Of a stretch of 64,000 bases of DNA, positions 1-64,000 are shown piece after piece. The stretch spans positions 1,240,001 to 1,304,000 of the forward strand of contig NZ_CP015102.1 of the NCBI RefSeq assembly GCF_002214485.1. The letters are read 5' to 3'. The DNA is from Thermococcus pacificus. Its GTDB lineage: Archaea; Methanobacteriota_B; Thermococci; Thermococcales; Thermococcaceae. Position 1 is the stretch's first letter. Every line of letters starts with the position of its first letter. The notes under the pieces are model-generated. The model was not told where the DNA came from and did no database searches. It saw only the letters and a program-made list of their open reading frames with translations. The position numbers were made by a program, and so were the translations under genes.

Positions 1-233
1 CTGCTTATAATCTGTAGTTTTCCTCCCATGTACTGCAGGGGAGGAGTAAGGTCCATCATCATGGTTTTTGCGAGGGTGGATTTTCCACATCCGCTCTCAC
101 CAACTAAGCCCAAGATATCGCCCTCATAGATTTCCAGGTTAACGCCATCAACCGCCTTTACAAGATACTCGGTGGTTCCCTTTAGCTGTCGGTAGTACGC
201 CCTTAGATTTTCCAACACCATTCTTTTGTTCAT
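1..233 (-). CDS. ABC transporter ATP-binding protein, Opp/Dpp type (5' part only)
   Basis: Only the first 77 codons lie in the window; the gene runs off the left edge. They encode the start of a nucleotide-binding subunit of an oligopeptide/dipeptide-family importer. The Walker A motif GESGCGKST is visible near residues 49-57, followed by the helix that normally carries it. I place the start at the ATG ending at 233 because the ribosome site AGGTG sits about six bases upstream; an in-frame ATG six bases earlier overlaps that site. It follows the permease genes with a gap of ten bases, so it is almost certainly in their operon and energises the same importer. A second ATPase gene would be expected just outside the window. 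Confidence 0.9.
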   Translation of the reverse strand, partial: MNKRMVLENLRAYYRQLKGTTEYLVKAVDGVNLEIYEGDILGLVGESGCGKSTLAKTMMMDLTPPLQYMGGKLQIIS

Positions 234-243
234 TGCCATCACC

Positions 244-1092
244 TTACATCTCCCTTAATCTTGGGTTGAACACCTGCTCTATTCCGGTGGCTATCAGAAG
301 CAGGGAGGTTGATAGCGCAACGAGCAGAATTCCTGGAGGTATGAAGACCCACCAGTGGCCCAGGAAGTATGATTGAGTCACTGCAGCGAAGTAGAGCATT
401 TTTCCGAGGGTCATTATGTGTATTGGCGTCAGTCCCAGTATGCTTAAGCCAACTTCCGCGTTTATTCCTATGTTCATAAAATTCACAAACGACACTAGGG
501 TATACGTGGTGACGTAGGGGAGCAGGTCAAAAACTGCTATCTTGAGGTCTCCGTATCCTGTCATCCTGGAGAAATGCACAAAGTCCCTCTCCCTAAGGCT
601 CAGGAACTGCGCTCTTATTGCCCTTGCAAACCATGGCCAGGCTGTTAAGGAGATTATAACTGCCACAAGGGTTAGTCCCGCATTTTCAAGACCCATGTAG
701 GTGGCTATGATAATGGCCAGCAACACGTTGGGTATTGTGAGGACGACGTTGGTGAATGCCATCAGACTTTCATCTATGAGTCCTCCTTTTATCCCCGCTA
801 TTGTTCCTATTGTAAGGCCTATGGCAATGGAAAAGATTCCAGTCAGTACTCCCACATAAAGGGAATTCCTAATGCCAACTACCACCTGAGCAAGGATGTC
901 CCTACCAAATTGGTCCGTTCCAAGGAGGTAGTAACTGTTTGGAGGAGACGCCGGAGGCCCTGCGGGGCTAAAGGGGTCAACTGGATAGAGGTAGGCCCCG
1001 AATAGTGACAGTAAAATCTCGAATACCAGTATACTGAAGCCTATCACGAACCTTTTGTTCCTGAAGAGCACATAAAATATTTCCTTGTTCAT
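244..1092 (-). CDS. ABC transporter permease, DppC/OppC type
   Basis: This 282-residue inner-membrane subunit belongs to the BPD_transp_1 permease family. A first membrane helix lies at about residues 15-37, followed by an extracytoplasmic stretch containing LGTDQFGRD (57-65), typical of DppC-type subunits. The remaining helices start near residue 75. The EAA-type loop that contacts the ATPase is near residues 155-190. It is nine bases downstream of the DppB-type gene and has a good ribosome site (GAGGTGAG). In Pyrococcus furiosus the beta-glucoside/cellobiose importer (Cbt) uses this peptide-type architecture. With the neighbouring beta-glucanases, I infer uptake of beta-linked oligosaccharides rather than peptides, but sequence alone cannot separate the two. 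Confidence 0.93.
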   Translation of the reverse strand: MNKEIFYVLFRNKRFVIGFSILVFEILLSLFGAYLYPVDPFSPAGPPASPPNSYYLLGTDQFGRDILAQVVVGIRNSLYVGVLTGIFSIAIGLTIGTIAGIKGGLIDESLMAFTNVVLTIPNVLLAIIIATYMGLENAGLTLVAVIISLTAWPWFARAIRAQFLSLRERDFVHFSRMTGYGDLKIAVFDLLPYVTTYTLVSFVNFMNIGINAEVGLSILGLTPIHIMTLGKMLYFAAVTQSYFLGHWWVFIPPGILLVALSTSLLLIATGIEQVFNPRLREM

Positions 1093-1101
1093 GTTCTCAC
1101 C

Positions 1102-2109
1102 TCACTCCCTAGCCCCCAGGCGTATTCTCGGGTCTATCAGCACGTAGATGAACTCGACTATGAAGTTGGCAAGGAGCAGTGTTCCAATGAGAATCAGGAA
1201 TATTCCCTGTATCATGGGATAATCCCTGGATCCGAGAGCTCTGGCGAGTAAAATGCCCATTCCCTGGTAGTTGAAAAGCTGCTCCGTGATTATCTGTCCG
1301 GCCATGACGGTTCCCAGCTGAATAGCTATTCCTGTCACTTGCGGAAGTAGGGAGTTTCTGAGGACATACCTAAATATAATCTCGCCATCGACATTGAGCA
1401 TTTCGGAGAATTTGACATAGGTTGACCCAAGCTCCATTGCCGCTAAGACTCTCATTCCTATTATCCATCCGCCCGTGCTAACCAGGGCTATGGAAAGGAA
1501 GGGGAGTATATAGTGACGCAGATAGCTTTTTATAAACTCCCAGTTGAGGGAAGGAGCTAAAGTCGGATCATATGCCGAACCGGAGGGGAGCCAACCCAGT
1601 TTAATTGCAAAGACGTATATGAGCACCATCGCCATCCAGTAGTAGGGGATCTGGGAGAGTATTATGCCCGTTGAGACAACGGTCTTCTCGAAGAGAGTGC
1701 CTCTCCTGTACGCGGCCCTTGCACCCAGGTAATTTCCTATTGTCCATGCAACCAGAGTAGCCGGCACAAGGAGAAGCAGAGTCCATGGAAGGTGCCATGC
1801 TATCAGCTGTGTCACCGGTTGCCTGTAAGAGGAGATGGAGGTTCCAAGATCTCCTGAGAATGCATTTTTAAGGAACTCCAAATATTGAACGTAGAGGGGT
1901 TTGTTTAATCCAAATTCCTCCACAAGTCTTTTTTGGTACTGGTCCAGCAACTCCGGAGAGAGCGAACCCTGGGAAAGTCCAGCCACAATTTGCTGCACTG
2001 GATTGCCCGGTGCTATTCTGGGAAGGACAAATGCTATTGTGACGGCCACAAAGTAGGTAGCAAGTAAAAAAGAAAGTTTAATGAGGAGGTATTTGTATAT
2101 TGGTCGCAT
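1102..2109 (-). CDS. ABC transporter permease, DppB/OppB type
   Basis: The 335-residue product is the first permease of the importer. It has the usual DppB layout: an N-terminal helix (about residues 11-30), a large extracytoplasmic loop containing an APGNP motif (33-37), then five more helices with the conserved EAA-like loop in the second half. The start is supported by a strong ribosome site (GGTGGTGAGG) just before the ATG. The order binding protein, DppB, DppC, ATPase is the standard operon order of Opp/Dpp and of the archaeal Cbt system. Together with the DppC-type subunit it should form the membrane channel. Confidence 0.94.
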   Translation of the reverse strand: MRPIYKYLLIKLSFLLATYFVAVTIAFVLPRIAPGNPVQQIVAGLSQGSLSPELLDQYQKRLVEEFGLNKPLYVQYLEFLKNAFSGDLGTSISSYRQPVTQLIAWHLPWTLLLLVPATLVAWTIGNYLGARAAYRRGTLFEKTVVSTGIILSQIPYYWMAMVLIYVFAIKLGWLPSGSAYDPTLAPSLNWEFIKSYLRHYILPFLSIALVSTGGWIIGMRVLAAMELGSTYVKFSEMLNVDGEIIFRYVLRNSLLPQVTGIAIQLGTVMAGQIITEQLFNYQGMGILLARALGSRDYPMIQGIFLILIGTLLLANFIVEFIYVLIDPRIRLGARE

Positions 2110-2134
2110 TCCTCACCACCTGCCCCGGTATTTA

Positions 2135-4174
2135 TCACTTAGACAGCTTTCTGGCTCCTATTACAATGACTACAACGGCTATTACGATTCCCAAAATTCC
2201 AACAATGAATCTTGAGCTGCTCGCTGGTGCCTGTGGTTGTGGCTGAGTCTCAGTTTCTGAGGTTGAAGAAGTTGTGAAGGTTTCGGTTATGTTGACTTCG
2301 GGCACGAAAGCTCCACTGAGCTGGGAGAGAACTTCCTTGTTTGGTATCAATATGCCTCCTTCGTCCTTGGGCTTTGCCCACTGCGGCGGGCTAACGGGCT
2401 CTCCCTTCTTTGAGAGTCCAAAGAGTAGCCATAATGGTAGGGAGTACTCCCTGTACGGTGCCACCTCCGTCCACCAGGGGTTGTCCTGGTTGGGCCATCC
2501 AGTCCAGTACTTCTCACTGTAAGCATACCACTGGACTGAATAGGCAATTGGGATGACTGGCACATCCTCGTATATGAGCTTCTGAATCTCAGTGTAGTAC
2601 TTCATCAGCTCCTCGGAAGACTTTGCCTTTGCTGCCTCAACAAGAAGTTCCAGGGCCTTGGAGTTGTTGTAGAAGCCCCAGTTTGCGGTTGGGGGTGTGA
2701 GCCTCGGGTCAAGGACGTACCTGTACGTGTCCCACGGGTGGTAGAACGACGGTGAGTTTGTCCATCCCAGAGCAAGGGTATATCCGGCGCCGTTTATCAT
2801 GCCCCAGTACTGGCCATAGTCAACGGGGTTTGCCACCACGTTCAGTCCAATCTCCTGGAGGTTGTGGGCTATCAGGTCTGCGGCTATCATCCAGTCGGTC
2901 CATCCAGTCGGGATTATTATGTTCAGCTCGATCTTCTCACCGCTTGGGGTCTCTAAGAAGCCATCTCCATCGACATCTTTGTATCCTGCCTGAGCAAGAA
3001 TCTGCTTGGCACGCTCTGGGTCATAGGGCATCTTCCCCTCGGGGTTCCCCAAGTACTCCTGGGCAAGTGTGGTGTTAAGCCACGTTCTGTAGTGGGGGAA
3101 TACCGTAAACACCAGTGACATTGAGGGTTGTGGGGAGTAGTCATAGAATGCCTTTGTGAGGACTTCCTGGTAGTTTATTGCATAGGCAATAGCTTTTCTT
3201 AAATTGGGATCCTGGAGAACCGGCTCCCTGTGGTTGAAGTAAAGCACGACAAATGCTCCCGGCCTGAAATAGGGCTTGCCCTTGTAGAATGTTCCTATAT
3301 CCTTAAAGTTGCCAACGTTGGGGATAAATATACCCGACCAGTCAACGTTTCCCTGTCTGAGATCCAGCAACGCCTGTTCGTTGCTCAGGTAGATTCTGTG
3401 AACTACGTATTTTGGGCTTGGCAGGCCAAAGATGTCCTTGCCCCACCAGTCGTCTATCCTCTCGTAAACAATTCTGAGCTCGTCGAAGTAGTAGAGCTTA
3501 TACGGTCCAGAAACCACCTGTGGAACGTTTATGGTTACGTCCCCGCTGTCAGTAGAGATTACATCGTCACAGGTTCCACCACAGTTCCTCCACTCTATGA
3601 TCTGGTTTCCGACTTTTTGATGAACCTGTTCGATTATGTGCTTTGGAGCGGGGGCAAACTGGAGTGCATAGAGGAGGAACATTGGGAGGTTGTTCTCAGG
3701 ACCTATTGTAAACTGAACCGTGTGTGGGTCAATTGCCTTAACGTCCCCGATATAAGGCTCGGAACCAGCCGCGGGTCCGGAACCAACTTCCTTCGAAAGC
3801 TCGAAAGTATACACTACATCCTCCGCGGTTATTGGTTCTCCGTCACTCCACTTGGCCTCTGGGCGCAGATGGATTATGAGAGTGGTCTCGTTTACAAGCT
3901 CAAAGCTTTCTCCTATAATCGGCACCCAGACGTTCAGACCGGCTATATACTGGAATAGTGGAAGGTACATGAAGCCTCCGCTGGTGTATGTTCCCCAGGT
4001 CTGGGAAGGTGAAAAGAGGTTCCACGTTGATGCCGGGCTCCACTGGGCTCCGGTTACGAAGACTGTATCTTCTCTGGGAAGGGAAATCTGTGCACTTACC
4101 GGTTGGAGTCCCCAAAAGGATCCCACAAAAACAAGAAGCAAAAACATGCCGCTAATTTTCTTTTTGCTCACCAT
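2135..4174 (-). CDS. ABC transporter substrate-binding protein, SBP family 5 (possible beta-oligoglucoside binder)
   Basis: This 679-residue secreted and membrane-anchored protein captures the substrate for the importer. A signal peptide covers residues 1-29 (ending PVSAQ). The body is a family 5 solute-binding protein with recognisable stretches such as WSDGEPITAEDVVYTFE near 110 and ALLDLRQGNVDW near 265. A Ser/Thr/Glu/Pro-rich stalk near residues 630-655 is followed by a C-terminal membrane helix and a basic tail, the usual archaeal way of tethering binding proteins. Family 5 includes both peptide binders and the Pyrococcus cellobiose/beta-glucoside binder CbtA. The divergent neighbourhood of glucanases makes a sugar ligand likely, which is inference. 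Confidence 0.9.
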   Translation of the reverse strand: MVSKKKISGMFLLLVFVGSFWGLQPVSAQISLPREDTVFVTGAQWSPASTWNLFSPSQTWGTYTSGGFMYLPLFQYIAGLNVWVPIIGESFELVNETTLIIHLRPEAKWSDGEPITAEDVVYTFELSKEVGSGPAAGSEPYIGDVKAIDPHTVQFTIGPENNLPMFLLYALQFAPAPKHIIEQVHQKVGNQIIEWRNCGGTCDDVISTDSGDVTINVPQVVSGPYKLYYFDELRIVYERIDDWWGKDIFGLPSPKYVVHRIYLSNEQALLDLRQGNVDWSGIFIPNVGNFKDIGTFYKGKPYFRPGAFVVLYFNHREPVLQDPNLRKAIAYAINYQEVLTKAFYDYSPQPSMSLVFTVFPHYRTWLNTTLAQEYLGNPEGKMPYDPERAKQILAQAGYKDVDGDGFLETPSGEKIELNIIIPTGWTDWMIAADLIAHNLQEIGLNVVANPVDYGQYWGMINGAGYTLALGWTNSPSFYHPWDTYRYVLDPRLTPPTANWGFYNNSKALELLVEAAKAKSSEELMKYYTEIQKLIYEDVPVIPIAYSVQWYAYSEKYWTGWPNQDNPWWTEVAPYREYSLPLWLLFGLSKKGEPVSPPQWAKPKDEGGILIPNKEVLSQLSGAFVPEVNITETFTTSSTSETETQPQPQAPASSSRFIVGILGIVIAVVVIVIGARKLSK

Positions 4175-4187
4175 CTTTGCTTCCCCC

Positions 4188-4203
4188 TGTACATGTGTAC
4201 ATG
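4188..4203. promoter_or_regulatory. Tandem 8-bp repeat in the importer leader, possible operator
   Basis: TGTACATG occurs twice back to back immediately upstream of the ribosome site of the binding-protein gene. TGTACA is itself palindromic, so the block offers overlapping dyads suited to a dimeric repressor. It lies downstream of the predicted transcription start, where a bound repressor would block initiation or escape. No known consensus (including TGM) matches. The regulator is unknown. Confidence 0.4.
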
Positions 4204-4230
4204 ATTTTCTGTAATGATCATTTATGCACG

Positions 4231-4243
4231 ACCTTATAAATTT
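4231..4243 (-). promoter_or_regulatory. TATA box for the ABC importer operon
   Basis: Read on the minus strand the segment contains AATTTATAAGG, an archaeal TATA-like element about 60 bases upstream of the binding-protein ATG. Transcription would start near 4208-4212. A second AT-rich element, TTTTTATAAAAA, lies further upstream near 4250-4260. Confidence 0.45.
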
Positions 4244-4267
4244 ATTGGATTTTTATAAAACAAAAAA

Positions 4268-4279
4268 GGTTTTATATTA
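4268..4279 (+). promoter_or_regulatory. TATA box for the GH12-like triple-domain gene
   Basis: GGTTTTATATTA with purine-rich sequence (CAAAAAA) just upstream fits an archaeal BRE/TATA. The predicted start of transcription is close to 4303, only a few bases before the ATG at 4310, so the leader is very short. It is back to back with the importer promoter, so about 130 bp control both directions. Confidence 0.45.
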
Positions 4280-4309
4280 AGAGCCCAAAAAATATCTCGG
4301 GGATGCTAT

Positions 4310-7300
4310 ATGGGACACTTTAGGAAGATTTTAGGAATTTGGATGGCACTGATTATACTGGGAACCTACGTCTCGGGGCTTACATTACCTGAGGCTCGGC
4401 AAATTGCAGACAATGCGGAAAGTGGGGATGTTGCCCTCCAGTGGGTTCCCGGTGCATGGCCGGGAGAGCTGGTTACCAGGAAAGACGGGACAACTCTGTG
4501 GATGGAGACAAACTTCTGGAATATCCAATCGGGTAGTGGAGAAAACTACATGAGGTTCATTAAAAACACAGAGGAAGTTGCGTTCTACGTCAATATGAGC
4601 GGCGTTGTCACTAACTGGGGCGGAAACGCATTTGCCACACCAAACGTCATTTTTGCAGGAAGGGCTCCCGCCCAATGGTGGGGGAACAAGCCTACAGTGG
4701 GAGGGTACTCATGGTTCAGCCTCCCGCTTGGGGGAGACCAGATTAACACACTGGGTAGCGTTTGGGCAAAGGTTGACTTCGAGCTCGCCAAAAGTCCCGA
4801 AACACTCTCCAGAACGGGAATAATAATGTGGTTCGAGCAGCCAAACGGTGCCCCCCTCGGCGAGGTGTACATAGCCTTTTCGGACGACTACGGTGGAATC
4901 GTGAACACTCAGTGGCCCCCGACGGACATCGGGACAATAACACAGACAGTGTATATTAACGGCCAGGCTAGGAAAGTAGTTTTCAAAATCCAGAGAACTT
5001 GGAACTGGGACCATTTCGTTCTTGAGTTCATCCCTGACCAGGAGATACCTGAGGGAACGATTTTCATTGACGTCAAACAATTTGCAGAAGCGGCAGTGCA
5101 GGGCATAGTGGATGACCCCTACTCCTCTTGGACTGCTGACCAGATTACGTGGACATCCATTGGCTTTGGAACTTACACGGGAAGCAACACAGACAAGTTT
5201 GAACTCGGCTGGATACTCCACGACGCCAGGCTTGTTGAGTCCCCCCTAACCCTCAAGGTAGCAAAAGAAATTGCGAGCACTGCTGAGAGTGGAGACATAG
5301 TTCTTCAGTGGAGTCCTGATAATCCATGGCCAGGAGAGCTGGTTACCGGGGAAGACGGGACAACTCTGTGGATGGAGACAAACTTCTGGAACATCGTTTC
5401 AGGAGACGGTGAAAGCTACATGCGCTTTATTTCAGCAGGGGACAGTGTGGCCTTTTACGTTAACCTAAGCAACGTGCAGACACGGTGGGGAGGAATAGCA
5501 TGGGCAACCCCCGCAGTGGTTTTCGCTGGCAGGGTGCCCCCAAGCGTAACTGATGGAAATGAATTACCCTCAGCAGGCGGTTATGACTACTTCTCACTTC
5601 CCATGCCAGCCGTGAATGTTTCAAATTACAACAAGATACTCACCAAAATTGACTTTGAACTCGTTAAAGGCGAAGGCACCCTCGTTAGACCAGGGATTAT
5701 AATGTGGTTCGAGAGGAGCAGTGACAACTACCAACTGGCTGAGGTCTATGTCCCATTCTTTGATGATTACAATGGAATAGTAGGTGCGCAATATGGCCCC
5801 TGGGAGGTCGGAACAATAGAAGCCACCGTAACTATAAATGGCGTTGAAAAGAACGTAACGTTCACGGTACAGAAAGCGTGGAACTGGAACAATTTCGCTT
5901 TTGAATTCATACCCTCAGAACCAATAGCAAAGGGCTCGGGAGATGTCACAATTGACCTAAGGCCAATAGTTGACAAGGTCATAGAGGAAATAATAGCCGA
6001 CCAATACTCCGACTATTCAGAGAACGACATAGTATGGAGCTCTCTCGCGTTTGGAACCTACAGCGGAAGCGACGGCACAGGTTTCAACTATGGCTGGATA
6101 CTCCACGAGGCAAAGGTTCTGCCTCCAAAATCTGAGGGAACTGTAGAATCGAGGGAATCAGAAATCTTTTACAAGATCTACGTCATGTGGAACTATTATA
6201 ACTATTATCGCTATAACAAAATAAGAGAGGCATATAACAAACTCCTTACAAATCTTACATATGAAATACCAGAGAACATATTGAACACTACAGAAGAGCT
6301 TAGAAACCGTGCAGAAGAGGATTATCAGAGAGCGTTTGAACTTTCATCACAGCCGTTTTACGGAGGGGTTGCAAATCCAAGGAGCTTTGCATATCTTAGA
6401 AGAGCATATTTATCTATTAAAAATGCGGAAGAGATTCTTGACAAAGTTATAAAATACTCACAGTTGGCAGAGGAATACAAAGCACTTTTAGACGAAGCCA
6501 AAGCTAGGAACTTGAGTGATGAAGTACTCGCTGAGGCAGAGAATGCTGGGGAAAAAGCTGCGGATGAATACCAAAAAGCCCTTTCGCTTCCACCAGGGGA
6601 TCCAGAGATAATAGACCATGTCAATGAAGCTTACAGGTTCCTAGAGTATGCAACAGGCATTCTAAGGGATTATATAACTTCACTACCTGTCCTAGAGATA
6701 AAAGATCTGGCTTCTGAACAGGACGTGGGCGATGTTCAGTTTACCTGGTGGGACCAGTGGCTCGAGAAACCCATAAAGAGGAGCGATGGAACGACTGTTT
6801 GGATGCAGACCAACTTCTGGAACATAGTTGACGGCCAGGGAGAAGTCTACATGAGGTTCATCGATGCTAGTGATAGCTTTGCCTTCTACGTTGATCTTGA
6901 AAATGTAAAGACGCAGTGGGGCGGAATAGCTTGGGCAACACCGGAGGTCATAATCGCCGGAAGAGCTCCCGCCGTATGGTGGGGAGACAAACCACCAGTC
7001 GGAGGTTACGGATTCTTTGACCTCCCGATGCCATCGTCCGAAATCTCCAATTATGACCATATATGGGTCAAGGCGGACTATAAGGTTGTCAAGAAGGAAG
7101 GCTTAGTAAGATTCGGGCTCCTCCTGTGGTTCGAGAATGCCGAGGGATGGCCGGTTGCGGAAGTCTACGTGCCGTTCTTTGACGACTTTGGAGGGCTTGT
7201 AGGGGTCAGTGATAAGACAACACTTGGAGGAATCAATACCACGGTTAACCTCAACGGAGAAACCCTTGAGGTCACTTTGAAAGGCGAGAAAGGATGGAAC

Positions 7301-7543
7301 CCTGGGGAATGGTGGAGCTTCGAGTTCATACCGCAGGAGCAGCTTCCAGCTTCCGGAGAAATCATAATTGACATAAAGCCAGTAGTGGATGAGGTCATCA
7401 GACAACTTAGCAACCAAGAAATTACATGGACTTCAATATCCATAAGTTCTTACAGCGGAAGCGAGGGTACAGCTTTCAACTACGGCTGGATACTCGAAGA
7501 CGCAAGAGTCCTGCCCCCAGAAGAAGCACCTACCTTAGACTGA
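4310..7543 (+). CDS. Secreted protein with three GH12-like beta-sandwich domains
   Basis: The 1077-residue product has a signal peptide (residues 1-24) and three copies of one domain of about 280-300 residues (roughly 25-308, 315-605, 745-1070). Each copy runs through TNFWNI, a GNKP/GDKP or related turn, [GA]EVY[IV].F and a terminal W[TS]S...GWIL.[DE]A. From memory this order matches GH12 endoglucanases such as P. furiosus EglA. The Glu of the EVY strand (residues 185, 478, 951), which aligns with the GH12 nucleophile, is kept. The acid/base Glu near the C-terminal end appears replaced by Tyr in all three copies. A helical, more AT-rich linker of about 130 residues separates copies 2 and 3. 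There is no membrane anchor, unlike the adjacent paralogue. It could be an unusual glucanase or a carbohydrate-binding protein. Confidence 0.85.
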   Translation: MGHFRKILGIWMALIILGTYVSGLTLPEARQIADNAESGDVALQWVPGAWPGELVTRKDGTTLWMETNFWNIQSGSGENYMRFIKNTEEVAFYVNMSGVVTNWGGNAFATPNVIFAGRAPAQWWGNKPTVGGYSWFSLPLGGDQINTLGSVWAKVDFELAKSPETLSRTGIIMWFEQPNGAPLGEVYIAFSDDYGGIVNTQWPPTDIGTITQTVYINGQARKVVFKIQRTWNWDHFVLEFIPDQEIPEGTIFIDVKQFAEAAVQGIVDDPYSSWTADQITWTSIGFGTYTGSNTDKFELGWILHDARLVESPLTLKVAKEIASTAESGDIVLQWSPDNPWPGELVTGEDGTTLWMETNFWNIVSGDGESYMRFISAGDSVAFYVNLSNVQTRWGGIAWATPAVVFAGRVPPSVTDGNELPSAGGYDYFSLPMPAVNVSNYNKILTKIDFELVKGEGTLVRPGIIMWFERSSDNYQLAEVYVPFFDDYNGIVGAQYGPWEVGTIEATVTINGVEKNVTFTVQKAWNWNNFAFEFIPSEPIAKGSGDVTIDLRPIVDKVIEEIIADQYSDYSENDIVWSSLAFGTYSGSDGTGFNYGWILHEAKVLPPKSEGTVESRESEIFYKIYVMWNYYNYYRYNKIREAYNKLLTNLTYEIPENILNTTEELRNRAEEDYQRAFELSSQPFYGGVANPRSFAYLRRAYLSIKNAEEILDKVIKYSQLAEEYKALLDEAKARNLSDEVLAEAENAGEKAADEYQKALSLPPGDPEIIDHVNEAYRFLEYATGILRDYITSLPVLEIKDLASEQDVGDVQFTWWDQWLEKPIKRSDGTTVWMQTNFWNIVDGQGEVYMRFIDASDSFAFYVDLENVKTQWGGIAWATPEVIIAGRAPAVWWGDKPPVGGYGFFDLPMPSSEISNYDHIWVKADYKVVKKEGLVRFGLLLWFENAEGWPVAEVYVPFFDDFGGLVGVSDKTTLGGINTTVNLNGETLEVTLKGEKGWNPGEWWSFEFIPQEQLPASGEIIIDIKPVVDEVIRQLSNQEITWTSISISSYSGSEGTAFNYGWILEDARVLPPEEAPTLD

Positions 7544-7552
7544 GTAAGACAC

Positions 7553-7571
7553 TTTTTCTTTTCTCTATTTA
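7553..7571 (+). terminator. T-rich terminator after the triple-domain gene
   Basis: A run of mostly T (CTTTTTCTTTTCTC and on) starts ten bases after the stop codon. Oligo-T tracts without a hairpin are the normal intrinsic terminators in Thermococcales. Confidence 0.45.
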
Positions 7572-7574
7572 TTG

Positions 7575-7660
7575 TCCTCCTGTTGGATAGTGGGGAATGC
7601 CCTTGAAGTCCCAATGCCCCGGTAGTGGGGGTTATATTTGTCTTCATACCTTATAATTTT
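7575..7660. other. Non-coding segment with a GC hairpin, possible insertion-element remnant
   Basis: Between the two paralogous surface-protein genes lies a GC-rich block in an otherwise AT-rich gap. It contains CCCC-GGTAGT-GGGG, able to form a short hairpin at about 7617-7630. Short minus-strand reading frames cross it but show no family or ribosome site. I suspect a transposon-end remnant because similar text seems familiar from Thermococcales intergenic regions, but I cannot confirm it from this window. Confidence 0.25.
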
Positions 7661-7686
7661 AAGAAAGGATATAAAAGACGAAAGGC

Positions 7687-7696
7687 TTATATATAA
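7687..7696 (+). promoter_or_regulatory. TATA box for the CGP-CTERM surface protein
   Basis: TTATATATAA lies 31-40 bases upstream of the chosen ATG at 7728. Transcription would begin near 7713-7716, leaving room for the ribosome site GGTGAT at 7718-7723. This supports the internal start over the longer reading frame that begins at 7638. Confidence 0.5.
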
Positions 7697-7727
7697 CTGT
7701 ATCCACAACTCCAGATTGGTGATTTCC

Positions 7728-8882
7728 ATGCGCAGACGGATGATAAAAGCCGTGAGTTTCTTTGTTCTGTCGTTAGTGTTTCTGGGGTTTGTTTCAGCAA
7801 TGACATTGGAAGACATAAAGGGCATCGCAGCGGCTCCAGCTCAGGAGGGTGATGTTCAGTTTACCTGGTGGGACCAGTGGCTTGAGAACCCCATCCAGCT
7901 TAGTGATGGAAGAACCATCTGGATGCAGACCAACTTCTGGAACATAGTTGACGGCCAAGGGGAAGTTTACATGAGGTTCATTAAAAGCACGGAAGAAGTT
8001 GCTTTCTACGTTGACCTAAGCGATGTGCAGACACAGTGGGGAGGAATAGCCTGGGCAACACCGGAGGTTATTATAGATGGAAGGGCCCCGGCCCAGTGGT
8101 GGGGAGACAAGCCACCGGTTGGGGGATATTCACACTTCCAGCTACCGCTCCCAGCTTCTGATGTATCCACGCACGACAGCATCTGGGTGAAAGTGAAATA
8201 CGATGTAGCCAGAAGAGATGACACTCTTGTAAGATACGGTATAAACATCTGGTTTGAAGACAAAGGTTCAGGAGCACCTATTGGGGAAATCTACATTCCG
8301 TTCTTTGACGACTTCGGAGGAATAGTTGGTGACAGGACAGACGTGGGAGAAGTAACCTCTACAGTGATCTTAAACGGAGAGATGAAAAATATTAAATTCA
8401 CGATCCAGAGAGCTCTGTCCGGAGGAGGATGGGGAGTCCTTCTCTTCATGCCGCAGGAGCAGCTTCCAGCTTCCGGAGAAGTCATAATTGACATAAAGCC
8501 CATGATCGACAAGGTTATCGAACAACTCGATGGCTTCTTTGGCATACCTGTTGACAGCCAGCAGTGGACTTCAATATCCATAGGCTCTTACAGCGGAAGC
8601 GAAGGCACCGCTTTCAACTACGGCTGGATACTCCACGACGCAAGGATCCTGTCCCCCAGTGAGGCCCCCAAGATCATTAAAACCACCGAAACCGTAACCA
8701 AAACGGAGACCATGACCATAACCGAGACGAAAACAGAGACCAAGACTGAAACTGTGACCGAGACAAAAACGGAGACCAAGACAGAGACTAAGACCGAAAC
8801 CACCGGCGGTGGAGGAATCTGCGGCCCGGCAGCCATAATCGGCCTGGCAATAGTCCCACTCCTCCTCAGGAAGAGGCGTTAA
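7728..8882 (+). CDS. Surface-anchored GH12-like single-domain protein with CGP-CTERM signal
   Basis: This 384-residue paralogue of the upstream protein carries one copy of the same beta-sandwich domain. It has a signal peptide (about 1-25), the domain (to about residue 310), a Thr/Glu/Lys repeat stalk, and a C-terminal GGGGICGPAAIIGL segment with hydrophobic stretch and final RKRR. The latter is the CGP-CTERM sorting signal known from Thermococcales, which implies processing and lipid attachment at the cell surface. The Glu of the EIY strand is kept while the GH12 acid/base position reads GSYSG, as in the triple-domain protein. The start at 7728 is chosen for its ribosome site and TATA spacing. 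It may hold or cleave beta-glucan at the surface. Confidence 0.88.
   Translation: MRRRMIKAVSFFVLSLVFLGFVSAMTLEDIKGIAAAPAQEGDVQFTWWDQWLENPIQLSDGRTIWMQTNFWNIVDGQGEVYMRFIKSTEEVAFYVDLSDVQTQWGGIAWATPEVIIDGRAPAQWWGDKPPVGGYSHFQLPLPASDVSTHDSIWVKVKYDVARRDDTLVRYGINIWFEDKGSGAPIGEIYIPFFDDFGGIVGDRTDVGEVTSTVILNGEMKNIKFTIQRALSGGGWGVLLFMPQEQLPASGEVIIDIKPMIDKVIEQLDGFFGIPVDSQQWTSISIGSYSGSEGTAFNYGWILHDARILSPSEAPKIIKTTETVTKTETMTITETKTETKTETVTETKTETKTETKTETTGGGGICGPAAIIGLAIVPLLLRKRR
8682..8803 (+). repeat. TETK-type tandem repeat stalk
   Basis: The DNA repeats short units of the form AC-GAGAC-AA and encodes alternating Thr-Glu-Thr-Lys, interrupted by Val or Met. It forms a charged, Thr-rich stalk between the folded domain and the anchor. 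Such tracts vary in copy number by slippage. Confidence 0.7.
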
Positions 8883-8935
8883 TTTGAGTTTTATTTATTT
8901 TCCTTGCTTTATATTTTGCCCAAGGGGGGTAAAAG

Positions 8936-10432
8936 ATGAGGAATACGTCCTTCCTCAAGGTTCTTGGTTTCATACTTGTTTCCACAATGGTCCTGGGATG
9001 TATTGGAAACAACGCACCGACAAATAGTGAGGGTATAGATTCGTCATCTTACACCCAACCTGCCACAACCGATTCTAGTGAGAGTATGAATTCACCCTCT
9101 CCCACCGGATCTACCGTAACCAACTCCCCCAAACCTAAAGCGAATTTTTCTGGGGAATATTCTGATTTTGGAGGATGGAAAAAGGTGCAGGTTGAATCGT
9201 TAGGATTTTTTAGGGTTGAAGTTGTGAATGGGACATACTGGCTTGTTGATCCGGAAGGCTACCTTTTTGTCTCCAAGGGAGTGAATGCTATAAATTACCT
9301 GGGTGATCACTCTCCTAAAATAGGGTATGCCCCGTATTACGTCAATGTACTGAGGAAGTATGGGGACATAAGCGTGTGGATTAATGTCACAGTTAATAGG
9401 ATGGTTGAGTGGGGTTTCAATACTGTGGGGAGCTGGTCCTCTCCTGAACTGTACGAATATTTCCCATATACCGTTCTTCTGGATATAGGGGCAAAATATG
9501 GGTTTAACTGGGAACACGGCACCATGCCCGACATTTTCAAGGATGATTTTGAGGAGTACGTGGCAAAGGCAGTGTACTTCAATGTTGAACCGTTGAAGGA
9601 CAACCCCATGGTAATCGGCTTCTTTACAGACAACGAACTTCGCTGGGGGCCGGACTGGAGGTCGGGCAATCACCTCTTGGATGATTTCATGAAGTTACCC
9701 CCTGAGGCCCCCGGAAAGAGAGTGGCAGTGGAAGTTTTGAAAGAGACCTTTAATGGAGACATTACCCGGGTTAATGAGGAGCTCAAGACAAGCTATGAAT
9801 CTTTTGATGACCTGCTTACATATACCGGTGACCTCCCATCAACACCCTTGTTTATGGAAGCAAGAAAGGAGTTTGTGAGGAGATACGCTGAGCGGTATTT
9901 TAACGTGACAACAACCGCCATAAGGAAGGTAGATCAAAACCACCTAATACTTGGAGTGAGGTTTGCGGTTTCTCCTTTCATCAGGCCGCCCGATGTTGTC
10001 TTTGAAGTCGCTGGAAAGTACGTTGATGTTATCTCACTGAATCTCTATAACTTCCAGGTGGCACCGAAGGAGTACTTGGACCACATACATGAAATTACGG
10101 GGAAACCCATAATGATAACCGAGTTCTCGTTCAGGGCGATGGACTCCGGGCTTCCCAATACTATTGGGGCAGGAATCACCGTTCAGACTCAAAAAGAAAG
10201 GGCCGAATACACAAAGCGCTTCATAGAGAGTTTTATGGAGCTTCCGTATGCCGTCGGATATCACTGGTTCAAATGGTCTGACCAGCCCAAAGAGGGGAGA
10301 TGGGACGGGGAAAACAGCAACTACGGTCTCGTAAACATCGAGGATGAGCCCTACGAGGAAATGGTCAGAATGTTTAGCGAGCTGAATAGAAACATTGAAG
10401 AGATACACCTGAAGGGTTATGAGGAGGGTTAG
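8936..10432 (+). CDS. Clan GH-A glycoside hydrolase-like lipoprotein
   Basis: The 498-residue product starts with a lipoprotein signal (lipobox VLGC, Cys22) and a Ser/Thr/Pro-rich linker (about 25-70), so the enzyme is tethered outside the cell. The catalytic part looks like a (beta/alpha)8 barrel of clan GH-A: TDNELRWG (Glu234, candidate acid/base) and ITEFSFRA (Glu396, candidate nucleophile) are spaced as in that clan. The stretches resemble beta-agarase-type sequences such as GH50, but I cannot assign a family with certainty. Position in a block with laminarinase and beta-glucosidase suggests an endo- or exo-beta-glucanase. It begins after an AT-rich promoter near 8887-8900 and ends two bases before the GH1 gene. 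Confidence 0.82.
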   Translation: MRNTSFLKVLGFILVSTMVLGCIGNNAPTNSEGIDSSSYTQPATTDSSESMNSPSPTGSTVTNSPKPKANFSGEYSDFGGWKKVQVESLGFFRVEVVNGTYWLVDPEGYLFVSKGVNAINYLGDHSPKIGYAPYYVNVLRKYGDISVWINVTVNRMVEWGFNTVGSWSSPELYEYFPYTVLLDIGAKYGFNWEHGTMPDIFKDDFEEYVAKAVYFNVEPLKDNPMVIGFFTDNELRWGPDWRSGNHLLDDFMKLPPEAPGKRVAVEVLKETFNGDITRVNEELKTSYESFDDLLTYTGDLPSTPLFMEARKEFVRRYAERYFNVTTTAIRKVDQNHLILGVRFAVSPFIRPPDVVFEVAGKYVDVISLNLYNFQVAPKEYLDHIHEITGKPIMITEFSFRAMDSGLPNTIGAGITVQTQKERAEYTKRFIESFMELPYAVGYHWFKWSDQPKEGRWDGENSNYGLVNIEDEPYEEMVRMFSELNRNIEEIHLKGYEEG

Positions 10433-10434
10433 AA

Positions 10435-11943
10435 ATGAAAAAGGAGTTCCTCTGGGGAGTTTCGCAATCGGGTTTCCAGTTTGAGATGGGTGACAGGTTC
10501 AACCGGAACCTGGACACGAGAAGCGACTGGTGGCACTGGGTAAGAGACCCCGTTAACCTGAAAAAAGAGCTTGTAAGTGGAGATCTGCCAGAGGAGGGCA
10601 TCAACAACTACGAACTCTATCCTCTCGACCATTCACTGGCCAGGGAGCTCGGGCTCAACGCCTACTCTCTAAACTTGGAGTGGAGCAGGATATTCCCCTG
10701 CCCCACCTATGGAGTTGAAGTTGACTACGAGCTCGACGGCAACGGACTCATTAAGAGGGTAAAAATAACCAAGGAGACCCTCAGGGAGCTTGACGAGATA
10801 GCAAACAAAAATGAGGTCCACCACTACACGCGCGTCCTTGCAAATCTGAAAAAGCTCGGCTTCAAGGTCGCCCTGACCCTTACCCACTACACCCACCCCG
10901 TATGGCTTCACGACCCCATCGCGTCTCGCGATACAAACCTGCAAAACGAGAGAAACGGATGGGTGAGCCAGAAGTCCGTTCTCGAGTTCGCCAAGTTTGC
11001 GGCCTACCTCACGTACAAGTTCGGGCACCTCGTGGACATCTGGGCGACCTTTAACGAACCGATGGTGATGGTGGAGCTCGGATATCTTGCCCCCTACTCA
11101 GGGTTTCCCCCGGGTGTTGTTAATCCGCAACGTGCAAAGGAAGCAATCATCAACATAATAAACGCCCACGCAAGGGCCTACGACGCCATAAGGGAGTTCA
11201 AGAAAGAAGCACCTATCGGGATAATTGCCAACAACGTTGGAACCTCGTATCCAAAGGACCCCAATGACCCTGAGGACATTAAAGCGGCCCAGATGACTGA
11301 TTTCTTCCACAGCGGTCTCCTGCTCCAGGCATTAACAAAGGGTGACCTCAACATCGAGTTCGACATGGAGACCACGATAAAGGTGCCTCACCTCAAAAGG
11401 CTCGATTGGATAGGGATTACCTACTACTCGAGGGAAGTGGTCACCCATTCCAAGCCCAAATTCCCTGAAATCCCGATAACGGGGTTCAAGGGTGTTCCCG
11501 GCTATGGGTACTCCTGTCCACCAAACGAGCTTTCAAAGGATGAGCACCCCGTGAGCGACATTGGATGGGAAGTGTATCCGGAGGGCATCTACAACAGCAT
11601 AAAGGCCGCTTTAGAGTATGGAAAGCCAGTTTATGTAATGGAGAACGGAATCGCCGATTCTAAAGACTTGCTAAGGCCTTACTTCATCGCCTCGCACGTG
11701 GCTTATATAGAGAGGGCTCTTGAGTCTGGCTTCGACGTCAGGGGTTACTTCCACTGGGCACTTACGGATAATTACGAATGGGCGATGGGCTTTAGGATGA
11801 GGTTTGGCCTGTATTCCGTTGACATGATCACAAAAGAGAGAATCCCGAGGAAGGAAAGCGTGGGGGTTTACAGAGAGATTGTTGAAAACGGCGGCTTAAC
11901 CGAGAGGATTAGGAGAGAATACCTCGGGGGTGAGGGGCCGTGA
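10435..11943 (+). CDS. GH1 beta-glycosidase (beta-glucosidase/mannosidase type)
   Basis: This 502-residue cytoplasmic enzyme belongs to family GH1, as do Pyrococcus CelB and the beta-mannosidase. The acid/base Glu208 is in TFNEP and the nucleophile Glu403 is in VMENGI. FLWGVSQSGFQFE at the N-terminus and HWALTDNYEW near the C-terminus are the usual GH1 substrate-site stretches. No signal peptide is present. It should release monosaccharides from imported beta-oligosaccharides. The ATG follows the previous stop within two bases, with GAGGAGGG as ribosome site, and its own stop overlaps the antitoxin start. CelB versus mannosidase specificity cannot be settled by eye. Confidence 0.93.
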   Translation: MKKEFLWGVSQSGFQFEMGDRFNRNLDTRSDWWHWVRDPVNLKKELVSGDLPEEGINNYELYPLDHSLARELGLNAYSLNLEWSRIFPCPTYGVEVDYELDGNGLIKRVKITKETLRELDEIANKNEVHHYTRVLANLKKLGFKVALTLTHYTHPVWLHDPIASRDTNLQNERNGWVSQKSVLEFAKFAAYLTYKFGHLVDIWATFNEPMVMVELGYLAPYSGFPPGVVNPQRAKEAIINIINAHARAYDAIREFKKEAPIGIIANNVGTSYPKDPNDPEDIKAAQMTDFFHSGLLLQALTKGDLNIEFDMETTIKVPHLKRLDWIGITYYSREVVTHSKPKFPEIPITGFKGVPGYGYSCPPNELSKDEHPVSDIGWEVYPEGIYNSIKAALEYGKPVYVMENGIADSKDLLRPYFIASHVAYIERALESGFDVRGYFHWALTDNYEWAMGFRMRFGLYSVDMITKERIPRKESVGVYREIVENGGLTERIRREYLGGEGP

Positions 11944-12149
11944 AGACGATAGCCGTCGATGAGGAGACCTGGAACGCGATAAAGAAGCTCAAGGCCAAGC
12001 TTGATGCAAGGTCATACGACGAGGTCCTCAAGATCCTGATAGAGACCTGGCACTCTACGAACCTGGACAAAAAACTCAGAGAAATAAGTCTCGACGAAGA
12101 GGAAAGCGAGCTTGCTCTGGAGATCCTGAAAAAGCTAAAGGAGGAATAA
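11940..12149 (+). CDS. vapB: VapB-type antitoxin
   Basis: A 69-residue protein begins at a GTG that overlaps the GH1 stop (GTGA). The N-terminus (KTIAVDEETW, then KLKAKLDARSYDEVLKILIE) fits the short ribbon-helix-helix fold of archaeal VapB antitoxins. The C-terminal half is acidic and helical, the part that usually wraps the toxin. It lies four bases upstream of a PIN-domain toxin gene, the standard VapBC order. It should neutralise the toxin and, as a dimer, bind DNA, but no separate promoter is visible; the pair seems to depend on the hydrolase operon. Confidence 0.8.
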   Translation: MKTIAVDEETWNAIKKLKAKLDARSYDEVLKILIETWHSTNLDKKLREISLDEEESELALEILKKLKEE

Positions 12150-12153
12150 AGTA

Positions 12154-12645
12154 ATGAAAATGCCCAAAAGAATAATTCTCGACAGCTCTGCCCTCCTGAG
12201 AATGCACACCAAAAGGAACAAAGACCTCCTCGAGCTTGCCCTGATGAGGTTCGAAATCCTAGTCCCGCAGATCAGTGTATACGAATATCTCTTCACGAAG
12301 GCATGTTTGGGGAAAAATCCAGATCATGTGATGGCCGTGTTAAAGGAGCTCTACCATATAGTTCCCCCAGATGACGAGATAATCATCAAGAGCGCAATAA
12401 TCACGAAAAACCTCCTGAAAAGCAGGACTAAGATGGCCACCAGCGACATCCTCGTCGGGGTTACGGCCATAGTAAAAAACGCCCTCCTGATAACGGACAT
12501 CCCTGAGCATTATAATCCTCTCAAAAAATACGGGCTGGACGTGATAAGCACTGAGAAGTTTATTGGGGAGCTTGAACAGCTTGCCCTCGGGCTCTCAAAA
12601 GATAGCTCTGAGGCGATTTCAAAACAGCTTTCGGAGGGGATTTGA
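12154..12645 (+). CDS. vapC: VapC-type PIN-domain toxin
   Basis: The 163-residue protein is a PIN-domain ribonuclease toxin. The four acidic metal-binding residues are visible: Asp10 in ILDSSALL, Glu44 in VYEYL, Asp98 in ATSDILVG and Asp115 in LITDIPEHY. It therefore looks intact. The family cleaves RNA, often tRNA or rRNA, when the antitoxin is lost. The gene has a GGAGG site shortly upstream, follows vapB by four bases, and its stop codon abuts the ATG of the laminarinase gene. A toxin placed in the middle of a sugar-degradation operon may stabilise the locus. Its C-terminal extension of about 35 residues is longer than in many VapC proteins. Confidence 0.85.
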   Translation: MKMPKRIILDSSALLRMHTKRNKDLLELALMRFEILVPQISVYEYLFTKACLGKNPDHVMAVLKELYHIVPPDDEIIIKSAIITKNLLKSRTKMATSDILVGVTAIVKNALLITDIPEHYNPLKKYGLDVISTEKFIGELEQLALGLSKDSSEAISKQLSEGI

Positions 12646-13668
12646 ATGGACAAAAAACTTCTGGGCCTCTTAATTCTGGTCGTGATGCTCGGCAGTTTCA
12701 TAAGCGGGTGCATAGGGGGAGAAACACAGACGACACCTTCTTCATCATGGACCTCAACCACTCAAACAACCTCAATGGCTCCCTTAGATAGTTCCACAAC
12801 TCGGACCACCACAACTACCGCGACGACTACCACAACGAGCAAAACAACCACCCCTACGACTACCACCTCCACAGCACAAGTGCCCGCTGAAATCCAGGAG
12901 AATGGGAGAAGGTGGAAACTCATATGGCACGATGAGTTTGAGGGTGAAAAGGTAAACGAAAACTACTGGACGTTCGAGATAGGGAACGGAGGGGCATACG
13001 GAATCCCTGGATGGGGAAACAACGAGCTCGAATACTACTCACCAAACAACACGAGGATAGAAAACGGCATGCTCGTGATAGAGGCCAGAAAGGAATGGGC
13101 TACCGACGAGTACGGCACATATATGTACACCTCCTCAAGGCTTAAAACCGAGGGGAAGGCAGAATTTGCCCCGCCCGTGAGAGTAGAGGCGAGGATGAAG
13201 CTACCGAAGGGCAAGGGACTCTGGCCGGCATTCTGGATGCTGGGAAGCAACATAAGAGAAGTCGGATGGCCCCAGTGCGGTGAGATAGACATAATGGAGT
13301 TCCTCGGCCATGAGCCAAGGACCGTTCACGGCACCGTCCACGGGCCTGGATACTCGGGAGGCCGCGCTATAACCAAGAGCTATACCCTTCCAGAAGGGGT
13401 TCCGGACTTCACGGAGGACTTTCACGTTTTTGCCATTGACTGGTTCCCGGACAGGATAGAGTGGTACGTTGATGGTACACTCTATCACGTGGTCACGAAG
13501 GAGCAGGTCGAGGCCATGGGCAAGGAGTGGGTCTTCGACAAGCCTTTTTACATAATCCTGAACCTGGCGGTTGGGGGCAACTGGCCGGGACCGCCTGGTG
13601 CCACGACAAAGTTCCCGGCAAGGATGTACGTTGACTACGTGAGGGTCTATAAGCTCGCTGAGGACTGA
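12646..13668 (+). CDS. lamA: GH16 endo-beta-1,3-glucanase (laminarinase) lipoprotein
   Basis: This 340-residue enzyme has a lipoprotein signal peptide (SGC, Cys22), a Thr-rich linker (about 30-82) and a GH16 domain. The signature GEIDIMEF supplies nucleophile Glu213, Asp215 and acid/base Glu218. WHDEFEG at the start of the domain and YVDYVRVYK at its end match the Pyrococcus furiosus laminarinase LamA. The enzyme should cut internal beta-1,3 (and mixed 1,3-1,4) glucan bonds outside the cell, tethered to the membrane. Its ATG directly follows the vapC stop, so it is cotranscribed. This is the clearest indicator that the locus targets laminarin-type glucans. Confidence 0.93.
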   Translation: MDKKLLGLLILVVMLGSFISGCIGGETQTTPSSSWTSTTQTTSMAPLDSSTTRTTTTTATTTTTSKTTTPTTTTSTAQVPAEIQENGRRWKLIWHDEFEGEKVNENYWTFEIGNGGAYGIPGWGNNELEYYSPNNTRIENGMLVIEARKEWATDEYGTYMYTSSRLKTEGKAEFAPPVRVEARMKLPKGKGLWPAFWMLGSNIREVGWPQCGEIDIMEFLGHEPRTVHGTVHGPGYSGGRAITKSYTLPEGVPDFTEDFHVFAIDWFPDRIEWYVDGTLYHVVTKEQVEAMGKEWVFDKPFYIILNLAVGGNWPGPPGATTKFPARMYVDYVRVYKLAED

Positions 13669-13713
13669 ATATCTTCCGCCTTTTTATTTTCAATACCCCG
13701 GGAGGTGATGGAC

Positions 13714-16700
13714 ATGGAAAAGTACAGGTTCGATGAAAAGGGCAGGTTTGTTATCGAGGACTACAACCGCTTAAGGCCTTTCGCGAGCTTCTTACCCGGA
13801 ATAGCGGGGAAGAAAGGCATACCCATGTGGGTATTTTACGTGAACAGGGGACAATGCGTGAGCTCCTTTGGCGTGCAGGACAAGGATCACCCGATAATGG
13901 AGTTCAACTCCGCGATAAGGGCCTACCAGACGGTTAGAACCCTCGGCTTCAGGACTTTCATCAAGCTCCCGGATGAGGGGGTTGCCTACGAGGCCTTCAC
14001 TCCCTCGGAGGGAAGGGTAAAGCAGAGGATGTACATAGGGAGAAACGAGCTCGAAATAGAGGAGATAAACAAAGACCTGGGACTCAAAATTAACGTGCTC
14101 TACTACACGCTCCCAGGAGAGCGGATACCCGCCCTCATCAGGAGGGTCAGGATAAGGAACATCTCCGACTCCCCGAAAAGAATCGAGCTCCTTGACGGAA
14201 TGCCCATGATAATCCCCTATGGCGTCAACGACTACGTCATAAAGCACATGAACACGCTCGTTAAGGCCTGGATGGAGGTCTACAACCTCGACAAAAAGAT
14301 GCCCTTCTTCAAGCTGAAGTCGTCAACGGAGGACGTCCCAAAGGTCACGGAGCTCACGGAGGGGACGTTTTACATCTCCCTCGTGAAGAAGGGTGAGACG
14401 AGCGAGCTCGTGAGGCCGATAGTTGACCCCGATATAGTTTTCGGGACTGACAGTTCGTTAATCTCCCCTGAGAACTTCATCAGGAAACCCCTAGGTGAGC
14501 TGGCCAGTGAAAAGCAGGTGACCTTCAACAAGATACCCTCCGCCTTCACGCCCCTCGAAACAGAGCTCATGCCCGGTGAGGAGGTCAAAATACACTCCGT
14601 TATAGGCTATGTCCCACACATAGCCCTCCTCGAAGAATACGAGAAGAAGTTCGCCAGCGAGGAGTACCTTGAGAAGAAGTACCTCGAGAACAGCGAGATA
14701 ATAGAGGAGGTTGTTGAAGACATCTGGACGCAAACCGCTTCCAAGCTCTTTGACGAGTACTCGAAGCAGTGCTACCTTGACAACGTCCTCAGGGGAGGCT
14801 ATCCCCTGCTCCTTGAGGAAGAAAATCCCTTTGTGTACTACATCTACCTGAGAAAGCACGGCGACCAGGAGAGGGACTACAACTACTTCGTGCTCGTTCC
14901 GGAGTACTACTCTACCGGAAACGGGAACTTCAGGGACGTTAACCAGAACAGGAGGGAGAACGTCTTCTTCCACCCCGAGATAAGGGACTACGACATCAAG
15001 TTCTTTATGAACCTCATACAGGCCGACGGCTACAACCCGCTCGTGATCAACGGTGTGAAATACCGCCTGAAAACCGAAAGGACGGACTTCCTGAAGGAGC
15101 TCGTGGACAATCCGGAACCCCTTGAAGAGTTCCTGAGGGAGCCGTTCACCCCCGGAAGACTGATGATGTTCGTGGAGGAGAAGGGAATAGAGCTGAAGGT
15201 CTCCGAAGAGGAGTTCCTCCGCAGAGTCCTCGAACACTGCGAGGAGGAGGTTGATGCGGTTCACGGGGAGGGCTACTGGTGCGACCACTGGACGTACAAC
15301 CTCGACCTTATAGAGAGCTACCTTGGAGTGTATCCTGAGAAGAAGAGGGAGCTTCTGTTCGAGGATTACAGCTACACCTACTACGACAACGCCATGGTGG
15401 TGCTCCCGAGGTCAAAGAGGTACGTGCTCGAAAACGGCAGGGTGAGACAGTACAACTCCCTCGTCGAGGACAAAGAGAAGAAGGCCCTCATTGAGTCCCG
15501 GAAAGAGTACAGGCACCTCATGAGAACAGCGAACGGAAGGGGAGAGGTATACCGCACGAACCTTATCACCAAGCTCCTCAACCTTGCATTCATCAAGTTC
15601 GCGACACTCGATCCAGCTGGAATGGGAATAGAGATGGAAGCGGGGAAGCCGGGCTGGTACGATGCCCTCAACGGGCTTCCGGGGCTCTTTGGCTCGTCGG
15701 TGGGAGAAGCTGCAGAGCTGGTGAGGCTCTTTGAGTTTTTAATAGATTCCCTTGAGGAGTTTCCCGATATTGAGCTCAGAATCCCCGTTGAGGTATGGGA
15801 GCTCTTTGAGGAGGAAGCCAGGCTCGTTGAAGAATACAACCGCAGGGAGGATGAAGACAGGGACCACCGGTTATGGGAGTCCCTTTCAGAGCTCCGGGAA
15901 AGGTACAGGGATAGGACAAGGCTCGGTTTTGACGGAAAAGAAGTTGAAGTTAAAGCCAGAGAACTCCTCGATGGTCTGAAGCTCCTCCGTGATAAGCTCA
16001 GGGCAGGCCTCGAGAGGGCCATAGAGGAGAACAGCGGCATAATGCCGATGTATTTCTACTATGAACCGGTGGAGTATGAGGTCAATGAAAAGGGTGAGAT
16101 CAGGATTCTAAAGTTCGAGCAGAAGAGAATGCCGCTCTTCCTTGAAGGTGCCGTCAAGCAATTCAAAATCTTCAGGAATGACAGGGAACTTTTGAAGGAG
16201 GTTTACAAAAAGGTCAAGGAGAGCGACCTCTATGACAAAAAGTTGAAGATGTACAAGCTCAACGCTTCCCTGAAAGACCAGCCAATAGAGATAGGCAGGG
16301 CAAGGGCCTTCACCCCGGGGTGGCTTGAGAACGAGTCCATCTGGCTACACATGGAGTACAAATACATGCTCGAACTCATAAGGAGCGGACTCTACGAGGA
16401 GTTTTACGAGGACTTCCGGAACGTCATCGTTGCCTTCCTCGACCCGGCCGTTTACGGAAGGAGTCCCCTTGAAAACACCTCCTTCATAGTCAGCAGCGCC
16501 TATCCTGACGAGTCCCTCCACGGGGCGGGGTTCTATGCCCGGCTTACAGGGGCAAATGCGGAGTTCCTGAGCATCTGGAAGAACATGTTCATAGGGGAGA
16601 AGCCGTTCGATATAGAAAACGGCGAGCTTGTACTCTCCTTCAGGCCCGCACTTCCCGGCTGGCTGTTTGACGAGGAGGGGAAAGTGAGCTTCAAGCTGTT

Positions 16701-16899
16701 CTCGAGGTGCAGGGTTACCTACCACAACCCAGCCAAAGTGGATACGTGGAAGCTGGACCTCGGAAAAGCCAGGATCCTCCTCCACCTCGACGACGGGAGG
16801 AAAGTTGAGGTAGAGGGCAACAAGGTTAGAGGAGAGCTTGCCAGGGCTGTCAGGGACGGAAAGGTGGCCTCGATAGACGTTTATTTTCCGGCGAGTTAA
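13714..16899 (+). CDS. Inverting glycoside phosphorylase, GH94/GH149/GH161-like
   Basis: A 1061-residue cytoplasmic protein without signal peptide. It begins with the beta-sandwich region typical of cellobiose-phosphorylase-like enzymes (RGQCVSSFGVQDKDHPIMEF near 45-65), and its (alpha/alpha)6 part contains GWYDALNGLPG, whose Asp650 corresponds to the catalytic acid of the GH94 class. GH94 enzymes are usually about 800 residues, while the beta-1,3-oligoglucan phosphorylases of GH149 and GH161 are near 1100. Length and the adjacent laminarinase therefore favour phosphorolysis of beta-1,3-oligoglucosides to glucose 1-phosphate; this is inference. GGAGGTG six bases before the ATG at 13714 fixes the start over upstream GTG and ATG codons. 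Confidence 0.85.
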   Translation: MEKYRFDEKGRFVIEDYNRLRPFASFLPGIAGKKGIPMWVFYVNRGQCVSSFGVQDKDHPIMEFNSAIRAYQTVRTLGFRTFIKLPDEGVAYEAFTPSEGRVKQRMYIGRNELEIEEINKDLGLKINVLYYTLPGERIPALIRRVRIRNISDSPKRIELLDGMPMIIPYGVNDYVIKHMNTLVKAWMEVYNLDKKMPFFKLKSSTEDVPKVTELTEGTFYISLVKKGETSELVRPIVDPDIVFGTDSSLISPENFIRKPLGELASEKQVTFNKIPSAFTPLETELMPGEEVKIHSVIGYVPHIALLEEYEKKFASEEYLEKKYLENSEIIEEVVEDIWTQTASKLFDEYSKQCYLDNVLRGGYPLLLEEENPFVYYIYLRKHGDQERDYNYFVLVPEYYSTGNGNFRDVNQNRRENVFFHPEIRDYDIKFFMNLIQADGYNPLVINGVKYRLKTERTDFLKELVDNPEPLEEFLREPFTPGRLMMFVEEKGIELKVSEEEFLRRVLEHCEEEVDAVHGEGYWCDHWTYNLDLIESYLGVYPEKKRELLFEDYSYTYYDNAMVVLPRSKRYVLENGRVRQYNSLVEDKEKKALIESRKEYRHLMRTANGRGEVYRTNLITKLLNLAFIKFATLDPAGMGIEMEAGKPGWYDALNGLPGLFGSSVGEAAELVRLFEFLIDSLEEFPDIELRIPVEVWELFEEEARLVEEYNRREDEDRDHRLWESLSELRERYRDRTRLGFDGKEVEVKARELLDGLKLLRDKLRAGLERAIEENSGIMPMYFYYEPVEYEVNEKGEIRILKFEQKRMPLFLEGAVKQFKIFRNDRELLKEVYKKVKESDLYDKKLKMYKLNASLKDQPIEIGRARAFTPGWLENESIWLHMEYKYMLELIRSGLYEEFYEDFRNVIVAFLDPAVYGRSPLENTSFIVSSAYPDESLHGAGFYARLTGANAEFLSIWKNMFIGEKPFDIENGELVLSFRPALPGWLFDEEGKVSFKLFSRCRVTYHNPAKVDTWKLDLGKARILLHLDDGRKVEVEGNKVRGELARAVRDGKVASIDVYFPAS

Positions 16900-16924
16900 T
16901 CTTCCATTTTTGGGAGGTGGAAAA

Positions 16925-17611
16925 ATGAAGGTGGCCGTCGTTACCGGCGCTTCAAAGGGTATTGGTAGGGCAATTGCGGAGGCCCTTGCACGGGAGGGCT
17001 ATAACCTAGCCCTCGGTGCGAGGAGCGTTGACCTCCTGGAAGGGCTTTCAAGGGAGCTGGAGGAAAAGCACGGGGTTAAAGTCCTCCACCGCTATCTGGA
17101 CGTCTCAAGCCCCCAGAGCTTGAAGGAGTTCGCTGAAGCAGTTTTGGAGGAGTTCAGGGGAGTTGATCTTCTCGTGGTAAACGCTGGGATACCAATGGGC
17201 GGCAGGCTCGACGAGGTGAGTGATGAGGACATGGAGCGAGTCTTCCAGGTGAACGCCCTCGGTGTCTGGAGGACTATAAAACTCTTCCTGCCGAGCCTAA
17301 AGGAGAGACGGGGAACAGTAGCAGTCGTCACGTCCTACATCTCAACGATGATACTGGCCAATGCAGGGGCCTACGTGGCTAGCAAGTGGGCGGCGAGGGC
17401 CTTTACGAAGACCTTCCAGGTGGAAAACCCCGAAGTGAAGTTTATCGAACTCCGCCCCGGCATGGTGGACACTTACTTCTACGGCAAACCAGGAAGGAAG
17501 ATAGAGGAAGGCTTCATGAAGCCAGAAGATGTTGCAGAGCTCCTTGTGGCACTGCTGAAGCTTCCAAAACACGTTTTAGTGGAGGAAGTGCTGTTCAGGT
17601 CAATTTACTAA
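16925..17611 (+). CDS. Short-chain dehydrogenase/reductase
   Basis: The 228-residue protein is a classical SDR with a Rossmann fold. The cofactor motif TGASKGIG covers residues 7-14, NAG occurs near 90, and the catalytic set is Ser137, Tyr150 and Lys154 (YVASK). The residues after the second strand (GARSVDLL) suggest NADP(H), as an Arg follows the strand. The start at 16925 is backed by GGGAGGTGG. It is 25 bases downstream of the phosphorylase gene and probably ends that operon. The substrate is unknown; reduction or oxidation of a sugar-derived metabolite would fit the context but is not shown. Confidence 0.9.
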   Translation: MKVAVVTGASKGIGRAIAEALAREGYNLALGARSVDLLEGLSRELEEKHGVKVLHRYLDVSSPQSLKEFAEAVLEEFRGVDLLVVNAGIPMGGRLDEVSDEDMERVFQVNALGVWRTIKLFLPSLKERRGTVAVVTSYISTMILANAGAYVASKWAARAFTKTFQVENPEVKFIELRPGMVDTYFYGKPGRKIEEGFMKPEDVAELLVALLKLPKHVLVEEVLFRSIY

Positions 17612-17620
17612 CACCAACAC

Positions 17621-17634
17621 TTTTTTGATTTTTC
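17621..17634 (+). terminator. T-rich terminator at the end of the glucan operon
   Basis: TTTTTTGATTTTTC lies ten bases after the SDR stop codon, matching the oligo-T type of archaeal terminator. Confidence 0.45.
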
Positions 17635-17662
17635 TAGGTGTTCCCCGTTACTTTTTTCTTTT

Positions 17663-17703
17663 GAAAGTCTCGCCCTTTAGGACGGGGAGGAAGTCAGTGG
17701 GTG
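17663..17703 (+). mobile_element. Solitary IS200/IS605-like end
   Basis: The segment reads GAAAGTCTCGCCC, a short loop, then GGACGGGGAGGAAGTCAG. It forms an imperfect hairpin (CTC and CCC paired with GAG and GGG). This is very like the right-end structure that follows tnpB in IS200/IS605-type elements of Thermococcales. No tnpA or tnpB frame is present nearby, so it would be a leftover end or a region still transcribed as a guide-like RNA. The call rests on remembered consensus, not on a comparison. Confidence 0.5.
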
Positions 17704-17830
17704 ATTACAAAAAGATGTTATTGACCCGCGATTACGTTTCCAAGCCCCCCATTAACGGCATAAGTCTCTTTCTCAGCTTTTGGATCCTCTCGCGGACGTT
17801 GTGGGAGTTCGTTCCAGAACCTCAAATCTT

Positions 17831-17850
17831 TTGTTCCTTACTTGGAACAA
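17831..17850. promoter_or_regulatory. Perfect inverted repeat upstream of prolyl oligopeptidase
   Basis: TTGTTCC, six bases, GGAACAA form a perfect 7-bp dyad. It ends just upstream of the AAAAAGTTTTTATG stretch that probably contains the TATA box of the peptidase gene (about 17851-17864). A site directly upstream of BRE/TATA suits an activator or a competitor of TFB. The cognate protein is unknown. Confidence 0.45.
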
Positions 17851-17896
17851 CAAAAAGTTTTTATGCCCTCATTCGAACGTTAAGACGGTGATTTTC

Positions 17897-19750
17897 ATGG
17901 AAGACCCGTATATCTGGATGGAGAACCTCAACGATGAGCGCGTTTTAAAGCTCGTTGAGGAGGAGAACAAACGCTTTAGGGAGTTTATCGGTGATCTCAG
18001 CGACGAACTCTTCCCGGAGGTCTGGGAATACTACTCGATGCCGACCCTTCACGGCGCGAGGCTCACCGATAAGGGCATAATCGCAATGTACAAGGAACGA
18101 GACAGACAGGTCATAAGGTGGCTTGGTGGAGATGTCATAATCGACTCAAAGGAACTTGAGAAGGAGCTCAACGACGAGGTTCTCCTCCAGGGGTTCACCG
18201 CGGACAAATCTGGAAAGCTCCTTGCCTACAGCTTTTCCATAGGAGGGGCAGACGAGGGGATAACCAGGATAGTAAACCTCGAAACCGGCGAAATCCTGGA
18301 AGAGTTTAAACCCTCGGTCTGGAACGTCACGTTCCTTGAGAACGGCTACTACTTCAGCAGGTTCTACAGGCACGGGGAGACGCCGGACGGGGTTAAAGCT
18401 CCGGCTGTTAGGCTCTTCTGGAAGGACGAGAACGGCGAGAGGATGGTCTTTGGGAAGGGACTTGGCTCGGGCTACTTTATGGGACTCAGGAAGAGCACCG
18501 ACGGAAAGTGGGCGATGCTCACCGTCACCTTCGGCTGGAACAAGGCGGATATCTACATCGGACCGATAGACGCCCCCGACCTCTGGGGGAAGGTTTACTC
18601 CGCTGAAGTTCCGGCGGAGCCCATAGATGTTGTCAACGGCAGGCTCTACGTCCTCACAAGAGAGGGCAAAGGACGTGGGAAGGTCATAGCCATCGAAGGG
18701 GAGAACATCACTGAGGTAATTCCTGAAGGAGAGTTCCCGCTGGAGTGGGCGGTAATCGTTGGCGACAAAATCCTCGCCGGCAGGCTCGTGCACGCGAGCC
18801 ACAGGCTGGAGGTCTATTCACTCAGCGGAGAAAAGCTCGACGAGGTAACCTTCGACCTCCCCGGAAGCGTCTACCCGCTCGACACCGACGGGAAGAGGGT
18901 CCTTCTCCGCTACGAGAGCTTTACAGTACCATATCGCCTCTACGAGTTCGACGGGGAACTTAAGCTCGTCGAGAGGCAGGAAGTTGAGGGCAACTTCAGA
19001 GTCGAGGAGGACTTTGCGGTCTCAAAGGACGGCACGAAAATCCACTACTTCCACGTGAAGGGAACTGAGGACGAGAAAAAAGTCTGGGTCTTCGGCTACG
19101 GAGGCTTCAACATCTCGCTGACGCCTCGCTTCTTCCCGCAGGCGATTCCGTTCATCAAGCGCGGCGGAAGCTTTGCGATGGCCAACCTCCGCGGTGGAAG
19201 TGAGTACGGCGAGGAGTGGCACCGCGCTGGAATGAGGGAGAACAAGCAGAACGTCTTCGACGACTTCATAGCCGTCCTGAGCAAGCTTAAGGGGGAGGGC
19301 TACAGGGTTGCAGCGTGGGGAAGGAGCAACGGCGGGCTTTTGGTTTCGGCAACACTTACCCAGAGACCCGACGTCATGGACTCAGCACTGATAGGTTACC
19401 CCGTCATTGACATGCTCCGCTTCCACAAGCTCTACATCGGTAGCGTCTGGGTTCCCGAATATGGAAACCCAGACGACCCGAAGGACAGGGCGTTTCTGCT
19501 TAAATACTCACCGTACCACAACATTGACCCCAACAAGAAATACCCGCCAACGCTCATCTACACGGGCCTGCACGACGACAGGGTTCATCCGGCGCACGCC
19601 CTCAAGTTTTTCATGAAGATGAAAGAAATCGGCGCACCGGTTTACCTCCGTGTCGAGACCAAGAGTGGCCACATGGGTGCATCGCCGGAGACGAGGGCGA
19701 GGGAGCTGACTGACCTGCTCGCATTCGTTGTGAAAACCCTCGGGGCTTAG
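17897..19750 (+). CDS. Prolyl oligopeptidase (family S9A)
   Basis: This 617-residue cytoplasmic serine peptidase cleaves after proline in short peptides. A beta-propeller domain fills the first two thirds after the N-terminal DPYIWMENL, and the alpha/beta-hydrolase domain is at the C-terminus. The catalytic Ser477 lies in GRSNGG, the Asp in the DDR motif at 560-562, and His592 in SGHMG, numbers that coincide with the Pyrococcus furiosus enzyme. That agreement supports the ATG at 17897 (ribosome site GGTGAT) instead of the longer frame from 17780. It is monocistronic with its own promoter. It probably finishes peptide breakdown for amino-acid fermentation. Confidence 0.95.
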   Translation: MEDPYIWMENLNDERVLKLVEEENKRFREFIGDLSDELFPEVWEYYSMPTLHGARLTDKGIIAMYKERDRQVIRWLGGDVIIDSKELEKELNDEVLLQGFTADKSGKLLAYSFSIGGADEGITRIVNLETGEILEEFKPSVWNVTFLENGYYFSRFYRHGETPDGVKAPAVRLFWKDENGERMVFGKGLGSGYFMGLRKSTDGKWAMLTVTFGWNKADIYIGPIDAPDLWGKVYSAEVPAEPIDVVNGRLYVLTREGKGRGKVIAIEGENITEVIPEGEFPLEWAVIVGDKILAGRLVHASHRLEVYSLSGEKLDEVTFDLPGSVYPLDTDGKRVLLRYESFTVPYRLYEFDGELKLVERQEVEGNFRVEEDFAVSKDGTKIHYFHVKGTEDEKKVWVFGYGGFNISLTPRFFPQAIPFIKRGGSFAMANLRGGSEYGEEWHRAGMRENKQNVFDDFIAVLSKLKGEGYRVAAWGRSNGGLLVSATLTQRPDVMDSALIGYPVIDMLRFHKLYIGSVWVPEYGNPDDPKDRAFLLKYSPYHNIDPNKKYPPTLIYTGLHDDRVHPAHALKFFMKMKEIGAPVYLRVETKSGHMGASPETRARELTDLLAFVVKTLGA

Positions 19751-19827
19751 TATTCTTCCTTTTTATGCCCCTCACTCCTCCTCGAAAGGTTCTTATATTA
19801 AATTGCCGAATTAATGTAGGGGTTAGC

Positions 19828-20532
19828 ATGACCATCCAACGGATATCCACCGGAATCCAGGGCCTTGACGTTATGCTCCAGGGGGGTCTCATACCCGGAA
19901 GGGTTTACCTAGTTAAGGGTGCCCCAGGAACTGGAAAGACCACTTTGGCGATGCACTTCGCGATGGCGGGCGTTGAGAACGGTGAGGATGTCCTCTACGT
20001 AACCATTGAGGAGCCGGCTGAGAACCTGAAGGTCGATATGAGCAAGCTCGGCTTCAACCTCCGCGATCCAAGGTTCTCGCTCATCGATGCGACCCCAACA
20101 GCGGAGCGCTACGTCCTGATCACGGACTTCTTCGAGGAGTTCGCAGGGAACATCGAGAAGATGACCGACGCCATAAAGCGCCAGTTCCAGGAGAGGAACT
20201 ATACGAGGGTAGTCATAGACCCGATAACGATGCTCAAGCTGACCGCCACAAAGGAGATAGACTATCGCAAGGCTTTTTTGAGCTTCATAAAGAGCATGAT
20301 GCGCCTCAGGGCCACAGTCCTGCTGACCTCCGAGCTCGAGAAGACCGACATAGAGGAGTACCTCGTCAGCGGGGTCATCGAGCTGAAGGCCTTTAACGCC
20401 GGCGGCAGGCTGACCCGGGGCGTGAGGATAATCAAGTTCCGCGGCAGCAGCTTCGACGGCACCATCAGGCCCTACGAGATAACGGACAGGGGGATAGTAG
20501 TCTACCACGACCGCATGATCTCGTTACCCTGA
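19828..20532 (+). CDS. KaiC-like RecA-superfamily ATPase
   Basis: A 234-residue single-domain KaiC/RadB-like ATPase. Walker A is GAPGTGKTT at residues 31-39 and a Walker B-like strand TRVVIDPIT occurs near residue 130. Single KaiC domains are numerous in Thermococcales and their partners are mostly unknown; some relate to signalling or motility. The start at 19828 follows a TATA-like CTTATATTA 35 bases upstream. The longer frame from 19765 has no support. The 3' end overlaps the convergent Lhr helicase gene by nine bases. Confidence 0.9.
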   Translation: MTIQRISTGIQGLDVMLQGGLIPGRVYLVKGAPGTGKTTLAMHFAMAGVENGEDVLYVTIEEPAENLKVDMSKLGFNLRDPRFSLIDATPTAERYVLITDFFEEFAGNIEKMTDAIKRQFQERNYTRVVIDPITMLKLTATKEIDYRKAFLSFIKSMMRLRATVLLTSELEKTDIEEYLVSGVIELKAFNAGGRLTRGVRIIKFRGSSFDGTIRPYEITDRGIVVYHDRMISLP

Positions 20533-23124
20533 GGCCTCTATCATCTCCATTATCTTTCTGTGCAGCTGTTTTATCAGCTCGCGCCTGTCCTCCATGAGCA
20601 CCACATCGCTCGAACCTATCGCCTCGAGGTTGAATGCAAAGGGACTCGGAACGTCATGCTCCTCAACCACCACCCTTACCTTCCCCTCCATGATCCACCT
20701 CAGGAACAGCTCCGCGTTCTCCACGTCCATCTTGTCCTCCATTATCTCGCGGTAGACCTCCTTCAGGAGCGGGAAGTCCGGGTGATTCTCCTTCAGCACC
20801 TTGAGCAGAGCGACCGCCATCACCTGCTGCCTTCCGAGGCGCTTGCTCCTGCCTATGTAGCGTCTCAGTATGAGCAGTCCGCGGTTGGCAACGTGGCGGA
20901 AACGCCTCTTGAGGAGCTCCGTGTTGTCGAGTGCTCTCTTGAGCGTCTCCCTGAGGTCTTCAACCTGGAAGAGTCCCCTTATCTCGTCCTCGGTCAGCTC
21001 GGCCTCCGGCGGAAGGATAAGGGCGAAGCCGTTGTCGTTTATCGCAACACCGACGTTGCACCTCTTCCACTGGCTCACGAGATAGGCGAAGGCCCTGCTG
21101 AGCGCGTCGTTCGCCCGCCTGCCGACGAGGGTGTGGAAGAAGTACTCGTTCCTATTTTCTCCCCTGACGACCTCGACGAGAACCGTCTCGTCGTCGGGCA
21201 CGGTGGAGTATCGCGCCTGCTCGCGGAAGTACGCCAGGATGGCCCTCGCGGCGCGCTCGTCTATGCCGTACTTTCTCATCAGGAAGTCCTTGGCTCTCCT
21301 GTTGTTGACCAGTTCGGAAACCTCCCGTCTAAAGCGCTGGATGTCGAGGGCCAGATCGAAGCTCAGTGGGAGCATCTCCGAGAACCATGCCGGAATAGTG
21401 GGCTTCGCGCCCTGCCTCGGGATGACGTATATCTTGTTGCCCCTGCTCTTGACGAATTCATAGGTTCTGCCCGCCAGAACGAAGATGTCGCCGGGCATCA
21501 GTCTCTCGGCAAACTCTTCCTCAACCGTCCCGATCATCTGTTTGTCCATCGTGTAAACGCGTATCTTCGCTTCGTCGGGTATGGTGCCGACGTTCATGTA
21601 GTATATCGCCCGTGTCATCTTGCCGCGCCTTCCGAAGCGACCGTCCTCGAGCCATATCTTCGCATAGACCTTCCTCTCCTCCAAGCCGGCGTATTCACCA
21701 GCAAGATAGTGGAGGACACTCATGAAGTCCTCGAAGGGAAGGTCGCGGTAGGGGTAAGCGCGCCTCACGACGCGATAGGCTTCCTCGACTTCCCAGACTT
21801 TGTTGAGCGCCATTCCCAAAAGGTGTTGCACCAAAACGTCGAGCGGGTTCTTTGGGATCCTGACGCGGTCCAGACGTCTGTTCCTCGCGTTGTGGGCCAG
21901 AACCGTTACCTCCACCAGGTCGTCCCTGTCTAGGGCAAGGATGATCCCTTTGCTGACGTCATGGAGCCTGTGGCCGGCCCTCCCGATGCGCTGTAACGCG
22001 CGGTTCACGCTCTTTGGCGAACCGATGAGGACAACCAGGTCTATTGTACCGATGTCGATCCCCAACTCCAAACTCGTCGAGGTGACAACCGCCTTGAGCT
22101 CGCCCCTCTTCAGCCTCTCCTCGACGTCCAAACGAACCTCCCTGGACAGCGAGGAGTGGTGGGCCTCTATCAAACCTTCGAACTCGGGATAGCGCTTCTT
22201 CAGGTTGAAGGCTACCCTCTCGGCACCGCTCCTCGTGTTGGTGAAGATAAGCGTCGTCCTGTGCTCCCGTATCAGCTCCGCTAAGCGCTTGTAAAGGGCC
22301 TCGCTCAGCGTTCCTGCATCGGTGTAGATGAGGTCATCGACAACGCTTTCAACCCTTATCTCGGTCTCCTTCGCGAAGCTGACGTCGACTATCAGGCCGG
22401 GCCTCGGTTTCCCTTCATCGTCGAAACCGAAGACGAACTTGGCGACCTCCTCAAGCGGGTGGATTGTGGCACTCAGGCCTATCCTCACGAACTTCTCCTC
22501 CGCCATCTCCGCCAGCCTTTCGACGCTCAAAGCAAGGTGCGTTCCGCGCTTGTTCTCAGCCAAAGCGTGAACCTCATCGATTATGAGGTACCTAATCGTC
22601 TTCAGCCTCTCGCGGAACTTGGGGGCGTTCAGAGCTATCGCCAAACTCTCCGGTGTGGTGATGAGTATGTGCGGCGGTTTCTTCACCATCTTGCTCTTCT
22701 GATAGCTGGAAGTGTCACTCGTCCTTATGCCGACCCTTATCCCCGGAAGCTCGTAGCCGAGCTCCTTTGCCACTTCCTGTATCTCCATCAGAGGTCCCTC
22801 AAGGTTGCGCTTTATGTCGTTGTTGAGGGCCCTGAGAGGTGAGACGTAGAGGACGTAGATTCTATCCTCAAGCTTCCCCTCCTTTCCGAGGAGAATGAGC
22901 TCGTTTATCGCCGCTAGGAAAGCGGAGAGCGTCTTCCCAGAGCCAGTTGGGGAGGAAATCAGGACGTTCTCTCCTTTGTGTATCTCCAGAACGGCGTAGC
23001 GCTGGGGAGGGGTGAACGTTCCAAACTTCCGCTTAAACCACTCCCTAACCGGCTCGCTGAGTATCCCAAATATCTCCTCGTCCGTGTACTCGCGCTCGGC
23101 TCGCCTTATCCCCTCCGCGCTCAT
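20524..23124 (-). CDS. lhr: Lhr-type superfamily 2 DNA helicase
   Basis: The 866-residue protein is an ATP-dependent DNA helicase of the Lhr-core family, implicated in DNA repair. Walker A is SPTGSGKT (about 58-65), the DEVH box is followed by ALAENKRGTHLALS, and motif VI is QRIGRAGHR. The winged-helix and Lhr-specific C-terminal domain fill residues from about 430 onward. The ATG ending at 23124 has GGAAG close upstream and lies 31 bases from a TTTAAAA box, which fits archaeal transcription. An in-frame ATG at 23139 is too close to that box, and one at 23175 lies upstream of it. It faces a divergent small gene at 23217. Confidence 0.92.
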   Translation of the reverse strand: MSAEGIRRAEREYTDEEIFGILSEPVREWFKRKFGTFTPPQRYAVLEIHKGENVLISSPTGSGKTLSAFLAAINELILLGKEGKLEDRIYVLYVSPLRALNNDIKRNLEGPLMEIQEVAKELGYELPGIRVGIRTSDTSSYQKSKMVKKPPHILITTPESLAIALNAPKFRERLKTIRYLIIDEVHALAENKRGTHLALSVERLAEMAEEKFVRIGLSATIHPLEEVAKFVFGFDDEGKPRPGLIVDVSFAKETEIRVESVVDDLIYTDAGTLSEALYKRLAELIREHRTTLIFTNTRSGAERVAFNLKKRYPEFEGLIEAHHSSLSREVRLDVEERLKRGELKAVVTSTSLELGIDIGTIDLVVLIGSPKSVNRALQRIGRAGHRLHDVSKGIILALDRDDLVEVTVLAHNARNRRLDRVRIPKNPLDVLVQHLLGMALNKVWEVEEAYRVVRRAYPYRDLPFEDFMSVLHYLAGEYAGLEERKVYAKIWLEDGRFGRRGKMTRAIYYMNVGTIPDEAKIRVYTMDKQMIGTVEEEFAERLMPGDIFVLAGRTYEFVKSRGNKIYVIPRQGAKPTIPAWFSEMLPLSFDLALDIQRFRREVSELVNNRRAKDFLMRKYGIDERAARAILAYFREQARYSTVPDDETVLVEVVRGENRNEYFFHTLVGRRANDALSRAFAYLVSQWKRCNVGVAINDNGFALILPPEAELTEDEIRGLFQVEDLRETLKRALDNTELLKRRFRHVANRGLLILRRYIGRSKRLGRQQVMAVALLKVLKENHPDFPLLKEVYREIMEDKMDVENAELFLRWIMEGKVRVVVEEHDVPSPFAFNLEAIGSSDVVLMEDRRELIKQLHRKIMEMIEASG

Positions 23125-23216
23125 CGGTCTTCCTTTCATGGCTTGGATTTTTAAACTATTCGGTTTCCCCAACAAACTTTTTAAGTGCAGAGGATGAACT
23201 CCAAACGGTGAGAGAG

Positions 23217-23540
23217 ATGGGAGATAAGTTTGAGAGGCTCCGGCGGGTTATAGACGAGTTCAACAGACTCCACGGCAGCGAGGCTGAGTCAAGTATAGTC
23301 TCAGTTGACGGGAATGAGGTCATTATCGAGTTCGAGGGCTCCTTCTGCGCAACCTGCGGGCTGTACGACTACTTCGACGATATAAAGTGGGAGGCTCTTG
23401 ACTTCGGACTCGAAATCGAGCCGGTCGAGGTCATTGAGGCTGAAGAGGACGAGTTTGAGCACGGAAGGTACGTCGTGAGGTACCGGCTGGGCAGAAAGTC
23501 CATGCTCGTCCCGATACCGCGGAAGGCCGATAAGGGTTAA
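23217..23540 (+). CDS. Conserved hypothetical acidic protein with CxxC
   Basis: This 107-residue protein is not one I can name. It is acidic, with a helical N-terminus (ERLRRVIDEFNRLHG) and a beta-rich middle containing FCATCGLYDYFDD. The CATC pair could bind metal or form a redox disulphide. It has no signal peptide or membrane helix. The start at 23217 is chosen over a GTG nine bases upstream because CGGTGA precedes it at proper spacing. It is divergent from the helicase and lies 24 bases from the glycosyltransferase gene. Similar proteins occur across Thermococcales as far as I recall. Confidence 0.82.
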   Translation: MGDKFERLRRVIDEFNRLHGSEAESSIVSVDGNEVIIEFEGSFCATCGLYDYFDDIKWEALDFGLEIEPVEVIEAEEDEFEHGRYVVRYRLGRKSMLVPIPRKADKG

Positions 23541-23564
23541 AAGCCCTCCCGAGAATTTCTCCCC

Positions 23565-24614
23565 ATGAACCCGCTCCTCCTGGGACTGCTCGCCATCTTC
23601 CTCTGGGACGGCTACTTCTTCTTCAATTACATAATTAGTCTTTTCAGGAATTACAGAATTCGAGAATGGGAGCCGAAGGTGAGCATCCTCATTCCAGCCT
23701 ACAACGAGGGCGAGCGAATTCTGGGGGCGATAAAGGCCGCCCTCGCCCAGGATTATCCGGATTTCGAGGTCATTGTAATCGACGACGGAAGTGGGGACGG
23801 CACGTTCGAAGCCGCGAGCTCCGTAAGCGACCCGAGGCTGAAAGTTTACAGGAAGGAACACGGAGGGAAGGCAAGAGCCCTCAACTTCGGCCTCTCGAAG
23901 GCTTCCGGTGAGGTGATAGTCACCACCGACGCCGACAGTTACCTTGAGGAGGATGCCCTCAGAGAGCTCGTGAGGAGGTTTTATTCCGAAGAAGTCCTCG
24001 CCGTCGGTGGGCAGGTCCGCGTTGAAGGGGGCTCTTTCCTGGAGAGAGCGCAGGACGCGGAGCACCTCAGGATAGTGATGTTTAGAAGGGCCAAAGAGCT
24101 CGACGACCTGAGCGTCGCGCCGGGACCGATAGCGGCCTTCCGCAGAGAGGCCTTTGAGAGGATAGGCGGTTTCGTTGAGGACGTGGTTGAGGACTACGCC
24201 ACCACGAAGGTCCTGAAGGGGTTTGGAAAGGTCGTCTACGCCCCCAGTGCCAGGGTCTGGACCACGATGCCTAGGTCGCTGGGAGCCCTCTGGCGCCAGA
24301 GGAAGCGCTGGTTCCTAGGTGACCTTAAGAACCTCGGTGGCGGCTTCACCAAGGACTGGGCCTTTCTCCTCCTCGGTGATGTGATAGCATTCCTTGACGT
24401 TTTAATTCCCCCAATACTCATCCTAACCGGTCTCTGGGAGTTCTTCGTCCTCTGGTGGTTCTTCGAGACGTTCACTATGTTCCTCCCGACGCTCTTTGAG
24501 GGGGGAAGGCTCTCCAACGCGCTCCTCTTTCCGATGATAGTCTGGTTCTGGGCGGCTTTTTACCTGACGCTCCATATCTACGGCTACGTCCGGCTCCTTC
24601 TGGGAAGGCTTTGA
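23565..24614 (+). CDS. Membrane glycosyltransferase, family 2
   Basis: The 349-residue protein is a processive-type GT2 enzyme. One membrane helix opens the protein (about 3-28), the catalytic domain follows with ILIPAYNEGE, DDGSGDGT and TTDADSY, and the acceptor-site motif QRKRW lies near 248. Two or three helices close it (about 265-345). Such enzymes transfer sugars from nucleotide donors to polysaccharide or lipid-linked acceptors at the cytoplasmic face. There is no ribosome site; GGTTAAAAGCC about 30 bases upstream suggests leaderless transcription. The product is unknown. It does not sit in a larger glycosylation cluster. Confidence 0.9.
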   Translation: MNPLLLGLLAIFLWDGYFFFNYIISLFRNYRIREWEPKVSILIPAYNEGERILGAIKAALAQDYPDFEVIVIDDGSGDGTFEAASSVSDPRLKVYRKEHGGKARALNFGLSKASGEVIVTTDADSYLEEDALRELVRRFYSEEVLAVGGQVRVEGGSFLERAQDAEHLRIVMFRRAKELDDLSVAPGPIAAFRREAFERIGGFVEDVVEDYATTKVLKGFGKVVYAPSARVWTTMPRSLGALWRQRKRWFLGDLKNLGGGFTKDWAFLLLGDVIAFLDVLIPPILILTGLWEFFVLWWFFETFTMFLPTLFEGGRLSNALLFPMIVWFWAAFYLTLHIYGYVRLLLGRL

Positions 24615-24659
24615 TTCCGGTTCGAAATATTTTTAAGTGCCCTTCCGTCGGTTGACTAT

Positions 24660-24687
24660 ATAGATTATGTAGCGACAAATAGATTAT
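24660..24687. promoter_or_regulatory. Direct repeat in the phosphate permease leader
   Basis: ATAGATTAT occurs twice, 19 bases apart, between the TATA-like elements (GAAATATTTTTAAG near 24622-24636 and CTATATAG near 24656-24663) and the ribosome site. Spacing of nearly two helical turns would put both copies on one DNA face. It may be a phosphate-responsive operator; no regulator can be named. Confidence 0.35.
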
Positions 24688-24700
24688 AGTGGTGGCGGGA

Positions 24701-25618
24701 ATGGTACTGCTTGCTTCAGCACTTTTCATGGCGTGGGCGATAGGGGCGAACGACAGCGCGAAGGCTGTAGGCACCGCCGTAGGCTCTGGTGTCATCGGGT
24801 TCAAGCGCGCCGTCCTCCTCATCGGGGTATTCGTAACTCTCGGCGTTTTCCTCGGCGGTGCCGGCGTCTCCGGAACCATCTCAGGGATGGCCGAGGGGAT
24901 GAACCCCACCCACGTCGGTCTCGTCCTATTCAGCGCCGCCACCGCGGTAACCCTCGCCAGCCTCTGGGGAAGGCCGATTTCAACCACCCAGTCCATAATC
25001 GGTGGGTTGGTGGGAGCTTCCCTCGCTCTGGGCCTTCCGGTCAACTGGTGGACGGTGGGAAAGATAGTTTCGGCGTGGGTTCTCTCTCCCCTTATTGCCG
25101 CCCTCTTTGCGGTGGCCGTTTACAGGATTTACAAACCCGCGATGAAGGGAATAAAGGGCCTGCGCAACCTTGAGCTTGCCCAGAAGTGGCTCGTCTTCAC
25201 AGCGGCTGCCTACTCCTCCTTCAATCTCGGAGCCAACGAGCTCTCGAACGTCGCCGGCCTGCTCCAGAGCCTCGGCGTGGACGGGCCCTTTAAGCTTGTC
25301 CTGGCCCTAACCCTCGCCCTCGGCGCCCTGACCTTCAGCTACAACGTTATGATGACGGTCGGGAGGGAGCTAGCCCCACTAGGACCTACCTCCGCCTTCT
25401 CGTCCCAGTTCGGCGCCTCGCTCGCGGTCAGTGCCGCCAACCTTTTCGGCCTCCCGGTCAGCTCGGGTCAGGCCATAGTGGGTGCCATCAGTGGTCTCGG
25501 CCTCTATAAGGGGGAGAACGTCAACCTCGGGCTGCTGGTGGGGATAGCCCGCGGCTGGGTCGTTGCTCCCATCGCGGCAGGGGCGCTCTCGTACGTCATG
25601 ATCACCATTCTGGCTTAG
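24701..25618 (+). CDS. pit: PiT-family inorganic phosphate transporter
   Basis: This 305-residue membrane protein couples phosphate entry to an ion gradient. The PiT signature appears twice, as expected for the duplicated fold: GANDSAKAVGTAVGS near residue 17 and NLGANELSNVAGL in the second half. About ten membrane helices are visible and the central cytoplasmic loop is short. The ATG at 24701 is preceded by GGTGGCGGGA; two GTG codons upstream are less well placed. Archaeal PiT proteins of about 300-330 residues lack the long loop of eukaryotic ones, so the length is normal. It stands alone. Confidence 0.92.
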   Translation: MVLLASALFMAWAIGANDSAKAVGTAVGSGVIGFKRAVLLIGVFVTLGVFLGGAGVSGTISGMAEGMNPTHVGLVLFSAATAVTLASLWGRPISTTQSIIGGLVGASLALGLPVNWWTVGKIVSAWVLSPLIAALFAVAVYRIYKPAMKGIKGLRNLELAQKWLVFTAAAYSSFNLGANELSNVAGLLQSLGVDGPFKLVLALTLALGALTFSYNVMMTVGRELAPLGPTSAFSSQFGASLAVSAANLFGLPVSSGQAIVGAISGLGLYKGENVNLGLLVGIARGWVVAPIAAGALSYVMITILA

Positions 25619-25660
25619 ACTTTTAAACCGGCCGCCCTACTCCCGGGGAGGTGTTGCGAG

Positions 25661-27403
25661 ATGGTCGATTTCAGGTTCGAGGTCAAGGCGCGAGACGCTG
25701 CCGGGAGGATTGGAAAGCTGACTGTAAACGGCAAGACGATAGAGACACCGGCGATAATGCCGGTTGTAAACCCGAAGCAGCTCATAGTAACCCCGAAGGA
25801 GCTTAAGGAGATGGGCTTCGGAATTATCATCACGAACTCATACATCATCTACAAGACGCCCGAACTGAGGGAGAAGGCGCTTGAGGTGGGAATTCACAGG
25901 CTTCTCGACTACGATGGCATAATCGAGGTGGACTCCGGCAGCTTCCAGCTCATGCGCTATGGGGGCGTCGAGGTCACCAACCGCGAGATAGTCGAATTCC
26001 AGCACGATATCGGCGTTGACATAGGCACCTTCCTCGACATACCGACCCCGCCCGATGCTCCCCGTGAGAAGGCGGAGGAAGATTTGAGGATAACACTGGA
26101 GAGGGCGAAGGAAGCCGAGGAGATAAAGGAGATAGCGATGAATGCGGCCGTCCAAGGCTCGACTCACCTCGACCTGAGAACCTACGCGGCAAAGAAGCTG
26201 GGCGAGATGAACTTTGAGATTCATCCAGTTGGGGCCGTCGTCCCGCTCATGGAGAGTTACCGCTACAAAGACCTCGTTGACGTCGTTATCGCCTCGAAGC
26301 AGGGATTGAGGCCTGACAGGCCTGTCCACCTCTTTGGTGCCGGCCACCCGATGATCTTTGCTCTAGCCGTCGCTATGGGGATAGACCTCTTCGATTCTGC
26401 CAGCTACGCCCTTTATGCCAAGGACGACCGCTATCTAACACCGGAGGGAACGAAACGCCTGGAGGAGCTCGACTACTTCCCGTGTTCCTGTCCGGTTTGC
26501 AGTCGCTACACTCCTCAGGAGCTCCGCGAGATGCCCAAGGAGGAGCGGACGAGGCTTTTGGCCCTTCACAACCTCTGGGTCATAAGGGAGGAGCTGAACC
26601 GCGTGAAGCAGGCGGTGAAGGAGGGAACGCTGTGGGAGCTTGTAGACGAGAGGGCGAGGAGCCACCCCAAGATGTTCGCCGCCTACAAGAGGCTGCTCGA
26701 GTACAGGGAGTATCTTGAGAAGAATGAGCCGGTTACCAAGGCGAGCGCCTTCTTCAAGGTCAGCGAGGAATCCCTGAGGTGGCCGACGGCGGTGAGGGCG
26801 AAGGAGAGGGCAGAACGCGTTAAAGACAAGTTTCCGAAGACGATAGAGCACCCGATATTCGGTGAGATTCCAAAGTATCTAAGCCTCAGCTACCCATTCG
26901 CCCAGAGTGAGGGAGAGAAGGACTTCAGCATAAGGAAGCCCTCCAAGGACGAGGCGAGGAGCTACGTCATGGCTATAGCGGAGTACCAGTTCGGTGAAGG
27001 GGCTGGAGAGGCGTTCAGAGATGCATTCGTTGAGCTCTCTAGAAAGACCGGCATGCCAAGGCAGATAAAGGCCAAGGGCAAGCACCTCGCCACCTTCAGA
27101 GCCGAAGATGGCCTCCTAACGCTCGGAATAGAGGGGGCGAGGAGACTCCACGAGGTTCTCCCATTCCCGAGGATGCGTGTTGTGGTCAACGAGGATGCCG
27201 AGCCCTTCGCGAGGAAGGGGAAGAACGTCTTCGCGAAGTTTGTGATCGATGCGGATCCGGAGATAAGGCCCTACGACGAGGTTTTGGTGGTGAACGAGAG
27301 GGACGAGCTTCTGGCGACGGGTCAGACGCTTCTTAGCGGGGAGGAGCTTAAGGTCTTTCAGAGCGGGCTGGCGGTAAAGGTCAGGAGGGGCATCGAGAAG
27401 TAG
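25661..27403 (+). CDS. tgtA: Archaeosine tRNA-guanine transglycosylase
   Basis: The 580-residue enzyme exchanges guanine 15 of archaeal tRNAs for preQ0, the first step of archaeosine formation. The TIM-barrel part carries DSGSFQL at residues 91-97 and a zinc site CxCxxC (CSCPVC) near 275. The long C-terminal part ends in a PUA RNA-binding domain (about 505-578). This is the full-length archaeal form. GGGAGGTG upstream fixes the start. The gene is followed 38 bases later by the tRNA-Val gene in the same direction, a neat but probably chance association. Confidence 0.96.
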   Translation: MVDFRFEVKARDAAGRIGKLTVNGKTIETPAIMPVVNPKQLIVTPKELKEMGFGIIITNSYIIYKTPELREKALEVGIHRLLDYDGIIEVDSGSFQLMRYGGVEVTNREIVEFQHDIGVDIGTFLDIPTPPDAPREKAEEDLRITLERAKEAEEIKEIAMNAAVQGSTHLDLRTYAAKKLGEMNFEIHPVGAVVPLMESYRYKDLVDVVIASKQGLRPDRPVHLFGAGHPMIFALAVAMGIDLFDSASYALYAKDDRYLTPEGTKRLEELDYFPCSCPVCSRYTPQELREMPKEERTRLLALHNLWVIREELNRVKQAVKEGTLWELVDERARSHPKMFAAYKRLLEYREYLEKNEPVTKASAFFKVSEESLRWPTAVRAKERAERVKDKFPKTIEHPIFGEIPKYLSLSYPFAQSEGEKDFSIRKPSKDEARSYVMAIAEYQFGEGAGEAFRDAFVELSRKTGMPRQIKAKGKHLATFRAEDGLLTLGIEGARRLHEVLPFPRMRVVVNEDAEPFARKGKNVFAKFVIDADPEIRPYDEVLVVNERDELLATGQTLLSGEELKVFQSGLAVKVRRGIEK

Positions 27404-27441
27404 AAAATTTTATAACCCCCCTCCCTTTTCCTATTGCGGGC

Positions 27442-27518
27442 GGGCCCGTGGTCTAGATGGTTATGACGCCACCCTTACAAGGTGGAGGTCCGGGGTTCGA
27501 ATCCCCGCGGGCCCACCA
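27442..27518 (+). tRNA. tRNA-Val (UAC)
   Basis: A complete cloverleaf can be drawn: acceptor GGGCCCG pairs with CGGGCCC, the anticodon stem CCACC/GGTGG holds loop CTTACAA with anticodon UAC, and the T arm CCGGG-GTTCGAA-TCCCCG... is canonical. The discriminator is A and the CCA end is encoded. The G/C-rich stems fit a hyperthermophile. No intron is present. Its 3' end is followed by foreign-looking DNA, so it may be an integration site. Confidence 0.97.
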
Positions 27519-27849
27519 TAACGAAAGACAAGGGGGCTCCGCCCCCTTATCTCTCTGTACTCTCAAACCCCCGATGCGGGGTGAAGCCCCGCAACCCCGT
27601 TTTTCTTAAACTACTGGGGGGCTAACGCCCCCACACCCCCCAATCAGCCCTCGCAAAGCAAGCGCTGGCGGAATGTTGTTGACTGTTTTTAGAATGCTAA
27701 ATTGATGAAGGGTTTCCCATTATCCTTAACAGACAACCCTATGCTTGAATTCTCTCATTGGTGCTCTTCTCCAGGAGTTCCCTCCTTTGACGCCCTTCGG
27801 ATGTCAACTGACAACCGTAACATATATCAGTATTGAGAGCAAGAATTCT
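27519..27849. other. Non-coding stretch after tRNA-Val with three GC-rich hairpins
   Basis: Three strong hairpins follow the tRNA: AAGGGGGC-TCC-GCCCCCTT (27530-27548), GCGGGG-TGAAG-CCCCGC (27576-27592) and GGGGGC-TAAC-GCCCCC (27617-27632). The first could end the tRNA transcript. The remaining sequence to 27849 becomes AT-rich and carries a TATA-like ACATATATC near 27820. No gene is visible. The block looks like a remnant of an integrated element, but no copy of the tRNA 3' end was found downstream to mark a second attachment site. Confidence 0.5.
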
Positions 27850-28326
27850 ATGGTGGTCTCCATGTTCTTTTGGGATGATGAGAAAAAATCTGCCAGTAGG
27901 AGGGACATAACGGGAGCTATGCGAAGAGACATCATTGAGATTGTAAAGAGGAAATGTGAATATTGTGGGAGGCGGATAACTACAACTACTGGTTATATCC
28001 ATCACATCACACCAGTTCGAGAAGGTGGAAAGACTACTCCCTCTAATATCATAGTTCTATGTGGCGACTGTCATAGGAAGGCTGACAATGCCATAATAAA
28101 GAGAACAGAGCTAAGAAAGAAAGTTAGAAATAGACCGAAGGAAGTCCAAAGTGCTATCCAACGTGTCTTAAACAGGAGCAAATCCAGAAGGCCTTCCAAT
28201 ACAAAACCTAGAGACGAATTTAGTTTTATAGAGCCTGACTTCAGTTTCTTTGACGAACATAAAAAGAAACGTGGAAGAAAAAGGAAGAAATCTGACGATG
28301 ATTCATGGTGGCCTCAATTTATTTGA
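27850..28326 (+). CDS. HNH endonuclease
   Basis: A 158-residue nuclease with an intact HNH core: CEYC (Cys36, Cys39), HH at 51-52, Asn66, and CGDCH (Cys71, Cys74, His75). The two CxxC pairs would hold a structural zinc, and the histidines and Asn form the active site. The C-terminal 80 residues are very basic (RNRPKEV, KKKRGRKRKKS) and should bind DNA. The gene is AT-rich compared with its neighbours and lies next to a tRNA, so horizontal origin is likely. The ATG at 27850 fits leaderless transcription from a box near 27820; ATG 27862 is possible. It could be a free-standing homing nuclease or part of a lost element. Confidence 0.82.
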   Translation: MVVSMFFWDDEKKSASRRDITGAMRRDIIEIVKRKCEYCGRRITTTTGYIHHITPVREGGKTTPSNIIVLCGDCHRKADNAIIKRTELRKKVRNRPKEVQSAIQRVLNRSKSRRPSNTKPRDEFSFIEPDFSFFDEHKKKRGRKRKKSDDDSWWPQFI

Positions 28327-28643
28327 CAAACATACTTTGTGGTGGTTTTAGTCATACTGTCAGGATAAACAGTGGGGCGTTAGGTTTAAGTTTATGGCGA
28401 GTCCTAGTAAAGCGTCGGTTAAAATTGAACTCATAATAAAAAGCTAGGTCAACAGGTGGAATCCAAGACTCACTCCAGCTCGTCTCAATGGAACCCTTCT
28501 CAAACCGGCAATTTAAGAAGAACCACGAACTTTTGGTGAAGCTTTTTCCAAAAGCTTCCTCTCAAATCCCTGGGGTGACTCCTCCGCAGCTCTGCCGGTG
28601 GTGTTAAAAAGTTCGAAAAACTTGTCATCTCAGGGTGGTGAAA
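28327..28643. other. Intergenic region with alternative hairpins
   Basis: No gene is seen. GAAGCTTTT-TCC-AAAAGCTTC at 28538-28558 is a perfect 9-bp hairpin. The same right arm can instead pair with an upstream CTTTTGG (28530-28536), so two exclusive folds exist. The region ends in the promoter and GGGTGGTGA ribosome site of the DUF89 gene. Confidence 0.45.
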
Positions 28644-29492
28644 ATGAAGGTCCACTACGAGTGCTTCGCCTGTGCCGCGAACCAGTGTCAGAAAATCGTT
28701 GAGATTGGCACAAACGACCTTGAGCTCAGGAGGAGGGGTGTCATCGAGGCGGCGAAGCTAATGGCGGGGATAAACGGAGATTCCATTCCGGCGGTTTTCG
28801 GGAGCGAGGTATTCCTAGGCGTTTACAGGGTCATAGGCAACGACGACCCGTTTAAGGAGTACAAGGAGCTCTCGAACAGGCTGGCTGAGAAGGTCGTCTC
28901 AGACATCGAGAAGGAAGGGCCAAACCTTAAGACCGCGCTAAAGCTCGCCATAATCGGCAACGTGATAGACTTCGCCGTCGGCTACTCCCCGGAGAGAATC
29001 GAGGAGGACGTTAAGGCAATGCTCAGCGAAGAGCTCTACGTTGACCACTCCGACGAGCTCTTCGAGAGGCTGGGGAAAGCTAAAACCCTCCTCTACCTCG
29101 CGGACAACTGCGGGGAAATCTACTTCGACAGGCTCTTTATAAAGAAGCTAAAGGAGGCATTTCCGTACCTGAAAATCTACGTCGCGGCGAAGGACGGCCC
29201 GATAATCAACGACGCAACGGTTGAAGATTTGAGGAAGGCATGCTTTGGGGAGTTCGCCGGGATAATCTCCACTGGCACGAGGATAGTCGGTGTTCCGCTC
29301 GACCGGGTTTCCGATGAGTTCAGGGAGGTCTTTGAGAAAGCCGATGTCATAATTGCCAAGGGACAGGGCAACTTCGAGACGCTGAGCGAGGTGAAAGATA
29401 ACCGCGTCTTCTACCTACTAAAAGCGAAGTGCAGGCCGATAGCAAGGGAACTCGGAGTGCCGCAGGGGAGTATGGTTTGTTTGAAGGGGTAA
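28644..29492 (+). CDS. DUF89 family protein (damage-control phosphatase-like)
   Basis: The 282-residue protein belongs to the DUF89/ARMT1-like fold of metal-dependent phosphatases thought to remove harmful phosphometabolites. The N-terminal CFACAANQC gives a Cys cluster seen in archaeal members. The metal site is represented by DNCGEIYFDR near residue 155 and KDGPIINDAT near 185; a third conserved stretch is AKGQGNFE near 240. Base composition is typical of the host, unlike the AT-rich genes on both sides. The start at 28644 follows GGGTGGTGA. Its physiological substrate is unknown. Confidence 0.9.
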   Translation: MKVHYECFACAANQCQKIVEIGTNDLELRRRGVIEAAKLMAGINGDSIPAVFGSEVFLGVYRVIGNDDPFKEYKELSNRLAEKVVSDIEKEGPNLKTALKLAIIGNVIDFAVGYSPERIEEDVKAMLSEELYVDHSDELFERLGKAKTLLYLADNCGEIYFDRLFIKKLKEAFPYLKIYVAAKDGPIINDATVEDLRKACFGEFAGIISTGTRIVGVPLDRVSDEFREVFEKADVIIAKGQGNFETLSEVKDNRVFYLLKAKCRPIARELGVPQGSMVCLKG

Positions 29493-29725
29493 ATACCACC
29501 CCGATAGTATACTATCACCTTGTAGTTGAAGAGCACCCCAACTCACGTCCCTTTTTTCGGAACTCTGAACAGGTTAATAAACCGCCTGTGGGATCATTCA
29601 AACCATTTGGTAACAGTCGAGCATAGAATTGCATATTTGAGTGCATTCTAGAGTGCCGAAACTTTCTTATAGTTCCTCGTAACAATCATCTATGAGCTTC
29701 CTTAAGATGGTCTGGGGGTTACCAA
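29493..29725. other. Intergenic region with a 14-bp palindrome
   Basis: GATAGTA-TACTATC at 29503-29516 is a perfect palindrome ten bases after the DUF89 stop. Near 29623-29652 TAGAATTGCA and TGCATTCTA form a second, imperfect dyad. A TATA-like CTTATAG near 29667 probably serves the next gene. Nothing else is recognised. Confidence 0.4.
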
Positions 29726-31459
29726 ATGTCTGAAAAGGATCTTCATTACCTTATTACTCGAATTATCAACCCCCATTTGAATTGGATTATCGCTTCTTTG
29801 CGTTCTAACAATCGTGTCTTACATGGCCGGGATGGGTATACCAGCATCCATTGGGTGGATCATACCTTAAGCGACACGTTTGCCTCAGAGCTTGAAGGAT
29901 GGAGGGATAATCTCTGGTATAAGTACAAGGAGGATTTTCTTGAGCGTGGTGCTGAGATTCTGGATTCTCTTCTTGAAATCATGATCCGGATTGAAGCTAA
30001 ACTTCCTGACAACGACAGCAAGAGCAGGATAATGTCCGATCTGTGGAGAATGGCGGGGGAAATAGAGGGCTATCTTGAACTCAATGGCTATTTGGAGTCA
30101 AGGAAAGAGTACTTCACCAACAAGGCGCTTGAAATTAGAAAAAGGGATGAAGAGCTCAGACGGAAACTGGAGGAACAGAAGAAGAGAGCTGACATAGGCA
30201 GTAGAGCGAGCAAAAGATTGGCTGGAAAGTCCATCTTTGAGTCAGAAAGAAAAATTGTCCATCCCCATAACAAAAGAACCGTTTCTCCCAACACCTTCCA
30301 AGAAAACCCTAATAAAAAGCGAAAATGGAAGTTTCCTTGGAAAAAGTTCTTCGGGATTATATTGGTGTTTTTGGTATTCTTCGCCCTCTACGATCTGAGT
30401 CATACTAACGGACGACTTGTGCGACAGGTTATTCCCGACGAGATTGAGGCTAAGATTTCAGAGTTTTGGGGCACAGCTAAGAACTTCACTGGGGAAACAG
30501 CTTCTGTAAAGTCACTGACATCCACTGCAGTTGCATGCTCCCGGGCGGATTATTCTTTGGAAGCTGCGTTGGAATGTTACCTCAACGATCCAGATGAGTT
30601 CCAAGTCTTGGGCCCTTTGGCGTCCCGACTAAAGGGCTCAACCCTGCAGGAGAGCTCATGGAACATCTTGGAGTGGGAGGATCAGAACATCCAATACGAC
30701 TGGGCAAAATACAACGGTTTGGGATCAACCAAGATACAGAAGCCATCTGAGACCATTCAGAGTGGTTCGGGGGTTTGCGTAGATTACGCTGTCTTGACTG
30801 CGGGCCTGCTCTTGGCGATGAACTATTCTCCAGTATATGTACTTGAAATTGACTTCTCAAACGACCAGATGGGGCATGCAGCCGCTGCGATAAAAATTAA
30901 TGGGCAGTTCTTTGTGATAGACCAGCATCCACCGATAATGGATTTGGGGACGTACTGGAAGTATTGGGCCTATTGGCGCAGCGAATACTCCGGCGGAACC
31001 TTAAAGAATTTGATAATATCCTCTGCAAAGGTCTACGAAGCAAGATTGGAGTCGGAAAAAGTTGTTGTTGACTACGTGGGAACTCTGACTGGTGAAGAAT
31101 TCAAGAAACACGATTACACTTTCTCAGAGACCGATTTAACAAGGCTTATCTCGGACTTGAGGGCAAGGTTCCTTAGGGAGTTCCCAAACCTGCAGCTGGA
31201 CTCAAAGATTTCTAACCTTGACACTACTGCGTATTTGCCGTATGGCTACTCTGCTGGGGTCACGTGGAAAACTACGTTTCCGGATTTCACCGAGCACTAC
31301 AACCCCATATTCCACGATGAGTTCGTTGATTACATGTATTCCCGGATAACAGGCAGCAGAAGGGTTGTTTCTGACTTGGGAACTTATAATAGATTTTGGG
31401 TTAAGGGGCAGATAGAGGGCGACAACGTGAAGGTAGTCCTATGTTTGGCCAAAAAATAG
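29726..31459 (+). CDS. Membrane-bound transglutaminase-like protein
   Basis: This 577-residue protein has a cytoplasmic helical N-terminal part (1-200, with a charged coiled-coil-like stretch at 125-155), one membrane helix (about 206-226), and an external transglutaminase/protease-like domain. The catalytic triad is intact: Cys351 in GVCVDYA, His384 in MGHAAAA and Asp399 in VIDQH. Archaeal members of this superfamily are thought to be cysteine peptidases or to modify surface proteins. Base composition is lower in GC than neighbouring host genes. It stands alone with its own promoter. A C-terminal domain of about 130 residues has no family I recognise. Confidence 0.85.
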   Translation: MSEKDLHYLITRIINPHLNWIIASLRSNNRVLHGRDGYTSIHWVDHTLSDTFASELEGWRDNLWYKYKEDFLERGAEILDSLLEIMIRIEAKLPDNDSKSRIMSDLWRMAGEIEGYLELNGYLESRKEYFTNKALEIRKRDEELRRKLEEQKKRADIGSRASKRLAGKSIFESERKIVHPHNKRTVSPNTFQENPNKKRKWKFPWKKFFGIILVFLVFFALYDLSHTNGRLVRQVIPDEIEAKISEFWGTAKNFTGETASVKSLTSTAVACSRADYSLEAALECYLNDPDEFQVLGPLASRLKGSTLQESSWNILEWEDQNIQYDWAKYNGLGSTKIQKPSETIQSGSGVCVDYAVLTAGLLLAMNYSPVYVLEIDFSNDQMGHAAAAIKINGQFFVIDQHPPIMDLGTYWKYWAYWRSEYSGGTLKNLIISSAKVYEARLESEKVVVDYVGTLTGEEFKKHDYTFSETDLTRLISDLRARFLREFPNLQLDSKISNLDTTAYLPYGYSAGVTWKTTFPDFTEHYNPIFHDEFVDYMYSRITGSRRVVSDLGTYNRFWVKGQIEGDNVKVVLCLAKK

Positions 31460-31491
31460 CCGCGATACGACCTTTTCATATATCCCCATTA

Positions 31492-32637
31492 TTATGTTGC
31501 CCTTTTCTCCCCCTCCGGGAACTCCCAGTTCTTCGTTATCTTTGTGACGTTCCTCACGAGGGCCTTCTCCTCGGGATGTCTTGAGACGAGCTCTTCTAAG
31601 AAAGAAATCAGCTCGTCGTAGGCCGGCTTGTCAATCGGGAACGGTACTTTGTCCTTGCCGCCGACAGCATAGCTGAACTTGAACGGATCAGGAGGATGAG
31701 TTACTGGGTCCTTCCAGCTCGGGTGGACGTCGTAAACCAGCTCAAGGACGAGCGAGAGAGCCCTTAGAGTGCTCGGCCCGAGGCCCTTCAAAAGCAGAAA
31801 CTCCTCGTAGTTCGAAACGCTGAGTTCTCTCGCAAATTCTAAGGCCCTCTTGTTCAGCTCAAACTTTCCAAGGCTCTCGTAGCGTTTAAGGATGTCTTTT
31901 TCCCAGGGCTCGCGGGGTTTGTAATAGACCAGCGGACGGTAGCCCTTCGCTATGGCCTTCAAACCCTCAAGCTCGCGCTCTATCTTCGCCGGCTTTTCCT
32001 GGATGACGTCGAGGAGAGTCTTCTGGTACTCCCTCGCTTCCCTTGATACGGTATTGAGGGCGAACTCCCTTTTAAGGCCCGATATGGCGTTGTGTGGATC
32101 GAGGGTGAAGGTTTCAGTGTCGAACCAGTGGAAGCGCCTCGCGAGCCTTTCCCTCTCGTTCATTCCCTGCTGTACCACAGCCCAGTTGCCCTCCTCGTCG
32201 AGGAAGAAGACGTGGTGGTAGAGCTGGTAGCCGGTCTGGAGGGCGACTGTGTCAACCTTAGCAACGAGCCGGGAGGTTCTAACGTACGGCTCGGGGTCGA
32301 GCTCGTAGAGCTCCGCGATGGTTTTCAGCTCCTCGGGAGTCGCCCGGCTTTTCTTCCCCTTTCCGCCGGCTGCTTTTACTCCAAGTTCCTCCCTCCAAAG
32401 GGCGTCCTTTATCATACCGGCCGTTACCGTTGTCGAGCCACTGCTGTCCCAGTCCATCCCGATGACGTTGTTGAAGGCCTGAAACCACACCGGGTCGAAG
32501 AGCCTCTTGAGGAGGCCTCTCGTCCCGTATTCCTCGACGGCTAAGATGAGAACTAACCTTGTCAGCTTCCTCATTCGCTGGGCGAGCCACCCCGGGACGT
32601 GGCCGCCGTGGAGGGGTAAATCGGCGACGTTCCTCAT
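31492..32637 (-). CDS. DUF763 family protein
   Basis: The 381-residue protein matches the DUF763 family of archaea and thermophilic bacteria. Its N-terminus, LPLHGGHVPGWLAQRMRKL, and DWDSSGSTTVTAGMIKDAL near residue 80 are characteristic. A helix-hairpin-helix-like stretch LLKGLGPSTLRALSLVLELV occurs near 280, suggesting nucleic-acid contact. The function is unknown. It is divergent from serK with about 170 bp between; that gap contains AAAATCC-TCA-GGATTTT (32679-32695), a perfect 7-bp dyad that may be regulatory. Confidence 0.9.
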   Translation of the reverse strand: MRNVADLPLHGGHVPGWLAQRMRKLTRLVLILAVEEYGTRGLLKRLFDPVWFQAFNNVIGMDWDSSGSTTVTAGMIKDALWREELGVKAAGGKGKKSRATPEELKTIAELYELDPEPYVRTSRLVAKVDTVALQTGYQLYHHVFFLDEEGNWAVVQQGMNERERLARRFHWFDTETFTLDPHNAISGLKREFALNTVSREAREYQKTLLDVIQEKPAKIERELEGLKAIAKGYRPLVYYKPREPWEKDILKRYESLGKFELNKRALEFARELSVSNYEEFLLLKGLGPSTLRALSLVLELVYDVHPSWKDPVTHPPDPFKFSYAVGGKDKVPFPIDKPAYDELISFLEELVSRHPEEKALVRNVTKITKNWEFPEGEKRAT

Positions 32638-32806
32638 CGGAGCTATTTGGGCCTTTGGTGTTTTAACGGTTGTCCCTTAAAATCCTCAGGATTTTCCATG
32701 CTTTTTCGCAAAATGCCCGGGAAATGTTGTCCTTATGAAAGGGAAAGCCTTTTTACCCCTCGTTTCGAGAGAGGTCTGAAGGTTTAACGCTTACGGAGGG
32801 TTGAGA

Positions 32807-33535
32807 ATGGGAGTTGAAAAGGTTCCGAAGTACGACATCCCGACCAAGAAGGTTGACTACGTTTTTATCGAGCTCGACAAGATGAAGCCCCACGAGCAGC
32901 TCGTCCAGAAGGAGCTTGAGGCCTTCATCGAGAGCGTTACTGGAAGCGGCATCTTCTGGAAGCCGATGCTCCTCGCGAAGGTTCCAGGCGAGGACATGTA
33001 CCTCATCGTTGACGGCCACCACCGCTGGGCGGGTTTGCAGAAGCTCGGAGCGAAGAGGGCTCCGTCGGTCATACTCGACTACTTCAGCGACGACGTCAAA
33101 GTTTACACCTGGTATCCAGCTTTCAAGGGAGACCTCAACGAGGTCATTGAGAGGCTCAAGGCCGAGGGCCTCGAGGTCATCGAGGATCTGGAGGCAGAGG
33201 AGAAGGCCGAGAGGGGAGAGATAGCCTTCGCCCTCGTTGGTGAGAAGAGCTTCGCCATTCCTGGCGGCCTCGACGAGCAGAAGAAGGTAAGTAAAGTGCT
33301 CGATGAGATGAGCGTTGAAGGAAGGATAGAGCTCATCTACTACGGCCTCAAGGAGGACGCCAGGGAGGACATGGCCAAGGGCGAGATCGACTACGTCTTC
33401 ATCAGGAAGGCCCCGACCAAGGAGGAAGTCATGGAACTCGTCAAGCGCGGTGAAGTTTACTCACCGAAGACCACCAGGCACGTCCTTCCCTTCAACCCGG
33501 ACAAGATTGACGTCAAGCTCGAGGAGCTGTTCTGA
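32807..33535 (+). CDS. serK: ADP-dependent L-serine kinase
   Basis: The 242-residue protein has a ParB/sulfiredoxin-like fold and corresponds to SerK of Thermococcus kodakarensis, which phosphorylates free serine with ADP to give O-phosphoserine for cysteine synthesis. With the ATG at 32807 the catalytic Glu falls at position 30 in KPHEQ, as in the characterised enzyme, and DGHHRWAG near residue 69 is the ParB-type nucleotide motif. This agreement and GGAGGG upstream settle the start. Proteins of this kind are often misannotated as ParB nucleases. The gene is monocistronic and divergent from the DUF763 gene. Confidence 0.93.
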   Translation: MGVEKVPKYDIPTKKVDYVFIELDKMKPHEQLVQKELEAFIESVTGSGIFWKPMLLAKVPGEDMYLIVDGHHRWAGLQKLGAKRAPSVILDYFSDDVKVYTWYPAFKGDLNEVIERLKAEGLEVIEDLEAEEKAERGEIAFALVGEKSFAIPGGLDEQKKVSKVLDEMSVEGRIELIYYGLKEDAREDMAKGEIDYVFIRKAPTKEEVMELVKRGEVYSPKTTRHVLPFNPDKIDVKLEELF

Positions 33536-33566
33536 AGGTTTTTAACCTCCCCACCTTTCCTTCTTC

Positions 33567-33625
33567 GCCCGATGACGATGGATCAACCGGCTGAACCGTG
33601 ATGACCAGTCCAGGAAACCGAGGGC
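33567..33625 (+). ncRNA. C/D box guide sRNA targeting the 16S rRNA 5' end
   Basis: All parts of an archaeal C/D sRNA are present in 59 bases: terminal stem GCCC/GGGC (33567-33570 with 33622-33625), C box ATGACGA (33572), 12-nt guide, D-prime box CTGA (33591), 3-nt spacer, C-prime box GTGATGA (33598), 13-nt guide, D box CCGA (33618). The U in C and the U in D that normally face each other in the kink-turn are both C here, a compensated change. The D-prime guide TGGATCAACCGG is complementary over 11 bases to CCGGTTGATCC at the start of archaeal 16S rRNA. By the box-plus-five rule it would methylate the first U of GGUU. The second guide target is not identified. Confidence 0.85.
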
Positions 33626-33686
33626 CTGCACCTACATAACCACTTTCAAAGGATATAGACTTCCACTCCCCTAAATGGAACGGTAA

Positions 33687-34121
33687 GAAAATGTTGAGGT
33701 CTCTCGTTCCCTCCTCACGGGAACTCCCGGAGATAAAGCCGAGTCATTAAACTTCAGGATAGTCCGCTCCCTCAAGGAGATATCCACGGAGAATGCGGTC
33801 GTTATAGGCAGGGGTGGCGAAAGGGTTCCTCCTGGATGGGAGTCAATCACGGTTAGCGCCGTGAGGGGATTCTTTGGACCGAAGGAGTTACGAAGAATCC
33901 TTGAGGGTATCGTAGCAAGCCTCAAAAACGACCCCGACAAGGCAATCGTCATAGCCTGCCCCGAATACCTTGCCCTCCACAACGGCTTTAGGGCTCTCGT
34001 AAGGTTCCTCAACGACGTAAGGGACTACGCGATTCTGTTTAGCGGGCGAGTCTACCTCGTCACCGACGAGCTCGCTTGGGATCCCAGAGAGTTTACCCTA
34101 CTGAAGGGACTCGAGGAGTAG
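33687..34121 (+). pseudogene. DUF835-domain gene with damaged 5' end
   Basis: The C-terminal part (GTG at 33861 onward) reads like a DUF835 domain: a strand with AIVIACPEYLALHNGFRALVRFL, then a strand and a final helix. The same frame stays open upstream to 33687 with plausible DUF835 sequence (NFRIVRSLKEIS, then AVVIGRGGERVPPGWE), but contains no start codon there. An ATG at 33675 is followed by a TAA at 33684, and an ATG at 33691 with a weak ribosome site is out of frame. A small indel or nonsense change has therefore probably inactivated the gene, or translation begins at the poorly placed GTG and gives 86 residues. Confidence 0.6.
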
Positions 34122-34160
34122 ACCTTTAAATATTCACTCCAATTTTCCTAGGGAGTCAAA

Positions 34161-34835
34161 ATGCTTAGGGGGTTAATCTTCGACGTTGACGAGACCCTGG
34201 TCTACTACGAGGGCTACAACCACCGCGACTGGTATGAGGAATGGGTAAAGCCCGAGCTGGAGAAGCATGGCATTGCCCTTGACTACGAAACATACAGGAG
34301 AACCGTAACCGGTGAACTCCCAAGGAGCTACGTGGAGCGGTTTGGCATCGACCACGTTGAGTTCTGGAAGCTGGTCGACCGGGTCAACCTCTCCTACCGG
34401 CAGGAGATGGCGAGGCTCGGCAGGATAAAGCCATTCCCGGATGTTTCCGCACTGAAAGAGCTGAGGAACCTTGGATTGAAGCTTGCCGCTGTCAGTAACG
34501 CCTCCCAGGACTGCACGGAGTTCGTCCTTGATCTCTTTAATCTGAGAGGCTACTTCGACGTCGTCTACGGCAAGGACTACTCCAACCTCGACGGCGTCAA
34601 GCCCAACCCCTACCTTGTCGAGAAGGCCCTGAAGGCCCTCAACCTGAAGCCTGAGGAGGCCTTAATGGTCGGAGACAGTGCCCACGACGTTTTAGCCGGC
34701 AAGGGGGCCGGTTTGAGAACCGTCAACGTAACGCGCTTTGGAAAGGTTGAGGGGGCTGACTACTACGTGAAAGACCTCTGGGAGCTTGTGGAACTCGTGA
34801 AGGAACTCTTCTCCAAACGTTCCCCAGAGGTCTAA
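34161..34835 (+). CDS. HAD-superfamily phosphatase
   Basis: The 224-residue protein is a HAD hydrolase with a helical cap (C1 type). Motif I is FDVDETLV with nucleophile Asp8 and Asp10; motif II is the Ser/Asn of AAVSNASQD near 113; motif III Lys lies in DGVKPNPY near 148; motif IV is VGDSAHD near 172. Such enzymes dephosphorylate small metabolites; the similarity to phosphoglycolate phosphatases is general. ACCTTTAAATATTC about 30 bases upstream is its promoter, and the transcript probably has a short leader. Confidence 0.92.
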   Translation: MLRGLIFDVDETLVYYEGYNHRDWYEEWVKPELEKHGIALDYETYRRTVTGELPRSYVERFGIDHVEFWKLVDRVNLSYRQEMARLGRIKPFPDVSALKELRNLGLKLAAVSNASQDCTEFVLDLFNLRGYFDVVYGKDYSNLDGVKPNPYLVEKALKALNLKPEEALMVGDSAHDVLAGKGAGLRTVNVTRFGKVEGADYYVKDLWELVELVKELFSKRSPEV

Positions 34836-34913
34836 CCCCAACCACCTCCTGCACCTTTTAGTGGTCACCATGGAAGCGGACTTCAGGTGTGAGGGTGTGG
34901 GGCACCGCTTGAG

Positions 34914-35040
34914 ATGTCGCTCGAGACGATAGTGGCGATCTGCCCCTACTGCGGCCACGAGATAAATCGCTGTCCCAACGGTCACATAGTCCCAGAGGGG
35001 GGCGAAGTTCTGCCCTGTGTGTGGGGCAAAGATAGAGTGA
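34914..35040 (+). pseudogene. Zinc-ribbon protein interrupted by one extra G
   Basis: From ATG 34914 the frame gives MSLETIVAICPYCGHEINRC and then PNGHIVPEGG, after which it loses sense. If one G of the GGGGGG run at 34997-35002 is removed, it continues as PEGAKFCPVCGAKIE and stops at 35038-35040. The result is a textbook 41-residue double CxxC zinc ribbon. The gene is therefore frameshifted in a homopolymer, by mutation, by reversible slippage or by sequencing error. No family role is known. The rest of the 34836-35177 gap holds a T-rich terminator (35057-35071) and the promoter of the next gene (GTTTATATG near 35079-35087). Confidence 0.7.
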
Positions 35041-35056
35041 CTGGCTCCTTGCCACT

Positions 35057-35071
35057 TCTTTTTTTTGTTTG
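35057..35071 (+). terminator. T-rich terminator after the zinc-ribbon gene
   Basis: A CTTCTTTTTTTTGTTT tract starts 17 bases after the reconstructed zinc-ribbon stop codon, in front of the next promoter. Confidence 0.45.
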
Positions 35072-35177
35072 TAGTAAGGTTTATATGATGTCACGAGATA
35101 TACTATTTGTTGGGTTCTAATCAGCCATCTGGTGTTGGGATAATTGGAGTGCGGATGGCAACTTGGGAGGTTCAGAC

Positions 35178-37556
35178 ATGAGAAGGTTCTTCCTCGCTCT
35201 GCTCCTATCCTTCCTCTTAGTGATGCCCTCAGTTCAGGCATTGGATCCCAAGGCATCCATCATAGAGTTTCAGGGCGCCCAGTACCTCGAGAGAGTTACC
35301 CGCCAGGTCGCCGAGGGGCAGTACGACATCGGACTCTTCTCCCTACCTATGGAGGATTACCTGCTTTTCGGCGGCGACGTTCTCAAAAGCCTCGATTTAT
35401 ACAGCAGGACAGTCTCATACAACGAGCTGACTTTCAACACTTATCACAATCCTGACAAAGATGCTCCGCTGGTTACCGTTGGTGGTAATGTCTACTTCAA
35501 CCCCTTCGCGGTTCGGGAAGTACGCTTCGCGCTGAATTACCTCATAGACAGGAATTACATCGTCCGGGAGATATACAAGGGCGGTGCTGCCCCGATGTTT
35601 GGTTGCGTAGGACCCAGCCACCCGGCGGACAGGTATTTCGAGCCGGTCTACTCTGCCCTTAACCTCTCCGACTCCCAGAACGCTGAGCGCGCCATAGAGC
35701 TCTTCAACGAGGGAATGGGCAAAGCTGCTCAAGCGGTCTCAAGGTACAACCACACCCTCGAAAAGGTCAACGGCACGTGGTACTTCGACGGTGAGCCGGT
35801 TACGGTTAAGTCCGTTATCCTGATAGAGGATGAGAGGCAGAAAATCGGCCGCTACGTTGTCGATTTGATTGAGAGGTATTTTGGTTTCAGGGTCGAGCGC
35901 CTTGAGTGGGACAGGCAGAAGGCCGGTCAGGTCGTCTTTGCAACCTCACCGAGAGAGTACGAATGGAACCTCTACACGGGTGGCTGGAACGTTAGGCTCA
36001 GTGAAGTCCCGAGCGTCTGGGTTGACGACTACACCGCCCGGTTCTACGCCGCCTGGTACGGCTACCTGCCGGGCAAGGACGAACCCAAACACAGGAACAC
36101 CGTTACCGTGGGTGAGTTTTTCAGGTACGTGGGCAACGGCGATGCGGATGAGGGGCTCCGGGCAATAGGGGCGGAGTACTACAAAAGCACCTCTGAGCTG
36201 AGAGGGATTCTCAACTGGACTGAGGAGGAGCTGACGAAACTGCTCGTCCGCTTTAGCCTTGAGACTGATGGTGAGAACTACACCCTCGAAAGCGCCGAGC
36301 AGTACTGGGACCTCCAGAAGATATCGATAGGCTTGGGCATAATGGAGAGCGCGAGGGTTTTCCTCACGGAGGTCTGGGAGCTTTCACCCGTCAACAGAGA
36401 GAGGGTCTTCGGGATAGATGCGGATCCGAACGTGGGCCTCTTCAACAGGTGGAGCCTCCTGAGCGCGGAAACGCCAGACGGCGTTCTGAGGGTTGCCTAC
36501 TTCGTTCCCACGTGTGGCTGTACGTGTCTCCCATTTAACCCTGCAGTGGAGTCCCGGTACCCCGTCTTTCCAATCGACCTTTGGGACCTCCTCCATGACC
36601 CGGCTGGGTACACCGATCAGAACGGCATCTATACACCCTACAGGTGCATGTGGAGCGTTGAACGGGGGAACTTCACGGTCCCGGAGGACGCTGTGATCTA
36701 CAACCAGACCCGGGGCTGGATACCTCTGCATGCGGGCAAAACGGCCAGGATCCGGGTTAGGGTCTCCTGCGATCTCGGCGAGTGGCAGAATGGGATTAAG
36801 ATGAGAACGGCTGACATCAAGTACTACATCGCCTTCCTCTACACCTGGGCCTATGAGGATGTCCCCAACGACCTCTATTATGAGGACGACCTCTCGGACA
36901 CCGCGAACTCGCTCCGGAACGTTCTCGGCTTCGAATTTAGGGACGACGGCTACGTCGTCTACGGCAGCTATTCTCACCCAATCGCCGATGACCTCACGGC
37001 GAAGGAGTACGTCTTCTACCCAAAGTCTCCGTGGGAGCTCTACTACGCGATGGGCGAGCTCGTGGCGAACGGGAGTGCCTACGGCATCTATGAGAAGTAC
37101 TCCCTTGGCAACGCCGAGGGGAGGGTGGAGTGCCTCAACCTCCTGACCAAGGAATACGTCGCCGACCTGAGGAGAATTCTGACGTCTCTGAAGGACAGGG
37201 GCGCCATTCCTCCCGCGATTGCCGGCGAGGTGAGCGACCCGGAGGAGGGCTACGCGAGGCTCATCAAATGGATAGACGCCTTCGGCAACGCTGTCATAAG
37301 CGACGGCCCCTTCTACATTGAGAAGAACATCCCGGAGAATTTGTTCATGGGGCTGAGGGCCTTCAACGGCTCAAGTCCCATCGCTCCCCCAAACATCACC
37401 ACGACAGCCCCTGTTTCAGCCTCCCCGAAAAGCTCTCCGATCCACCAGAGCGGAGGGGAGCCGGAAACCTCACCCGGCACCTGGCTTCCCTATGCTATAG
37501 GTCTGGGAGTCCTGCTGATACTGGTGCTGGTGTTCCTTAAGGGCAGGAAGGGATAA
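35178..37556 (+). CDS. Orphan ABC-type solute-binding protein (SBP family 5-like)
   Basis: This 792-residue protein has a signal peptide (1-21, ending SVQA), a large binding domain and a C-terminal membrane helix followed by KGRKG, preceded by a Ser/Pro/Thr-rich stalk. Stretches such as FAVREVRFALNYLIDRNYIVREIYKG near 120 and EWNLYTGGWN near 270 are typical of dipeptide/oligopeptide binders. No permease or ATPase genes lie beside it. It may serve an importer encoded elsewhere or act as a surface receptor. The ATG at 35178 with GGGAGG is chosen over a TTG at 35163. Confidence 0.88.
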   Translation: MRRFFLALLLSFLLVMPSVQALDPKASIIEFQGAQYLERVTRQVAEGQYDIGLFSLPMEDYLLFGGDVLKSLDLYSRTVSYNELTFNTYHNPDKDAPLVTVGGNVYFNPFAVREVRFALNYLIDRNYIVREIYKGGAAPMFGCVGPSHPADRYFEPVYSALNLSDSQNAERAIELFNEGMGKAAQAVSRYNHTLEKVNGTWYFDGEPVTVKSVILIEDERQKIGRYVVDLIERYFGFRVERLEWDRQKAGQVVFATSPREYEWNLYTGGWNVRLSEVPSVWVDDYTARFYAAWYGYLPGKDEPKHRNTVTVGEFFRYVGNGDADEGLRAIGAEYYKSTSELRGILNWTEEELTKLLVRFSLETDGENYTLESAEQYWDLQKISIGLGIMESARVFLTEVWELSPVNRERVFGIDADPNVGLFNRWSLLSAETPDGVLRVAYFVPTCGCTCLPFNPAVESRYPVFPIDLWDLLHDPAGYTDQNGIYTPYRCMWSVERGNFTVPEDAVIYNQTRGWIPLHAGKTARIRVRVSCDLGEWQNGIKMRTADIKYYIAFLYTWAYEDVPNDLYYEDDLSDTANSLRNVLGFEFRDDGYVVYGSYSHPIADDLTAKEYVFYPKSPWELYYAMGELVANGSAYGIYEKYSLGNAEGRVECLNLLTKEYVADLRRILTSLKDRGAIPPAIAGEVSDPEEGYARLIKWIDAFGNAVISDGPFYIEKNIPENLFMGLRAFNGSSPIAPPNITTTAPVSASPKSSPIHQSGGEPETSPGTWLPYAIGLGVLLILVLVFLKGRKG

Positions 37557-37620
37557 GTTTGAGGCGGCGCCTTTAAACCTCTCCATTTTTCTGCCACAAA
37601 ATCTAAAGGGAGAGAAAAGC

Positions 37621-38640
37621 TCACCTTCCGAACTTATCCTCAATGTAGGCCTTTATCAGCTCCTTCGTGGCCAGAAGCCCTTTAACGTGCGTCCTCTCCA
37701 TTCCGTGGCTTGCGTGCACCCCTGGGCCAATGAGGGCAACGCGGAAGTCCCAGCCGGCCCTTAGAGCGGCGCTTCCATCGGAGCCGTAGTATGGGAAGAC
37801 GTCAACAACGTGAGGTATTTCCCTCTTCTCAGCAAGCTCGATTAGTTTGGTCGTCATCTCGTAGTCGTAGGGCCCGCTGGAGTCCTTCGCCGCTATTGAA
37901 ACGGCCGTCTCCTTTCCGGCAACACCGTCCCCGACGACGCCCATGTCAACGACGAGGAGTTCTTTAGTGCTCGGTGGATAGCCTGCCGAGCCGCCGTGGC
38001 CGACCTCCTCGTAGGGTGAGAAGAAGAACGCCACCGGGAGCTTCTCCAGCTTTTCCGCCCCAAGCTCCAAAAGCAGGTCAATCATAACCGCGACACTCGC
38101 CTTGTCGTCGAGGAAGTGTGCCTTGACGAAGCCGTTCACGTATTCGAACTTTGGATCAAAGGCCACGAAGTCACCAGGCCTTATGCCGAGCTTCTCGGTG
38201 TCCTCTCTCTTCTCAACAAGCTCGTCGAGGCGGATGTACATGTTCTCTTCCTTGCGCTCCTTCTTCCCGGCTTCCCTGTTCACGTGGACGCTCGGGTTCT
38301 TGAGGAGGAGCGTTCCTCTAAACTTCTTCCCGAAGCGGGTGATTATCGTGCAGTACTCGCCCTCAAAGGTCGGCAGGAGAAGGCCGCCAATCCTCGTGAA
38401 GCTTAAATGACCATCTGGGAGAATTCCCTTTACCATCGCTCCGAGAGTGTCAACGTGGCCCGCTATCACAAGCTCCGGCTCTGGATGGTTGCCCGCTATG
38501 AGTGCACCTTTGTTCGTGTAGTAGGTCTTAATGCCAGCTTCGTTGAGCTTCTTCTCGATGTGGGCCAGAACCTCCTTCGTGTAGCCCGTCGGTGAGGGCA
38601 CTTCAAGTATCTCCTTCAGAATCTCGACGACACGCTCCAT
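37621..38640 (-). CDS. M42-family metallo-aminopeptidase/deblocking peptidase
   Basis: A 339-residue cytoplasmic zinc or cobalt peptidase of the TET type. Metal ligands and catalytic residues are visible in AGHVDTLGAM (near 66), FLDDKASVAV (near 170) and SPYEEVGHGG (near 205), followed by the late GVHASHGMERTH motif. Family members form dodecameric shells and remove N-terminal residues from peptides; older annotations call them endoglucanases, wrongly. The ATG ending at 38640 has AAGGTGAT upstream. It complements the prolyl oligopeptidase and prolidase also found in this window. Confidence 0.93.
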   Translation of the reverse strand: MERVVEILKEILEVPSPTGYTKEVLAHIEKKLNEAGIKTYYTNKGALIAGNHPEPELVIAGHVDTLGAMVKGILPDGHLSFTRIGGLLLPTFEGEYCTIITRFGKKFRGTLLLKNPSVHVNREAGKKERKEENMYIRLDELVEKREDTEKLGIRPGDFVAFDPKFEYVNGFVKAHFLDDKASVAVMIDLLLELGAEKLEKLPVAFFFSPYEEVGHGGSAGYPPSTKELLVVDMGVVGDGVAGKETAVSIAAKDSSGPYDYEMTTKLIELAEKREIPHVVDVFPYYGSDGSAALRAGWDFRVALIGPGVHASHGMERTHVKGLLATKELIKAYIEDKFGR

Positions 38641-38685
38641 GTTATCACCTTTCAAAAATTCTTCGAAGGGCTAAAAAGGCATCGG

Positions 38686-39564
38686 TCAGAGGAGGGCCTT
38701 CAGGGCCATGAAAAGCCCGATGACAAGCAGGGTGAGCACGAATGTGACGCTTATGGCTTCCTCCGCCTTCAGCCTATACTGAGCTAAAATCGCGTTGGCC
38801 GCTATGGCCGGCGGCATGCTGGCCTCCACAAGGACTGAGTAGAAAACATCCCTGCTCGCCCAGCGGAGGGTTAGGAAGACAAAAACGAAAGGAATCGCAA
38901 TCCTGAAGGTTCCAACTTCAAGGAGCTTTCTAAGCTCGAAAGCCCTCAGTGTTATCCGCGAGCCGAAGTATATTAAGAGGAGAGGGATGCTCCACCAACC
39001 GATGGTTTTAATCGGCTCAATGAACCAGCCGGGCAGTTTTATTCCCGCGATAACGAGGCCAAGCGCAAGGAGGTTCCCCAGCGTCGGCGGGAACTTTAAA
39101 GCCTTGAGAAAGCTCTCCTTAACGCTCGCGCCGCCGCTCGAGTAGTGGGCCGCTATGAACGTCACGATTGGGATTACAATCATTGAATTGGTCGTCGAGT
39201 AGAGAATCGCAGGAGTTATGTCACTCAGGAAGAGGCTCGCTATGGGAAAGCCCAGCGCCGCAGTGTTCGGGTAAACCGAGAGGACCATCAAAGCCCCGGC
39301 CCAGGGGTCGTTTTTGAGAACGAACCTCCCGTAGAGGTAGGAGAAGCCCAGGCTTATGGCGATTATGATGAAGACGTAGAGGAAAACGGTCTTTATGCTG
39401 AGCAGGTAGGCCAAATCCTTGCTCGCCACGTTGCCGAAGACGAAGAAAGCCAAGAGTACGTCGTTAGTGATACGGCGTAGCCAGTCAAAGGGCCTTTCGT
39501 CCTTTAGGGCGAGTTTTAGAATGTATCCGAGTGCTATAAGCGCGAGCATCTCGACGATGTTCAT
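38686..39564 (-). CDS. AEC-family permease
   Basis: The 292-residue membrane protein has about ten helices and belongs to the auxin-efflux-carrier-like (AEC) family, which in microbes moves malonate, malate or other small acids. The paired halves and a conserved Pro in VYPNTAALGFPIASLF near residue 100 agree with the family. No soluble domain is present. A TTTTAAAC box about 28 bases before the ATG suggests a leaderless transcript. Substrate unknown. Confidence 0.88.
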   Translation of the reverse strand: MNIVEMLALIALGYILKLALKDERPFDWLRRITNDVLLAFFVFGNVASKDLAYLLSIKTVFLYVFIIIAISLGFSYLYGRFVLKNDPWAGALMVLSVYPNTAALGFPIASLFLSDITPAILYSTTNSMIVIPIVTFIAAHYSSGGASVKESFLKALKFPPTLGNLLALGLVIAGIKLPGWFIEPIKTIGWWSIPLLLIYFGSRITLRAFELRKLLEVGTFRIAIPFVFVFLTLRWASRDVFYSVLVEASMPPAIAANAILAQYRLKAEEAISVTFVLTLLVIGLFMALKALL

Positions 39565-39729
39565 GGTTTAACCAACGGTCTCAGCGTTTAAAAGTGTGTC
39601 GAGTGTCCTCCCGTGGAATGATTCCCTAGTGCGATTTCTACGCTCTTGGAGACTCTTGGGGATTTCACCCACCGGCTTTACTTTCAAGGTCCAAAACCAA
39701 TAAACTTATATATACCTACAGGCCGAGTT

Positions 39730-39749
39730 TAGTACAGAAAAGTGTACTA
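39730..39749. promoter_or_regulatory. Operator of the ArsR-type regulator operon
   Basis: TAGTACA, six bases, TGTACTA form a perfect 7-bp dyad. A further half site CTGTAC follows at 39757. The TATA box (AACTTATATATACC, 39705-39718) lies 25-30 bases upstream, so the dyad spans the expected transcription start. This is the ideal place for an autorepressor, and the first gene downstream encodes one. Confidence 0.6.
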
Positions 39750-39773
39750 CAAAAATCTGTACCCGGTGGTAGC

Positions 39774-40184
39774 ATGGAGGACCTGAAAGTTCAGCTCGAA
39801 GAGCTGAAGAAGAGGCTGGAGGTGCTTGAGGAGAACATAGACCCAGTAGACGAGGTCATGCTCTCCATAAAGGCCCGCCTGCGGAGGAAACTCGAGGGAG
39901 GGAAGCTCCCAGAACTCGACGAGGAGAAGGCGGCGAAGACCCTCAAAGCCCTTGCAAACCCTGACAGGATAAGGATACTCAAGATGCTCTCCAAGAGCCC
40001 AATGGGCTTCAAGAATATAAAGGAAGCACTCGGCGTCGAGAGCCCAACAGTTTCCCACCACCTAAAGCTCCTTATGAAAACGAGGATGGTGAAAAAAGGG
40101 GAGAAGTACGAGATCTCGCCCAACGGACGTTTGTTTTTGCGTTTGCTCGAGATAATTACTGCCCTTGAGGAGGTGGAAGAATGA
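39774..40184 (+). CDS. ArsR-type winged-helix regulator with coiled-coil N-terminus
   Basis: A 136-residue DNA-binding protein. Residues 1-45 form a Leu/Glu/Lys coiled coil; residues about 60-120 are an ArsR-like winged helix (LANPDRIRILKMLSKSPMGFKNI, then the recognition helix SPTVSHHLKLL). No metal-binding Cys pair is present, so it senses something other than metals, perhaps by protein contact. It heads a four-gene unit and its stop overlaps the next start (ATGA). The dyad at the operon promoter suggests autoregulation. Confidence 0.9.
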   Translation: MEDLKVQLEELKKRLEVLEENIDPVDEVMLSIKARLRRKLEGGKLPELDEEKAAKTLKALANPDRIRILKMLSKSPMGFKNIKEALGVESPTVSHHLKLLMKTRMVKKGEKYEISPNGRLFLRLLEIITALEEVEE

Positions 40185-41512
40185 GCAGCTGGTGGATTTA
40201 TGGTTATCCCGAAGAGGGCCTGAGGTTCAGGGTGGCAGATTTCCTGAAAAAGGTAACCGCCGTCTTGATACTCGTCTGGATATTCAGGGAACCGCTCAGG
40301 CTTGAGGCCTACCTGGAGTACATAGTCTGGGCCATAATAGGCCTTATCTTCGCCTACGAACTTCTGGGCGTCGGAAAGTGGCTCGGAGTTACCGTGTCAG
40401 GGGTTATCTTTGCCTTAGCCAAGGCATTCTTCTGGGTCTCGGTCCTGCTCTTCGTCGGTAGCAGGTGGATAGGTTTGCCAGAAAACCTGAGCGGCGATGA
40501 TGCTCTCCTTACGGCCGGAACTGCCTTCGCATACTTCGTCGTGCTCTCAATAGCGGGCCTCCTCGTTGGAAGGACTCCATTCAGGAGGCTCAGCTCGAGG
40601 AGGTGGTTCACCGTCGAGAGGAAGGCCTACTCCTTCAGCGGAGCGGACTTTGGAGATGTCAGGCTGAGCGGGAGCGGAAAGGCCTACCCGGTCAAGGTTG
40701 GAAGGAAGACCGTCGGCTGGGTAATTGACGGCGAGGTTGAGGTTGAAGCTGAGACGCCGCTCGGCAGGGTGAAAAAGCTTCTATCTCCGCCTGTTGTAGT
40801 TTGGACCTCACGGAAGCTCGGCGGTGCGAAGGAGAAGGCTGATCCCACCTTCGTCGAGAGGGTTCAGGCCATGCTCAACCCGGACAGGCTCTACAGGAAC
40901 AAGGAGCGCGCAAAGGTCGTGGACCTGGGCGTCGTCAAAGTCTACGAGGGAGACGGCTTCCAGTACGTCAAGCTGCCCTTCGTCGAGGTCGTCGAGACGC
41001 CCCACGGCGAGAAGGTGAAGGTCGGCCCGATCCACGTCCACGATGGCAAACCTGTGAGCCCTCCGGAGGACATGGTAACGATCAGAGAGCTTGGAAACGG
41101 CTTCCAGCTCACCAAGGCTGGCGACAGGCTGGCCATAGAGACCGAAGAATACAGCATCGAGGTGGTCGGCGATTCTGTGACATACAGGAGCGGGGAAGAG
41201 GCGCTGAGACTTTCGAGGGACTACGTCTCCCTAAAATCCGGTGAGCTCTCGATAACCGTCGGCAAAAGGCGTGCAAAGCTCAGGATAGATGACACCGTAA
41301 TCACGGCCTCCGATGGAAAGGTCAGGATAAGGGTTGGCGGCAAGAGCTACACGATAGTGAGCCAAGAGGCCTGCCAGCTGGTCATAGGGAAGGCGAAGGA
41401 GATAGTCGAGGAGCAGAGCGCCGAGCTGATCGAGGGCTTCGGCGTGAACAGGGCCGCTCTCAACTCGCGCGTCAAGGAGCTGATAGACGAGCTGATGGCC
41501 TATCTCGGGTGA
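40181..41512 (+). CDS. Membrane protein with large cytoplasmic beta-rich domain
   Basis: The 443-residue product has about four membrane helices within residues 20-135 and then a soluble domain of about 300 residues rich in short strands and Gly (e.g. TVGWVIDGEVEVE, KLRIDDTVITASDGK). I do not recognise a family. Translational coupling with the regulator before it (4-base overlap) and the VNG-repeat protein after it suggests a joint function, possibly sensing membrane state and controlling the regulator, as in bacterial LiaF-like systems. That parallel is inferred from gene order only. Confidence 0.85.
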   Translation: MSSWWIYGYPEEGLRFRVADFLKKVTAVLILVWIFREPLRLEAYLEYIVWAIIGLIFAYELLGVGKWLGVTVSGVIFALAKAFFWVSVLLFVGSRWIGLPENLSGDDALLTAGTAFAYFVVLSIAGLLVGRTPFRRLSSRRWFTVERKAYSFSGADFGDVRLSGSGKAYPVKVGRKTVGWVIDGEVEVEAETPLGRVKKLLSPPVVVWTSRKLGGAKEKADPTFVERVQAMLNPDRLYRNKERAKVVDLGVVKVYEGDGFQYVKLPFVEVVETPHGEKVKVGPIHVHDGKPVSPPEDMVTIRELGNGFQLTKAGDRLAIETEEYSIEVVGDSVTYRSGEEALRLSRDYVSLKSGELSITVGKRRAKLRIDDTVITASDGKVRIRVGGKSYTIVSQEACQLVIGKAKEIVEEQSAELIEGFGVNRAALNSRVKELIDELMAYLG

Positions 41513-41517
41513 TGAGG

Positions 41518-42171
41518 ATGATCTTTGAAAACGTTAAGGAAGTCGAGATAAAGGCCGTGAACGGAAAGCTGAATATCGAGGGCTGGGAGCAAAGCCACGT
41601 GGAAGTTGACTACACCAGGCACGGCGAGGTGGACGTCGAGATCAAGAAGAGGGGGGATAAGCTCATAATAAAGGAGGAGCCGAAGAAGAGGTTCCTCAAC
41701 CTGTTCGGAGAGGGCGGATGGGCCGAAATAAACCTGAAGGTGCCCAAAGCTGTCGTTGTAAACGCCAAGAACGTGAACGGCGAGCTCAAAGCCAAGGACG
41801 TGCGCTTTGGGGAAGTTACAACGGTTAACGGACGGATCAGCCTTGAGGACTGCGAGGCGGAGAAGCTCTCCACAGTAAACGGCAGGATAAGGGCTAACCT
41901 GAAGGTTGCAGGCCCTCTCAAAGCATCAACCGTCAACGGGAACATTGAGATAACGCTGGACGACCTTGAGGGCGACGTCGAGGTCAGCACCGTCAACGGA
42001 GGCGTAGCACTCTACCTCACCGACTTCTGCGATGCGAGGATAACTGCAAAGGCTGTGAACGGCGGGGTCCACTTCGTTGGGATTGACCCAGAGAACCCCG
42101 TTATTGGAACCGGCGACTACGAGGTTAAGGTCAGCACGGTGAACGGGAGCGTGAGGGTGGAGCTGGTCTGA
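41518..42171 (+). CDS. DUF4097-like beta-helix protein with VNG repeats
   Basis: This 217-residue protein lacks a signal peptide. Eight units spaced 15-25 residues contain [AT]VNG or NVNG followed by a short strand (VNGKLNIEG, VNGELKAKD, VNGRISLED, VNGRIRANL, VNGNIEITL, VNGGVALYL, VNGGVHFVG, VNGSVRVEL). Each would be one turn of a right-handed beta helix or adhesin-like sheet, as in DUF4097/LiaG-type proteins. The start at 41518 is favoured by GGTGA spacing, although ATG 41512 overlaps the previous stop. Its role is unknown; it is third in the regulator operon. Confidence 0.85.
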   Translation: MIFENVKEVEIKAVNGKLNIEGWEQSHVEVDYTRHGEVDVEIKKRGDKLIIKEEPKKRFLNLFGEGGWAEINLKVPKAVVVNAKNVNGELKAKDVRFGEVTTVNGRISLEDCEAEKLSTVNGRIRANLKVAGPLKASTVNGNIEITLDDLEGDVEVSTVNGGVALYLTDFCDARITAKAVNGGVHFVGIDPENPVIGTGDYEVKVSTVNGSVRVELV

Positions 42172-42200
42172 GGCTCCCACTCTTGTTTAATTAATCAAAA

Positions 42201-42220
42201 ACTTAATTACCGAATTAAGT
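42201..42220. promoter_or_regulatory. Inverted repeat before the MFS gene
   Basis: ACTTAATT, four bases, AATTAAGT form a perfect 8-bp dyad 30 bases before the MFS start codon. A related TTAATTAA lies at 42187-42194. The AT-rich arms could double as TATA elements, so the dyad may place an operator on an internal promoter for the exporter. Confidence 0.45.
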
Positions 42221-42250
42221 GGACCTTGAAAACATGAACGAGGGGATGGT

Positions 42251-43513
42251 ATGAGGTTCAACAGGGACTTCTGGCTCTTCGCGGTGGGCCGCTTCGTATC
42301 GCAGCTCGGCTGGGCGGTGCAGGACGTTGCACTACCGCTCTACGTGCTCGACCAGACCAGGAGCGGCTCCATGATGAGCCTTTTCATCATAGCGGAGATA
42401 CTTCCCAGGGCGCTGCTCTCGCCGATAGCCGGTGTAGTAGGCGACCGCTACAACAGGAAGAACCTCATGGTGTGGCTGGACATACTGAGGGGCCTCCTTC
42501 TCTTCGCGGTCATCGGCCTTGACATGCTTGGGATAAGGGAGCTCCTCGTTGTCCAGGTCGCTATGAGCATTATGGGGACTTTCTTTGGCGCGGCTACCGG
42601 AGCGATGTACCCGGACCTCGTGAGGGAGGAAGAGCTCGCCTCCGCGAACTCACTCCTCCAGAGCTTTGGCGTGATAGCAAGGATAGCTGGCCCGGCCCTC
42701 GGCGGCATCATCTACGCCTTCGGCGGGATAAGGCTCGCGATACTCATAAACGCGGCCAGCTTCTTCGGCTCGGGCCTGTTCGAGGCGTTCATTCACTACG
42801 AGTGGACTTCGAGGAAAATAGAGTCCCTCGGAGAGGTTGTAGACGACCTGAGGGAGGGCATCGCCTTCCTCCGCTCGAACAAATACCTGACCGTTATACT
42901 CAGCTACGCCCTCTTCATAAACTTCCTCCTCAACCCCGTCTTCGCCGTGGCTCTCCCCTACGTTTACAGGGTGGAGCTGGCCTTTTCGAGTCAGTGGTTC
43001 GGCTTCCTCCAGACGGCGTTCATGGTGGGCATGCTCCTGGGGAACGTCGCGATAATGGCGAAGCTCGGCAGCAGGGCGGAGGGTATGCTCTTCCGCGCGC
43101 TCTTTGTACAGCTGGGCCTCGTCCTTGTGTTGGCCATCCTAATATCGCCCCTCCTCAGCATGAGCGCCCTCACACTCTTCGCCCTCTTCATGGGCCTCAA
43201 CGCCGTTGACGGCTTCTTCAACGCCCTTGTGAACGTCCCGATAGTTACGAAGCTCCAGAAGGCGATACCCAGCGAACTGAGGGGGAGGATTTTCTCCGTC
43301 TTCGACCTCATAGTGGGCATGACAATCCCCGCAGGTATGGCGCTCGTCGGCTTTGCCCTTGACTACGTCCCGGCATGGGTCCTGTTTGCCGTTTCGGGAT
43401 TCCTGGGGATTGCTGTGACCGCTTACTACTACCTTCGCTACGGCAGTCTCCTTGAGGGGCACTTGGAGGCTGAGGTAACCAGGTCGGAACCGGAGGTTCC
43501 GGAGATCGCCTGA
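42251..43513 (+). CDS. MFS transporter, drug-efflux type
   Basis: The 420-residue protein has twelve predicted membrane helices. The loop-2 signature GVVGDRYNRKNLM after helix 2 (near residue 60) is the MFS motif A, and the N-terminal FAVGRFVSQLGWAVQDVALPLYVLD is typical of MefA/enterobactin-exporter-like (MFS_3) proteins. It probably exports a toxic or amphiphilic compound using the ion gradient. Position after the ArsR-type regulator and two envelope-related genes suggests induction by membrane stress. A dyad upstream may give separate control. Confidence 0.92.
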   Translation: MRFNRDFWLFAVGRFVSQLGWAVQDVALPLYVLDQTRSGSMMSLFIIAEILPRALLSPIAGVVGDRYNRKNLMVWLDILRGLLLFAVIGLDMLGIRELLVVQVAMSIMGTFFGAATGAMYPDLVREEELASANSLLQSFGVIARIAGPALGGIIYAFGGIRLAILINAASFFGSGLFEAFIHYEWTSRKIESLGEVVDDLREGIAFLRSNKYLTVILSYALFINFLLNPVFAVALPYVYRVELAFSSQWFGFLQTAFMVGMLLGNVAIMAKLGSRAEGMLFRALFVQLGLVLVLAILISPLLSMSALTLFALFMGLNAVDGFFNALVNVPIVTKLQKAIPSELRGRIFSVFDLIVGMTIPAGMALVGFALDYVPAWVLFAVSGFLGIAVTAYYYLRYGSLLEGHLEAEVTRSEPEVPEIA

Positions 43514-43538
43514 AGCGCAGTCGAGGGAAAATAGGGGG

Positions 43539-44054
43539 TTACCTGACCTCTTTCAGCTTCCCCTCCCTCTTCTCTATCGCCCTCGCCATTATGAAGAGCA
43601 GGTCGCTGAGCCTGTTGAGGTAAACCAGTGCGTTGTTTCCGAAGCCGTAGTCGAGGACGAGCTTTGCAACCTTTCTCTCGGCCCTCCTCGCTATGGCCCT
43701 GCAGACGTCCAGTTTGGCGCTCGCTATCGTTGAGCCAGGCAGAACAAAAGCCCTGAGCTGAACCTCCTCTTCGTACTTGTGGATAAGTCCTTCGAGCCAT
43801 TTCACGTCCTCCTCTCCAACCTTCGCGTACTTTCCCTTGCTCGCCAGCTCGGCCATGAGGTCGTAGAGCTGAACCTGTACCCTCTCCAGTATCTCCGCCA
43901 TCTCCCCTGGAATGTAGTGTTTCGCCTCACCGAGAAAGCTGTCAAGCTCGTCTAGCGTCCCGTTGGCTTCCATTATCGGCGAGTACTTCGCAACGCGGTC
44001 GCCGGTGAAAAGGCCGGTTAAACCTTTGTCCCCGGTTTTCGTGGTAATGGACAT
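43539..44054 (-). CDS. PduO-type cob(I)alamin adenosyltransferase
   Basis: A 171-residue enzyme that transfers the adenosyl group of ATP to corrinoid to make adenosylcobalamin. The N-terminal ATP site TKTGDKGLTGLFTGDRVAK and the later DVCRAIARRAERK and NRLSDLLF motifs identify the PduO family. The start ATG at 44054 has GGGGTGAT five bases upstream; the GTG nine bases earlier overlaps that site. Cobalamin in Thermococcales serves methylmalonyl-CoA mutase and ribonucleotide reductase. The gene stands alone and converges with the MFS gene. Confidence 0.93.
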   Translation of the reverse strand: MSITTKTGDKGLTGLFTGDRVAKYSPIMEANGTLDELDSFLGEAKHYIPGEMAEILERVQVQLYDLMAELASKGKYAKVGEEDVKWLEGLIHKYEEEVQLRAFVLPGSTIASAKLDVCRAIARRAERKVAKLVLDYGFGNNALVYLNRLSDLLFIMARAIEKREGKLKEVR

Positions 44055-44195
44055 TTTGATCACCCCAAAGGAATTCTCAGGCCAAGATTTTATCGTTTTT
44101 GGTTTGAATAGCTACTAAATGCGATAACTGGTTTGAAATAGGTATGGTAAAAACTTATTTATACATCTTCATCATTACTTTTTTTGGTGATTCCA

Positions 44196-46355
44196 ATGAG
44201 GAAATCAGCAATGGCAATAACTCTGATTTTGATTTTGAGTCTGATTCCAACCTGGGCAGTGAAGCCAGTAAAGGCAAATGACGCAACGTACGTCCCACTG
44301 ATTGAACTCAACCAGAACTTTGACGAGTACGCGTATAACGGTGACATCCTTACCAGGGGCATCGTCACCTATGTCGATAACAGCGGGTTTGCAATACAAA
44401 ATGGGACTGGTCCTTACACTGGAATATATGTTTATACCGGCTACAACTCACACCCAGCGGTTACACCCGGGGATCTGGTGGAGGTCTATGGCTTTCCCAA
44501 ATATTATGACGGGCTCAGAGAACTTTCCGTGAACCCCAGGTACGGGGAGTATTACAACGTAGTTGGCAGTGCAGAAGTGCCAGAGCCAGTGGTTATCCCG
44601 ACGGCGGACTACGACAAATCAGAATACCAAAGCGTCTTGGTAAAATTCGTGGACGCAAAGATAATAGACCGGTATGACAGAGGCTATACTAAGCTCTGGA
44701 TCGACGATGGAAGCGGTGAAGCCTACGTGTTCTCTTACAGTAGCCTTCCCTCGGACCTACAACCAGGCGCCAAGTTTAAGTATCTCACGGGGCTTGTTTA
44801 CGTTTACAGGAACTCATACGAGGTTATTCCTCTCAGCTGGGAGCTCTACAATCCTGCCGTCAAGATTACCAATGTCGAGTATTATGCCATTATTCAAGGA
44901 GTTTCGTCTCCAGTCTGGGTAACTGTAAAGAATGAGGGAGACAAAGACACCACAGTAGACCTAAAAGTCCTTTTAGATGGTGTCCTGCTTCACGATGAGC
45001 AATTCGAGTTGGGTTTGGGCAAATCCAAGGAAATCACGGTCTACGTACTTTCGAATGACAGTGGGATGCATACACTCTCGATATTTGCAGAGGGATCCTC
45101 GATCGAACTTAAGACATGGGTTATTCCTGCTCCACATTCAATTGCCTACGGGCTGACTTATTACTATGAGAGAAGATACAATGAATTCTTAAACCAAATA
45201 CTGCCTTTGTATGAAAACATGACATTCATACTTCAGGAGTTTGATAAATGTGGTGTAAACTTAGGAGATATCGAACCTGAGATACAGATAGTTCATAAGC
45301 TAAAAGAGGAAATGGATCTCGAACACCAAATTTACACCAAGCTGAACCAGAAAACTTCCTTGAAAAACCCATACCTGGGTAGCTCGTATTACTTTGCAGT
45401 AATGATCCATGCCCGGAAGGCGTCCCTCTCGGCAGAAAAACTCCTGAATGAACTAAACTTTGTAGTTCCCGTCCTCTGGAAGAATTATAACGTAATAATG
45501 CCGATTTGCAATCCACCAGCAGAGGAGCAGCCGTCTAATGAGACCGTGCCAAGTAATGAGTCGGAGGTTACTCCAGGCAACGAGACCATTCCGTCCAACC
45601 AGACCAACATGAGCCCAAGCATGAACATAACGATAACCATACCCAAAGTTCTGATTGACGCCTCCCACGGCCAGTACTACAACCCAACAAAAACCGATCA
45701 GAGCGGCCTCTCAACCCTGATAAACAACATCAAGAACGAGCTCGGTTGGATCGTCGATGTAAACACCGAAACGATAACCTATGAGAAGCTCCAGGAGTAC
45801 GATGTCCTGATAATCACGAACCCGACCGATGACATCAGCGATGAGGAAGCCCAAGCCATTCAGGAGTTCGTGGAGAACGGTGGAGGTCTCTTCATACTCG
45901 GAGACTGGTACAAGTACGCCAACACCGAGAACCTCAACGCGATAGTCGGAAAGTACGGCATTAAGTTCAACGCCGATGAGCTTATGGACGACGAGCAGAA
46001 CAGCGGCAGGCCATACTACCCGTTCGTCGGAATCTACAACAAGGACCACCCGGCGATGAAGTTTGTGCCCGACGACTGGACTATGTACTACAACGGCCAG
46101 ACCCTCACCATAGGTGGAAGCGCTGTCTGGCTCATCAAGGCCTACGACACCGGCTACTCCGTTGACGCCGACGGAAACGTCGTCTTCGAGAAGGGAAGCG
46201 AGCCTGTCATCGCGGCGGCCGTTGAGGTTGGAACTGGAAGAATAATCGCCTACGGCTCAAGCAAGGCTCTCAGCGACAGCTACTACAACAAGTACATCGA
46301 CAGCAACTGGCCGTTCATAAAGGGAGCGCTCCTCTGGCTCGCCCACCAGGAGTGA
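44196..46355 (+). CDS. Secreted multidomain protein: OB-like, CARDB-like and DUF4350-like domains
   Basis: The 719-residue product has a signal peptide (1-28, ending PVKA). Residues about 30-220 look like an OB-fold exported-nuclease accessory domain (GIVTYVDNSGFAIQNG, then IDDGSGEAYVF). Residues about 225-310 resemble a CARDB adhesion domain. A helical section follows, then an Asn/Glu/Thr/Pro-rich linker (about 440-475), and the C-terminal part (from 485) is a GATase-like DUF4350 domain (KVLIDASHGQYYN, EFVENGGGLFILGDWY). Codon choice shifts at the linker: the C-terminal part is richer in GC. The protein may therefore be a fusion of parts with different histories. Function unknown; no catalytic set is evident. 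Confidence 0.85.
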   Translation: MRKSAMAITLILILSLIPTWAVKPVKANDATYVPLIELNQNFDEYAYNGDILTRGIVTYVDNSGFAIQNGTGPYTGIYVYTGYNSHPAVTPGDLVEVYGFPKYYDGLRELSVNPRYGEYYNVVGSAEVPEPVVIPTADYDKSEYQSVLVKFVDAKIIDRYDRGYTKLWIDDGSGEAYVFSYSSLPSDLQPGAKFKYLTGLVYVYRNSYEVIPLSWELYNPAVKITNVEYYAIIQGVSSPVWVTVKNEGDKDTTVDLKVLLDGVLLHDEQFELGLGKSKEITVYVLSNDSGMHTLSIFAEGSSIELKTWVIPAPHSIAYGLTYYYERRYNEFLNQILPLYENMTFILQEFDKCGVNLGDIEPEIQIVHKLKEEMDLEHQIYTKLNQKTSLKNPYLGSSYYFAVMIHARKASLSAEKLLNELNFVVPVLWKNYNVIMPICNPPAEEQPSNETVPSNESEVTPGNETIPSNQTNMSPSMNITITIPKVLIDASHGQYYNPTKTDQSGLSTLINNIKNELGWIVDVNTETITYEKLQEYDVLIITNPTDDISDEEAQAIQEFVENGGGLFILGDWYKYANTENLNAIVGKYGIKFNADELMDDEQNSGRPYYPFVGIYNKDHPAMKFVPDDWTMYYNGQTLTIGGSAVWLIKAYDTGYSVDADGNVVFEKGSEPVIAAAVEVGTGRIIAYGSSKALSDSYYNKYIDSNWPFIKGALLWLAHQE

Positions 46356-46428
46356 GCGCCTCTTCCCCACATTCTTCACTTTCAGTTTTTCTGCTTCACC
46401 CGGTTTTCTGACCTCCGCCGGAATCTTA

Positions 46429-47256
46429 TCATATCTCCTTCGGCGGCACCAGAACCCCGAACTCCGTTATCACACCCCGGACATAGCGCCATGGAGTAAC
46501 GTCAAAGAGGTAGTTCCTAATTCTGTGGCCCTGCCTCGCGTAGGGCCTCTCCACTAGTTCAACATCCCTGGAGGTCATCACTGGGTGGAGCTTGAAGCTC
46601 TCGGCGGCTGCATAGAATGGAACGCCGTTATCGTGGCATGCCAGAGCGAGGAGGTAGGTTCCGGCCTTGTTGACAACCGCACCGTCCCGGGTGACGTTGT
46701 CCGCGCCGACGAGCGCGAGTGTCGCCTTCTCCGCAAAGAGGCCGAGCTGGGCGTCGGTTATAATCTCAAAGGGAATCCCCAACTTTTCCAGCTCCCTCGC
46801 CAGCGCCAGTCCCTCGTAGTCCGGTGCGCTTTCGGTGAGAACAACTTTGAAGTGCTTTCCCTTCCTACCGGCGGCCTTAAATATCTCCAGAACAGCGGAT
46901 GAGAAGGAGTGGGTTATTACAACCTCGTTCTCGTCTATAAGCTCGCCCCCTATGTTTCCAATCTCGCGTCTGGCCTCTTCGGCAAGGCGGATGAACTCTT
47001 CTGCTTTGGCCCTCACGACCTCGGGGTTTCCGGTCACAGGAATGAAACGAGAGAGGTTATAGAGTGACGCCATCGTTCTGTTAACTGCGGGGATTTCGGT
47101 TTTCATCTCCCTGAGGGCGTTCTCCAGCTCCTCTCCCTCGAGCAGGTCCGCGAGGGCAATGTACGCCTCCGCCCCTTTCATCGCGAGCCAGCTCGCGCCC
47201 CTTATCCTCTCGGAGCGCATTTCTTCGAGTATAATGCGGATCTCTTGGGGTAGCAT
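46429..47256 (-). CDS. eIF2B alpha/beta/delta-like protein
   Basis: A 275-residue member of the eIF2B/MtnA/ribose-1,5-bisphosphate isomerase superfamily. VVITHSFSSAVLEIF, KVVLTESAPDYEGLALARELEKLGI and VGADNVTRDGAVVNKAGTYLLALA are the family motifs. The N-terminal helical domain of about 110 residues is present. Archaea use these proteins either as initiation-factor-like subunits or as sugar-phosphate isomerases; this one lacks the features I would need to assign isomerase activity. The ATG at 47256 is preceded by GGAGTGA, which also contains the reconstructed stop of a decayed PIN gene. Confidence 0.88.
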   Translation of the reverse strand: MLPQEIRIILEEMRSERIRGASWLAMKGAEAYIALADLLEGEELENALREMKTEIPAVNRTMASLYNLSRFIPVTGNPEVVRAKAEEFIRLAEEARREIGNIGGELIDENEVVITHSFSSAVLEIFKAAGRKGKHFKVVLTESAPDYEGLALARELEKLGIPFEIITDAQLGLFAEKATLALVGADNVTRDGAVVNKAGTYLLALACHDNGVPFYAAAESFKLHPVMTSRDVELVERPYARQGHRIRNYLFDVTPWRYVRGVITEFGVLVPPKEI

Positions 47257-47261
47257 GGTCA

Positions 47262-47460
47262 TCACTCCAGCAGGATTACTTTAACACCAACTCTCTTGAA
47301 ATCTCAGCCATTTTCCTATCCCCCGTCACGAGGACGGCCCCTTTTATCTTCGCGGGGGGACATAGTAAGCATCCGCAGCTCTTGAACCGGTTTCTCTTGC
47401 AATCTCCGAAAGAGCCTCTTTGAGCTCCTCCTCGCTAACTATCTCGCGAAGCTTTATCAC
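47262..47460 (-). pseudogene. Decayed PIN-domain (VapC-like) gene remnant
   Basis: On the minus strand the DNA encodes pieces of a PIN-domain C-terminal half in different frames. First comes EELKEALSEIARETGSRAAD followed by AYYV, then, after a shift, AKIKGAVLVTGDRKMAEISR, then, after another one-base shift, GVKVILLE and a TGA that overlaps the next gene start. The N-terminal half with the first catalytic Asp is absent; the remnant abuts the CinA stop. It is thus truncated and has at least two frameshifts. Its former overlap with the eIF2B-like gene shows it was once translationally coupled to it. Confidence 0.75.
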
Positions 47461-47467
47461 CCTTTCG

Positions 47468-48226
47468 CTACCAGCCCTCCTCGAAACGAACTCCTTTCCC
47501 TTCCATGAAGGCCTTGGCGCGTTCTATCTCCTCCTCATTCTCGCCGAAGATTATTATCCCGATGTACTTCCCGAAGCCCTTCGGCGAGGAGTGAATCCTG
47601 ACGTTGAAGCGCTCCAGGGTCTCTATGAGCAGGGGCGCGAGCTTGCTCTCGTCGGTTATCTCCGCCAGGAGCTTTCTCTGGATGAACTTCCTCCTGCCGA
47701 GCCTTGGAAGGACTTCGTTTTCTAGCATAGCCTTCATCTCCCTCGGCATCCCTGGAAGGACGAATATTTTAACGCCATCGTGCTCGATGTAGGCTCCAGG
47801 AGCCGCTCCCTCCGTGTTCTCCAGCGGCTCCGCCCCCTTCGGCAGGTAGGCCATCTTCCTTCTCCCTTCGTTGAGCTCCGGGTCATCTATGTAGCCCTCG
47901 CGGTGGAGCCTCTCGTAGAAGGTCCTGATTTTCTCCAGACACTCCTCGCAGAGAACGAGCCTCTTTCCCAAAGCTTCGGCAACAGCTAACATTGTAACGT
48001 CGTCGTGGGTAGGTCCCAACCCACCCGAGATAACCAGGACCTCCGGCTTTCTGTCCAGAATCTCGCGGATAACGGTCTTTATCTCCTCAACGTCGTCTCC
48101 AACGGTGGTCTTTCTTCTCACCCAGTAGCCCCTCTCGGTGAGCCTCTGGGCTATGAATGTCGAATTGCTGTCAACGGTGTTTCCAGTGAGAAGTTCATCG
48201 CCTACCGTCAGTATCTCAGCGAACAT
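47468..48226 (-). CDS. CinA N-terminal/molybdopterin-binding-like protein
   Basis: The 252-residue protein belongs to the COG1058 family (CinA N-terminal domain, MoeA/MogA-like fold). Motifs TVGDELLTGNTVDSNSTFIA at the N-terminus and VISGGLGPTHDDVT near residue 65 form the nucleotide or pterin pocket; EGAAPGAYIE and VLPGMPREM follow. Family members hydrolyse ADP-ribose or are linked to NMN deamidation when fused to PncC, which is absent here. The ATG at 48226 follows GGTGGTGG. The 3' end is joined to the PIN-gene remnant. Confidence 0.9.
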   Translation of the reverse strand: MFAEILTVGDELLTGNTVDSNSTFIAQRLTERGYWVRRKTTVGDDVEEIKTVIREILDRKPEVLVISGGLGPTHDDVTMLAVAEALGKRLVLCEECLEKIRTFYERLHREGYIDDPELNEGRRKMAYLPKGAEPLENTEGAAPGAYIEHDGVKIFVLPGMPREMKAMLENEVLPRLGRRKFIQRKLLAEITDESKLAPLLIETLERFNVRIHSSPKGFGKYIGIIIFGENEEEIERAKAFMEGKGVRFEEGW

Positions 48227-48324
48227 CTCCACCACCTGTGCTTCTTACGTAGGAGAGCCTTATAACCCCAGCGCCCGGAGGGAGTTTGCAGGTACGTGTT
48301 AAAATCTGAGCCTGTTGAACCACT

Positions 48325-48341
48325 TTTCACCACGAGTGAAA
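48325..48341. promoter_or_regulatory. TGM-like dyad upstream of the GAPDH promoter
   Basis: TTTCAC-CACGA-GTGAAA matches 10 of 12 defined bases of the Thermococcales glycolytic motif TATCAC-N5-GTGATA and is itself a perfect dyad (7-bp arms with flanks). It lies just upstream of the TATA-like CTTAAGTATTTTA (48348-48360). TrmBL1/Tgr activates gluconeogenic genes from this position, and GAPDH is gluconeogenic in these archaea. Confidence 0.55.
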
Positions 48342-48386
48342 ACAAGACTTAAGTATTTTACCACTGTAAAATTCCCGGTGGTTGTG

Positions 48387-49391
48387 GTGAAGGTCAAGGT
48401 GGGAATTAACGGTTACGGAACCATTGGAAAGCGCGTCGCCTACGCGGTCTCAAAGCAGGACGATATGGAGCTCATCGGCGTCACGAAGACGAAGCCTGAC
48501 TTCGAAGCTTACCGGGCTAAAGAGCTTGGAATCCCAGTTTATGCCGCGAGCGAGGACTTTCTCCCGCGCTTTGAAAAGGCCGGCTTTGAGGTTGCGGGCA
48601 CCTTAAACGACCTCCTGGAGAAGGTTGACGTCATCGTTGACGCAACGCCCGGGGGGATGGGGGCCAAAAATAAAGCACTCTACGAGAAGGCCGGCGTTAA
48701 GGCTATTTTTGAGGGCGGTGAGAAGGCCTCAACCGCAGAGGTCTCCTTCGTGGCCCAGGCCAACTACGAGAAGGCTCTCGGAAAAGACTACGTCAGGGTT
48801 GTCTCCTGCAACACGACCGGCTTAACCAGAACGCTCTCGGCCCTGCAGAAGTACATCGACTACGTCTACGCGGTGATGATACGCCGCGCAGCAGACCCTA
48901 ACGACTCCAGGCGCGGCCCGGTCAACGCGATAACGCCGAGCGTTACCGTTCCATCGCACCACGGTCCCGATGTGCAGACGGTTATCCCGATTAACATCGA
49001 GACCTCCGCGTTCGTCGTGCCGACGACGCTCATGCACGTCCACAGCGTCATGATAGAGCTCAAGAAGCCCATAACCGAAAAGGACGTCATTGAGGTCTTC
49101 GAGAACACGACCAGGGTTCTCCTCTTTGAGAAGGAGAAGGGCTTTGATAGCACGGCCCAGCTCATAGAGTTCGCCCGCGATCTGCACCGCGAGTGGAACA
49201 ACCTCTACGAGATAGCGGTCTGGAAGGAGAGCATCAGCGTCCGCGGAAACAGGCTCTTCTACATCCAGGCGGTGCACCAGGAGAGCGACGTGGTTCCGGA
49301 GAACGTCGATGCAATAAGGGCCATGTTCGAGCTGGCCGACAAGTGGGAGAGCATAAAGAAGACGAACAGGAGCCTGGGGATTTTGAAGTGA
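48387..49391 (+). CDS. gap: Type II glyceraldehyde-3-phosphate dehydrogenase (gluconeogenic)
   Basis: This 334-residue archaeal GAPDH reduces 1,3-bisphosphoglycerate with NAD(P)H. The Rossmann motif [16 protein letters not shown] is at the N-terminus, and the catalytic Cys141 lies in [10 protein letters not shown]. In Thermococcales glycolysis bypasses this step through GAPOR and GAPN, so the enzyme mainly serves gluconeogenesis. A GTG at 48387 is chosen because it gives the family length and start (KVKVGING); the frame is open further upstream. A TGM-like site precedes the promoter. Confidence 0.95.
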
Positions 49392-49448
49392 ATTGAAGTG
49401 GGCGCCGGAAGGCATTTAAGCTCCTCTCCCATCTCTTTTCGATGGGCT

Positions 49449-49811
49449 ATGGACGCTGAGGAATACGTCCTGGTGACCGGCCTTTTATTGATGGTTCTGG
49501 CCTTCCTGCTGCCCGGGCAGCTGGTGAAGGGGACGTTCTGCGATGGCTCATACGGGAAGCTCGGGGTATACACCGTCAGCGTCTCGAACGGTTACCTAAA
49601 GGTCTCCGCGGGAACTGGCGACGTTCTGCTTGTTCACGGGGACAAGGTGCTCCTGAGAAGGGCGGACATCAAATACCGCTATTCGAGCGAGACCGGTTGC
49701 TATACCCTGGCGGTGAGGCAAAAGAGAGAAATATCCCTCTACGGCTTTGTTCTCGGGGCAGTTCTGGCGGGGGGAGCGGTTTTCTACATGCTCTTCCTGA
49801 AGTACCGCTGA
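49449..49811 (+). CDS. Small membrane protein, unknown function
   Basis: A 120-residue protein with a membrane helix near residues 8-27 and another at about 97-117, and a beta-rich domain of about 65 residues between, containing two Cys (FCDGSYGKLG and ETGCYTLAV) that could form a disulphide outside the cell. I do not recognise a family. A GGCATTTAAGC box about 30 bases upstream suggests a leaderless or short-leader transcript. It lies 57 bases after gap in the same direction. Confidence 0.75.
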   Translation: MDAEEYVLVTGLLLMVLAFLLPGQLVKGTFCDGSYGKLGVYTVSVSNGYLKVSAGTGDVLLVHGDKVLLRRADIKYRYSSETGCYTLAVRQKREISLYGFVLGAVLAGGAVFYMLFLKYR

Positions 49812-49813
49812 GC

Positions 49814-50101
49814 TCAGAGGCCGAGCTTCTTCCTCACATCTTCTGCTTTCAACCCCTTCACGAGCAAGTCCTTCTCCCTGCTCGTTTCGCCCTTCACGAT
49901 CTCAACCTCCGCGCCGAGGAGCTTCGAGAAGAACTTCACCACCTCTTTGTTCGCCTTCCCCTCGACGGGTGGAGCCTTTACCTTGACCTTCAGGCGGCCG
50001 CGCCACTCGTCTATTCCTTCAATAGCGTTCTTCTTCGCCTTCGGCTGGACATGAATGAAGAGGAGCGTTCCTTCCTTCGTCTCTTTGATAAACTTCGCCA
50101 T
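49814..50101 (-). CDS. DUF167 (UPF0235) family protein
   Basis: The 95-residue protein matches the DUF167/YggU family: IHVQPKAKKNAIEGI and KVKAPPVEGKANKEVVKFFSKLLG are its signature stretches. It is a small alpha/beta fold found in all domains, of unknown function, often near RNA or cell-division genes. It directly follows the DUF402 gene; the start and the upstream stop are within a few bases of each other, so both are cotranslated. Confidence 0.9.
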   Translation of the reverse strand: MAKFIKETKEGTLLFIHVQPKAKKNAIEGIDEWRGRLKVKVKAPPVEGKANKEVVKFFSKLLGAEVEIVKGETSREKDLLVKGLKAEDVRKKLGL

Positions 50102-50102
50102 C

Positions 50103-50606
50103 TCAATACCCCCACTCGTACTCCCACACGATTTGAGGCGGGAACTCGTCGCGTTTAAGCTTTTCGAGTATATTTCTGGCAACTGAGTAGGCGAACTCAA
50201 AGGTTTTTCTGTCGATCAGCCCGTAGTTCAGGGCCATTTCCAGCTCGTCTTCGTCGAGAAGAACGGCTTCACCGCTTGGAAAGATGAATATATCGAGAAA
50301 AAGGTCGAGCATCTCTATTGTATCTCTTTTCCTCTTTGTATAGGCGAGCACGTCAATGTAGAGGCCCTTAAAGTTTCCCTCTTCGTCATAGACCTTCAAA
50401 ATATCGTAGTTCTTTCCGACGAAGGCGAAGTAGACCATTCCATAGCCGTTGTCTATCACCTTCACGCCGTTCACTTTCAAAGGGGCAAGCATTCCCTCAA
50501 AGCGGGACCTGGCGACGATAACGTCGCCCAAATCGGCTATTACTTCATCGCCCCTCTCAAGGACGCGGTTCGGGATACGGCGGTAGGTGAGGTGGATTCT
50601 CTTCAT
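50103..50606 (-). CDS. DUF402 domain protein
   Basis: This 167-residue protein is a DUF402 domain, the fold found in the FAU-1 RNA-binding protein and in nucleoside diphosphatases of the Ntdp type. The typical core is YDILKVYDEEGNFKGLYID (near 83-101), followed by DLFLDIFIFPSGEAVLLDEDEL. The acidic residues could bind a divalent metal. No FAU-1 N-terminal domain is present, so only the diphosphatase-like part remains. The ATG at 50606 replaces a longer frame that starts inside the TauE gene. Confidence 0.88.
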   Translation of the reverse strand: MKRIHLTYRRIPNRVLERGDEVIADLGDVIVARSRFEGMLAPLKVNGVKVIDNGYGMVYFAFVGKNYDILKVYDEEGNFKGLYIDVLAYTKRKRDTIEMLDLFLDIFIFPSGEAVLLDEDELEMALNYGLIDRKTFEFAYSVARNILEKLKRDEFPPQIVWEYEWGY

Positions 50607-50614
50607 AGTATCCC

Positions 50615-51352
50615 TCAAAACAGCTCGCTCAGAAGCTTTAAGGCAGTTGCGGAGCCGATGAGAAGGTAAACCCACCTGAGCTTTTCGCCCCCGAGCTTCA
50701 TGGCGGCCCTCGCCCCGATCCACGCTCCAATGCACACCGGGACGAGTAGTGGGGCCACTAGCGCGTAGTCTATGTTTCCCCCAAGCCCGTACACAACGGC
50801 CGCGGTGAGGTTGTTGAAAAATATGAGGATCTTCGCCGTGCCGTTGGCCTGGAGCATGTCCATCCCAAAGAATGCCCTCAGGGCGGCTATAACTATGAGC
50901 GTGGAAGCTATGCCAAGGATGCCAATGTAGACCCCGATTAAAAAACCTGCCGCTGAAATTCCCAGCCTATGGGCTTTTTTCACGGTGAATATCAACCCCT
51001 CCGGTTCGCCTTTGAGCGAAACGTAAACGCCCGCGAAGAGGAAGAGAAGGGACACCATACCCGCCGTCCTCTCTGAAAGGGAAGCAAAGAAGTAACTGCC
51101 GGCCAAGGCGCCAAGGATGGATGAGGCGACAAGATAGGGGGCGCTTTCAACCTCCACGGCGCCGCCGCGATAGTACGTCACCGACGAGACGAACGTCAGC
51201 GCTGTTATGGCTACCTTTAGCGTGCCCACGGCAGTCTGGACTGGAAGGTCAAGGAAGGTTAGCAGCGAGAATATAATGATGCTCCCGCCGCTCATGAGGG
51301 AGCCGATGAACCCCGCTATCAGAGATACCATGGACAGCAGTGCGGTCTGCAT
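50615..51352 (-). CDS. TauE/SafE-family permease
   Basis: A 245-residue membrane protein with seven to eight helices. The N-terminal AGFIGSLMSGGSIIIFSLLTFLDLP and the second-half IGILGIASTLIVIAALRAF are duplicated TauE motifs. The family exports or imports sulfite, sulfoacetate or similar anions. It is eight bases upstream of the DUF402 gene and likely heads a three-gene operon (TauE, DUF402, DUF167). Confidence 0.9.
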   Translation of the reverse strand: MQTALLSMVSLIAGFIGSLMSGGSIIIFSLLTFLDLPVQTAVGTLKVAITALTFVSSVTYYRGGAVEVESAPYLVASSILGALAGSYFFASLSERTAGMVSLLFLFAGVYVSLKGEPEGLIFTVKKAHRLGISAAGFLIGVYIGILGIASTLIVIAALRAFFGMDMLQANGTAKILIFFNNLTAAVVYGLGGNIDYALVAPLLVPVCIGAWIGARAAMKLGGEKLRWVYLLIGSATALKLLSELF

Positions 51353-51436
51353 ATGCTTAAGTTGGTGGAACTCCTTAAATCAGTGCCGAAAATGATGCCA
51401 CCAAATAATTTTCATCCTTGGAAGTCATAGGTGTCC

Positions 51437-51646
51437 ATGATTAGGAGGCTAGAAGACATCGAGGGGGTTTGCAAAGACATAAGAAGAGAATACCCTACTG
51501 TGCCTTGGAGACGGATTGTAGGCCTTAGAAACGTTGTCGTTCATCACTACTTCGGTGTTGACCTTTCGGTGGTTTGGGTCATCGTGAGTTCTCAGCTTGA
51601 AGAATTGAAGGAGGAAATTGAGAAAATCATTGAGACGGAGTGCTAG
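51437..51646 (+). CDS. N-terminally truncated HepT-like HEPN toxin, no partner
   Basis: The 69-residue product matches only the C-terminal half of HepT (DUF86) proteins: YPTVPWRRIVGLRNVVVHHYFGVD includes the RX4HXY ribonuclease motif (RNVVVHHY). Normal HepT is about 110-115 residues, so roughly 45 N-terminal residues are missing. No MntA nucleotidyltransferase antitoxin lies beside it. It could be a decaying remnant; the frame is intact with an ATG, so expression of a short form is possible. It overlaps the convergent glyS gene by four bases. Confidence 0.7.
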   Translation: MIRRLEDIEGVCKDIRREYPTVPWRRIVGLRNVVVHHYFGVDLSVVWVIVSSQLEELKEEIEKIIETEC

Positions 51647-53355
51647 CTCCCAAAGATCAGCTCCCTCAGCTTTTCAGGAAGCTCCTCGATCTTCACCCTC
51701 ACCTGCTCCCTCGTGTCGCGGTCGCGGATCGTCACTGTGCCGTCCTCTGGGGTCTGGTTGTCGACGGTAACGCAGTAGGGCGTACCTATCTCGTCGTAGC
51801 GCATGTACCTCCTCCCAACGGTGTCCTTCTCGTCGTAGACGGCTATGAAGCCAGCCTTCTGGAGGGTTCTGGAGATTTCGTAGGCTATGCTCTTGAGCGG
51901 CTCCTTGGCGACGAGAGGAAGCACGGCTACTTCAATCGGGGCCATGTCCTTCTTGAGCCTGAGATAGGTCCTGTCCTCCTCAATAACGAGGCTGTTCTCC
52001 AGGAGCAGGTAGAACGGCCTGTCTATGCCGAAACTCGGCTCAAGGACGTGGGGGACTATCTTCTCGCCCGTTACCTTCTCCTCGACTTCCTTGATTATGA
52101 AGTCGTCCTTCTCAAGCTCATAGCCCTCGATTTCGATCTTACCGTTCTTCTCAAGGAGTTCTACCAGCTCGCGCTTCTTCTCCTCGTCCCAGCTCTGGAT
52201 GAGGTCGTTTATCCTCTTGGCGTCCTTCTTGAGCTTCGGACCGACGCGCTTCATGTTAAGGCTTACTTTGAGGCGCTTGACTATCTTCGGCTCGTCGTAG
52301 TGGATGAGGACGGTAAGGTCAGCCCCGCTCATCTTCATGTGCTTGCTGAGGTCATAGTCGCCGCGGTTGGCTACTCCAACGCACTCCACCCAGCCGAAGC
52401 GCTCGCTGTAGATTTCTGCGTCCCAGGTGTCGCGGGAGTAGTGGGCCCTCTCCTCCGGCAGCTGCTGGCGGAAGCGTATCTTGTCCTCCGGGATGCCGAT
52501 GTCGAGGAGAACCCGCTTCACCATAACCATGTAGTAGGCGAAGAAGGTGTTCATGATGTATCCTTTCTTCACAGCCTCTTCAGCGGTTATCTCAATTTCT
52601 CCAAGGTTCTTGAGCTGGTGCTCTATTGGATAGAGACGGAGAACCTCGTCTTTAACCTCGTCGAAGTGCGGATGCTCCGTTTCGTTGGGATTGAAGAATA
52701 TCTCCGCTTCCGCCTGCGTGAACTCCCTGAGGCGGAGCATCCCCTGCCTTGGAGAAATCTCGTTGCGGTAGGCTTTTCCGATCTGGAACACGCCGAAGGG
52801 GAGCCTGTTCCTCGCGAAGGCGTTTAAGCGTCTGAAGTTGACGAAGATGCCCTGGGCAGTCTCGGGCCTCAGGTAGCCCTTCTGGTCGCCGTAGGGGCCT
52901 ATCTTCGTCTCGAACATGAGGTTGAAGTACCAGACCTCGCCGAGCTCGCCGCCGCACTCCGGGCAGCGTATGTCATGCTCCCTAATGAGCTGGGTGAGGT
53001 GCTCGGCGCTCATGCCCTCGGTGTCTATGCCCAAAGCCTCTTCTACGAGGTGGTCTGCCCTGAACCTTGCCCCGCACTTCTGGCACTCCACCAGCGGGTC
53101 GACGAACTTCTCGACGTGGCCACTCGCTATGAAGACTTTCTCCGGCGTTATGTCCGGCGTCTCGAGCTCGAAGAAGCCCTCCCTCTGGAAGGCCTCTCTT
53201 ATCTTCCGCTCAATTTTACGCTTTATCGCCGCCCCGAGCGGGCCGTAGTCATAGAATCCGCGTGAACCGCCGTATATCTCAAAGCTGCCCCAGGCAAAGC
53301 CTCTCCTCCTCATCAAATCCTGCAGAACCTCGTACTTGTCGGGCTTTTCTCCCAT
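51643..53355 (-). CDS. glyS: Glycyl-tRNA synthetase, archaeal/eukaryotic dimeric type
   Basis: The 570-residue class II synthetase charges tRNA-Gly. The N-terminus GFAWGSFEIYGGSRGFYDYGPLG and motif 2 (FRNEISPRQGMLRLREFTQ-like) are characteristic, as is motif 3 (EPSFGIDRPFY). A Cys pair (CQKC) near residue 90 and another (CPEC) mark an inserted zinc ribbon. The C-terminal anticodon-binding domain covers about 470-565. A TTTTTATG box 40 bases upstream drives a short-leader transcript. Confidence 0.96.
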   Translation of the reverse strand: MGEKPDKYEVLQDLMRRRGFAWGSFEIYGGSRGFYDYGPLGAAIKRKIERKIREAFQREGFFELETPDITPEKVFIASGHVEKFVDPLVECQKCGARFRADHLVEEALGIDTEGMSAEHLTQLIREHDIRCPECGGELGEVWYFNLMFETKIGPYGDQKGYLRPETAQGIFVNFRRLNAFARNRLPFGVFQIGKAYRNEISPRQGMLRLREFTQAEAEIFFNPNETEHPHFDEVKDEVLRLYPIEHQLKNLGEIEITAEEAVKKGYIMNTFFAYYMVMVKRVLLDIGIPEDKIRFRQQLPEERAHYSRDTWDAEIYSERFGWVECVGVANRGDYDLSKHMKMSGADLTVLIHYDEPKIVKRLKVSLNMKRVGPKLKKDAKRINDLIQSWDEEKKRELVELLEKNGKIEIEGYELEKDDFIIKEVEEKVTGEKIVPHVLEPSFGIDRPFYLLLENSLVIEEDRTYLRLKKDMAPIEVAVLPLVAKEPLKSIAYEISRTLQKAGFIAVYDEKDTVGRRYMRYDEIGTPYCVTVDNQTPEDGTVTIRDRDTREQVRVKIEELPEKLRELIFGS

Positions 53356-53454
53356 CGCTCACCACCTGAAACTGGAGTAAGGGGATTTCATAAAAAGCTT
53401 TTGGGAGCACCGTCGTCAGTTTGTCAAGGAAATGAGAAGGGGGGTGGGAGAGCT

Positions 53455-55737
53455 TCAGCCACTCTCCAGCACGAGGACGCTGATTGGGGGAACCTCGATG
53501 GCATCGGACACTACCGTTGGGCCGTTGTAGTTTTCCGGCCAGACGACCTTCCACTCGCCGGGTGGGAGCTCTAGCTCCGCTGGACTCTTCCAGCTGTTCG
53601 CCACGACGAGAACCTCGTCGTTATGCCCCCTGAAGAAAGCCATCATTCCGCCATCAGCGGTGTAGAACCTTATGGCGCTGCTCCTGAGCGCTGGAGTTTT
53701 CCTCCTCAGCTTTGCCAGCTCCCGATAGTGGTTCAGCACGTCTTCGTTTACCTCGTCCCACTGTATAGGGTAGCGCTGCTCGTCGTAGTGGTTTTTGTCG
53801 CCGAGAAGTCCTCTCTCGTCGCCCTGAAACGTCACGGGCGTTCCTGGGAGGGCGTAGAGGAGCGTCGAAAGAAGCTTGAGCCGCTGGATTGACTCGTTCG
53901 TCGGGGTGTCCCCCAGTGAACCGCCACTGAGGTCGGTGAGGACCCTTGAAGTGTCGTGAGAGCTGACGAGGTTGAAGCCCATCGCGACGACGTTCTCACC
54001 GTAGCTCGCGTAATAGCGTCCCATCATCTTCATCGCCGTCTCACCGCTCAGCAGGCCCTTCGCGTAGTTCAGGAGTATGTCTCTCCCCAAGGCGTAGTTC
54101 ATGAGCGAGTCGAAGCGGTCTCCTTTAACCCACTCAGGCGAGAGCATCCATATCTCGCCGACGAGGTAGGCCTCCGGGTGCTTTTCCTTGACCCTCTTCC
54201 TTAGTTCAGAGAAGAAAACTCCGGGGTCGAGAACCTCGTTGGGGACATCGACCCTTATACCGTCGAAGCCGAAGTCGAGCCAGTGAAGGGCAGCACCGAT
54301 GAGATACTCCCTAACCTCCGGGTTGGCGGTGTTGAGCTTCGGCAAACTGCCAATCCCCCACCAGCCGACGTAGGCGTTTCCGTCGCCCAGCTTGAAGGGC
54401 CACTGTTTGATGAAGAACCAGTCCCAGTAGGGACTCTGGTTCCCGTTTTTCCAGACGTCGAGGAAGGCAGGGTTTCCGATTCCGCAGTGGTTGGGCACGA
54501 AGTCGAAGATTACCCGTATTCCTCTCTTATGCGCTTCATCGAGGAACTCTCTAAGCTCCTCCTCAGTTCCGAACTTCGGGTCGAGCCTGTAGTAGTCGTA
54601 GGTGTCGTAGCCGTGGGCGCTCCCGGAGAGTGTGATGGGGTTGAGGTAGATTATCGTGACTCCGAGGCTCTGCAGGTAGTCGAGCTTCTCGGTGATGCCC
54701 TTTATGTCGCCGCCGAAGTACTGGTGGCAGCAGTGGAGCGGCGTTATCGGGTCGCTCCAGTTGGAGAGTACCGGCGTTCCGGGGTTGACCTGGTTGAGGA
54801 GAAGTTCGTCGTGGTCGAGGGCGAGGGCATCGTTGCTCCTGTTCCCGTTGTTGAATCTGTCCGGGAATATCTGGTAGGTTATCCCGTTGCTCACCCACTC
54901 CAGCTGGGGGAAGCGGTCAACGCCGTCGAAGCTGAAGAAGGGGTTCTCGCTCGTGTTAAGGACGGCGAACCTCTCCCCATCAGCTGAGCTCAGGAGGATG
55001 TAATACTTGACGGGCTCAACAAGTGGAACCTCCGCCCGCCACATCTCTCCAGAGTCCCACCAGACCTGGAGCCTCATCGTGTAGTTCCCTCTGTCGGTCA
55101 CGAGGGTGGCGGAGCTTACCGTGCCCCTCTTCGCCTCGAACCTTATCACAGTCCTGTTGTCTGCGATGCTCAGGTAAGCTGGATCGCTTGGGTCAAAGTC
55201 CACGTAGAAAGCTGCACTTCCCTCAACTATTCTCACCGCGTTCTTTCCGCCGTAGCCGTCGTCAACGTAGCCGTCAGCATCTGGATCGTAGGGCCTTCCA
55301 GTGCCGTCGTTGGACATGTCCTTAACCCACTGGCCGTTGATGAAGTACTTGTACTGGTACTTGCCGGGAGCGAGGCAGACGGTTATCGTCCACGTTCCGT
55401 TTATCTCCTTCATCGGCCACTCGTCCCAGTCGTTGAAGCTACCGCGCAGGCTGATCGATGTGACGGTTTTGTTTCCTGAGTCATAGGTGAAGGTCACAGG
55501 AACCCTTCCGGAGGCGCAGCCCTTTTCTGAACCTGTGTAAATCGGGGAGTAGTTGCCCTTAGGAAGTTCAAGTCTGTTCTCCGGAGGTGTGGAGGTCGTC
55601 ATGATGGATGAAGATGATGAAGTTGTGGTCGTTGGGCCTGTCATTGGCGTCGTTGGTGTCTCCACTCCCTGGGAGATGCAGCCGCTGGCCACCGAGACCA
55701 GAAGCAGGAGAACAATCAGCAAGCCAGTCTTTCTCAT
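53455..55737 (-). CDS. GH13 pullulan hydrolase/neopullulanase-like lipoprotein
   Basis: A 760-residue extracellular amylolytic enzyme. It has a lipoprotein signal (ASGC, Cys20), a Ser/Thr linker (about 25-55), a CBM48-like N-terminal domain (TSISLRGSFNDWDEWP, near 100), a second N-domain, then the GH13 barrel. Region I is DFVPNHCG, the nucleophile Asp497 is in GIRVDVP, acid/base Glu528 in GEIW, and Asp595 in SSHD. Length and layout resemble the type III pullulan hydrolase of T. kodakarensis, which acts on both alpha-1,4 and alpha-1,6 bonds. The TGM-like site at its promoter fits maltodextrin control by TrmBL1. It extends the sugar spectrum beyond beta-glucans. Confidence 0.88.
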   Translation of the reverse strand: MRKTGLLIVLLLLVSVASGCISQGVETPTTPMTGPTTTTSSSSSIMTTSTPPENRLELPKGNYSPIYTGSEKGCASGRVPVTFTYDSGNKTVTSISLRGSFNDWDEWPMKEINGTWTITVCLAPGKYQYKYFINGQWVKDMSNDGTGRPYDPDADGYVDDGYGGKNAVRIVEGSAAFYVDFDPSDPAYLSIADNRTVIRFEAKRGTVSSATLVTDRGNYTMRLQVWWDSGEMWRAEVPLVEPVKYYILLSSADGERFAVLNTSENPFFSFDGVDRFPQLEWVSNGITYQIFPDRFNNGNRSNDALALDHDELLLNQVNPGTPVLSNWSDPITPLHCCHQYFGGDIKGITEKLDYLQSLGVTIIYLNPITLSGSAHGYDTYDYYRLDPKFGTEEELREFLDEAHKRGIRVIFDFVPNHCGIGNPAFLDVWKNGNQSPYWDWFFIKQWPFKLGDGNAYVGWWGIGSLPKLNTANPEVREYLIGAALHWLDFGFDGIRVDVPNEVLDPGVFFSELRKRVKEKHPEAYLVGEIWMLSPEWVKGDRFDSLMNYALGRDILLNYAKGLLSGETAMKMMGRYYASYGENVVAMGFNLVSSHDTSRVLTDLSGGSLGDTPTNESIQRLKLLSTLLYALPGTPVTFQGDERGLLGDKNHYDEQRYPIQWDEVNEDVLNHYRELAKLRRKTPALRSSAIRFYTADGGMMAFFRGHNDEVLVVANSWKSPAELELPPGEWKVVWPENYNGPTVVSDAIEVPPISVLVLESG

Positions 55738-55748
55738 GATCCCACCAT

Positions 55749-55765
55749 AGTCACCGTTGGTGATA
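55749..55765. promoter_or_regulatory. TGM-like operator of the pullulan hydrolase gene
   Basis: On the minus strand the site reads TATCAC-CAACG-GTGACT, 10 of 12 defined bases of the glycolytic motif. It lies between the TATA-like ACTTATAT and the start codon, 12 bases before the ATG. Binding of TrmBL1/Tgr downstream of TATA represses sugar-uptake genes when maltodextrin is absent. Confidence 0.6.
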
Positions 55766-55889
55766 TAAGTTATATGGCTTTCTGGGGCGGTGAGATTCTC
55801 TGGGACACCGCCGAAGGCCAGAGAGAAAGAGTTATAAACCGTTCTCCTCGTTAAGGCTATGAGCTTTGATTATTTGGAGGTGCGTGAAA

Positions 55890-56120
55890 ATGGCGGAAAG
55901 ACCACTCGATGTTGTCCACAAGTCCCTTGACAAGGATGTCCTCGTGCTCCTGAAGAGGGGCTCGGAGTTTAGGGGCAAGCTTATCGGTTACGACATCCAC
56001 CTGAACGTCGTCCTCGCCGATGCAGACCTTATTCAGGAGGGCGAGGTCGTTAAGAGGTACGGTAAAATCGTCATCAGGGGAGACAACGTTCTGGCAATCT
56101 CCCCGGTCGAGCTTGAGTGA
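55890..56120 (+). CDS. LSm (Sm-like archaeal) RNA-binding protein
   Basis: The 76-residue protein is an archaeal Sm1-type LSm that forms a heptameric ring and binds U-rich RNA. The Sm1 motif (VLVLLKRGSEFRGKLIGYDIHLNVVLADA) and the Sm2 motif (KIVIRGDNVLAISP) are complete. The start at 55890 follows GGAGGTG; the frame is open upstream but without support. It is 26 bases from the L37e gene, a pairing conserved in many archaea. Confidence 0.95.
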   Translation: MAERPLDVVHKSLDKDVLVLLKRGSEFRGKLIGYDIHLNVVLADADLIQEGEVVKRYGKIVIRGDNVLAISPVELE

Positions 56121-56146
56121 GATTAGCGAGCTAATGGGGTGATACA

Positions 56147-56338
56147 ATGGGAGCGGGAACAGAGCCAAAGGGCAGGAGAAACCACACTCCAACTCACATC
56201 AGGTGCAGGCGCTGCGGAAGGCGCGCCTTCAACGCCAAGAAGGGCTACTGCGCCGCCTGTGGCTTCGGCAGGAGCAGGCGCATGAGGAAGTACAGCTGGT
56301 CCCACAAGTGGAAGAAGAAGAGGAACCTCAAGTACTGA
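56147..56338 (+). CDS. rpl37e: 50S ribosomal protein L37e
   Basis: A 63-residue basic zinc-ribbon protein of the large subunit. Two Cys pairs, CRRCG and CAACG, hold zinc; the start [18 protein letters not shown] and the basic tail [10 protein letters not shown] are typical. It is cotranscribed with the LSm gene. A T-rich tract at 56342-56351 right after the stop should end the transcript. Confidence 0.97.
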
Positions 56339-56436
56339 CCCTTTTTCTTTTCTATAGTTTATCGGCTCGTTTCTGATCAGCTACCGCAACCCTTATTAAC
56401 ATAAACTCTTCTCTAACCGTTTAGAGGGACGTCTTA

Positions 56437-57807
56437 ATGATACACCTCAACGAGCACCAGCGAAGGCTTTGGGCACTGGCATGGCCCGCCATAATGGGCA
56501 ACATCTCCCAGACGCTGCTCAACCTAGTGGATATGATGATGGTCGGCCAGCTCGGTGCACTCGCTTTGGCCGCTGTCGGTCTCGGCGGTCAGGTCAGCTG
56601 GTTCATGATGCCCATAATGATGGCAGTTTCTACGGGAACCCTCGCCCTCGTTGCGAGGTTTGTCGGTGCCAAAGACCAGGAGAACGCTACCCTTGCCCTC
56701 GAGCAGAGCCTCTATCTGGCGTTTCTCCTGGGAATTCCGGTCATGCTCTTCGGCTGGTTCTTCGGGGACGACATCCTCAGAATAATGGGCGCCGGGCCGG
56801 ATGTTGTTGAGCTCGGATACGATTACCTCAGGGTTGTTTTCGCCTTCTACCCCGTGAGGTTCGTTGGGTTCACGGCTTACTCCGCCCTCAGGGGCGCGGG
56901 GGACACGAAAACGCCGATGAAGCTGGGCATACTGATGAACGTCATCAACGCGGTTTTTGACTATCTCCTCATCTACGGCAAGCTCGGCTTCCCCAGGCTG
57001 GGCGCCGTTGGGGCTGCCTGGGCCTCTGGGATAGGTATAACCACCTCGATGCTGATAGTTCTCTACCTCCTCTGGCGCGGGAAGCTGGTCCTCATGTTTA
57101 AGCCAAGCTGGAGCTTTCATCCGGAAATGGCGAAGAGAATCCTGCGCATTGGCTTTCCCACAATGGTTGAGCGGGGCCTCTTCAGCTTCTACAACTTCCT
57201 CTACATGAGCATAGTCACGCGCTTCGGAACGATAGCTTTGGCCGCGCACCAGGTCGGCTTGCGCGTTGAGAGCATAGCCTACATGCCGGCCTTCGGCTTC
57301 AACGTGGCCGCTTCCGCCCTCGTGGGCCAGAGCCTCGGTGAGGGAAAGCCGGAGAAGGCGGAGCGCTTCGTCTACGAGGCCCTCAAAATGGTGGGCCTCT
57401 TCATGGGCATCATGGCATTCATCCTGATCGTCTTCCCGCGCTACCTGGTGATGCCTTTTATAAGCCCGAGCGACCCGCACTACGGTGAAGTGATGCGCCT
57501 CGCGAGCATCTACCTCATAATAGTTGGAATAAGCGAGATACCCCTCGGCTGGCTCTTCGTTCTCAGCGGTGCTCTGAGGGGTGCAGGTGACACAAAGACC
57601 CCAATGTACATCACTGCAGTCAGCAAGCTCCTCTTCCGCATAATCCCGGCTTACATTCTCGGCTTTGGGTTCACGATTGGGCAGATTCACTTTGAGGGGC
57701 TTGGCGTCGTAGCCGCTTGGATAGCTATGAGCCTTGAGACGTTCGCTACTGCGGCCCTCTTCTGGTGGGCGTTCAAGAGGGGAAAGTGGAAGTACGTGAA
57801 GGTGTGA
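56437..57807 (+). CDS. MATE-family multidrug exporter
   Basis: The 456-residue protein has twelve helices in two homologous halves, each beginning with the MATE pattern (PAIMGNISQTLLNLVDMMMVGQLG at residue 14 and FPTMVERGLFSFYNFLYMSIVTRFG in the second half). The repeat SALRGAGDTKTPM occurs in both halves (near 150 and 388). It exports cationic compounds in exchange for sodium ions or protons. The ATG at 56437 is preceded by AGAGGGACG rather than a strong ribosome site, so the leader is short. It is monocistronic. Confidence 0.93.
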   Translation: MIHLNEHQRRLWALAWPAIMGNISQTLLNLVDMMMVGQLGALALAAVGLGGQVSWFMMPIMMAVSTGTLALVARFVGAKDQENATLALEQSLYLAFLLGIPVMLFGWFFGDDILRIMGAGPDVVELGYDYLRVVFAFYPVRFVGFTAYSALRGAGDTKTPMKLGILMNVINAVFDYLLIYGKLGFPRLGAVGAAWASGIGITTSMLIVLYLLWRGKLVLMFKPSWSFHPEMAKRILRIGFPTMVERGLFSFYNFLYMSIVTRFGTIALAAHQVGLRVESIAYMPAFGFNVAASALVGQSLGEGKPEKAERFVYEALKMVGLFMGIMAFILIVFPRYLVMPFISPSDPHYGEVMRLASIYLIIVGISEIPLGWLFVLSGALRGAGDTKTPMYITAVSKLLFRIIPAYILGFGFTIGQIHFEGLGVVAAWIAMSLETFATAALFWWAFKRGKWKYVKV

Positions 57808-57839
57808 ACAAAAAGAAGTTGCTGAGGGACCAGCCGCTT

Positions 57840-58934
57840 CTAAAGCGCCGAGACGTGGAAGAGCGCCTCCATTGCCCTCCCGAAGAGATAGCTCAAGAAT
57901 GCTGCTCCTAAACCCGTTGTCACCATCTCTACGACCTTTTTCCTGACTGAGATGCCCGACAGCAGGGAAATCAGCGAGGCCACGACCGCTAAGGCAGTCC
58001 CAGCGAAGAGCACCGAGAGCGGGAGGGCCGTCAGGGAGCTTGAGGCGAGGAAGTAGGGCGTAACGGGGAACACCACTCCAAGAAGGTACGCGAGGCCAGT
58101 ATAGAGCGCGGAGCGGAGTTCGTTTTCGTCCGTCTCTTGAATCAGGAGCCTCATAACCGCGTCTCCCTTCTGGGCAAGTTCCTCCGCCGTCTTCTCAGCC
58201 ACGTCCTTCGGCACGCCGCCCTCCACAAGTCTTGAAACAAGCTCCTCCTTCACCCTCCCCGGCGAGACTTTGAAGAGAACCTCCATCCTCCCCTGTACAG
58301 CTTCGTTTACCTGTCTCTGGGAGCGGACAGAGATAAACGCTCCTATCGCCATCGAAAGCGCCCCGGCGACGCCGACGATGAGGCCGCTTATTCCAACGAG
58401 CTGCGGGCTGTCGGGGTAGACAGCGGAAAGACCGGTGACGGCACCGAGGATCTCAACAAGGCCGTCGTTCATTCCCAGCACGAAGTCCCTGATGTTCTCG
58501 ACGTGGAAGCGCTTCTTACTTTCGTAGAAGAACCTCTCGTGCTCAAGCTCGTCGAGGATGACGTCCTTTATCCTCACCATCTCTTCGTCCGTGAACTTGT
58601 CGGCATAGGTTGTGAGGTACTTGAAGTACTTCTGAATCGCGCTGTTCTCGCCCATCTCCAGCAGGGAAGCCACAGCCCCGGGGCCGAGGAGTTTTCTGAG
58701 GAGCTTGGTGCTGAGAATCGAGAGCTTTCTGACCTTTGGCTTCGGAACCTCTCCCCCGCGAGCTCTGACAAAATCGTGCCAGAACTTGGCGTGCTTTGAT
58801 TCTATGTTTGAGAGCCTGAGGAACTCCTCCCTTATGCGCGCGTCCTTCTCGGTCTTGGCGAGCTGAGCGTAGAGCACCGAATCAGCGTACTCGTCCCTGT
58901 AGAACCCCCTCGCGAGCTTGAGCATCTCGTCCAT
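57840..58934 (-). CDS. Ferritin-like/VIT1 (CCC1) fusion transporter
   Basis: This 364-residue protein joins a rubrerythrin-like four-helix domain (residues about 1-145) with a VIT1/CCC1 iron-manganese transporter domain (about 150-364, four to five helices). Di-iron ligands are suggested by RDEYADSVLY, SNIESKHAKFW and the later DELEHERFF. The membrane part starts with DFVLGMNDGLVEILGAVTGLSA, the VIT signature. Related bacterial fusions such as MbfA export iron under oxidative stress. The ATG at 58934 follows GGGGGGAG; longer frames upstream are unsupported. Confidence 0.9.
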   Translation of the reverse strand: MDEMLKLARGFYRDEYADSVLYAQLAKTEKDARIREEFLRLSNIESKHAKFWHDFVRARGGEVPKPKVRKLSILSTKLLRKLLGPGAVASLLEMGENSAIQKYFKYLTTYADKFTDEEMVRIKDVILDELEHERFFYESKKRFHVENIRDFVLGMNDGLVEILGAVTGLSAVYPDSPQLVGISGLIVGVAGALSMAIGAFISVRSQRQVNEAVQGRMEVLFKVSPGRVKEELVSRLVEGGVPKDVAEKTAEELAQKGDAVMRLLIQETDENELRSALYTGLAYLLGVVFPVTPYFLASSSLTALPLSVLFAGTALAVVASLISLLSGISVRKKVVEMVTTGLGAAFLSYLFGRAMEALFHVSAL

Positions 58935-58996
58935 TTTTCTCCCCCCTATTAAAAGTTCCGAAGGATAGTTAAATGAGTATCGGAAGTCTGGCCGGT

Positions 58997-60133
58997 TCAT
59001 TGAAGGACCCTGAGTGCCTCAAGCACTTTCTCAATGGGCGCGTCCGTTTTGATGGCCTTCGGAGAGAAATGCGTCCTAGTTGCTTTGTAGCCTTTCCCTT
59101 CAAGGATTTCAATCATGTCCGAGAGCTTTCTTGCCTGCAGGCCGTTCCTCCTCGCCAATGCGTGGGTGTCGTAGAGGAAGGGAACGTCCAGTTCCTCATT
59201 GAGGAGTTCTACGAAGGGAAGCGTCTTTCTGTGAGCCAAAGGATGCTCCCTCGCCGCCTCAACCAGCCTCTCAACGAATTCCCCGTCCTTCAGAGGGCCG
59301 AGCCAGAGCGGGCCGTGCGCTTTCGGTCTCTCCGGGAGGAATCCCTCCGCGTACTCAAACCTCCCGTTTTCATCCTGCCACAGGTAACCGAGCTGGCTCA
59401 GGCTTTTATCTGCCTTTTTAGCCCCACTCTTCAGCCTGAGGAAGGCCCTGAAGTAGTGGTCGCGGTAGTAGGCGAGGAGGACATCGACGCCGAGGTCGTA
59501 CTTGGCCGCGTATCTCACAACAGTCCCGATGAGGATCCTCAGCCCGGCCTCGTGGCAAAGATCGCCCCTTATCGGCTCCGCGAGGTACTTGCGCAGGCAC
59601 GCGTTTCTGTAGGCCCCGCAGAGGACTCCGGTATCCGTTGCTGTAACGGCTAAAACGCCCCTCCTCTTCACGCTCCTTAAGGCGGTGTCAAGGAACTCGA
59701 CAGGCGAGCCGAAGGGGTCCAAGTCAAGAAAGTCGAAGTAGCGGAAGTTCTCGGCCATCAGCCTGTTTGCATCATCGAGGTTTGCCACGATCCTCTTCTC
59801 GCCTTCGAAGGCCACTCGCTTCTCGCCGACCGGTTTCCCCTCAACCCCGAGGTTAAGCTCAACGTTCCTCAGTATGAGTTTGAAGGCCTCTTCGCTTATG
59901 TCGTTGAGCCAGACCTCCCCCGTGGGAGTTTCGAGGGCGTAGCGGATGCCCCTAATTCCCGTTGCAGAGAGCGCATCTAGAGCCTTCCCTGGCTGGATGA
60001 TCTTGACAGCTAATACGCTTACGTCCCTGTTGAGCGCCATCACCGGGTTGTAGAAAACTGGGGCATCGTATATCCTCTCCGCCTTTGGAACGAGTATCCT
60101 CGCTAAACCCTCTCGCACTTCAACGAATTCCAT
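58997..60133 (-). CDS. trm1: tRNA (guanine26-N2)-dimethyltransferase
   Basis: The 378-residue SAM-dependent enzyme makes dimethylguanosine at tRNA position 26. The N-terminal [30 protein letters not shown] and the SAM site [16 protein letters not shown] are Trm1 signatures, and [16 protein letters not shown] is the catalytic motif. The C-terminal RNA-binding domain with Cys-poor zinc remnant covers about 270-375. It is full length. It shares a direction with L35Ae and the HAD gene upstream, with short gaps. Confidence 0.95.
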
Positions 60134-60180
60134 TCTCTCACCGGGGAAAGAAAAGGTGGGGGGCGTTTAAAGGGTTTTCC

Positions 60181-60447
60181 TCAGAGTATCTCGACGTAGT
60201 CTCCAAGAGCCTGCCCTGGAAGGCCCGGCTTGAAGTAGGCCTTGACCTCGCCGCGGTTGCCGTGAGGCCTGAGAATCTTCCCGAACATCTTCCTGCCGGC
60301 GGGGGTTCTCCAGACGACCTTTCTGCCGATCAGCCTTGAGGCCTCGTTCCTGTCGTCTATTCCGAGGGGCTTCAGAATCATGTGGTGGTTGTCCTGGTGC
60401 TCCTTCGTCCCGGCGTAGGCAAGGACGAGCGCCTTCACCCTGGCCAT
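60181..60447 (-). CDS. rpl35ae: 50S ribosomal protein L35Ae
   Basis: The 88-residue protein ends with [27 protein letters not shown]-type sequence and has [21 protein letters not shown] in the middle, as in archaeal and eukaryotic L35Ae. It is a beta-barrel protein of the large subunit. The ATG at 60447 has GGTGAGG upstream; the longer frames start in non-coding DNA. Confidence 0.95.
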
Positions 60448-60497
60448 CGTCCTCACCTCCACCGAGTCCTACCGTTCTGGGGTTCCCAACCGGATTT

Positions 60498-61160
60498 TTA
60501 AGCTTTGTTCTCGAAGTCAATTAAGCTCTCATCCATCTCAAGGATCTCGCGGAGGGATTTGACCTTTATGAAGTTCTGCCTCTCGAAGAGCAACGCGACG
60601 TCGCTCTTGTGGGGGGATGCCTTCTGAACTAGCAGGGTGTTCTCGTCGAGGATGTAGGTGAACCTGCTCGGGCTGTCGTCCACCCAGACGAAAGGCTCGT
60701 CTGGATGAAGCTCCCTCAGCGTCTGGAACTTCGTCAGCATGTCCTTCGTGCCCTTGAAGGTTATGACCTCGTCGAACTCGTCGTACCAGTTCGTCTTCTT
60801 CATGAAGATGACTTTACCACCGGGATAGGTGTGCTCTCCAGAAAAGCTGATCACATATCGGCCGCGCTTTCTGAGCGTCCTGACGAGCTGCCTGGCGAAG
60901 GGAAAGTCCTTGATGTACTTCGGCATGAGCTTGTAATATTCGTGTATCGTGCCCTGGGCAACGAGTTCGTGGATGACGCCGAGGTACTGGTAGGTCAGCT
61001 TGCCCTTGATGAAGAGAAAGAGGGCCTTGTAGTAGTCGTCGTAGAGGTCGCTCTCTATCACAGCAGGAATCGTCTTCTCAATCGCTATTCTAAGGGCCTT
61101 TTCAACCGCCCCTGTGCTGTCGACGAGCGTTCCATCGAAGTCGAAGAGGTAAACCGCCAT
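60498..61160 (-). CDS. HAD-superfamily hydrolase
   Basis: A 220-residue HAD protein. Motif I is FDFDGTLVDST at residues 6-16 (nucleophile Asp7, Asp9), motif II is the Ser of VISFSGEH near 110, a Lys follows in TFKGTKDM, and motif IV is VWVDDSPSR near 170. The cap is helical with YYKALFLFIKGKLTYQYL. Substrate unknown. The ATG at 61160 probably starts a leaderless message from a TTATAA box near 61185. It is divergent from the prolidase gene. Confidence 0.9.
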   Translation of the reverse strand: MAVYLFDFDGTLVDSTGAVEKALRIAIEKTIPAVIESDLYDDYYKALFLFIKGKLTYQYLGVIHELVAQGTIHEYYKLMPKYIKDFPFARQLVRTLRKRGRYVISFSGEHTYPGGKVIFMKKTNWYDEFDEVITFKGTKDMLTKFQTLRELHPDEPFVWVDDSPSRFTYILDENTLLVQKASPHKSDVALLFERQNFIKVKSLREILEMDESLIDFENKA

Positions 61161-61245
61161 GGTTGAATATAAGGCCATCCGAAGTTATAACGCTTCCGCC
61201 CGAAAGAGTTTTATCCCCCGGTGCCAACCATGAGCGGTGGTGCAG

Positions 61246-62292
61246 ATGAGGATCGAGAAGCTCAGGGAATTTATAGCCGAGAAAGAACTCGACGGCGTTC
61301 TCATAAGGGCTCACGAGAACCTCTTCTATTTCACAGGCTCCGCACCTGTCTTGGGCGGCTACCTCGTCGTCACGCCGGACGAGGCAACCTTCATAGTTCC
61401 GGAGCTTGAATACGAAGAGGCCAAGGAAACCTCAAAGGTCCCGGTTGAAAAGTTCAAGACCGGAAAGGAGCTTTACGAGAGGCTCTCCTCCCTCAAGCTC
61501 AGGAAGCTTGGGATTGAGGGGAAGACGAGCTTCTCCACAATACAGACGCTTAAGGAGAAAGCCAACGTTGAAGATTTCACCCCCATCGATGACGTCATAA
61601 GGGAGCTCCGCATAATCAAAACCAAGGAGGAGCTGGAGGTCATCGAGGCGGCGTGTAAGATAGCCGACATGGCCATGATGGCGGCTCTGGAAGAGATAAG
61701 CGAGGGCAAGCGCGAGAGAGAAATTGCGGCCAAGATGGAGTACGTCATGAAGATGAACGGAGCGGAAAAGCCGGCTTTCGACACGATAATCGCGAGCGGA
61801 TGGCGTTCTGCTTTACCACACGGGGTAGCGAGCGACAAGAGGATAGAGAAGGGTGACTTTGTCGTCATCGATGAGGGAGCGCTTTACAGGCACTACCACT
61901 CCGACATGACGAGAACCATAGTTGTGGGCAGTCCCAACGAGAAGCAGAAGGAAATCTACGAGATTGTTCTGGAAGCCCAGAAGAAGGGCGTTGAGGCAGC
62001 GAGACCAGGAATGACCGCCAAGGAGCTCGACACCATCGTGAGGGACATCATAGCGGAGTACGGCTATGGAGACCACTTCATCCACTCCACTGGGCACGGC
62101 GTCGGCCTTGAGATACACGAGTGGCCGAGGGTTAGCCAGTTCGACGAGACCGTCCTTAAGCCCGGCATGGTGATAACGATCGAGCCTGGCATCTACCTCC
62201 CGAAGTTCGGCGGGGTTAGAATAGAGGACACCATCGTCATCACGGAGAACGGCGCCAGAAGGCTCACCAAGACGGAGAGGGAGCTTATTTAG
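61246..62292 (+). CDS. pepQ: Xaa-Pro dipeptidase (prolidase), M24B
   Basis: The 348-residue enzyme cleaves dipeptides with C-terminal proline. With the ATG at 61246 the five metal ligands fall at Asp209, Asp220, His280, Glu313 and Glu327, the same numbers as in Pyrococcus furiosus prolidase, so start and identity are firm. His284 in STGHGVG is the conserved second His. The pita-bread fold occupies about 125-345 after an N-terminal domain. It works with the oligopeptidase and M42 enzyme encoded nearby in peptide fermentation. Confidence 0.96.
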   Translation: MRIEKLREFIAEKELDGVLIRAHENLFYFTGSAPVLGGYLVVTPDEATFIVPELEYEEAKETSKVPVEKFKTGKELYERLSSLKLRKLGIEGKTSFSTIQTLKEKANVEDFTPIDDVIRELRIIKTKEELEVIEAACKIADMAMMAALEEISEGKREREIAAKMEYVMKMNGAEKPAFDTIIASGWRSALPHGVASDKRIEKGDFVVIDEGALYRHYHSDMTRTIVVGSPNEKQKEIYEIVLEAQKKGVEAARPGMTAKELDTIVRDIIAEYGYGDHFIHSTGHGVGLEIHEWPRVSQFDETVLKPGMVITIEPGIYLPKFGGVRIEDTIVITENGARRLTKTERELI

Positions 62293-62307
62293 GCCTGCAA
62301 TTAAAAA

Positions 62308-62406
62308 TTAAAAAGCATCGTCGGGCTTTAAGGTTTTCTTTTGAAGTTTTTGCCTCGCCTCGCGCTCAACGGTTATCAACCACACGTAGATCATTGGGGT
62401 CATCAT
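62308..62406 (-). CDS. Predicted 32-residue microprotein under TGM-containing promoter
   Basis: A short frame on the minus strand begins ATGATG directly after a near-perfect ribosome site, GGAGGTGATAT. The product starts with MMTPMIYVWLITVEREARQK and continues LQKKTLKPDDAF. Its first dozen residues are hydrophobic, then it turns basic and helical. A TTTTTAAAG box lies 30-40 bases upstream, giving a complete promoter, ribosome site and frame. Two exact TGM palindromes flank this promoter. I know no family. Its size is below usual annotation limits, so it may have been missed elsewhere. It could be a membrane-associated regulatory peptide, but that is speculation. Confidence 0.5.
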   Translation of the reverse strand: MMTPMIYVWLITVEREARQKLQKKTLKPDDAF

Positions 62407-62407
62407 A

Positions 62408-62424
62408 TATCACCTCCAGTGATA
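62408..62424. promoter_or_regulatory. Exact TGM palindrome over the microgene ribosome site
   Basis: TATCAC-CTCCA-GTGATA matches all 12 defined bases of the Thermococcales glycolytic motif. It lies downstream of the microgene TATA box and includes its ribosome site on the minus strand, so part of the match could come from that site. In this position TrmBL1/Tgr would repress. Confidence 0.6.
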
Positions 62425-62459
62425 CACAGATTCCACACTTTAAAAACTTTTTGCTTATG

Positions 62460-62476
62460 TATCACCACAAGTGATA
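62460..62476. promoter_or_regulatory. Exact TGM palindrome upstream of microgene and next to a rightward TATA box
   Basis: TATCAC-CACAA-GTGATA is a second full 12/12 match. It is upstream of the leftward TTTTTAAAG box (activator position) and overlaps a rightward TATAAAAA box (62474-62481) that could add a promoter for pelA. The presence of two exact sites 52 bases apart makes regulation by TrmBL1/Tgr likely. Confidence 0.7.
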
Positions 62477-62586
62477 TAAAAACAGGGATTAAACCCATGA
62501 ACTGGTCTCAGACAGGAAAAGATAAAACTCCACCCGCGTATTATCGGCAGGGCTTAAGGGTCAGGCGTAATAGTCGGGGTGATACC

Positions 62587-63660
62587 ATGCAGATAATCCA
62601 CCAGGACGTCAAAGAGGGCAAGGTGAAGGTCAAGGCTGAGACTTTGGACGACCTCTGGCATCTCTATCACATCATCGACCCTGGCGATATCGTCTACGCA
62701 AAAACCCTCCGCAAGCAGAGCCAGAGGAGCGATTCCCTAAGGGCTGAGAAGGTTGAAGTTATCCCGGTTTTCCTCGGAGTTAAAGCGGAAAAGATAAACT
62801 TTCACAAGTTCGCCAACCAGGTTCGAGTTACCGGACCGATAGTCTACGCGAGCAGGGAAGATGTTCCCCTCAGCAAGTACCACACGATAGCGATAGAGGA
62901 AGGCACTGTCGTTACGATAGAGAAGCCCCGCTGGAAGGAGCACCACATCGAAAGGCTAAAGGAAGCGGTTGAGGCCTCCAAGAGAGCAAGGGTGATGATA
63001 GTCGTCATTGACGACGGAGAAGCAGATATGGCTCTCGTCAGAGAGTACGGCGTTGAGATACTCAACAGCATACGCCACAACCTCGGCGGAAAGCGCTACA
63101 ACACCGACAGGGAAAGCGAGGAGAAGAAGTTCTTCCACGACGTGGCAAAGACGATGGAGGAAGTTATGAACCGCGAAAACGTCGAGAAAGCCATTGTGGC
63201 TGGACCTGGATTCGTAAAGGAGGACTTCTATAAGTTCCTCCAGGAGAACTACCCGGAGCTTGCAAAGAAGGTCGTTATAGAGGACACGAGCGTGACGGGA
63301 AGAACGGGCATCTACGAAGTCATCAAGCGCGGGACCGTTGAGAGGGTCTACCACGAGAACAGGGTTGCCAAGGAAGTCCAACTAGTCGAGAAGGTTTTGG
63401 AGAACATCGCAAGGAACAACGGCTTAGCGGCGTATGGTCTCAAAGAGGTGGAGGAAGCGGTAAACTACGGTGCCGTTGAGACGCTCCTCGTTCTGGACGA
63501 ACTCCTCAAAGGAGAGCACAGGGAGAAGATAGAGGAGCTGATGGACGCGGTCAGGTATTCCCGCGGTGAGGTGGTGGTTGTAAGCTCAGAGCACGAAGGC
63601 GGCGAAAAGCTGAAGGCGCTGGGAGGTCTTGCGGCCCTGCTGAGGTTCAGGGTGAAGTGA
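62587..63660 (+). CDS. pelA: Pelota (Dom34) ribosome-rescue factor
   Basis: The 357-residue protein is archaeal Pelota, which with aEF1A or ABCE1 splits stalled ribosomes. The N-terminal Sm-like domain starts MQIIHQDVKEGKVKVKAETLDDLWHLYHII-like, the central eRF1_2-type domain contains KRARVMIVVIDDGEADMALV, and the C-terminal eRF1_3-type domain ends in a conserved core (VSSEHEGGEKLKALGGLAALLR-like). The GGQ motif of release factors is absent, as expected. ATG 62587 after GGGGTGAT is the right start; the frame is open 82 codons further upstream but that stretch is promoter DNA. Confidence 0.96.
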   Translation: MQIIHQDVKEGKVKVKAETLDDLWHLYHIIDPGDIVYAKTLRKQSQRSDSLRAEKVEVIPVFLGVKAEKINFHKFANQVRVTGPIVYASREDVPLSKYHTIAIEEGTVVTIEKPRWKEHHIERLKEAVEASKRARVMIVVIDDGEADMALVREYGVEILNSIRHNLGGKRYNTDRESEEKKFFHDVAKTMEEVMNRENVEKAIVAGPGFVKEDFYKFLQENYPELAKKVVIEDTSVTGRTGIYEVIKRGTVERVYHENRVAKEVQLVEKVLENIARNNGLAAYGLKEVEEAVNYGAVETLLVLDELLKGEHREKIEELMDAVRYSRGEVVVVSSEHEGGEKLKALGGLAALLRFRVK

Positions 63661-63722
63661 ATGTTTTATCAACTTCGAGCCAGCTCTGTTTCGTCTTTCA
63701 CTGTTAGTCCAGATGGTGGAAA

Positions 63723-63742
63723 CGCGATTATATCTAATCGCG
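63723..63742. terminator. Hairpin between convergent genes
   Basis: CGCGATTA-TATC-TAATCGCG is a perfect 8-bp hairpin lying one base after the stop codon of the leftward gene and about 60 bases after pelA. It may end or stabilise transcripts from both sides. Confidence 0.45.
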
Positions 63743-63743
63743 C

Positions 63744-64000
63744 TTATACACCGTAAAGCCTCACGTACGGATCGCCTTCGAACTCCGGAAACGGCCTTTC
63801 CTCGCCGTTTTCGACGAGAATTCTCTCTTTTTCCTCTGTGAACTCACCCAGTTCGAATGCCATAATTCCATTTTTGTTTAATTCTGCAATTAGGGAACCA
63901 ACGTTCTCCGGAGGGGTTATAGCTATCAGCGTCCCGCTCGACGAGACGCTCCAGGGTTCTAGGCCGTAAAAGTCGAGGACCTTCCGCACGAGGAGGTCTA
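63744..64000 (-). CDS. AIR-synthase-related/HypE-like protein (C-terminal part)
   Basis: Only the last 85 codons lie in the window; the gene enters from the right edge. The end reads LVRKVLDFYGLEPWSVSSSG, then TLIAITPPENVGSLIAELNK and a tail PEFEGDPYVRLYGV. A domain with the pattern GTLIAITPPE after a helix is found at the C-terminus of AIR synthase-related proteins such as HypE and PurM, where it completes the ATP-binding dimer. Without the N-terminal part I cannot say whether this is HypE or a paralogue. A hairpin directly follows its stop. Confidence 0.7.
   Translation of the reverse strand, partial: DLLVRKVLDFYGLEPWSVSSSGTLIAITPPENVGSLIAELNKNGIMAFELGEFTEEKERILVENGEERPFPEFEGDPYVRLYGV

Follow-up and report, generated by a model that had tools for sequence, protein, structure and literature searches.

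Which RNA is encoded in the short interval behind the serK gene of Thermococcus pacificus, what does it pair with, and what is to be made of two box letters that depart from the archaeal consensus? The window, by which is meant the whole stretch of 64,000 nucleotides that was analyzed, belongs to a genome of 1.79 Mb. A sequence-only reading of it had described a C/D box sRNA at positions 33567-33625, with a guide for the start of 16S rRNA and a paired change in boxes C and D.

Anatomy and genomic setting of the sRNA

The element is a complete C/D box sRNA on the plus strand, and its boxes and stem can be read directly from its sequence, GCCC-G-ATGACGA-TGGATCAACCGG-CTGA-ACC-GTGATGA-CCAGTCCAGGAAA-CCGA-GGGC. 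The 5' half of the terminal stem (GCCC, 33567-33570) pairs with the 3' half (GGGC, 33622-33625) at all four positions. Between them lie box C (ATGACGA, 33572-33578), the D' guide (33579-33590), box D' (CTGA, 33591-33594), the spacer ACC, which represents the K-loop (33595-33597), box C' (GTGATGA, 33598-33604), the D guide (33605-33617) and box D (CCGA, 33618-33621). The 12-nt guide, 3-nt spacer, 13-nt guide and 4-bp stem that had been described are thus all borne out. The box order C, D', C', D, the guides of about 12 nt and the short D'-C' spacer are those of archaeal C/D sRNAs, with two letters off the consensus, C at 33576 in box C and C at 33619 in box D. The folding energy of the whole sRNA is no better than that of shuffled sequences (z 0.56), which is no surprise in a guide whose folding involves protein. 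The listed reading frames contain no ORF of 60 or more amino acids overlapping the sRNA.

The serK (L-serine kinase) gene lies upstream (32801-33535, plus strand; Pfam SerK_C 1.4e-48). It is followed by a TATA-like box, TTTTTAA (33539-33545, plus strand), about 30 nt upstream of box C. Of the 67 orthologs described below, 62 have such a box within the 15-50 nt that precede box C, most commonly at a distance of 30-34 nt; it is probably the promoter from which the sRNA would be transcribed independently behind serK. A gene downstream codes for a HAD-family hydrolase (34161-34835, plus strand; Pfam Hydrolase 1.4e-27). A DUF835-type reading frame lies between the sRNA and this gene. The DUF835 match (33660-34121) begins at position 57 of the 136 positions of the model, and no in-frame start in the ORF list gives a full-length protein, so that the gene looks truncated or broken. 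Directly 3' of the sRNA, at 33628-33650, is the motif GCACCTACATAACCACTTTCAAA, which occurs once in the 64-kb window; slightly varied forms of it follow the sRNA in many orthologs that are not adjacent to the HAD gene.

Orthologs and relation to known RNAs

When 94 Thermococcaceae genomes were searched at the DNA level, 82 of them had a match at E <=1. The alignment used throughout comprises 67 loci, the best one per genome (30 returned by the search and 37 fetched), with matches above an E value of about 0.03 left out. Three more genomes (G021, G046 and G063), outside this alignment, were found by the exact guide pattern, and the element is therefore present in at least 70 of the 94 genomes. 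Outside the family, the same exact pattern was absent from the 21 genomes of the class that were searched. When the guide pattern was scanned across a wider collection, most of the matches listed were bacterial and had no C/D layout, and the records with the same RNA were mostly from Thermococcus. There were 27 archaeal loci among the matches listed; nine loci outside Thermococcaceae with clear boxes were tabulated, and L122, L153 and L158 were left out. Evolutionary changes were counted on a single-gene (DUF763) tree of 58 genomes, from which G010, G016, G018, G039, G049, G050, G053, G055 and G067 are absent because the marker was missing, partial or not used.

The terminal stem has three or four of its four pairs in 66 of the 67 orthologs, and a single pair in L038. 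Six orthologs (L060-L065) have a D'-C' spacer lengthened by a hairpin-forming insert of 19-21 nt, so that a stem-closed kink-turn would replace the K-loop; on the tree these six do not group as a single clade.

Against the Rfam model of sR14 (RF01145), a Pyrococcus C/D box sRNA, the window locus scores 36.8 bits (E 1.5e-8 in a 301-base search) and misses the gathering cut-off of 38 by 1.2 bits. The cut-off is passed by 12 of 17 orthologous loci scanned, including all nine Pyrococcus-like ones. In G024, a genome assigned to T. kodakarensis by inference, the ortholog coincides exactly with 316130-316191, the circular junction of sR15/Tko-sR16. For that RNA in the wild type, Table 1 of PMC9014305 gives 1,629,229 small-RNA reads along with 698 circular ones, the circular reads falling to 8 in an RNA-ligase knock-out. 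Given the sR14 scores of the related loci and this match of coordinates, the sRNA is an ortholog of known, sequenced RNAs. Orthology to sR14 is argued from the guide and boxes, and for the Thermococcus loci also from the serK flank, not from the Rfam score: the D' guide is held in common, and a serK-type C-terminus with its stop codon lies upstream in most Thermococcus loci. The Pyrococcus-like loci have no serK-type end upstream, and orthology there is argued from guide and boxes; an automatic flank match at L067 (LTSLF) is unlike serK.

The window RNA resembles sR14 in length, boxes and D' guide core. It differs in its D guide, which is of class I (see below) in the window RNA and of class III in most Pyrococcus-like genomes, and in the two variant box C/D letters, which are C.C here and U.U in eight of the nine Pyrococcus-like genomes. 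Tko-sR16/sR15 shares the pairing D' guide GGATCAACCGG, but has a class II D guide and carries C.C in C'/D', its C/D pair being U.U. In Pyrococcus-like genomes (L033-L048 and L068) the ortholog has another sRNA, Rfam sR22, as a near neighbour on the opposite strand.

That the window locus is a chance resemblance or a dead copy can practically be dismissed. Its Rfam score is just under the cut-off; nevertheless, boxes and guide are frozen in 67 orthologs, and C-D'-C' patterns number 31 genome-wide versus 2 for a reversed-pattern control.

The D' guide and the 5' end of 16S rRNA

Positions 33580-33590 of the D' guide form 11 contiguous Watson-Crick pairs with nucleotides 14-4 of the 16S rRNA of the same genome. 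The fifth base from box D' is opposite U8, the first U of GGUU, in agreement with the target that had been predicted from the sequence. The duplex has an energy of -20.6 kcal/mol, whereas 200 shuffles against the same segment average -7.9 kcal/mol and go no lower than -14.7, and the observed score against 16S and 23S rRNA was reached by 1 of 300 shuffled guides. At least nine Watson-Crick pairs spanning the fifth base are expected of a guide according to PMC4644070, and the D' guide has them.

In the alignment, columns -11 to -8 (GGAT) and -6 to -3 (AACC) are invariant in 67 of 67 orthologs, while column -2 is G in 65 and column -1 is G in 66. Column -7 is C in 58 and U in 9, both of which can pair with G10 of 16S rRNA. 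Column -12, just beyond the duplex, varies freely (T 22, A 21, C 14, G 10). Near-invariant pairing columns, a common change that keeps a G.U pair and a free next base are what selection for 16S pairing looks like, and support a guide predicted to methylate U8. On these sequence grounds the RNA is very probably a box C/D methylation guide sRNA, its D' guide directed to 16S nucleotides 4-14 and its target being U8. The terminal stem, the C/D kink-turn and the C'/D' K-loop would form, and L7Ae, Nop5 and fibrillarin would bind as expected from the family. The D' guide would pair with nucleotides 4-14, placing the ribose of U8, which by the fifth-base rule is most likely 2'-O-methylated. The literature yielded no map of methylation at the 16S 5' end; a P. 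furiosus RiboMeth-seq paper leaves its methylation data to a later publication (PMC7758197).

Among the matches listed, Sulfolobales and Thermoproteota bins also contain C/D-like RNAs that share this D' guide. Eight loci of Thermoproteota and other uncultured archaea among the matches listed (L132, L138, L145, L152, L162, L179, L205 and L219) combine the D' guide with a different D guide, [ACG]TTTGCCGAGTC; in the 23S rRNA of the window genome, this D guide matches over 10 bp at position 1808.

Comparison with U3 and 16S folding

We take archaeal 16S 4-14 to line up with yeast 18S 4-14. The target of the D' guide would then be a site also used by the eukaryotic U3 snoRNA, likewise a box C/D RNA that pairs with the 5' end of the small-subunit rRNA at the central pseudoknot (PMC4340053 and PMC9196750). 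In yeast, box A'/A of U3 pairs with 18S nucleotides 6-22, and binding of box A excludes the central pseudoknot (PMC4340053). This opens the alternative that the main job of the sRNA is folding: the D' guide would keep 16S 4-14, a strand that helix 1 shares with the central pseudoknot, open until release, with methylation as a by-product or a release timer. The near-frozen guide across Thermococcaceae and the presence of same-guide C/D-like RNAs in Sulfolobales and Thermoproteota bins (among the matches listed) speak for such a job, and two reviews know of no U3 or U3-like sRNA in archaea (PMC3608112, PMC8339473). However, 11 bp is nothing unusual for a guide, since many of the same genome's 25 C/D sRNAs have a 10-13-bp rRNA match that spans the methylation position, and a D' guide placed so perfectly should methylate. 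Folding as the main job is thus unlikely, and methylation guidance remains the preferred reading.

A role in late 16S folding alongside it is plausible. That chaperone ideas for archaeal sRNAs have already been published (PMC4644070) speaks against anything special about such a role. Unlike U3, the window sRNA has no visible U3-type architecture, and the Rfam U3 model gave no match at the locus, either at the gathering cut-off or at E 10. In the literature searched, most subscription journals lying outside its scope, no report was recognised that joins the pseudoknot to an sRNA or U3 to archaea in these respects.

An exchangeable D guide

The D guides of the 67 orthologs fall into class I (GTCCAGGA core, 32 loci), class II (ATCGG[CT]CTTG or a near form, 24 loci), class III (GTCCGCATCAC, 8 loci) and three others. 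The class changed at least 10 times on the tree, and the window genome and its nearest tree relative differ in it. Nevertheless, the ten bases CAGTCCAGGA of class I, to which the window RNA belongs, are identical in 32 of 32 loci except for one A to G change, and conservation to this degree argues that the D guide has a real target.

The search for that second target, which had been suggested from the sequence, came out empty: TTTCCTGGACTGG has no target in 16S, 23S or pre-rRNA, 5S, SRP or RNase P RNA, nor in the 44 tRNAs, a set comprising all those found by Rfam and whose loci show no tRNA-Trp in the ARAGORN list. No target appeared in the whole rRNA operon with its spacers; the best rRNA score, 7.3, was reached by 169 of 300 shuffles, and nowhere in the rRNA does the D guide reach nine Watson-Crick pairs spanning the fifth base. 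A pattern search of the genome gave one exact complement of the 13-mer, at G000:C1:994769 on the minus strand. The gene there, read by eye, is on the other strand; the site was rejected because the mRNA of that gene would contain the guide itself in place of its complement.

The class II D guide (ATCGG[CT]CTTG) has its best match at 16S 449-460, with 11 pairs including G.U, and weaker ones at 16S 846, at 23S 469 and in RNase P RNA. A role in bridging helix 1 and helix 27 of 16S rRNA was considered and dropped, as another sRNA of the genome, L286, already has 11 pairs at 16S 846. L286 (G000:C1:409191, Rfam sR60) has 11-bp matches both there and at 16S 1352, and has a C/D sRNA neighbour, Rfam sR1, some 90 nt upstream. 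The D guide of the window RNA probably serves a second, lineage-specific purpose.

The end of the D guide and the HAD gene

In 22 of the 32 class I orthologs the terminal stem is followed at once by ATG (GGC|ATG), the start codon of the HAD gene. At these 22 loci the D guide closes with the Shine-Dalgarno sequence AGGAGG, 7 nt ahead of the ATG. The motif is present in all 22 adjacent class I loci but in just 3 of the 10 that are not adjacent (Fisher p = 3.6e-5); on the tree, four of five independent pairs agree (p = 0.125). One class II locus, L031, also has the stem followed by ATG, but its HAD start is 549 nt away. It appears from these sequences that in the 22 relatives the guide end also serves as the ribosome binding site of the HAD gene.

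Such an arrangement could indicate that the element acts in cis, as a kink-turn leader through which L7Ae would control translation of the HAD gene, instead of or besides guiding in trans. Apart from the 22 class I sRNAs that end at the HAD start codon with AGGAGG kept in all of them, PMC4247193 places eleven T. kodakarensis snoRNAs in 5'-UTRs. However, in the window the HAD start is about 540 nt (539) from box D and the D guide ends in AAA. Furthermore, the D' guide matches 16S rRNA in all lineages, including those without HAD adjacency, an ortholog occurs as a circular 62-mer, and the agreement on the tree is limited to the four of five pairs given above. A cis-acting leader is therefore very improbable, and a guide acting in trans is the reading retained.

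The C.C pair of the kink-turn

The C in box C and the C in box D face each other at position 3b.3n of the kink-turn, the pair that follows the G.A pairs. The 67 orthologs have at this position of C/D 31 C.C, 23 U.U, 6 A.U, 5 C.U, 1 A.G, 1 C.A and no U.C. At the corresponding position of C'/D' there are 61 U.U, 3 C.C, 1 U.C (L043), 1 C.U and 1 A.U. The tree of 58 genomes requires at least 8 changes at 3b and at least 14 at 3n. Five independent pairs of genomes differ at 3b, and in 4.9 of these on average 3n goes the same way (p = 0.0625, the number of pairs being too small for significance).

The coupling extends to other sRNAs of the window genome. A census gave 35 pattern matches, 24 of them with a usable box D, which together with L314 make 25 C/D sRNAs, the choice of box D being less certain for L281, L282 and L287. 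Both letters of C/D differ from U in eight of these, 3b alone in one and 3n alone in none, with U.U in 16 (Fisher p = 8e-6); the corresponding numbers for C'/D' are 7, 4, 0 and 14 (p = 7e-4). C.C itself is carried by five of the 25. A stricter subset with a stem of at least three pairs (n = 16) has 8 U.U, 4 C.C and one each of A.C, G.C, C.G and C.U. In the nine tabulated non-Thermococcaceae loci of archaea that share the D' guide, among the matches listed, the pair is G.C in 6, A.U in 2 and U.U in 1. The Rfam consensus of sR-tMet (RF02163) has the same ATGACGA/CCGA box pair, and the window genome's copies of sR34 (RF01273), sR28 (RF01136) and snoR9 (RF00065) carry C.C, in each case with other guides and targets.

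The paired replacement of U by C that had been noticed in boxes C and D thus holds up as a coupled change. Because the coupling is seen in the orthologs, in the 25 sRNAs of one genome and in loci outside the family, the change is real and general, not unique to the window sRNA. In the literature searched, which left out most subscription journals, no report of this coupling was recognised.

Position 3b.3n of a kink-turn sets whether it folds in metal ions alone. The window kink-turn has C:G at -1, C.C at 3 and G:C at 4. Archaeal C/D kink-turns mostly have U:U together with G:C at 4b:4n, which impairs ion-only folding, and C:G at -1b:-1n favours it, according to Ashraf et al. (PMC5689011). From these three pairs, a somewhat more self-folding kink-turn is a fair but unproven prediction. 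The kink-turn would have passed from U.U to C.C through coupled substitutions that leave the motif functional.

It could also be that the C.C pair arose by neutral drift and has no consequence for folding, a possibility to which we give considerable weight, if rather less than an even chance. Several pair types alternate among close relatives, and a kink-turn with G-C at 3b.3n that did not fold in ions was folded on addition of L7Ae (PMC4382518). However, drift alone would not couple the two letters, and a U at 3b with a changed 3n is absent from C/D in the 67 orthologs and the 25 sRNAs. Because of this absence, the box C letter seems to move first in box C/D. A coupled change thus remains the preferred description of the C.C pair.

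Implications

The observations can be joined in a reading in which sR14-type sRNAs would be functional archaeal counterparts of U3. The near-fixed D' guide would time the closure of the pseudoknot, and the methyl group of U8 would mark its completion. The D guide would be an exchangeable module, doubling as a Shine-Dalgarno sequence where the RNA abuts the HAD start, with excision leaving a leaderless mRNA, and Thermococcus kink-turns with C.C or C.U would depend less on L7Ae for folding than those with U.U. Taken as a whole, this combination is speculative and quite unlikely.

The sRNA belongs to a known kind, and its coupled box change is general and not unique to it. The RNA itself is an expected guide; the interest lies mostly in the 3b.3n coupling, the exchangeable second guide, the guide end that appears to act as a ribosome binding site as well, and the occupancy of the U3 site. 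The coupled change across natural guide RNAs links in vitro folding rules to evolution. At one locus a second guide has been exchanged many times, and in many species its bases appear to double as a ribosome binding site for the gene that follows. Finally, an archaeal C/D RNA is directed to an rRNA site used by eukaryotic U3, in organisms said to lack a U3-like RNA, and this makes the guarding of the central pseudoknot by such RNAs a testable question.

Follow-up and report, generated by a model that had tools for sequence, protein, structure and literature searches.

The leftward frame between pepQ and pelA in the window (the whole stretch of 64,000 nucleotides that was analysed) is very probably a real gene. 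This microgene of 31 codons, MTPMIYVWLITVEREARQKLQKKTLKPDDAF (62308..62403, minus strand), is narrowly distributed and, from the sites around it, probably TrmBL1-controlled with an unusual double operator. Our best reading, to which we assign a probability of about 0.72, is that of a self-contained microprotein gene of the TrmBL1 (Tgr) regulon that would be repressed by TrmBL1 and induced by sugar.

The left neighbour, pepQ (M24 Xaa-Pro dipeptidase type; 61237..62292, plus strand), is convergent with the microgene, and the right neighbour, pelA (Pelota, eRF1 domains 1-3; 62587..63660, plus strand), is divergent from it. The gap, given as 180 bases in the initial annotation, measures 294 bases from the pepQ stop at 62292 to the pelA start at 62587. 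That annotation also read a 32-codon frame behind the inner of two TGM palindromes, with a strong ribosome site inside the palindrome. The Shine-Dalgarno sequence GGAGGTGAT (62409..62417, minus strand) is present there, followed by ATGATG and the frame (62406-62308, MMTPMIYVWLITVEREARQKLQKKTLKPDDAF), but the conserved start gives 31 codons. The upstream in-frame ATG at 62406 is not conserved, being absent from two orthologues (G020 and G072), and for this reason we took the second ATG (62403) as the likely start of a 31-residue product. The stop codon TAA occupies 62310-62308, and two T5 runs at and behind it (62303..62314, minus strand) form a probable oligo-T terminator.

A search of 94 Thermococcaceae genomes identified orthologues between pepQ and pelA in G020 (91% identical), G072 (87%) and G068 (38%), the last on the MAG contig JASGLT010000003.1 with a product of 34 residues. 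The residues YVWL, EREA and KP are invariant among the four orthologues. The protein gave no match in Pfam or NCBIfam, and AlphaFold, run on the single sequence, predicted one helix (residues 4-24, mean pLDDT 75), which is uninformative on function.

Comparison of the core of the frame between T. pacificus (G000) and G068 gave a pS of 0.77 and a pN of 0.32 in frame, and the relation was reversed in the other two frames. The two copies differ at 27 of 66 nucleotides with the protein pattern kept, and only 0.3% of random mutants with an equal number of changes keep as many residues without a stop codon. This comparison, through the frame-specific pS/pN and the mutants, is the main evidence that the frame would be translated; the protein selection test among the three close species G000, G020 and G072 alone is weak. 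At synonymous sites within this trio, the microgene has a mean pS of 0.17 over three pairs, whereas 31-codon stretches of pepQ have a minimum of 0.27 and a median of 0.50. Coding alone fails to explain so low a divergence, which extra nucleotide constraint or exchange of a cassette between species would explain.

As the initial annotation had stated, two TGMs that match TATCAC-N5-GTGATA at 12 of 12 positions are present in the gap. The inner TGM, TATCACCTCCAGTGATA (62408-62424, minus strand), is a predicted TrmBL1/Tgr operator, and the outer TGM, TATCACCACAAGTGATA (62460-62476, plus strand), starts 52 bp from it, leaving 35 bp between them. The whole genome (1,785,673 bases) has only four exact TGMs, where 0.03-0.08 would be expected by chance from base composition; the remaining two stand before genes for an alpha-amylase and a GH57 glucanotransferase. 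A TGM pair within about 70 bp occurs in 3 of the 94 genomes (G000, G020 and G072), always at the pepQ-pelA place and always 52 bp apart. All four species have the same TATCACTGGAGGTGATA before the start, a sequence that comprises the inner TGM and the Shine-Dalgarno site within it. G068 lacks the outer TGM; G020 and G072 retain it, G072 with two changes in the spacer and none in the 12 arm bases. Between the outer TGM and pelA (62495-62586), GATAAAACTCCACCCGCGTATTA and its neighbours are strongly conserved in the trio; no function was recognised for them.

To score core promoters we used a BRE/TATA matrix of 16 bases, trained on 33 TGM-led genes and 32 pelA promoters of relatives, sets that exclude the window's promoter. 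Across both strands of the 64-kb window (127,970 positions), the leftward core promoter AAAGTTTTTAAAGTGT (62435..62450, minus strand) scored 17.2 bits and ranked second, in agreement with the earlier proposal that the TGMs bracket a leftward promoter. The inner TGM lies 10 nt downstream of this match, with 4 nt between it and the conserved start codon, and, by this placement, is at the repressor position for the microgene. The spacing from promoter match to TGM is mostly 5-9 nt in other well-matching TGM genes.

Several observations connect the microgene to sugar control. The genome encodes a TrmBL1 equivalog (NF047390, 667 bits against a cut-off of 650), whose gene has cyclomaltodextrinase-like and glycogen-synthase-like genes as neighbours. 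TGM-led genes were surveyed by scanning eight representatives and recognising the rest by near-identical N-termini. The exact TGMs checked that stand directly before full-length genes precede an alpha-amylase (GH13), a GH57 glucanotransferase, an aldehyde dehydrogenase that we read as the GAPN type, iPGM, ADP-PFK/GK, PGM/PMM and DUF2139. These are mostly enzymes of starch use, glycolysis or sugar-phosphate metabolism, which upholds the view that exact TGMs mark sugar-controlled genes. Most of these genes have the order TATA, TGM, ATG, the same as the microgene. All nine P. furiosus templates tested with TrmBL1 bound on the downstream side of the promoter were repressed (PMC4706686), and Tgr is released by maltotriose, TrmBL1 by maltose, maltotriose and fructose (PMC4158304). 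By analogy, the microgene would be off on peptides and on with maltodextrins. We strongly infer that it is regulated by sugar, and the suggestion of a sugar-responsive small protein, made in the initial annotation, has gained from the frame conserved in four species, the in-frame selection, the TGMs at sugar genes and the encoded TrmBL1.

We propose that the strong TATA box at 62439-62446 drives leftward transcription starting in or near the inner TGM, and that GGTGATA, a half-site of the TGM, also serves as ribosome-binding site for the 31-residue protein. In the absence of sugar, TrmBL1 on the TGM would block RNA polymerase; maltotriose or maltose would release it, and the microprotein would then be made along with amylases and glycolytic enzymes. 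The outer TGM, mirroring the inner one across the TATA box, would give a quasi-symmetric promoter closed both ways. As to the product, we can only guess that it is a single, partly hydrophobic helix that binds the membrane or a protein partner and adjusts how sugar is taken up or broken down. The right half-site GGTGATA is also the Shine-Dalgarno sequence of many TGM-led amylase genes, making operator and ribosome site one element there.

Among the alternatives, the one that survives best, possible although we consider it doubtful, is a truly bidirectional promoter from which the microgene (leftward) and pelA (rightward) are both sugar-controlled, TrmBL1 on the two TGMs closing both; the pelA leader would then be about 115-120 nt, starting in the outer TGM. 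Read rightward, the TATA box region, ACACTTTAAAAACTTT (62435..62450, plus strand), scores 11.9 bits (rank 15; 11.9-13.1 bits in this orientation) and is a plausible candidate promoter towards pelA. The centre of the 8-mer, 62442.5, falls on the axis of the TGM pair at 62442. Since the TATA box lies on this axis and scores both ways, each TGM is in the place for repression of one direction. The outer TGM follows the rightward match at 9 nt, a spacing like that of TGM-repressed genes, and is by its placement at the repressor position for rightward transcription and at an upstream position for the microgene. However, TATA boxes are near-symmetric anyway, and several other TGM promoters also score above 10 bits when reversed. 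We rejected a fully palindromic promoter region, because, TATA core and TGMs aside, the 35-bp stretch that separates the TGMs shows no more self-complementarity than its shuffled versions. Without such an excess, and with other TGM promoters scoring in reverse too, bidirectional use is a possibility and not a result.

The history of the pelA promoter bears on the same question. In most short-gap relatives the ancestral promoter of pelA, CAACTTTTTAAA, stands about 45 nt ahead of the gene and scores mostly 19-22 bits; G068 carries both this promoter (21.3 bits) and the microgene. The outer TGM occurs only in G000, G020 and G072, and these three species lack the promoter. Its loss in the double-TGM species makes sugar control of pelA possible in them. 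Between the outer TGM and pelA, the matrix found nothing above about 2 bits in G000 and nothing above 4 bits in G020 and G072. The correlation is based on one small group of species, and pelA may instead be read through from pepQ or have a promoter of a type missed by the matrix. Control of pelA through a rightward TATAAAAA box had been proposed initially. The letters are present at 62475, but the plus strand at or to the right of the box reaches a maximum of about 2 bits, so this box as the pelA promoter lacks matrix support, although the matrix, trained mostly on TTTTTAAA-type boxes, may undervalue TATATA-type boxes. More tentative still is the full proposal that the symmetric TATA box is locked by paired TrmBL1 operators, such that maltodextrins would switch on the microprotein and Pelota together and tie ribosome rescue to sugar supply in a few Thermococcus species.

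Somewhat less probable than the bidirectional promoter is an alternative in which the microgene is a cassette, mobile or exchanged not long ago, at a hot spot for insertions, and may already be dispensable. It would fit the patchy presence among close relatives and the low divergence in the trio. The gene is found in only 4 of the 94 genomes, a rarity that also counts against our main reading, and nowhere outside the pepQ-pelA place; a family-wide profile search of these genomes rose above noise only at the four known places, and scans of genome contigs and viral contigs with protein alignment gave no wider homologues. The frame, inner TGM, Shine-Dalgarno sequence and TATA box are conserved in four species of Thermococcaceae, but the conservation across Thermococcales that had been looked for does not hold. 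A tree of pepQ and pelA gave no clear answer on whether the four carriers are a clade. The gap receives other inserts elsewhere, such as toxin-antitoxin genes. Arguing against a mobile cassette, the place is the same in 4 of 4 species, the G068 copy is old and under selection, and there is no second copy of the cassette in any of the 94 genomes.

The pepQ-pelA gap is itself an insertion hot spot in relatives. In about ten species a ParE/RelE-like toxin gene, preceded by a small frame, stands directly before pelA; four species have an uncharacterised gene pair (68 and 135 aa), and two have a VapB-like antitoxin. In several species the toxin gene and small frame lie so close to pelA that a separate promoter would not fit, from which it appears that the driver of pelA has changed repeatedly. 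Should the toxin cleave mRNA as RelE does, its sharing a transcription unit with Pelota would be notable.

It is improbable that the leftward transcript works at the RNA level, as a small regulator or an antisense RNA, whether or not its frame is also translated, in the manner of a dual-function sugar RNA. The nucleotide conservation of the trio beyond what pepQ synonymous sites allow would suit such a role, and the RNA may run into the 3' end of pepQ. Yet no Rfam family was found, the predicted fold is no better than that of shuffles (z -0.15), and the nucleotides of G068 have diverged while the protein pattern stays. Least probable by far is that the inner TGM is merely a strong ribosome site resembling a TGM by chance: GGTGATA is the Shine-Dalgarno complement, so that half of the motif, the right one, would be expected before a start codon, a point that counts against the TrmBL1 reading, but the left half TATCAC at its fixed offset has a chance of about 1e-4 and does not vary among the four species, and there is another exact TGM at a distance of 52 bp.

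Other small frames are also led by TGMs. At least nine genomes encode, immediately after an exact TGM, a second, conserved and more widespread small protein of 47-49 residues (MLVRIVYYMNNTLPKERIVVTNDIKKAERIAREDMEKLRARGYELEWVA and relatives), and searches of Pfam and NCBIfam gave it no convincing match. At another locus, in two genomes, a 34-codon frame, MPEAVVDGSVALRWTQAEVSLREFERKVRPRWPD, follows a TGM and Shine-Dalgarno block, TATCACTRGAGGTGATA, nearly the same as that of the microgene. Its N-terminus recalls the start of PIN-domain toxins, and Pfam gave no match. We do not claim homology of the microgene to the TGM-led micro-ORF MPEAVVDGSVAL of these genomes, because the proteins align poorly although the operator/Shine-Dalgarno blocks are nearly identical.

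SgrT of E. coli is a nutrient-controlled small protein that acts on a transporter and is encoded inside a regulatory RNA. The microgene, in contrast, does not appear to sit inside a regulatory RNA, and we claim no sequence similarity to SgrT. The small protein of M. mazei that acts on ammonium transport, as outlined in PMC10714827, is likewise nutrient-controlled, a likeness that implies no sequence similarity. Among the closest known systems is the TrmBL1/Tgr regulon (P. furiosus PF0124, T. kodakarensis TK1769; PMC4158304, PMC4706686), with the same exact operator downstream of BRE/TATA near the start and with its regulator gene present here. What differs is that the target here has 31 codons and no sugar-gene neighbour, and two exact TGMs flank one TATA box, in 3 of 94 genomes only. 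Some P. furiosus targets of TrmBL1 are hypothetical genes; one of them, PF1085.1n, whose name suggests a short ORF, has TrmBL1 bound downstream of its promoter (PMC4706686, table). Bacteria and archaea also have bidirectional promoters that arise from symmetry of the sequence (Warman 2021, as cited in PMC10268837). The candidate promoter here resembles them in a quasi-symmetric core that may be readable both ways, and differs in that each direction has its own exact operator.

If our reading is true, a microprotein of about 31 residues would join an archaeal sugar regulon known mainly for enzymes and transporters. The locus would also be a natural case of a symmetric archaeal promoter that two operators shut in either direction, and it would suggest that control of the near-universal ribosome-rescue gene pelA has been rewired by insertions ahead of the gene.
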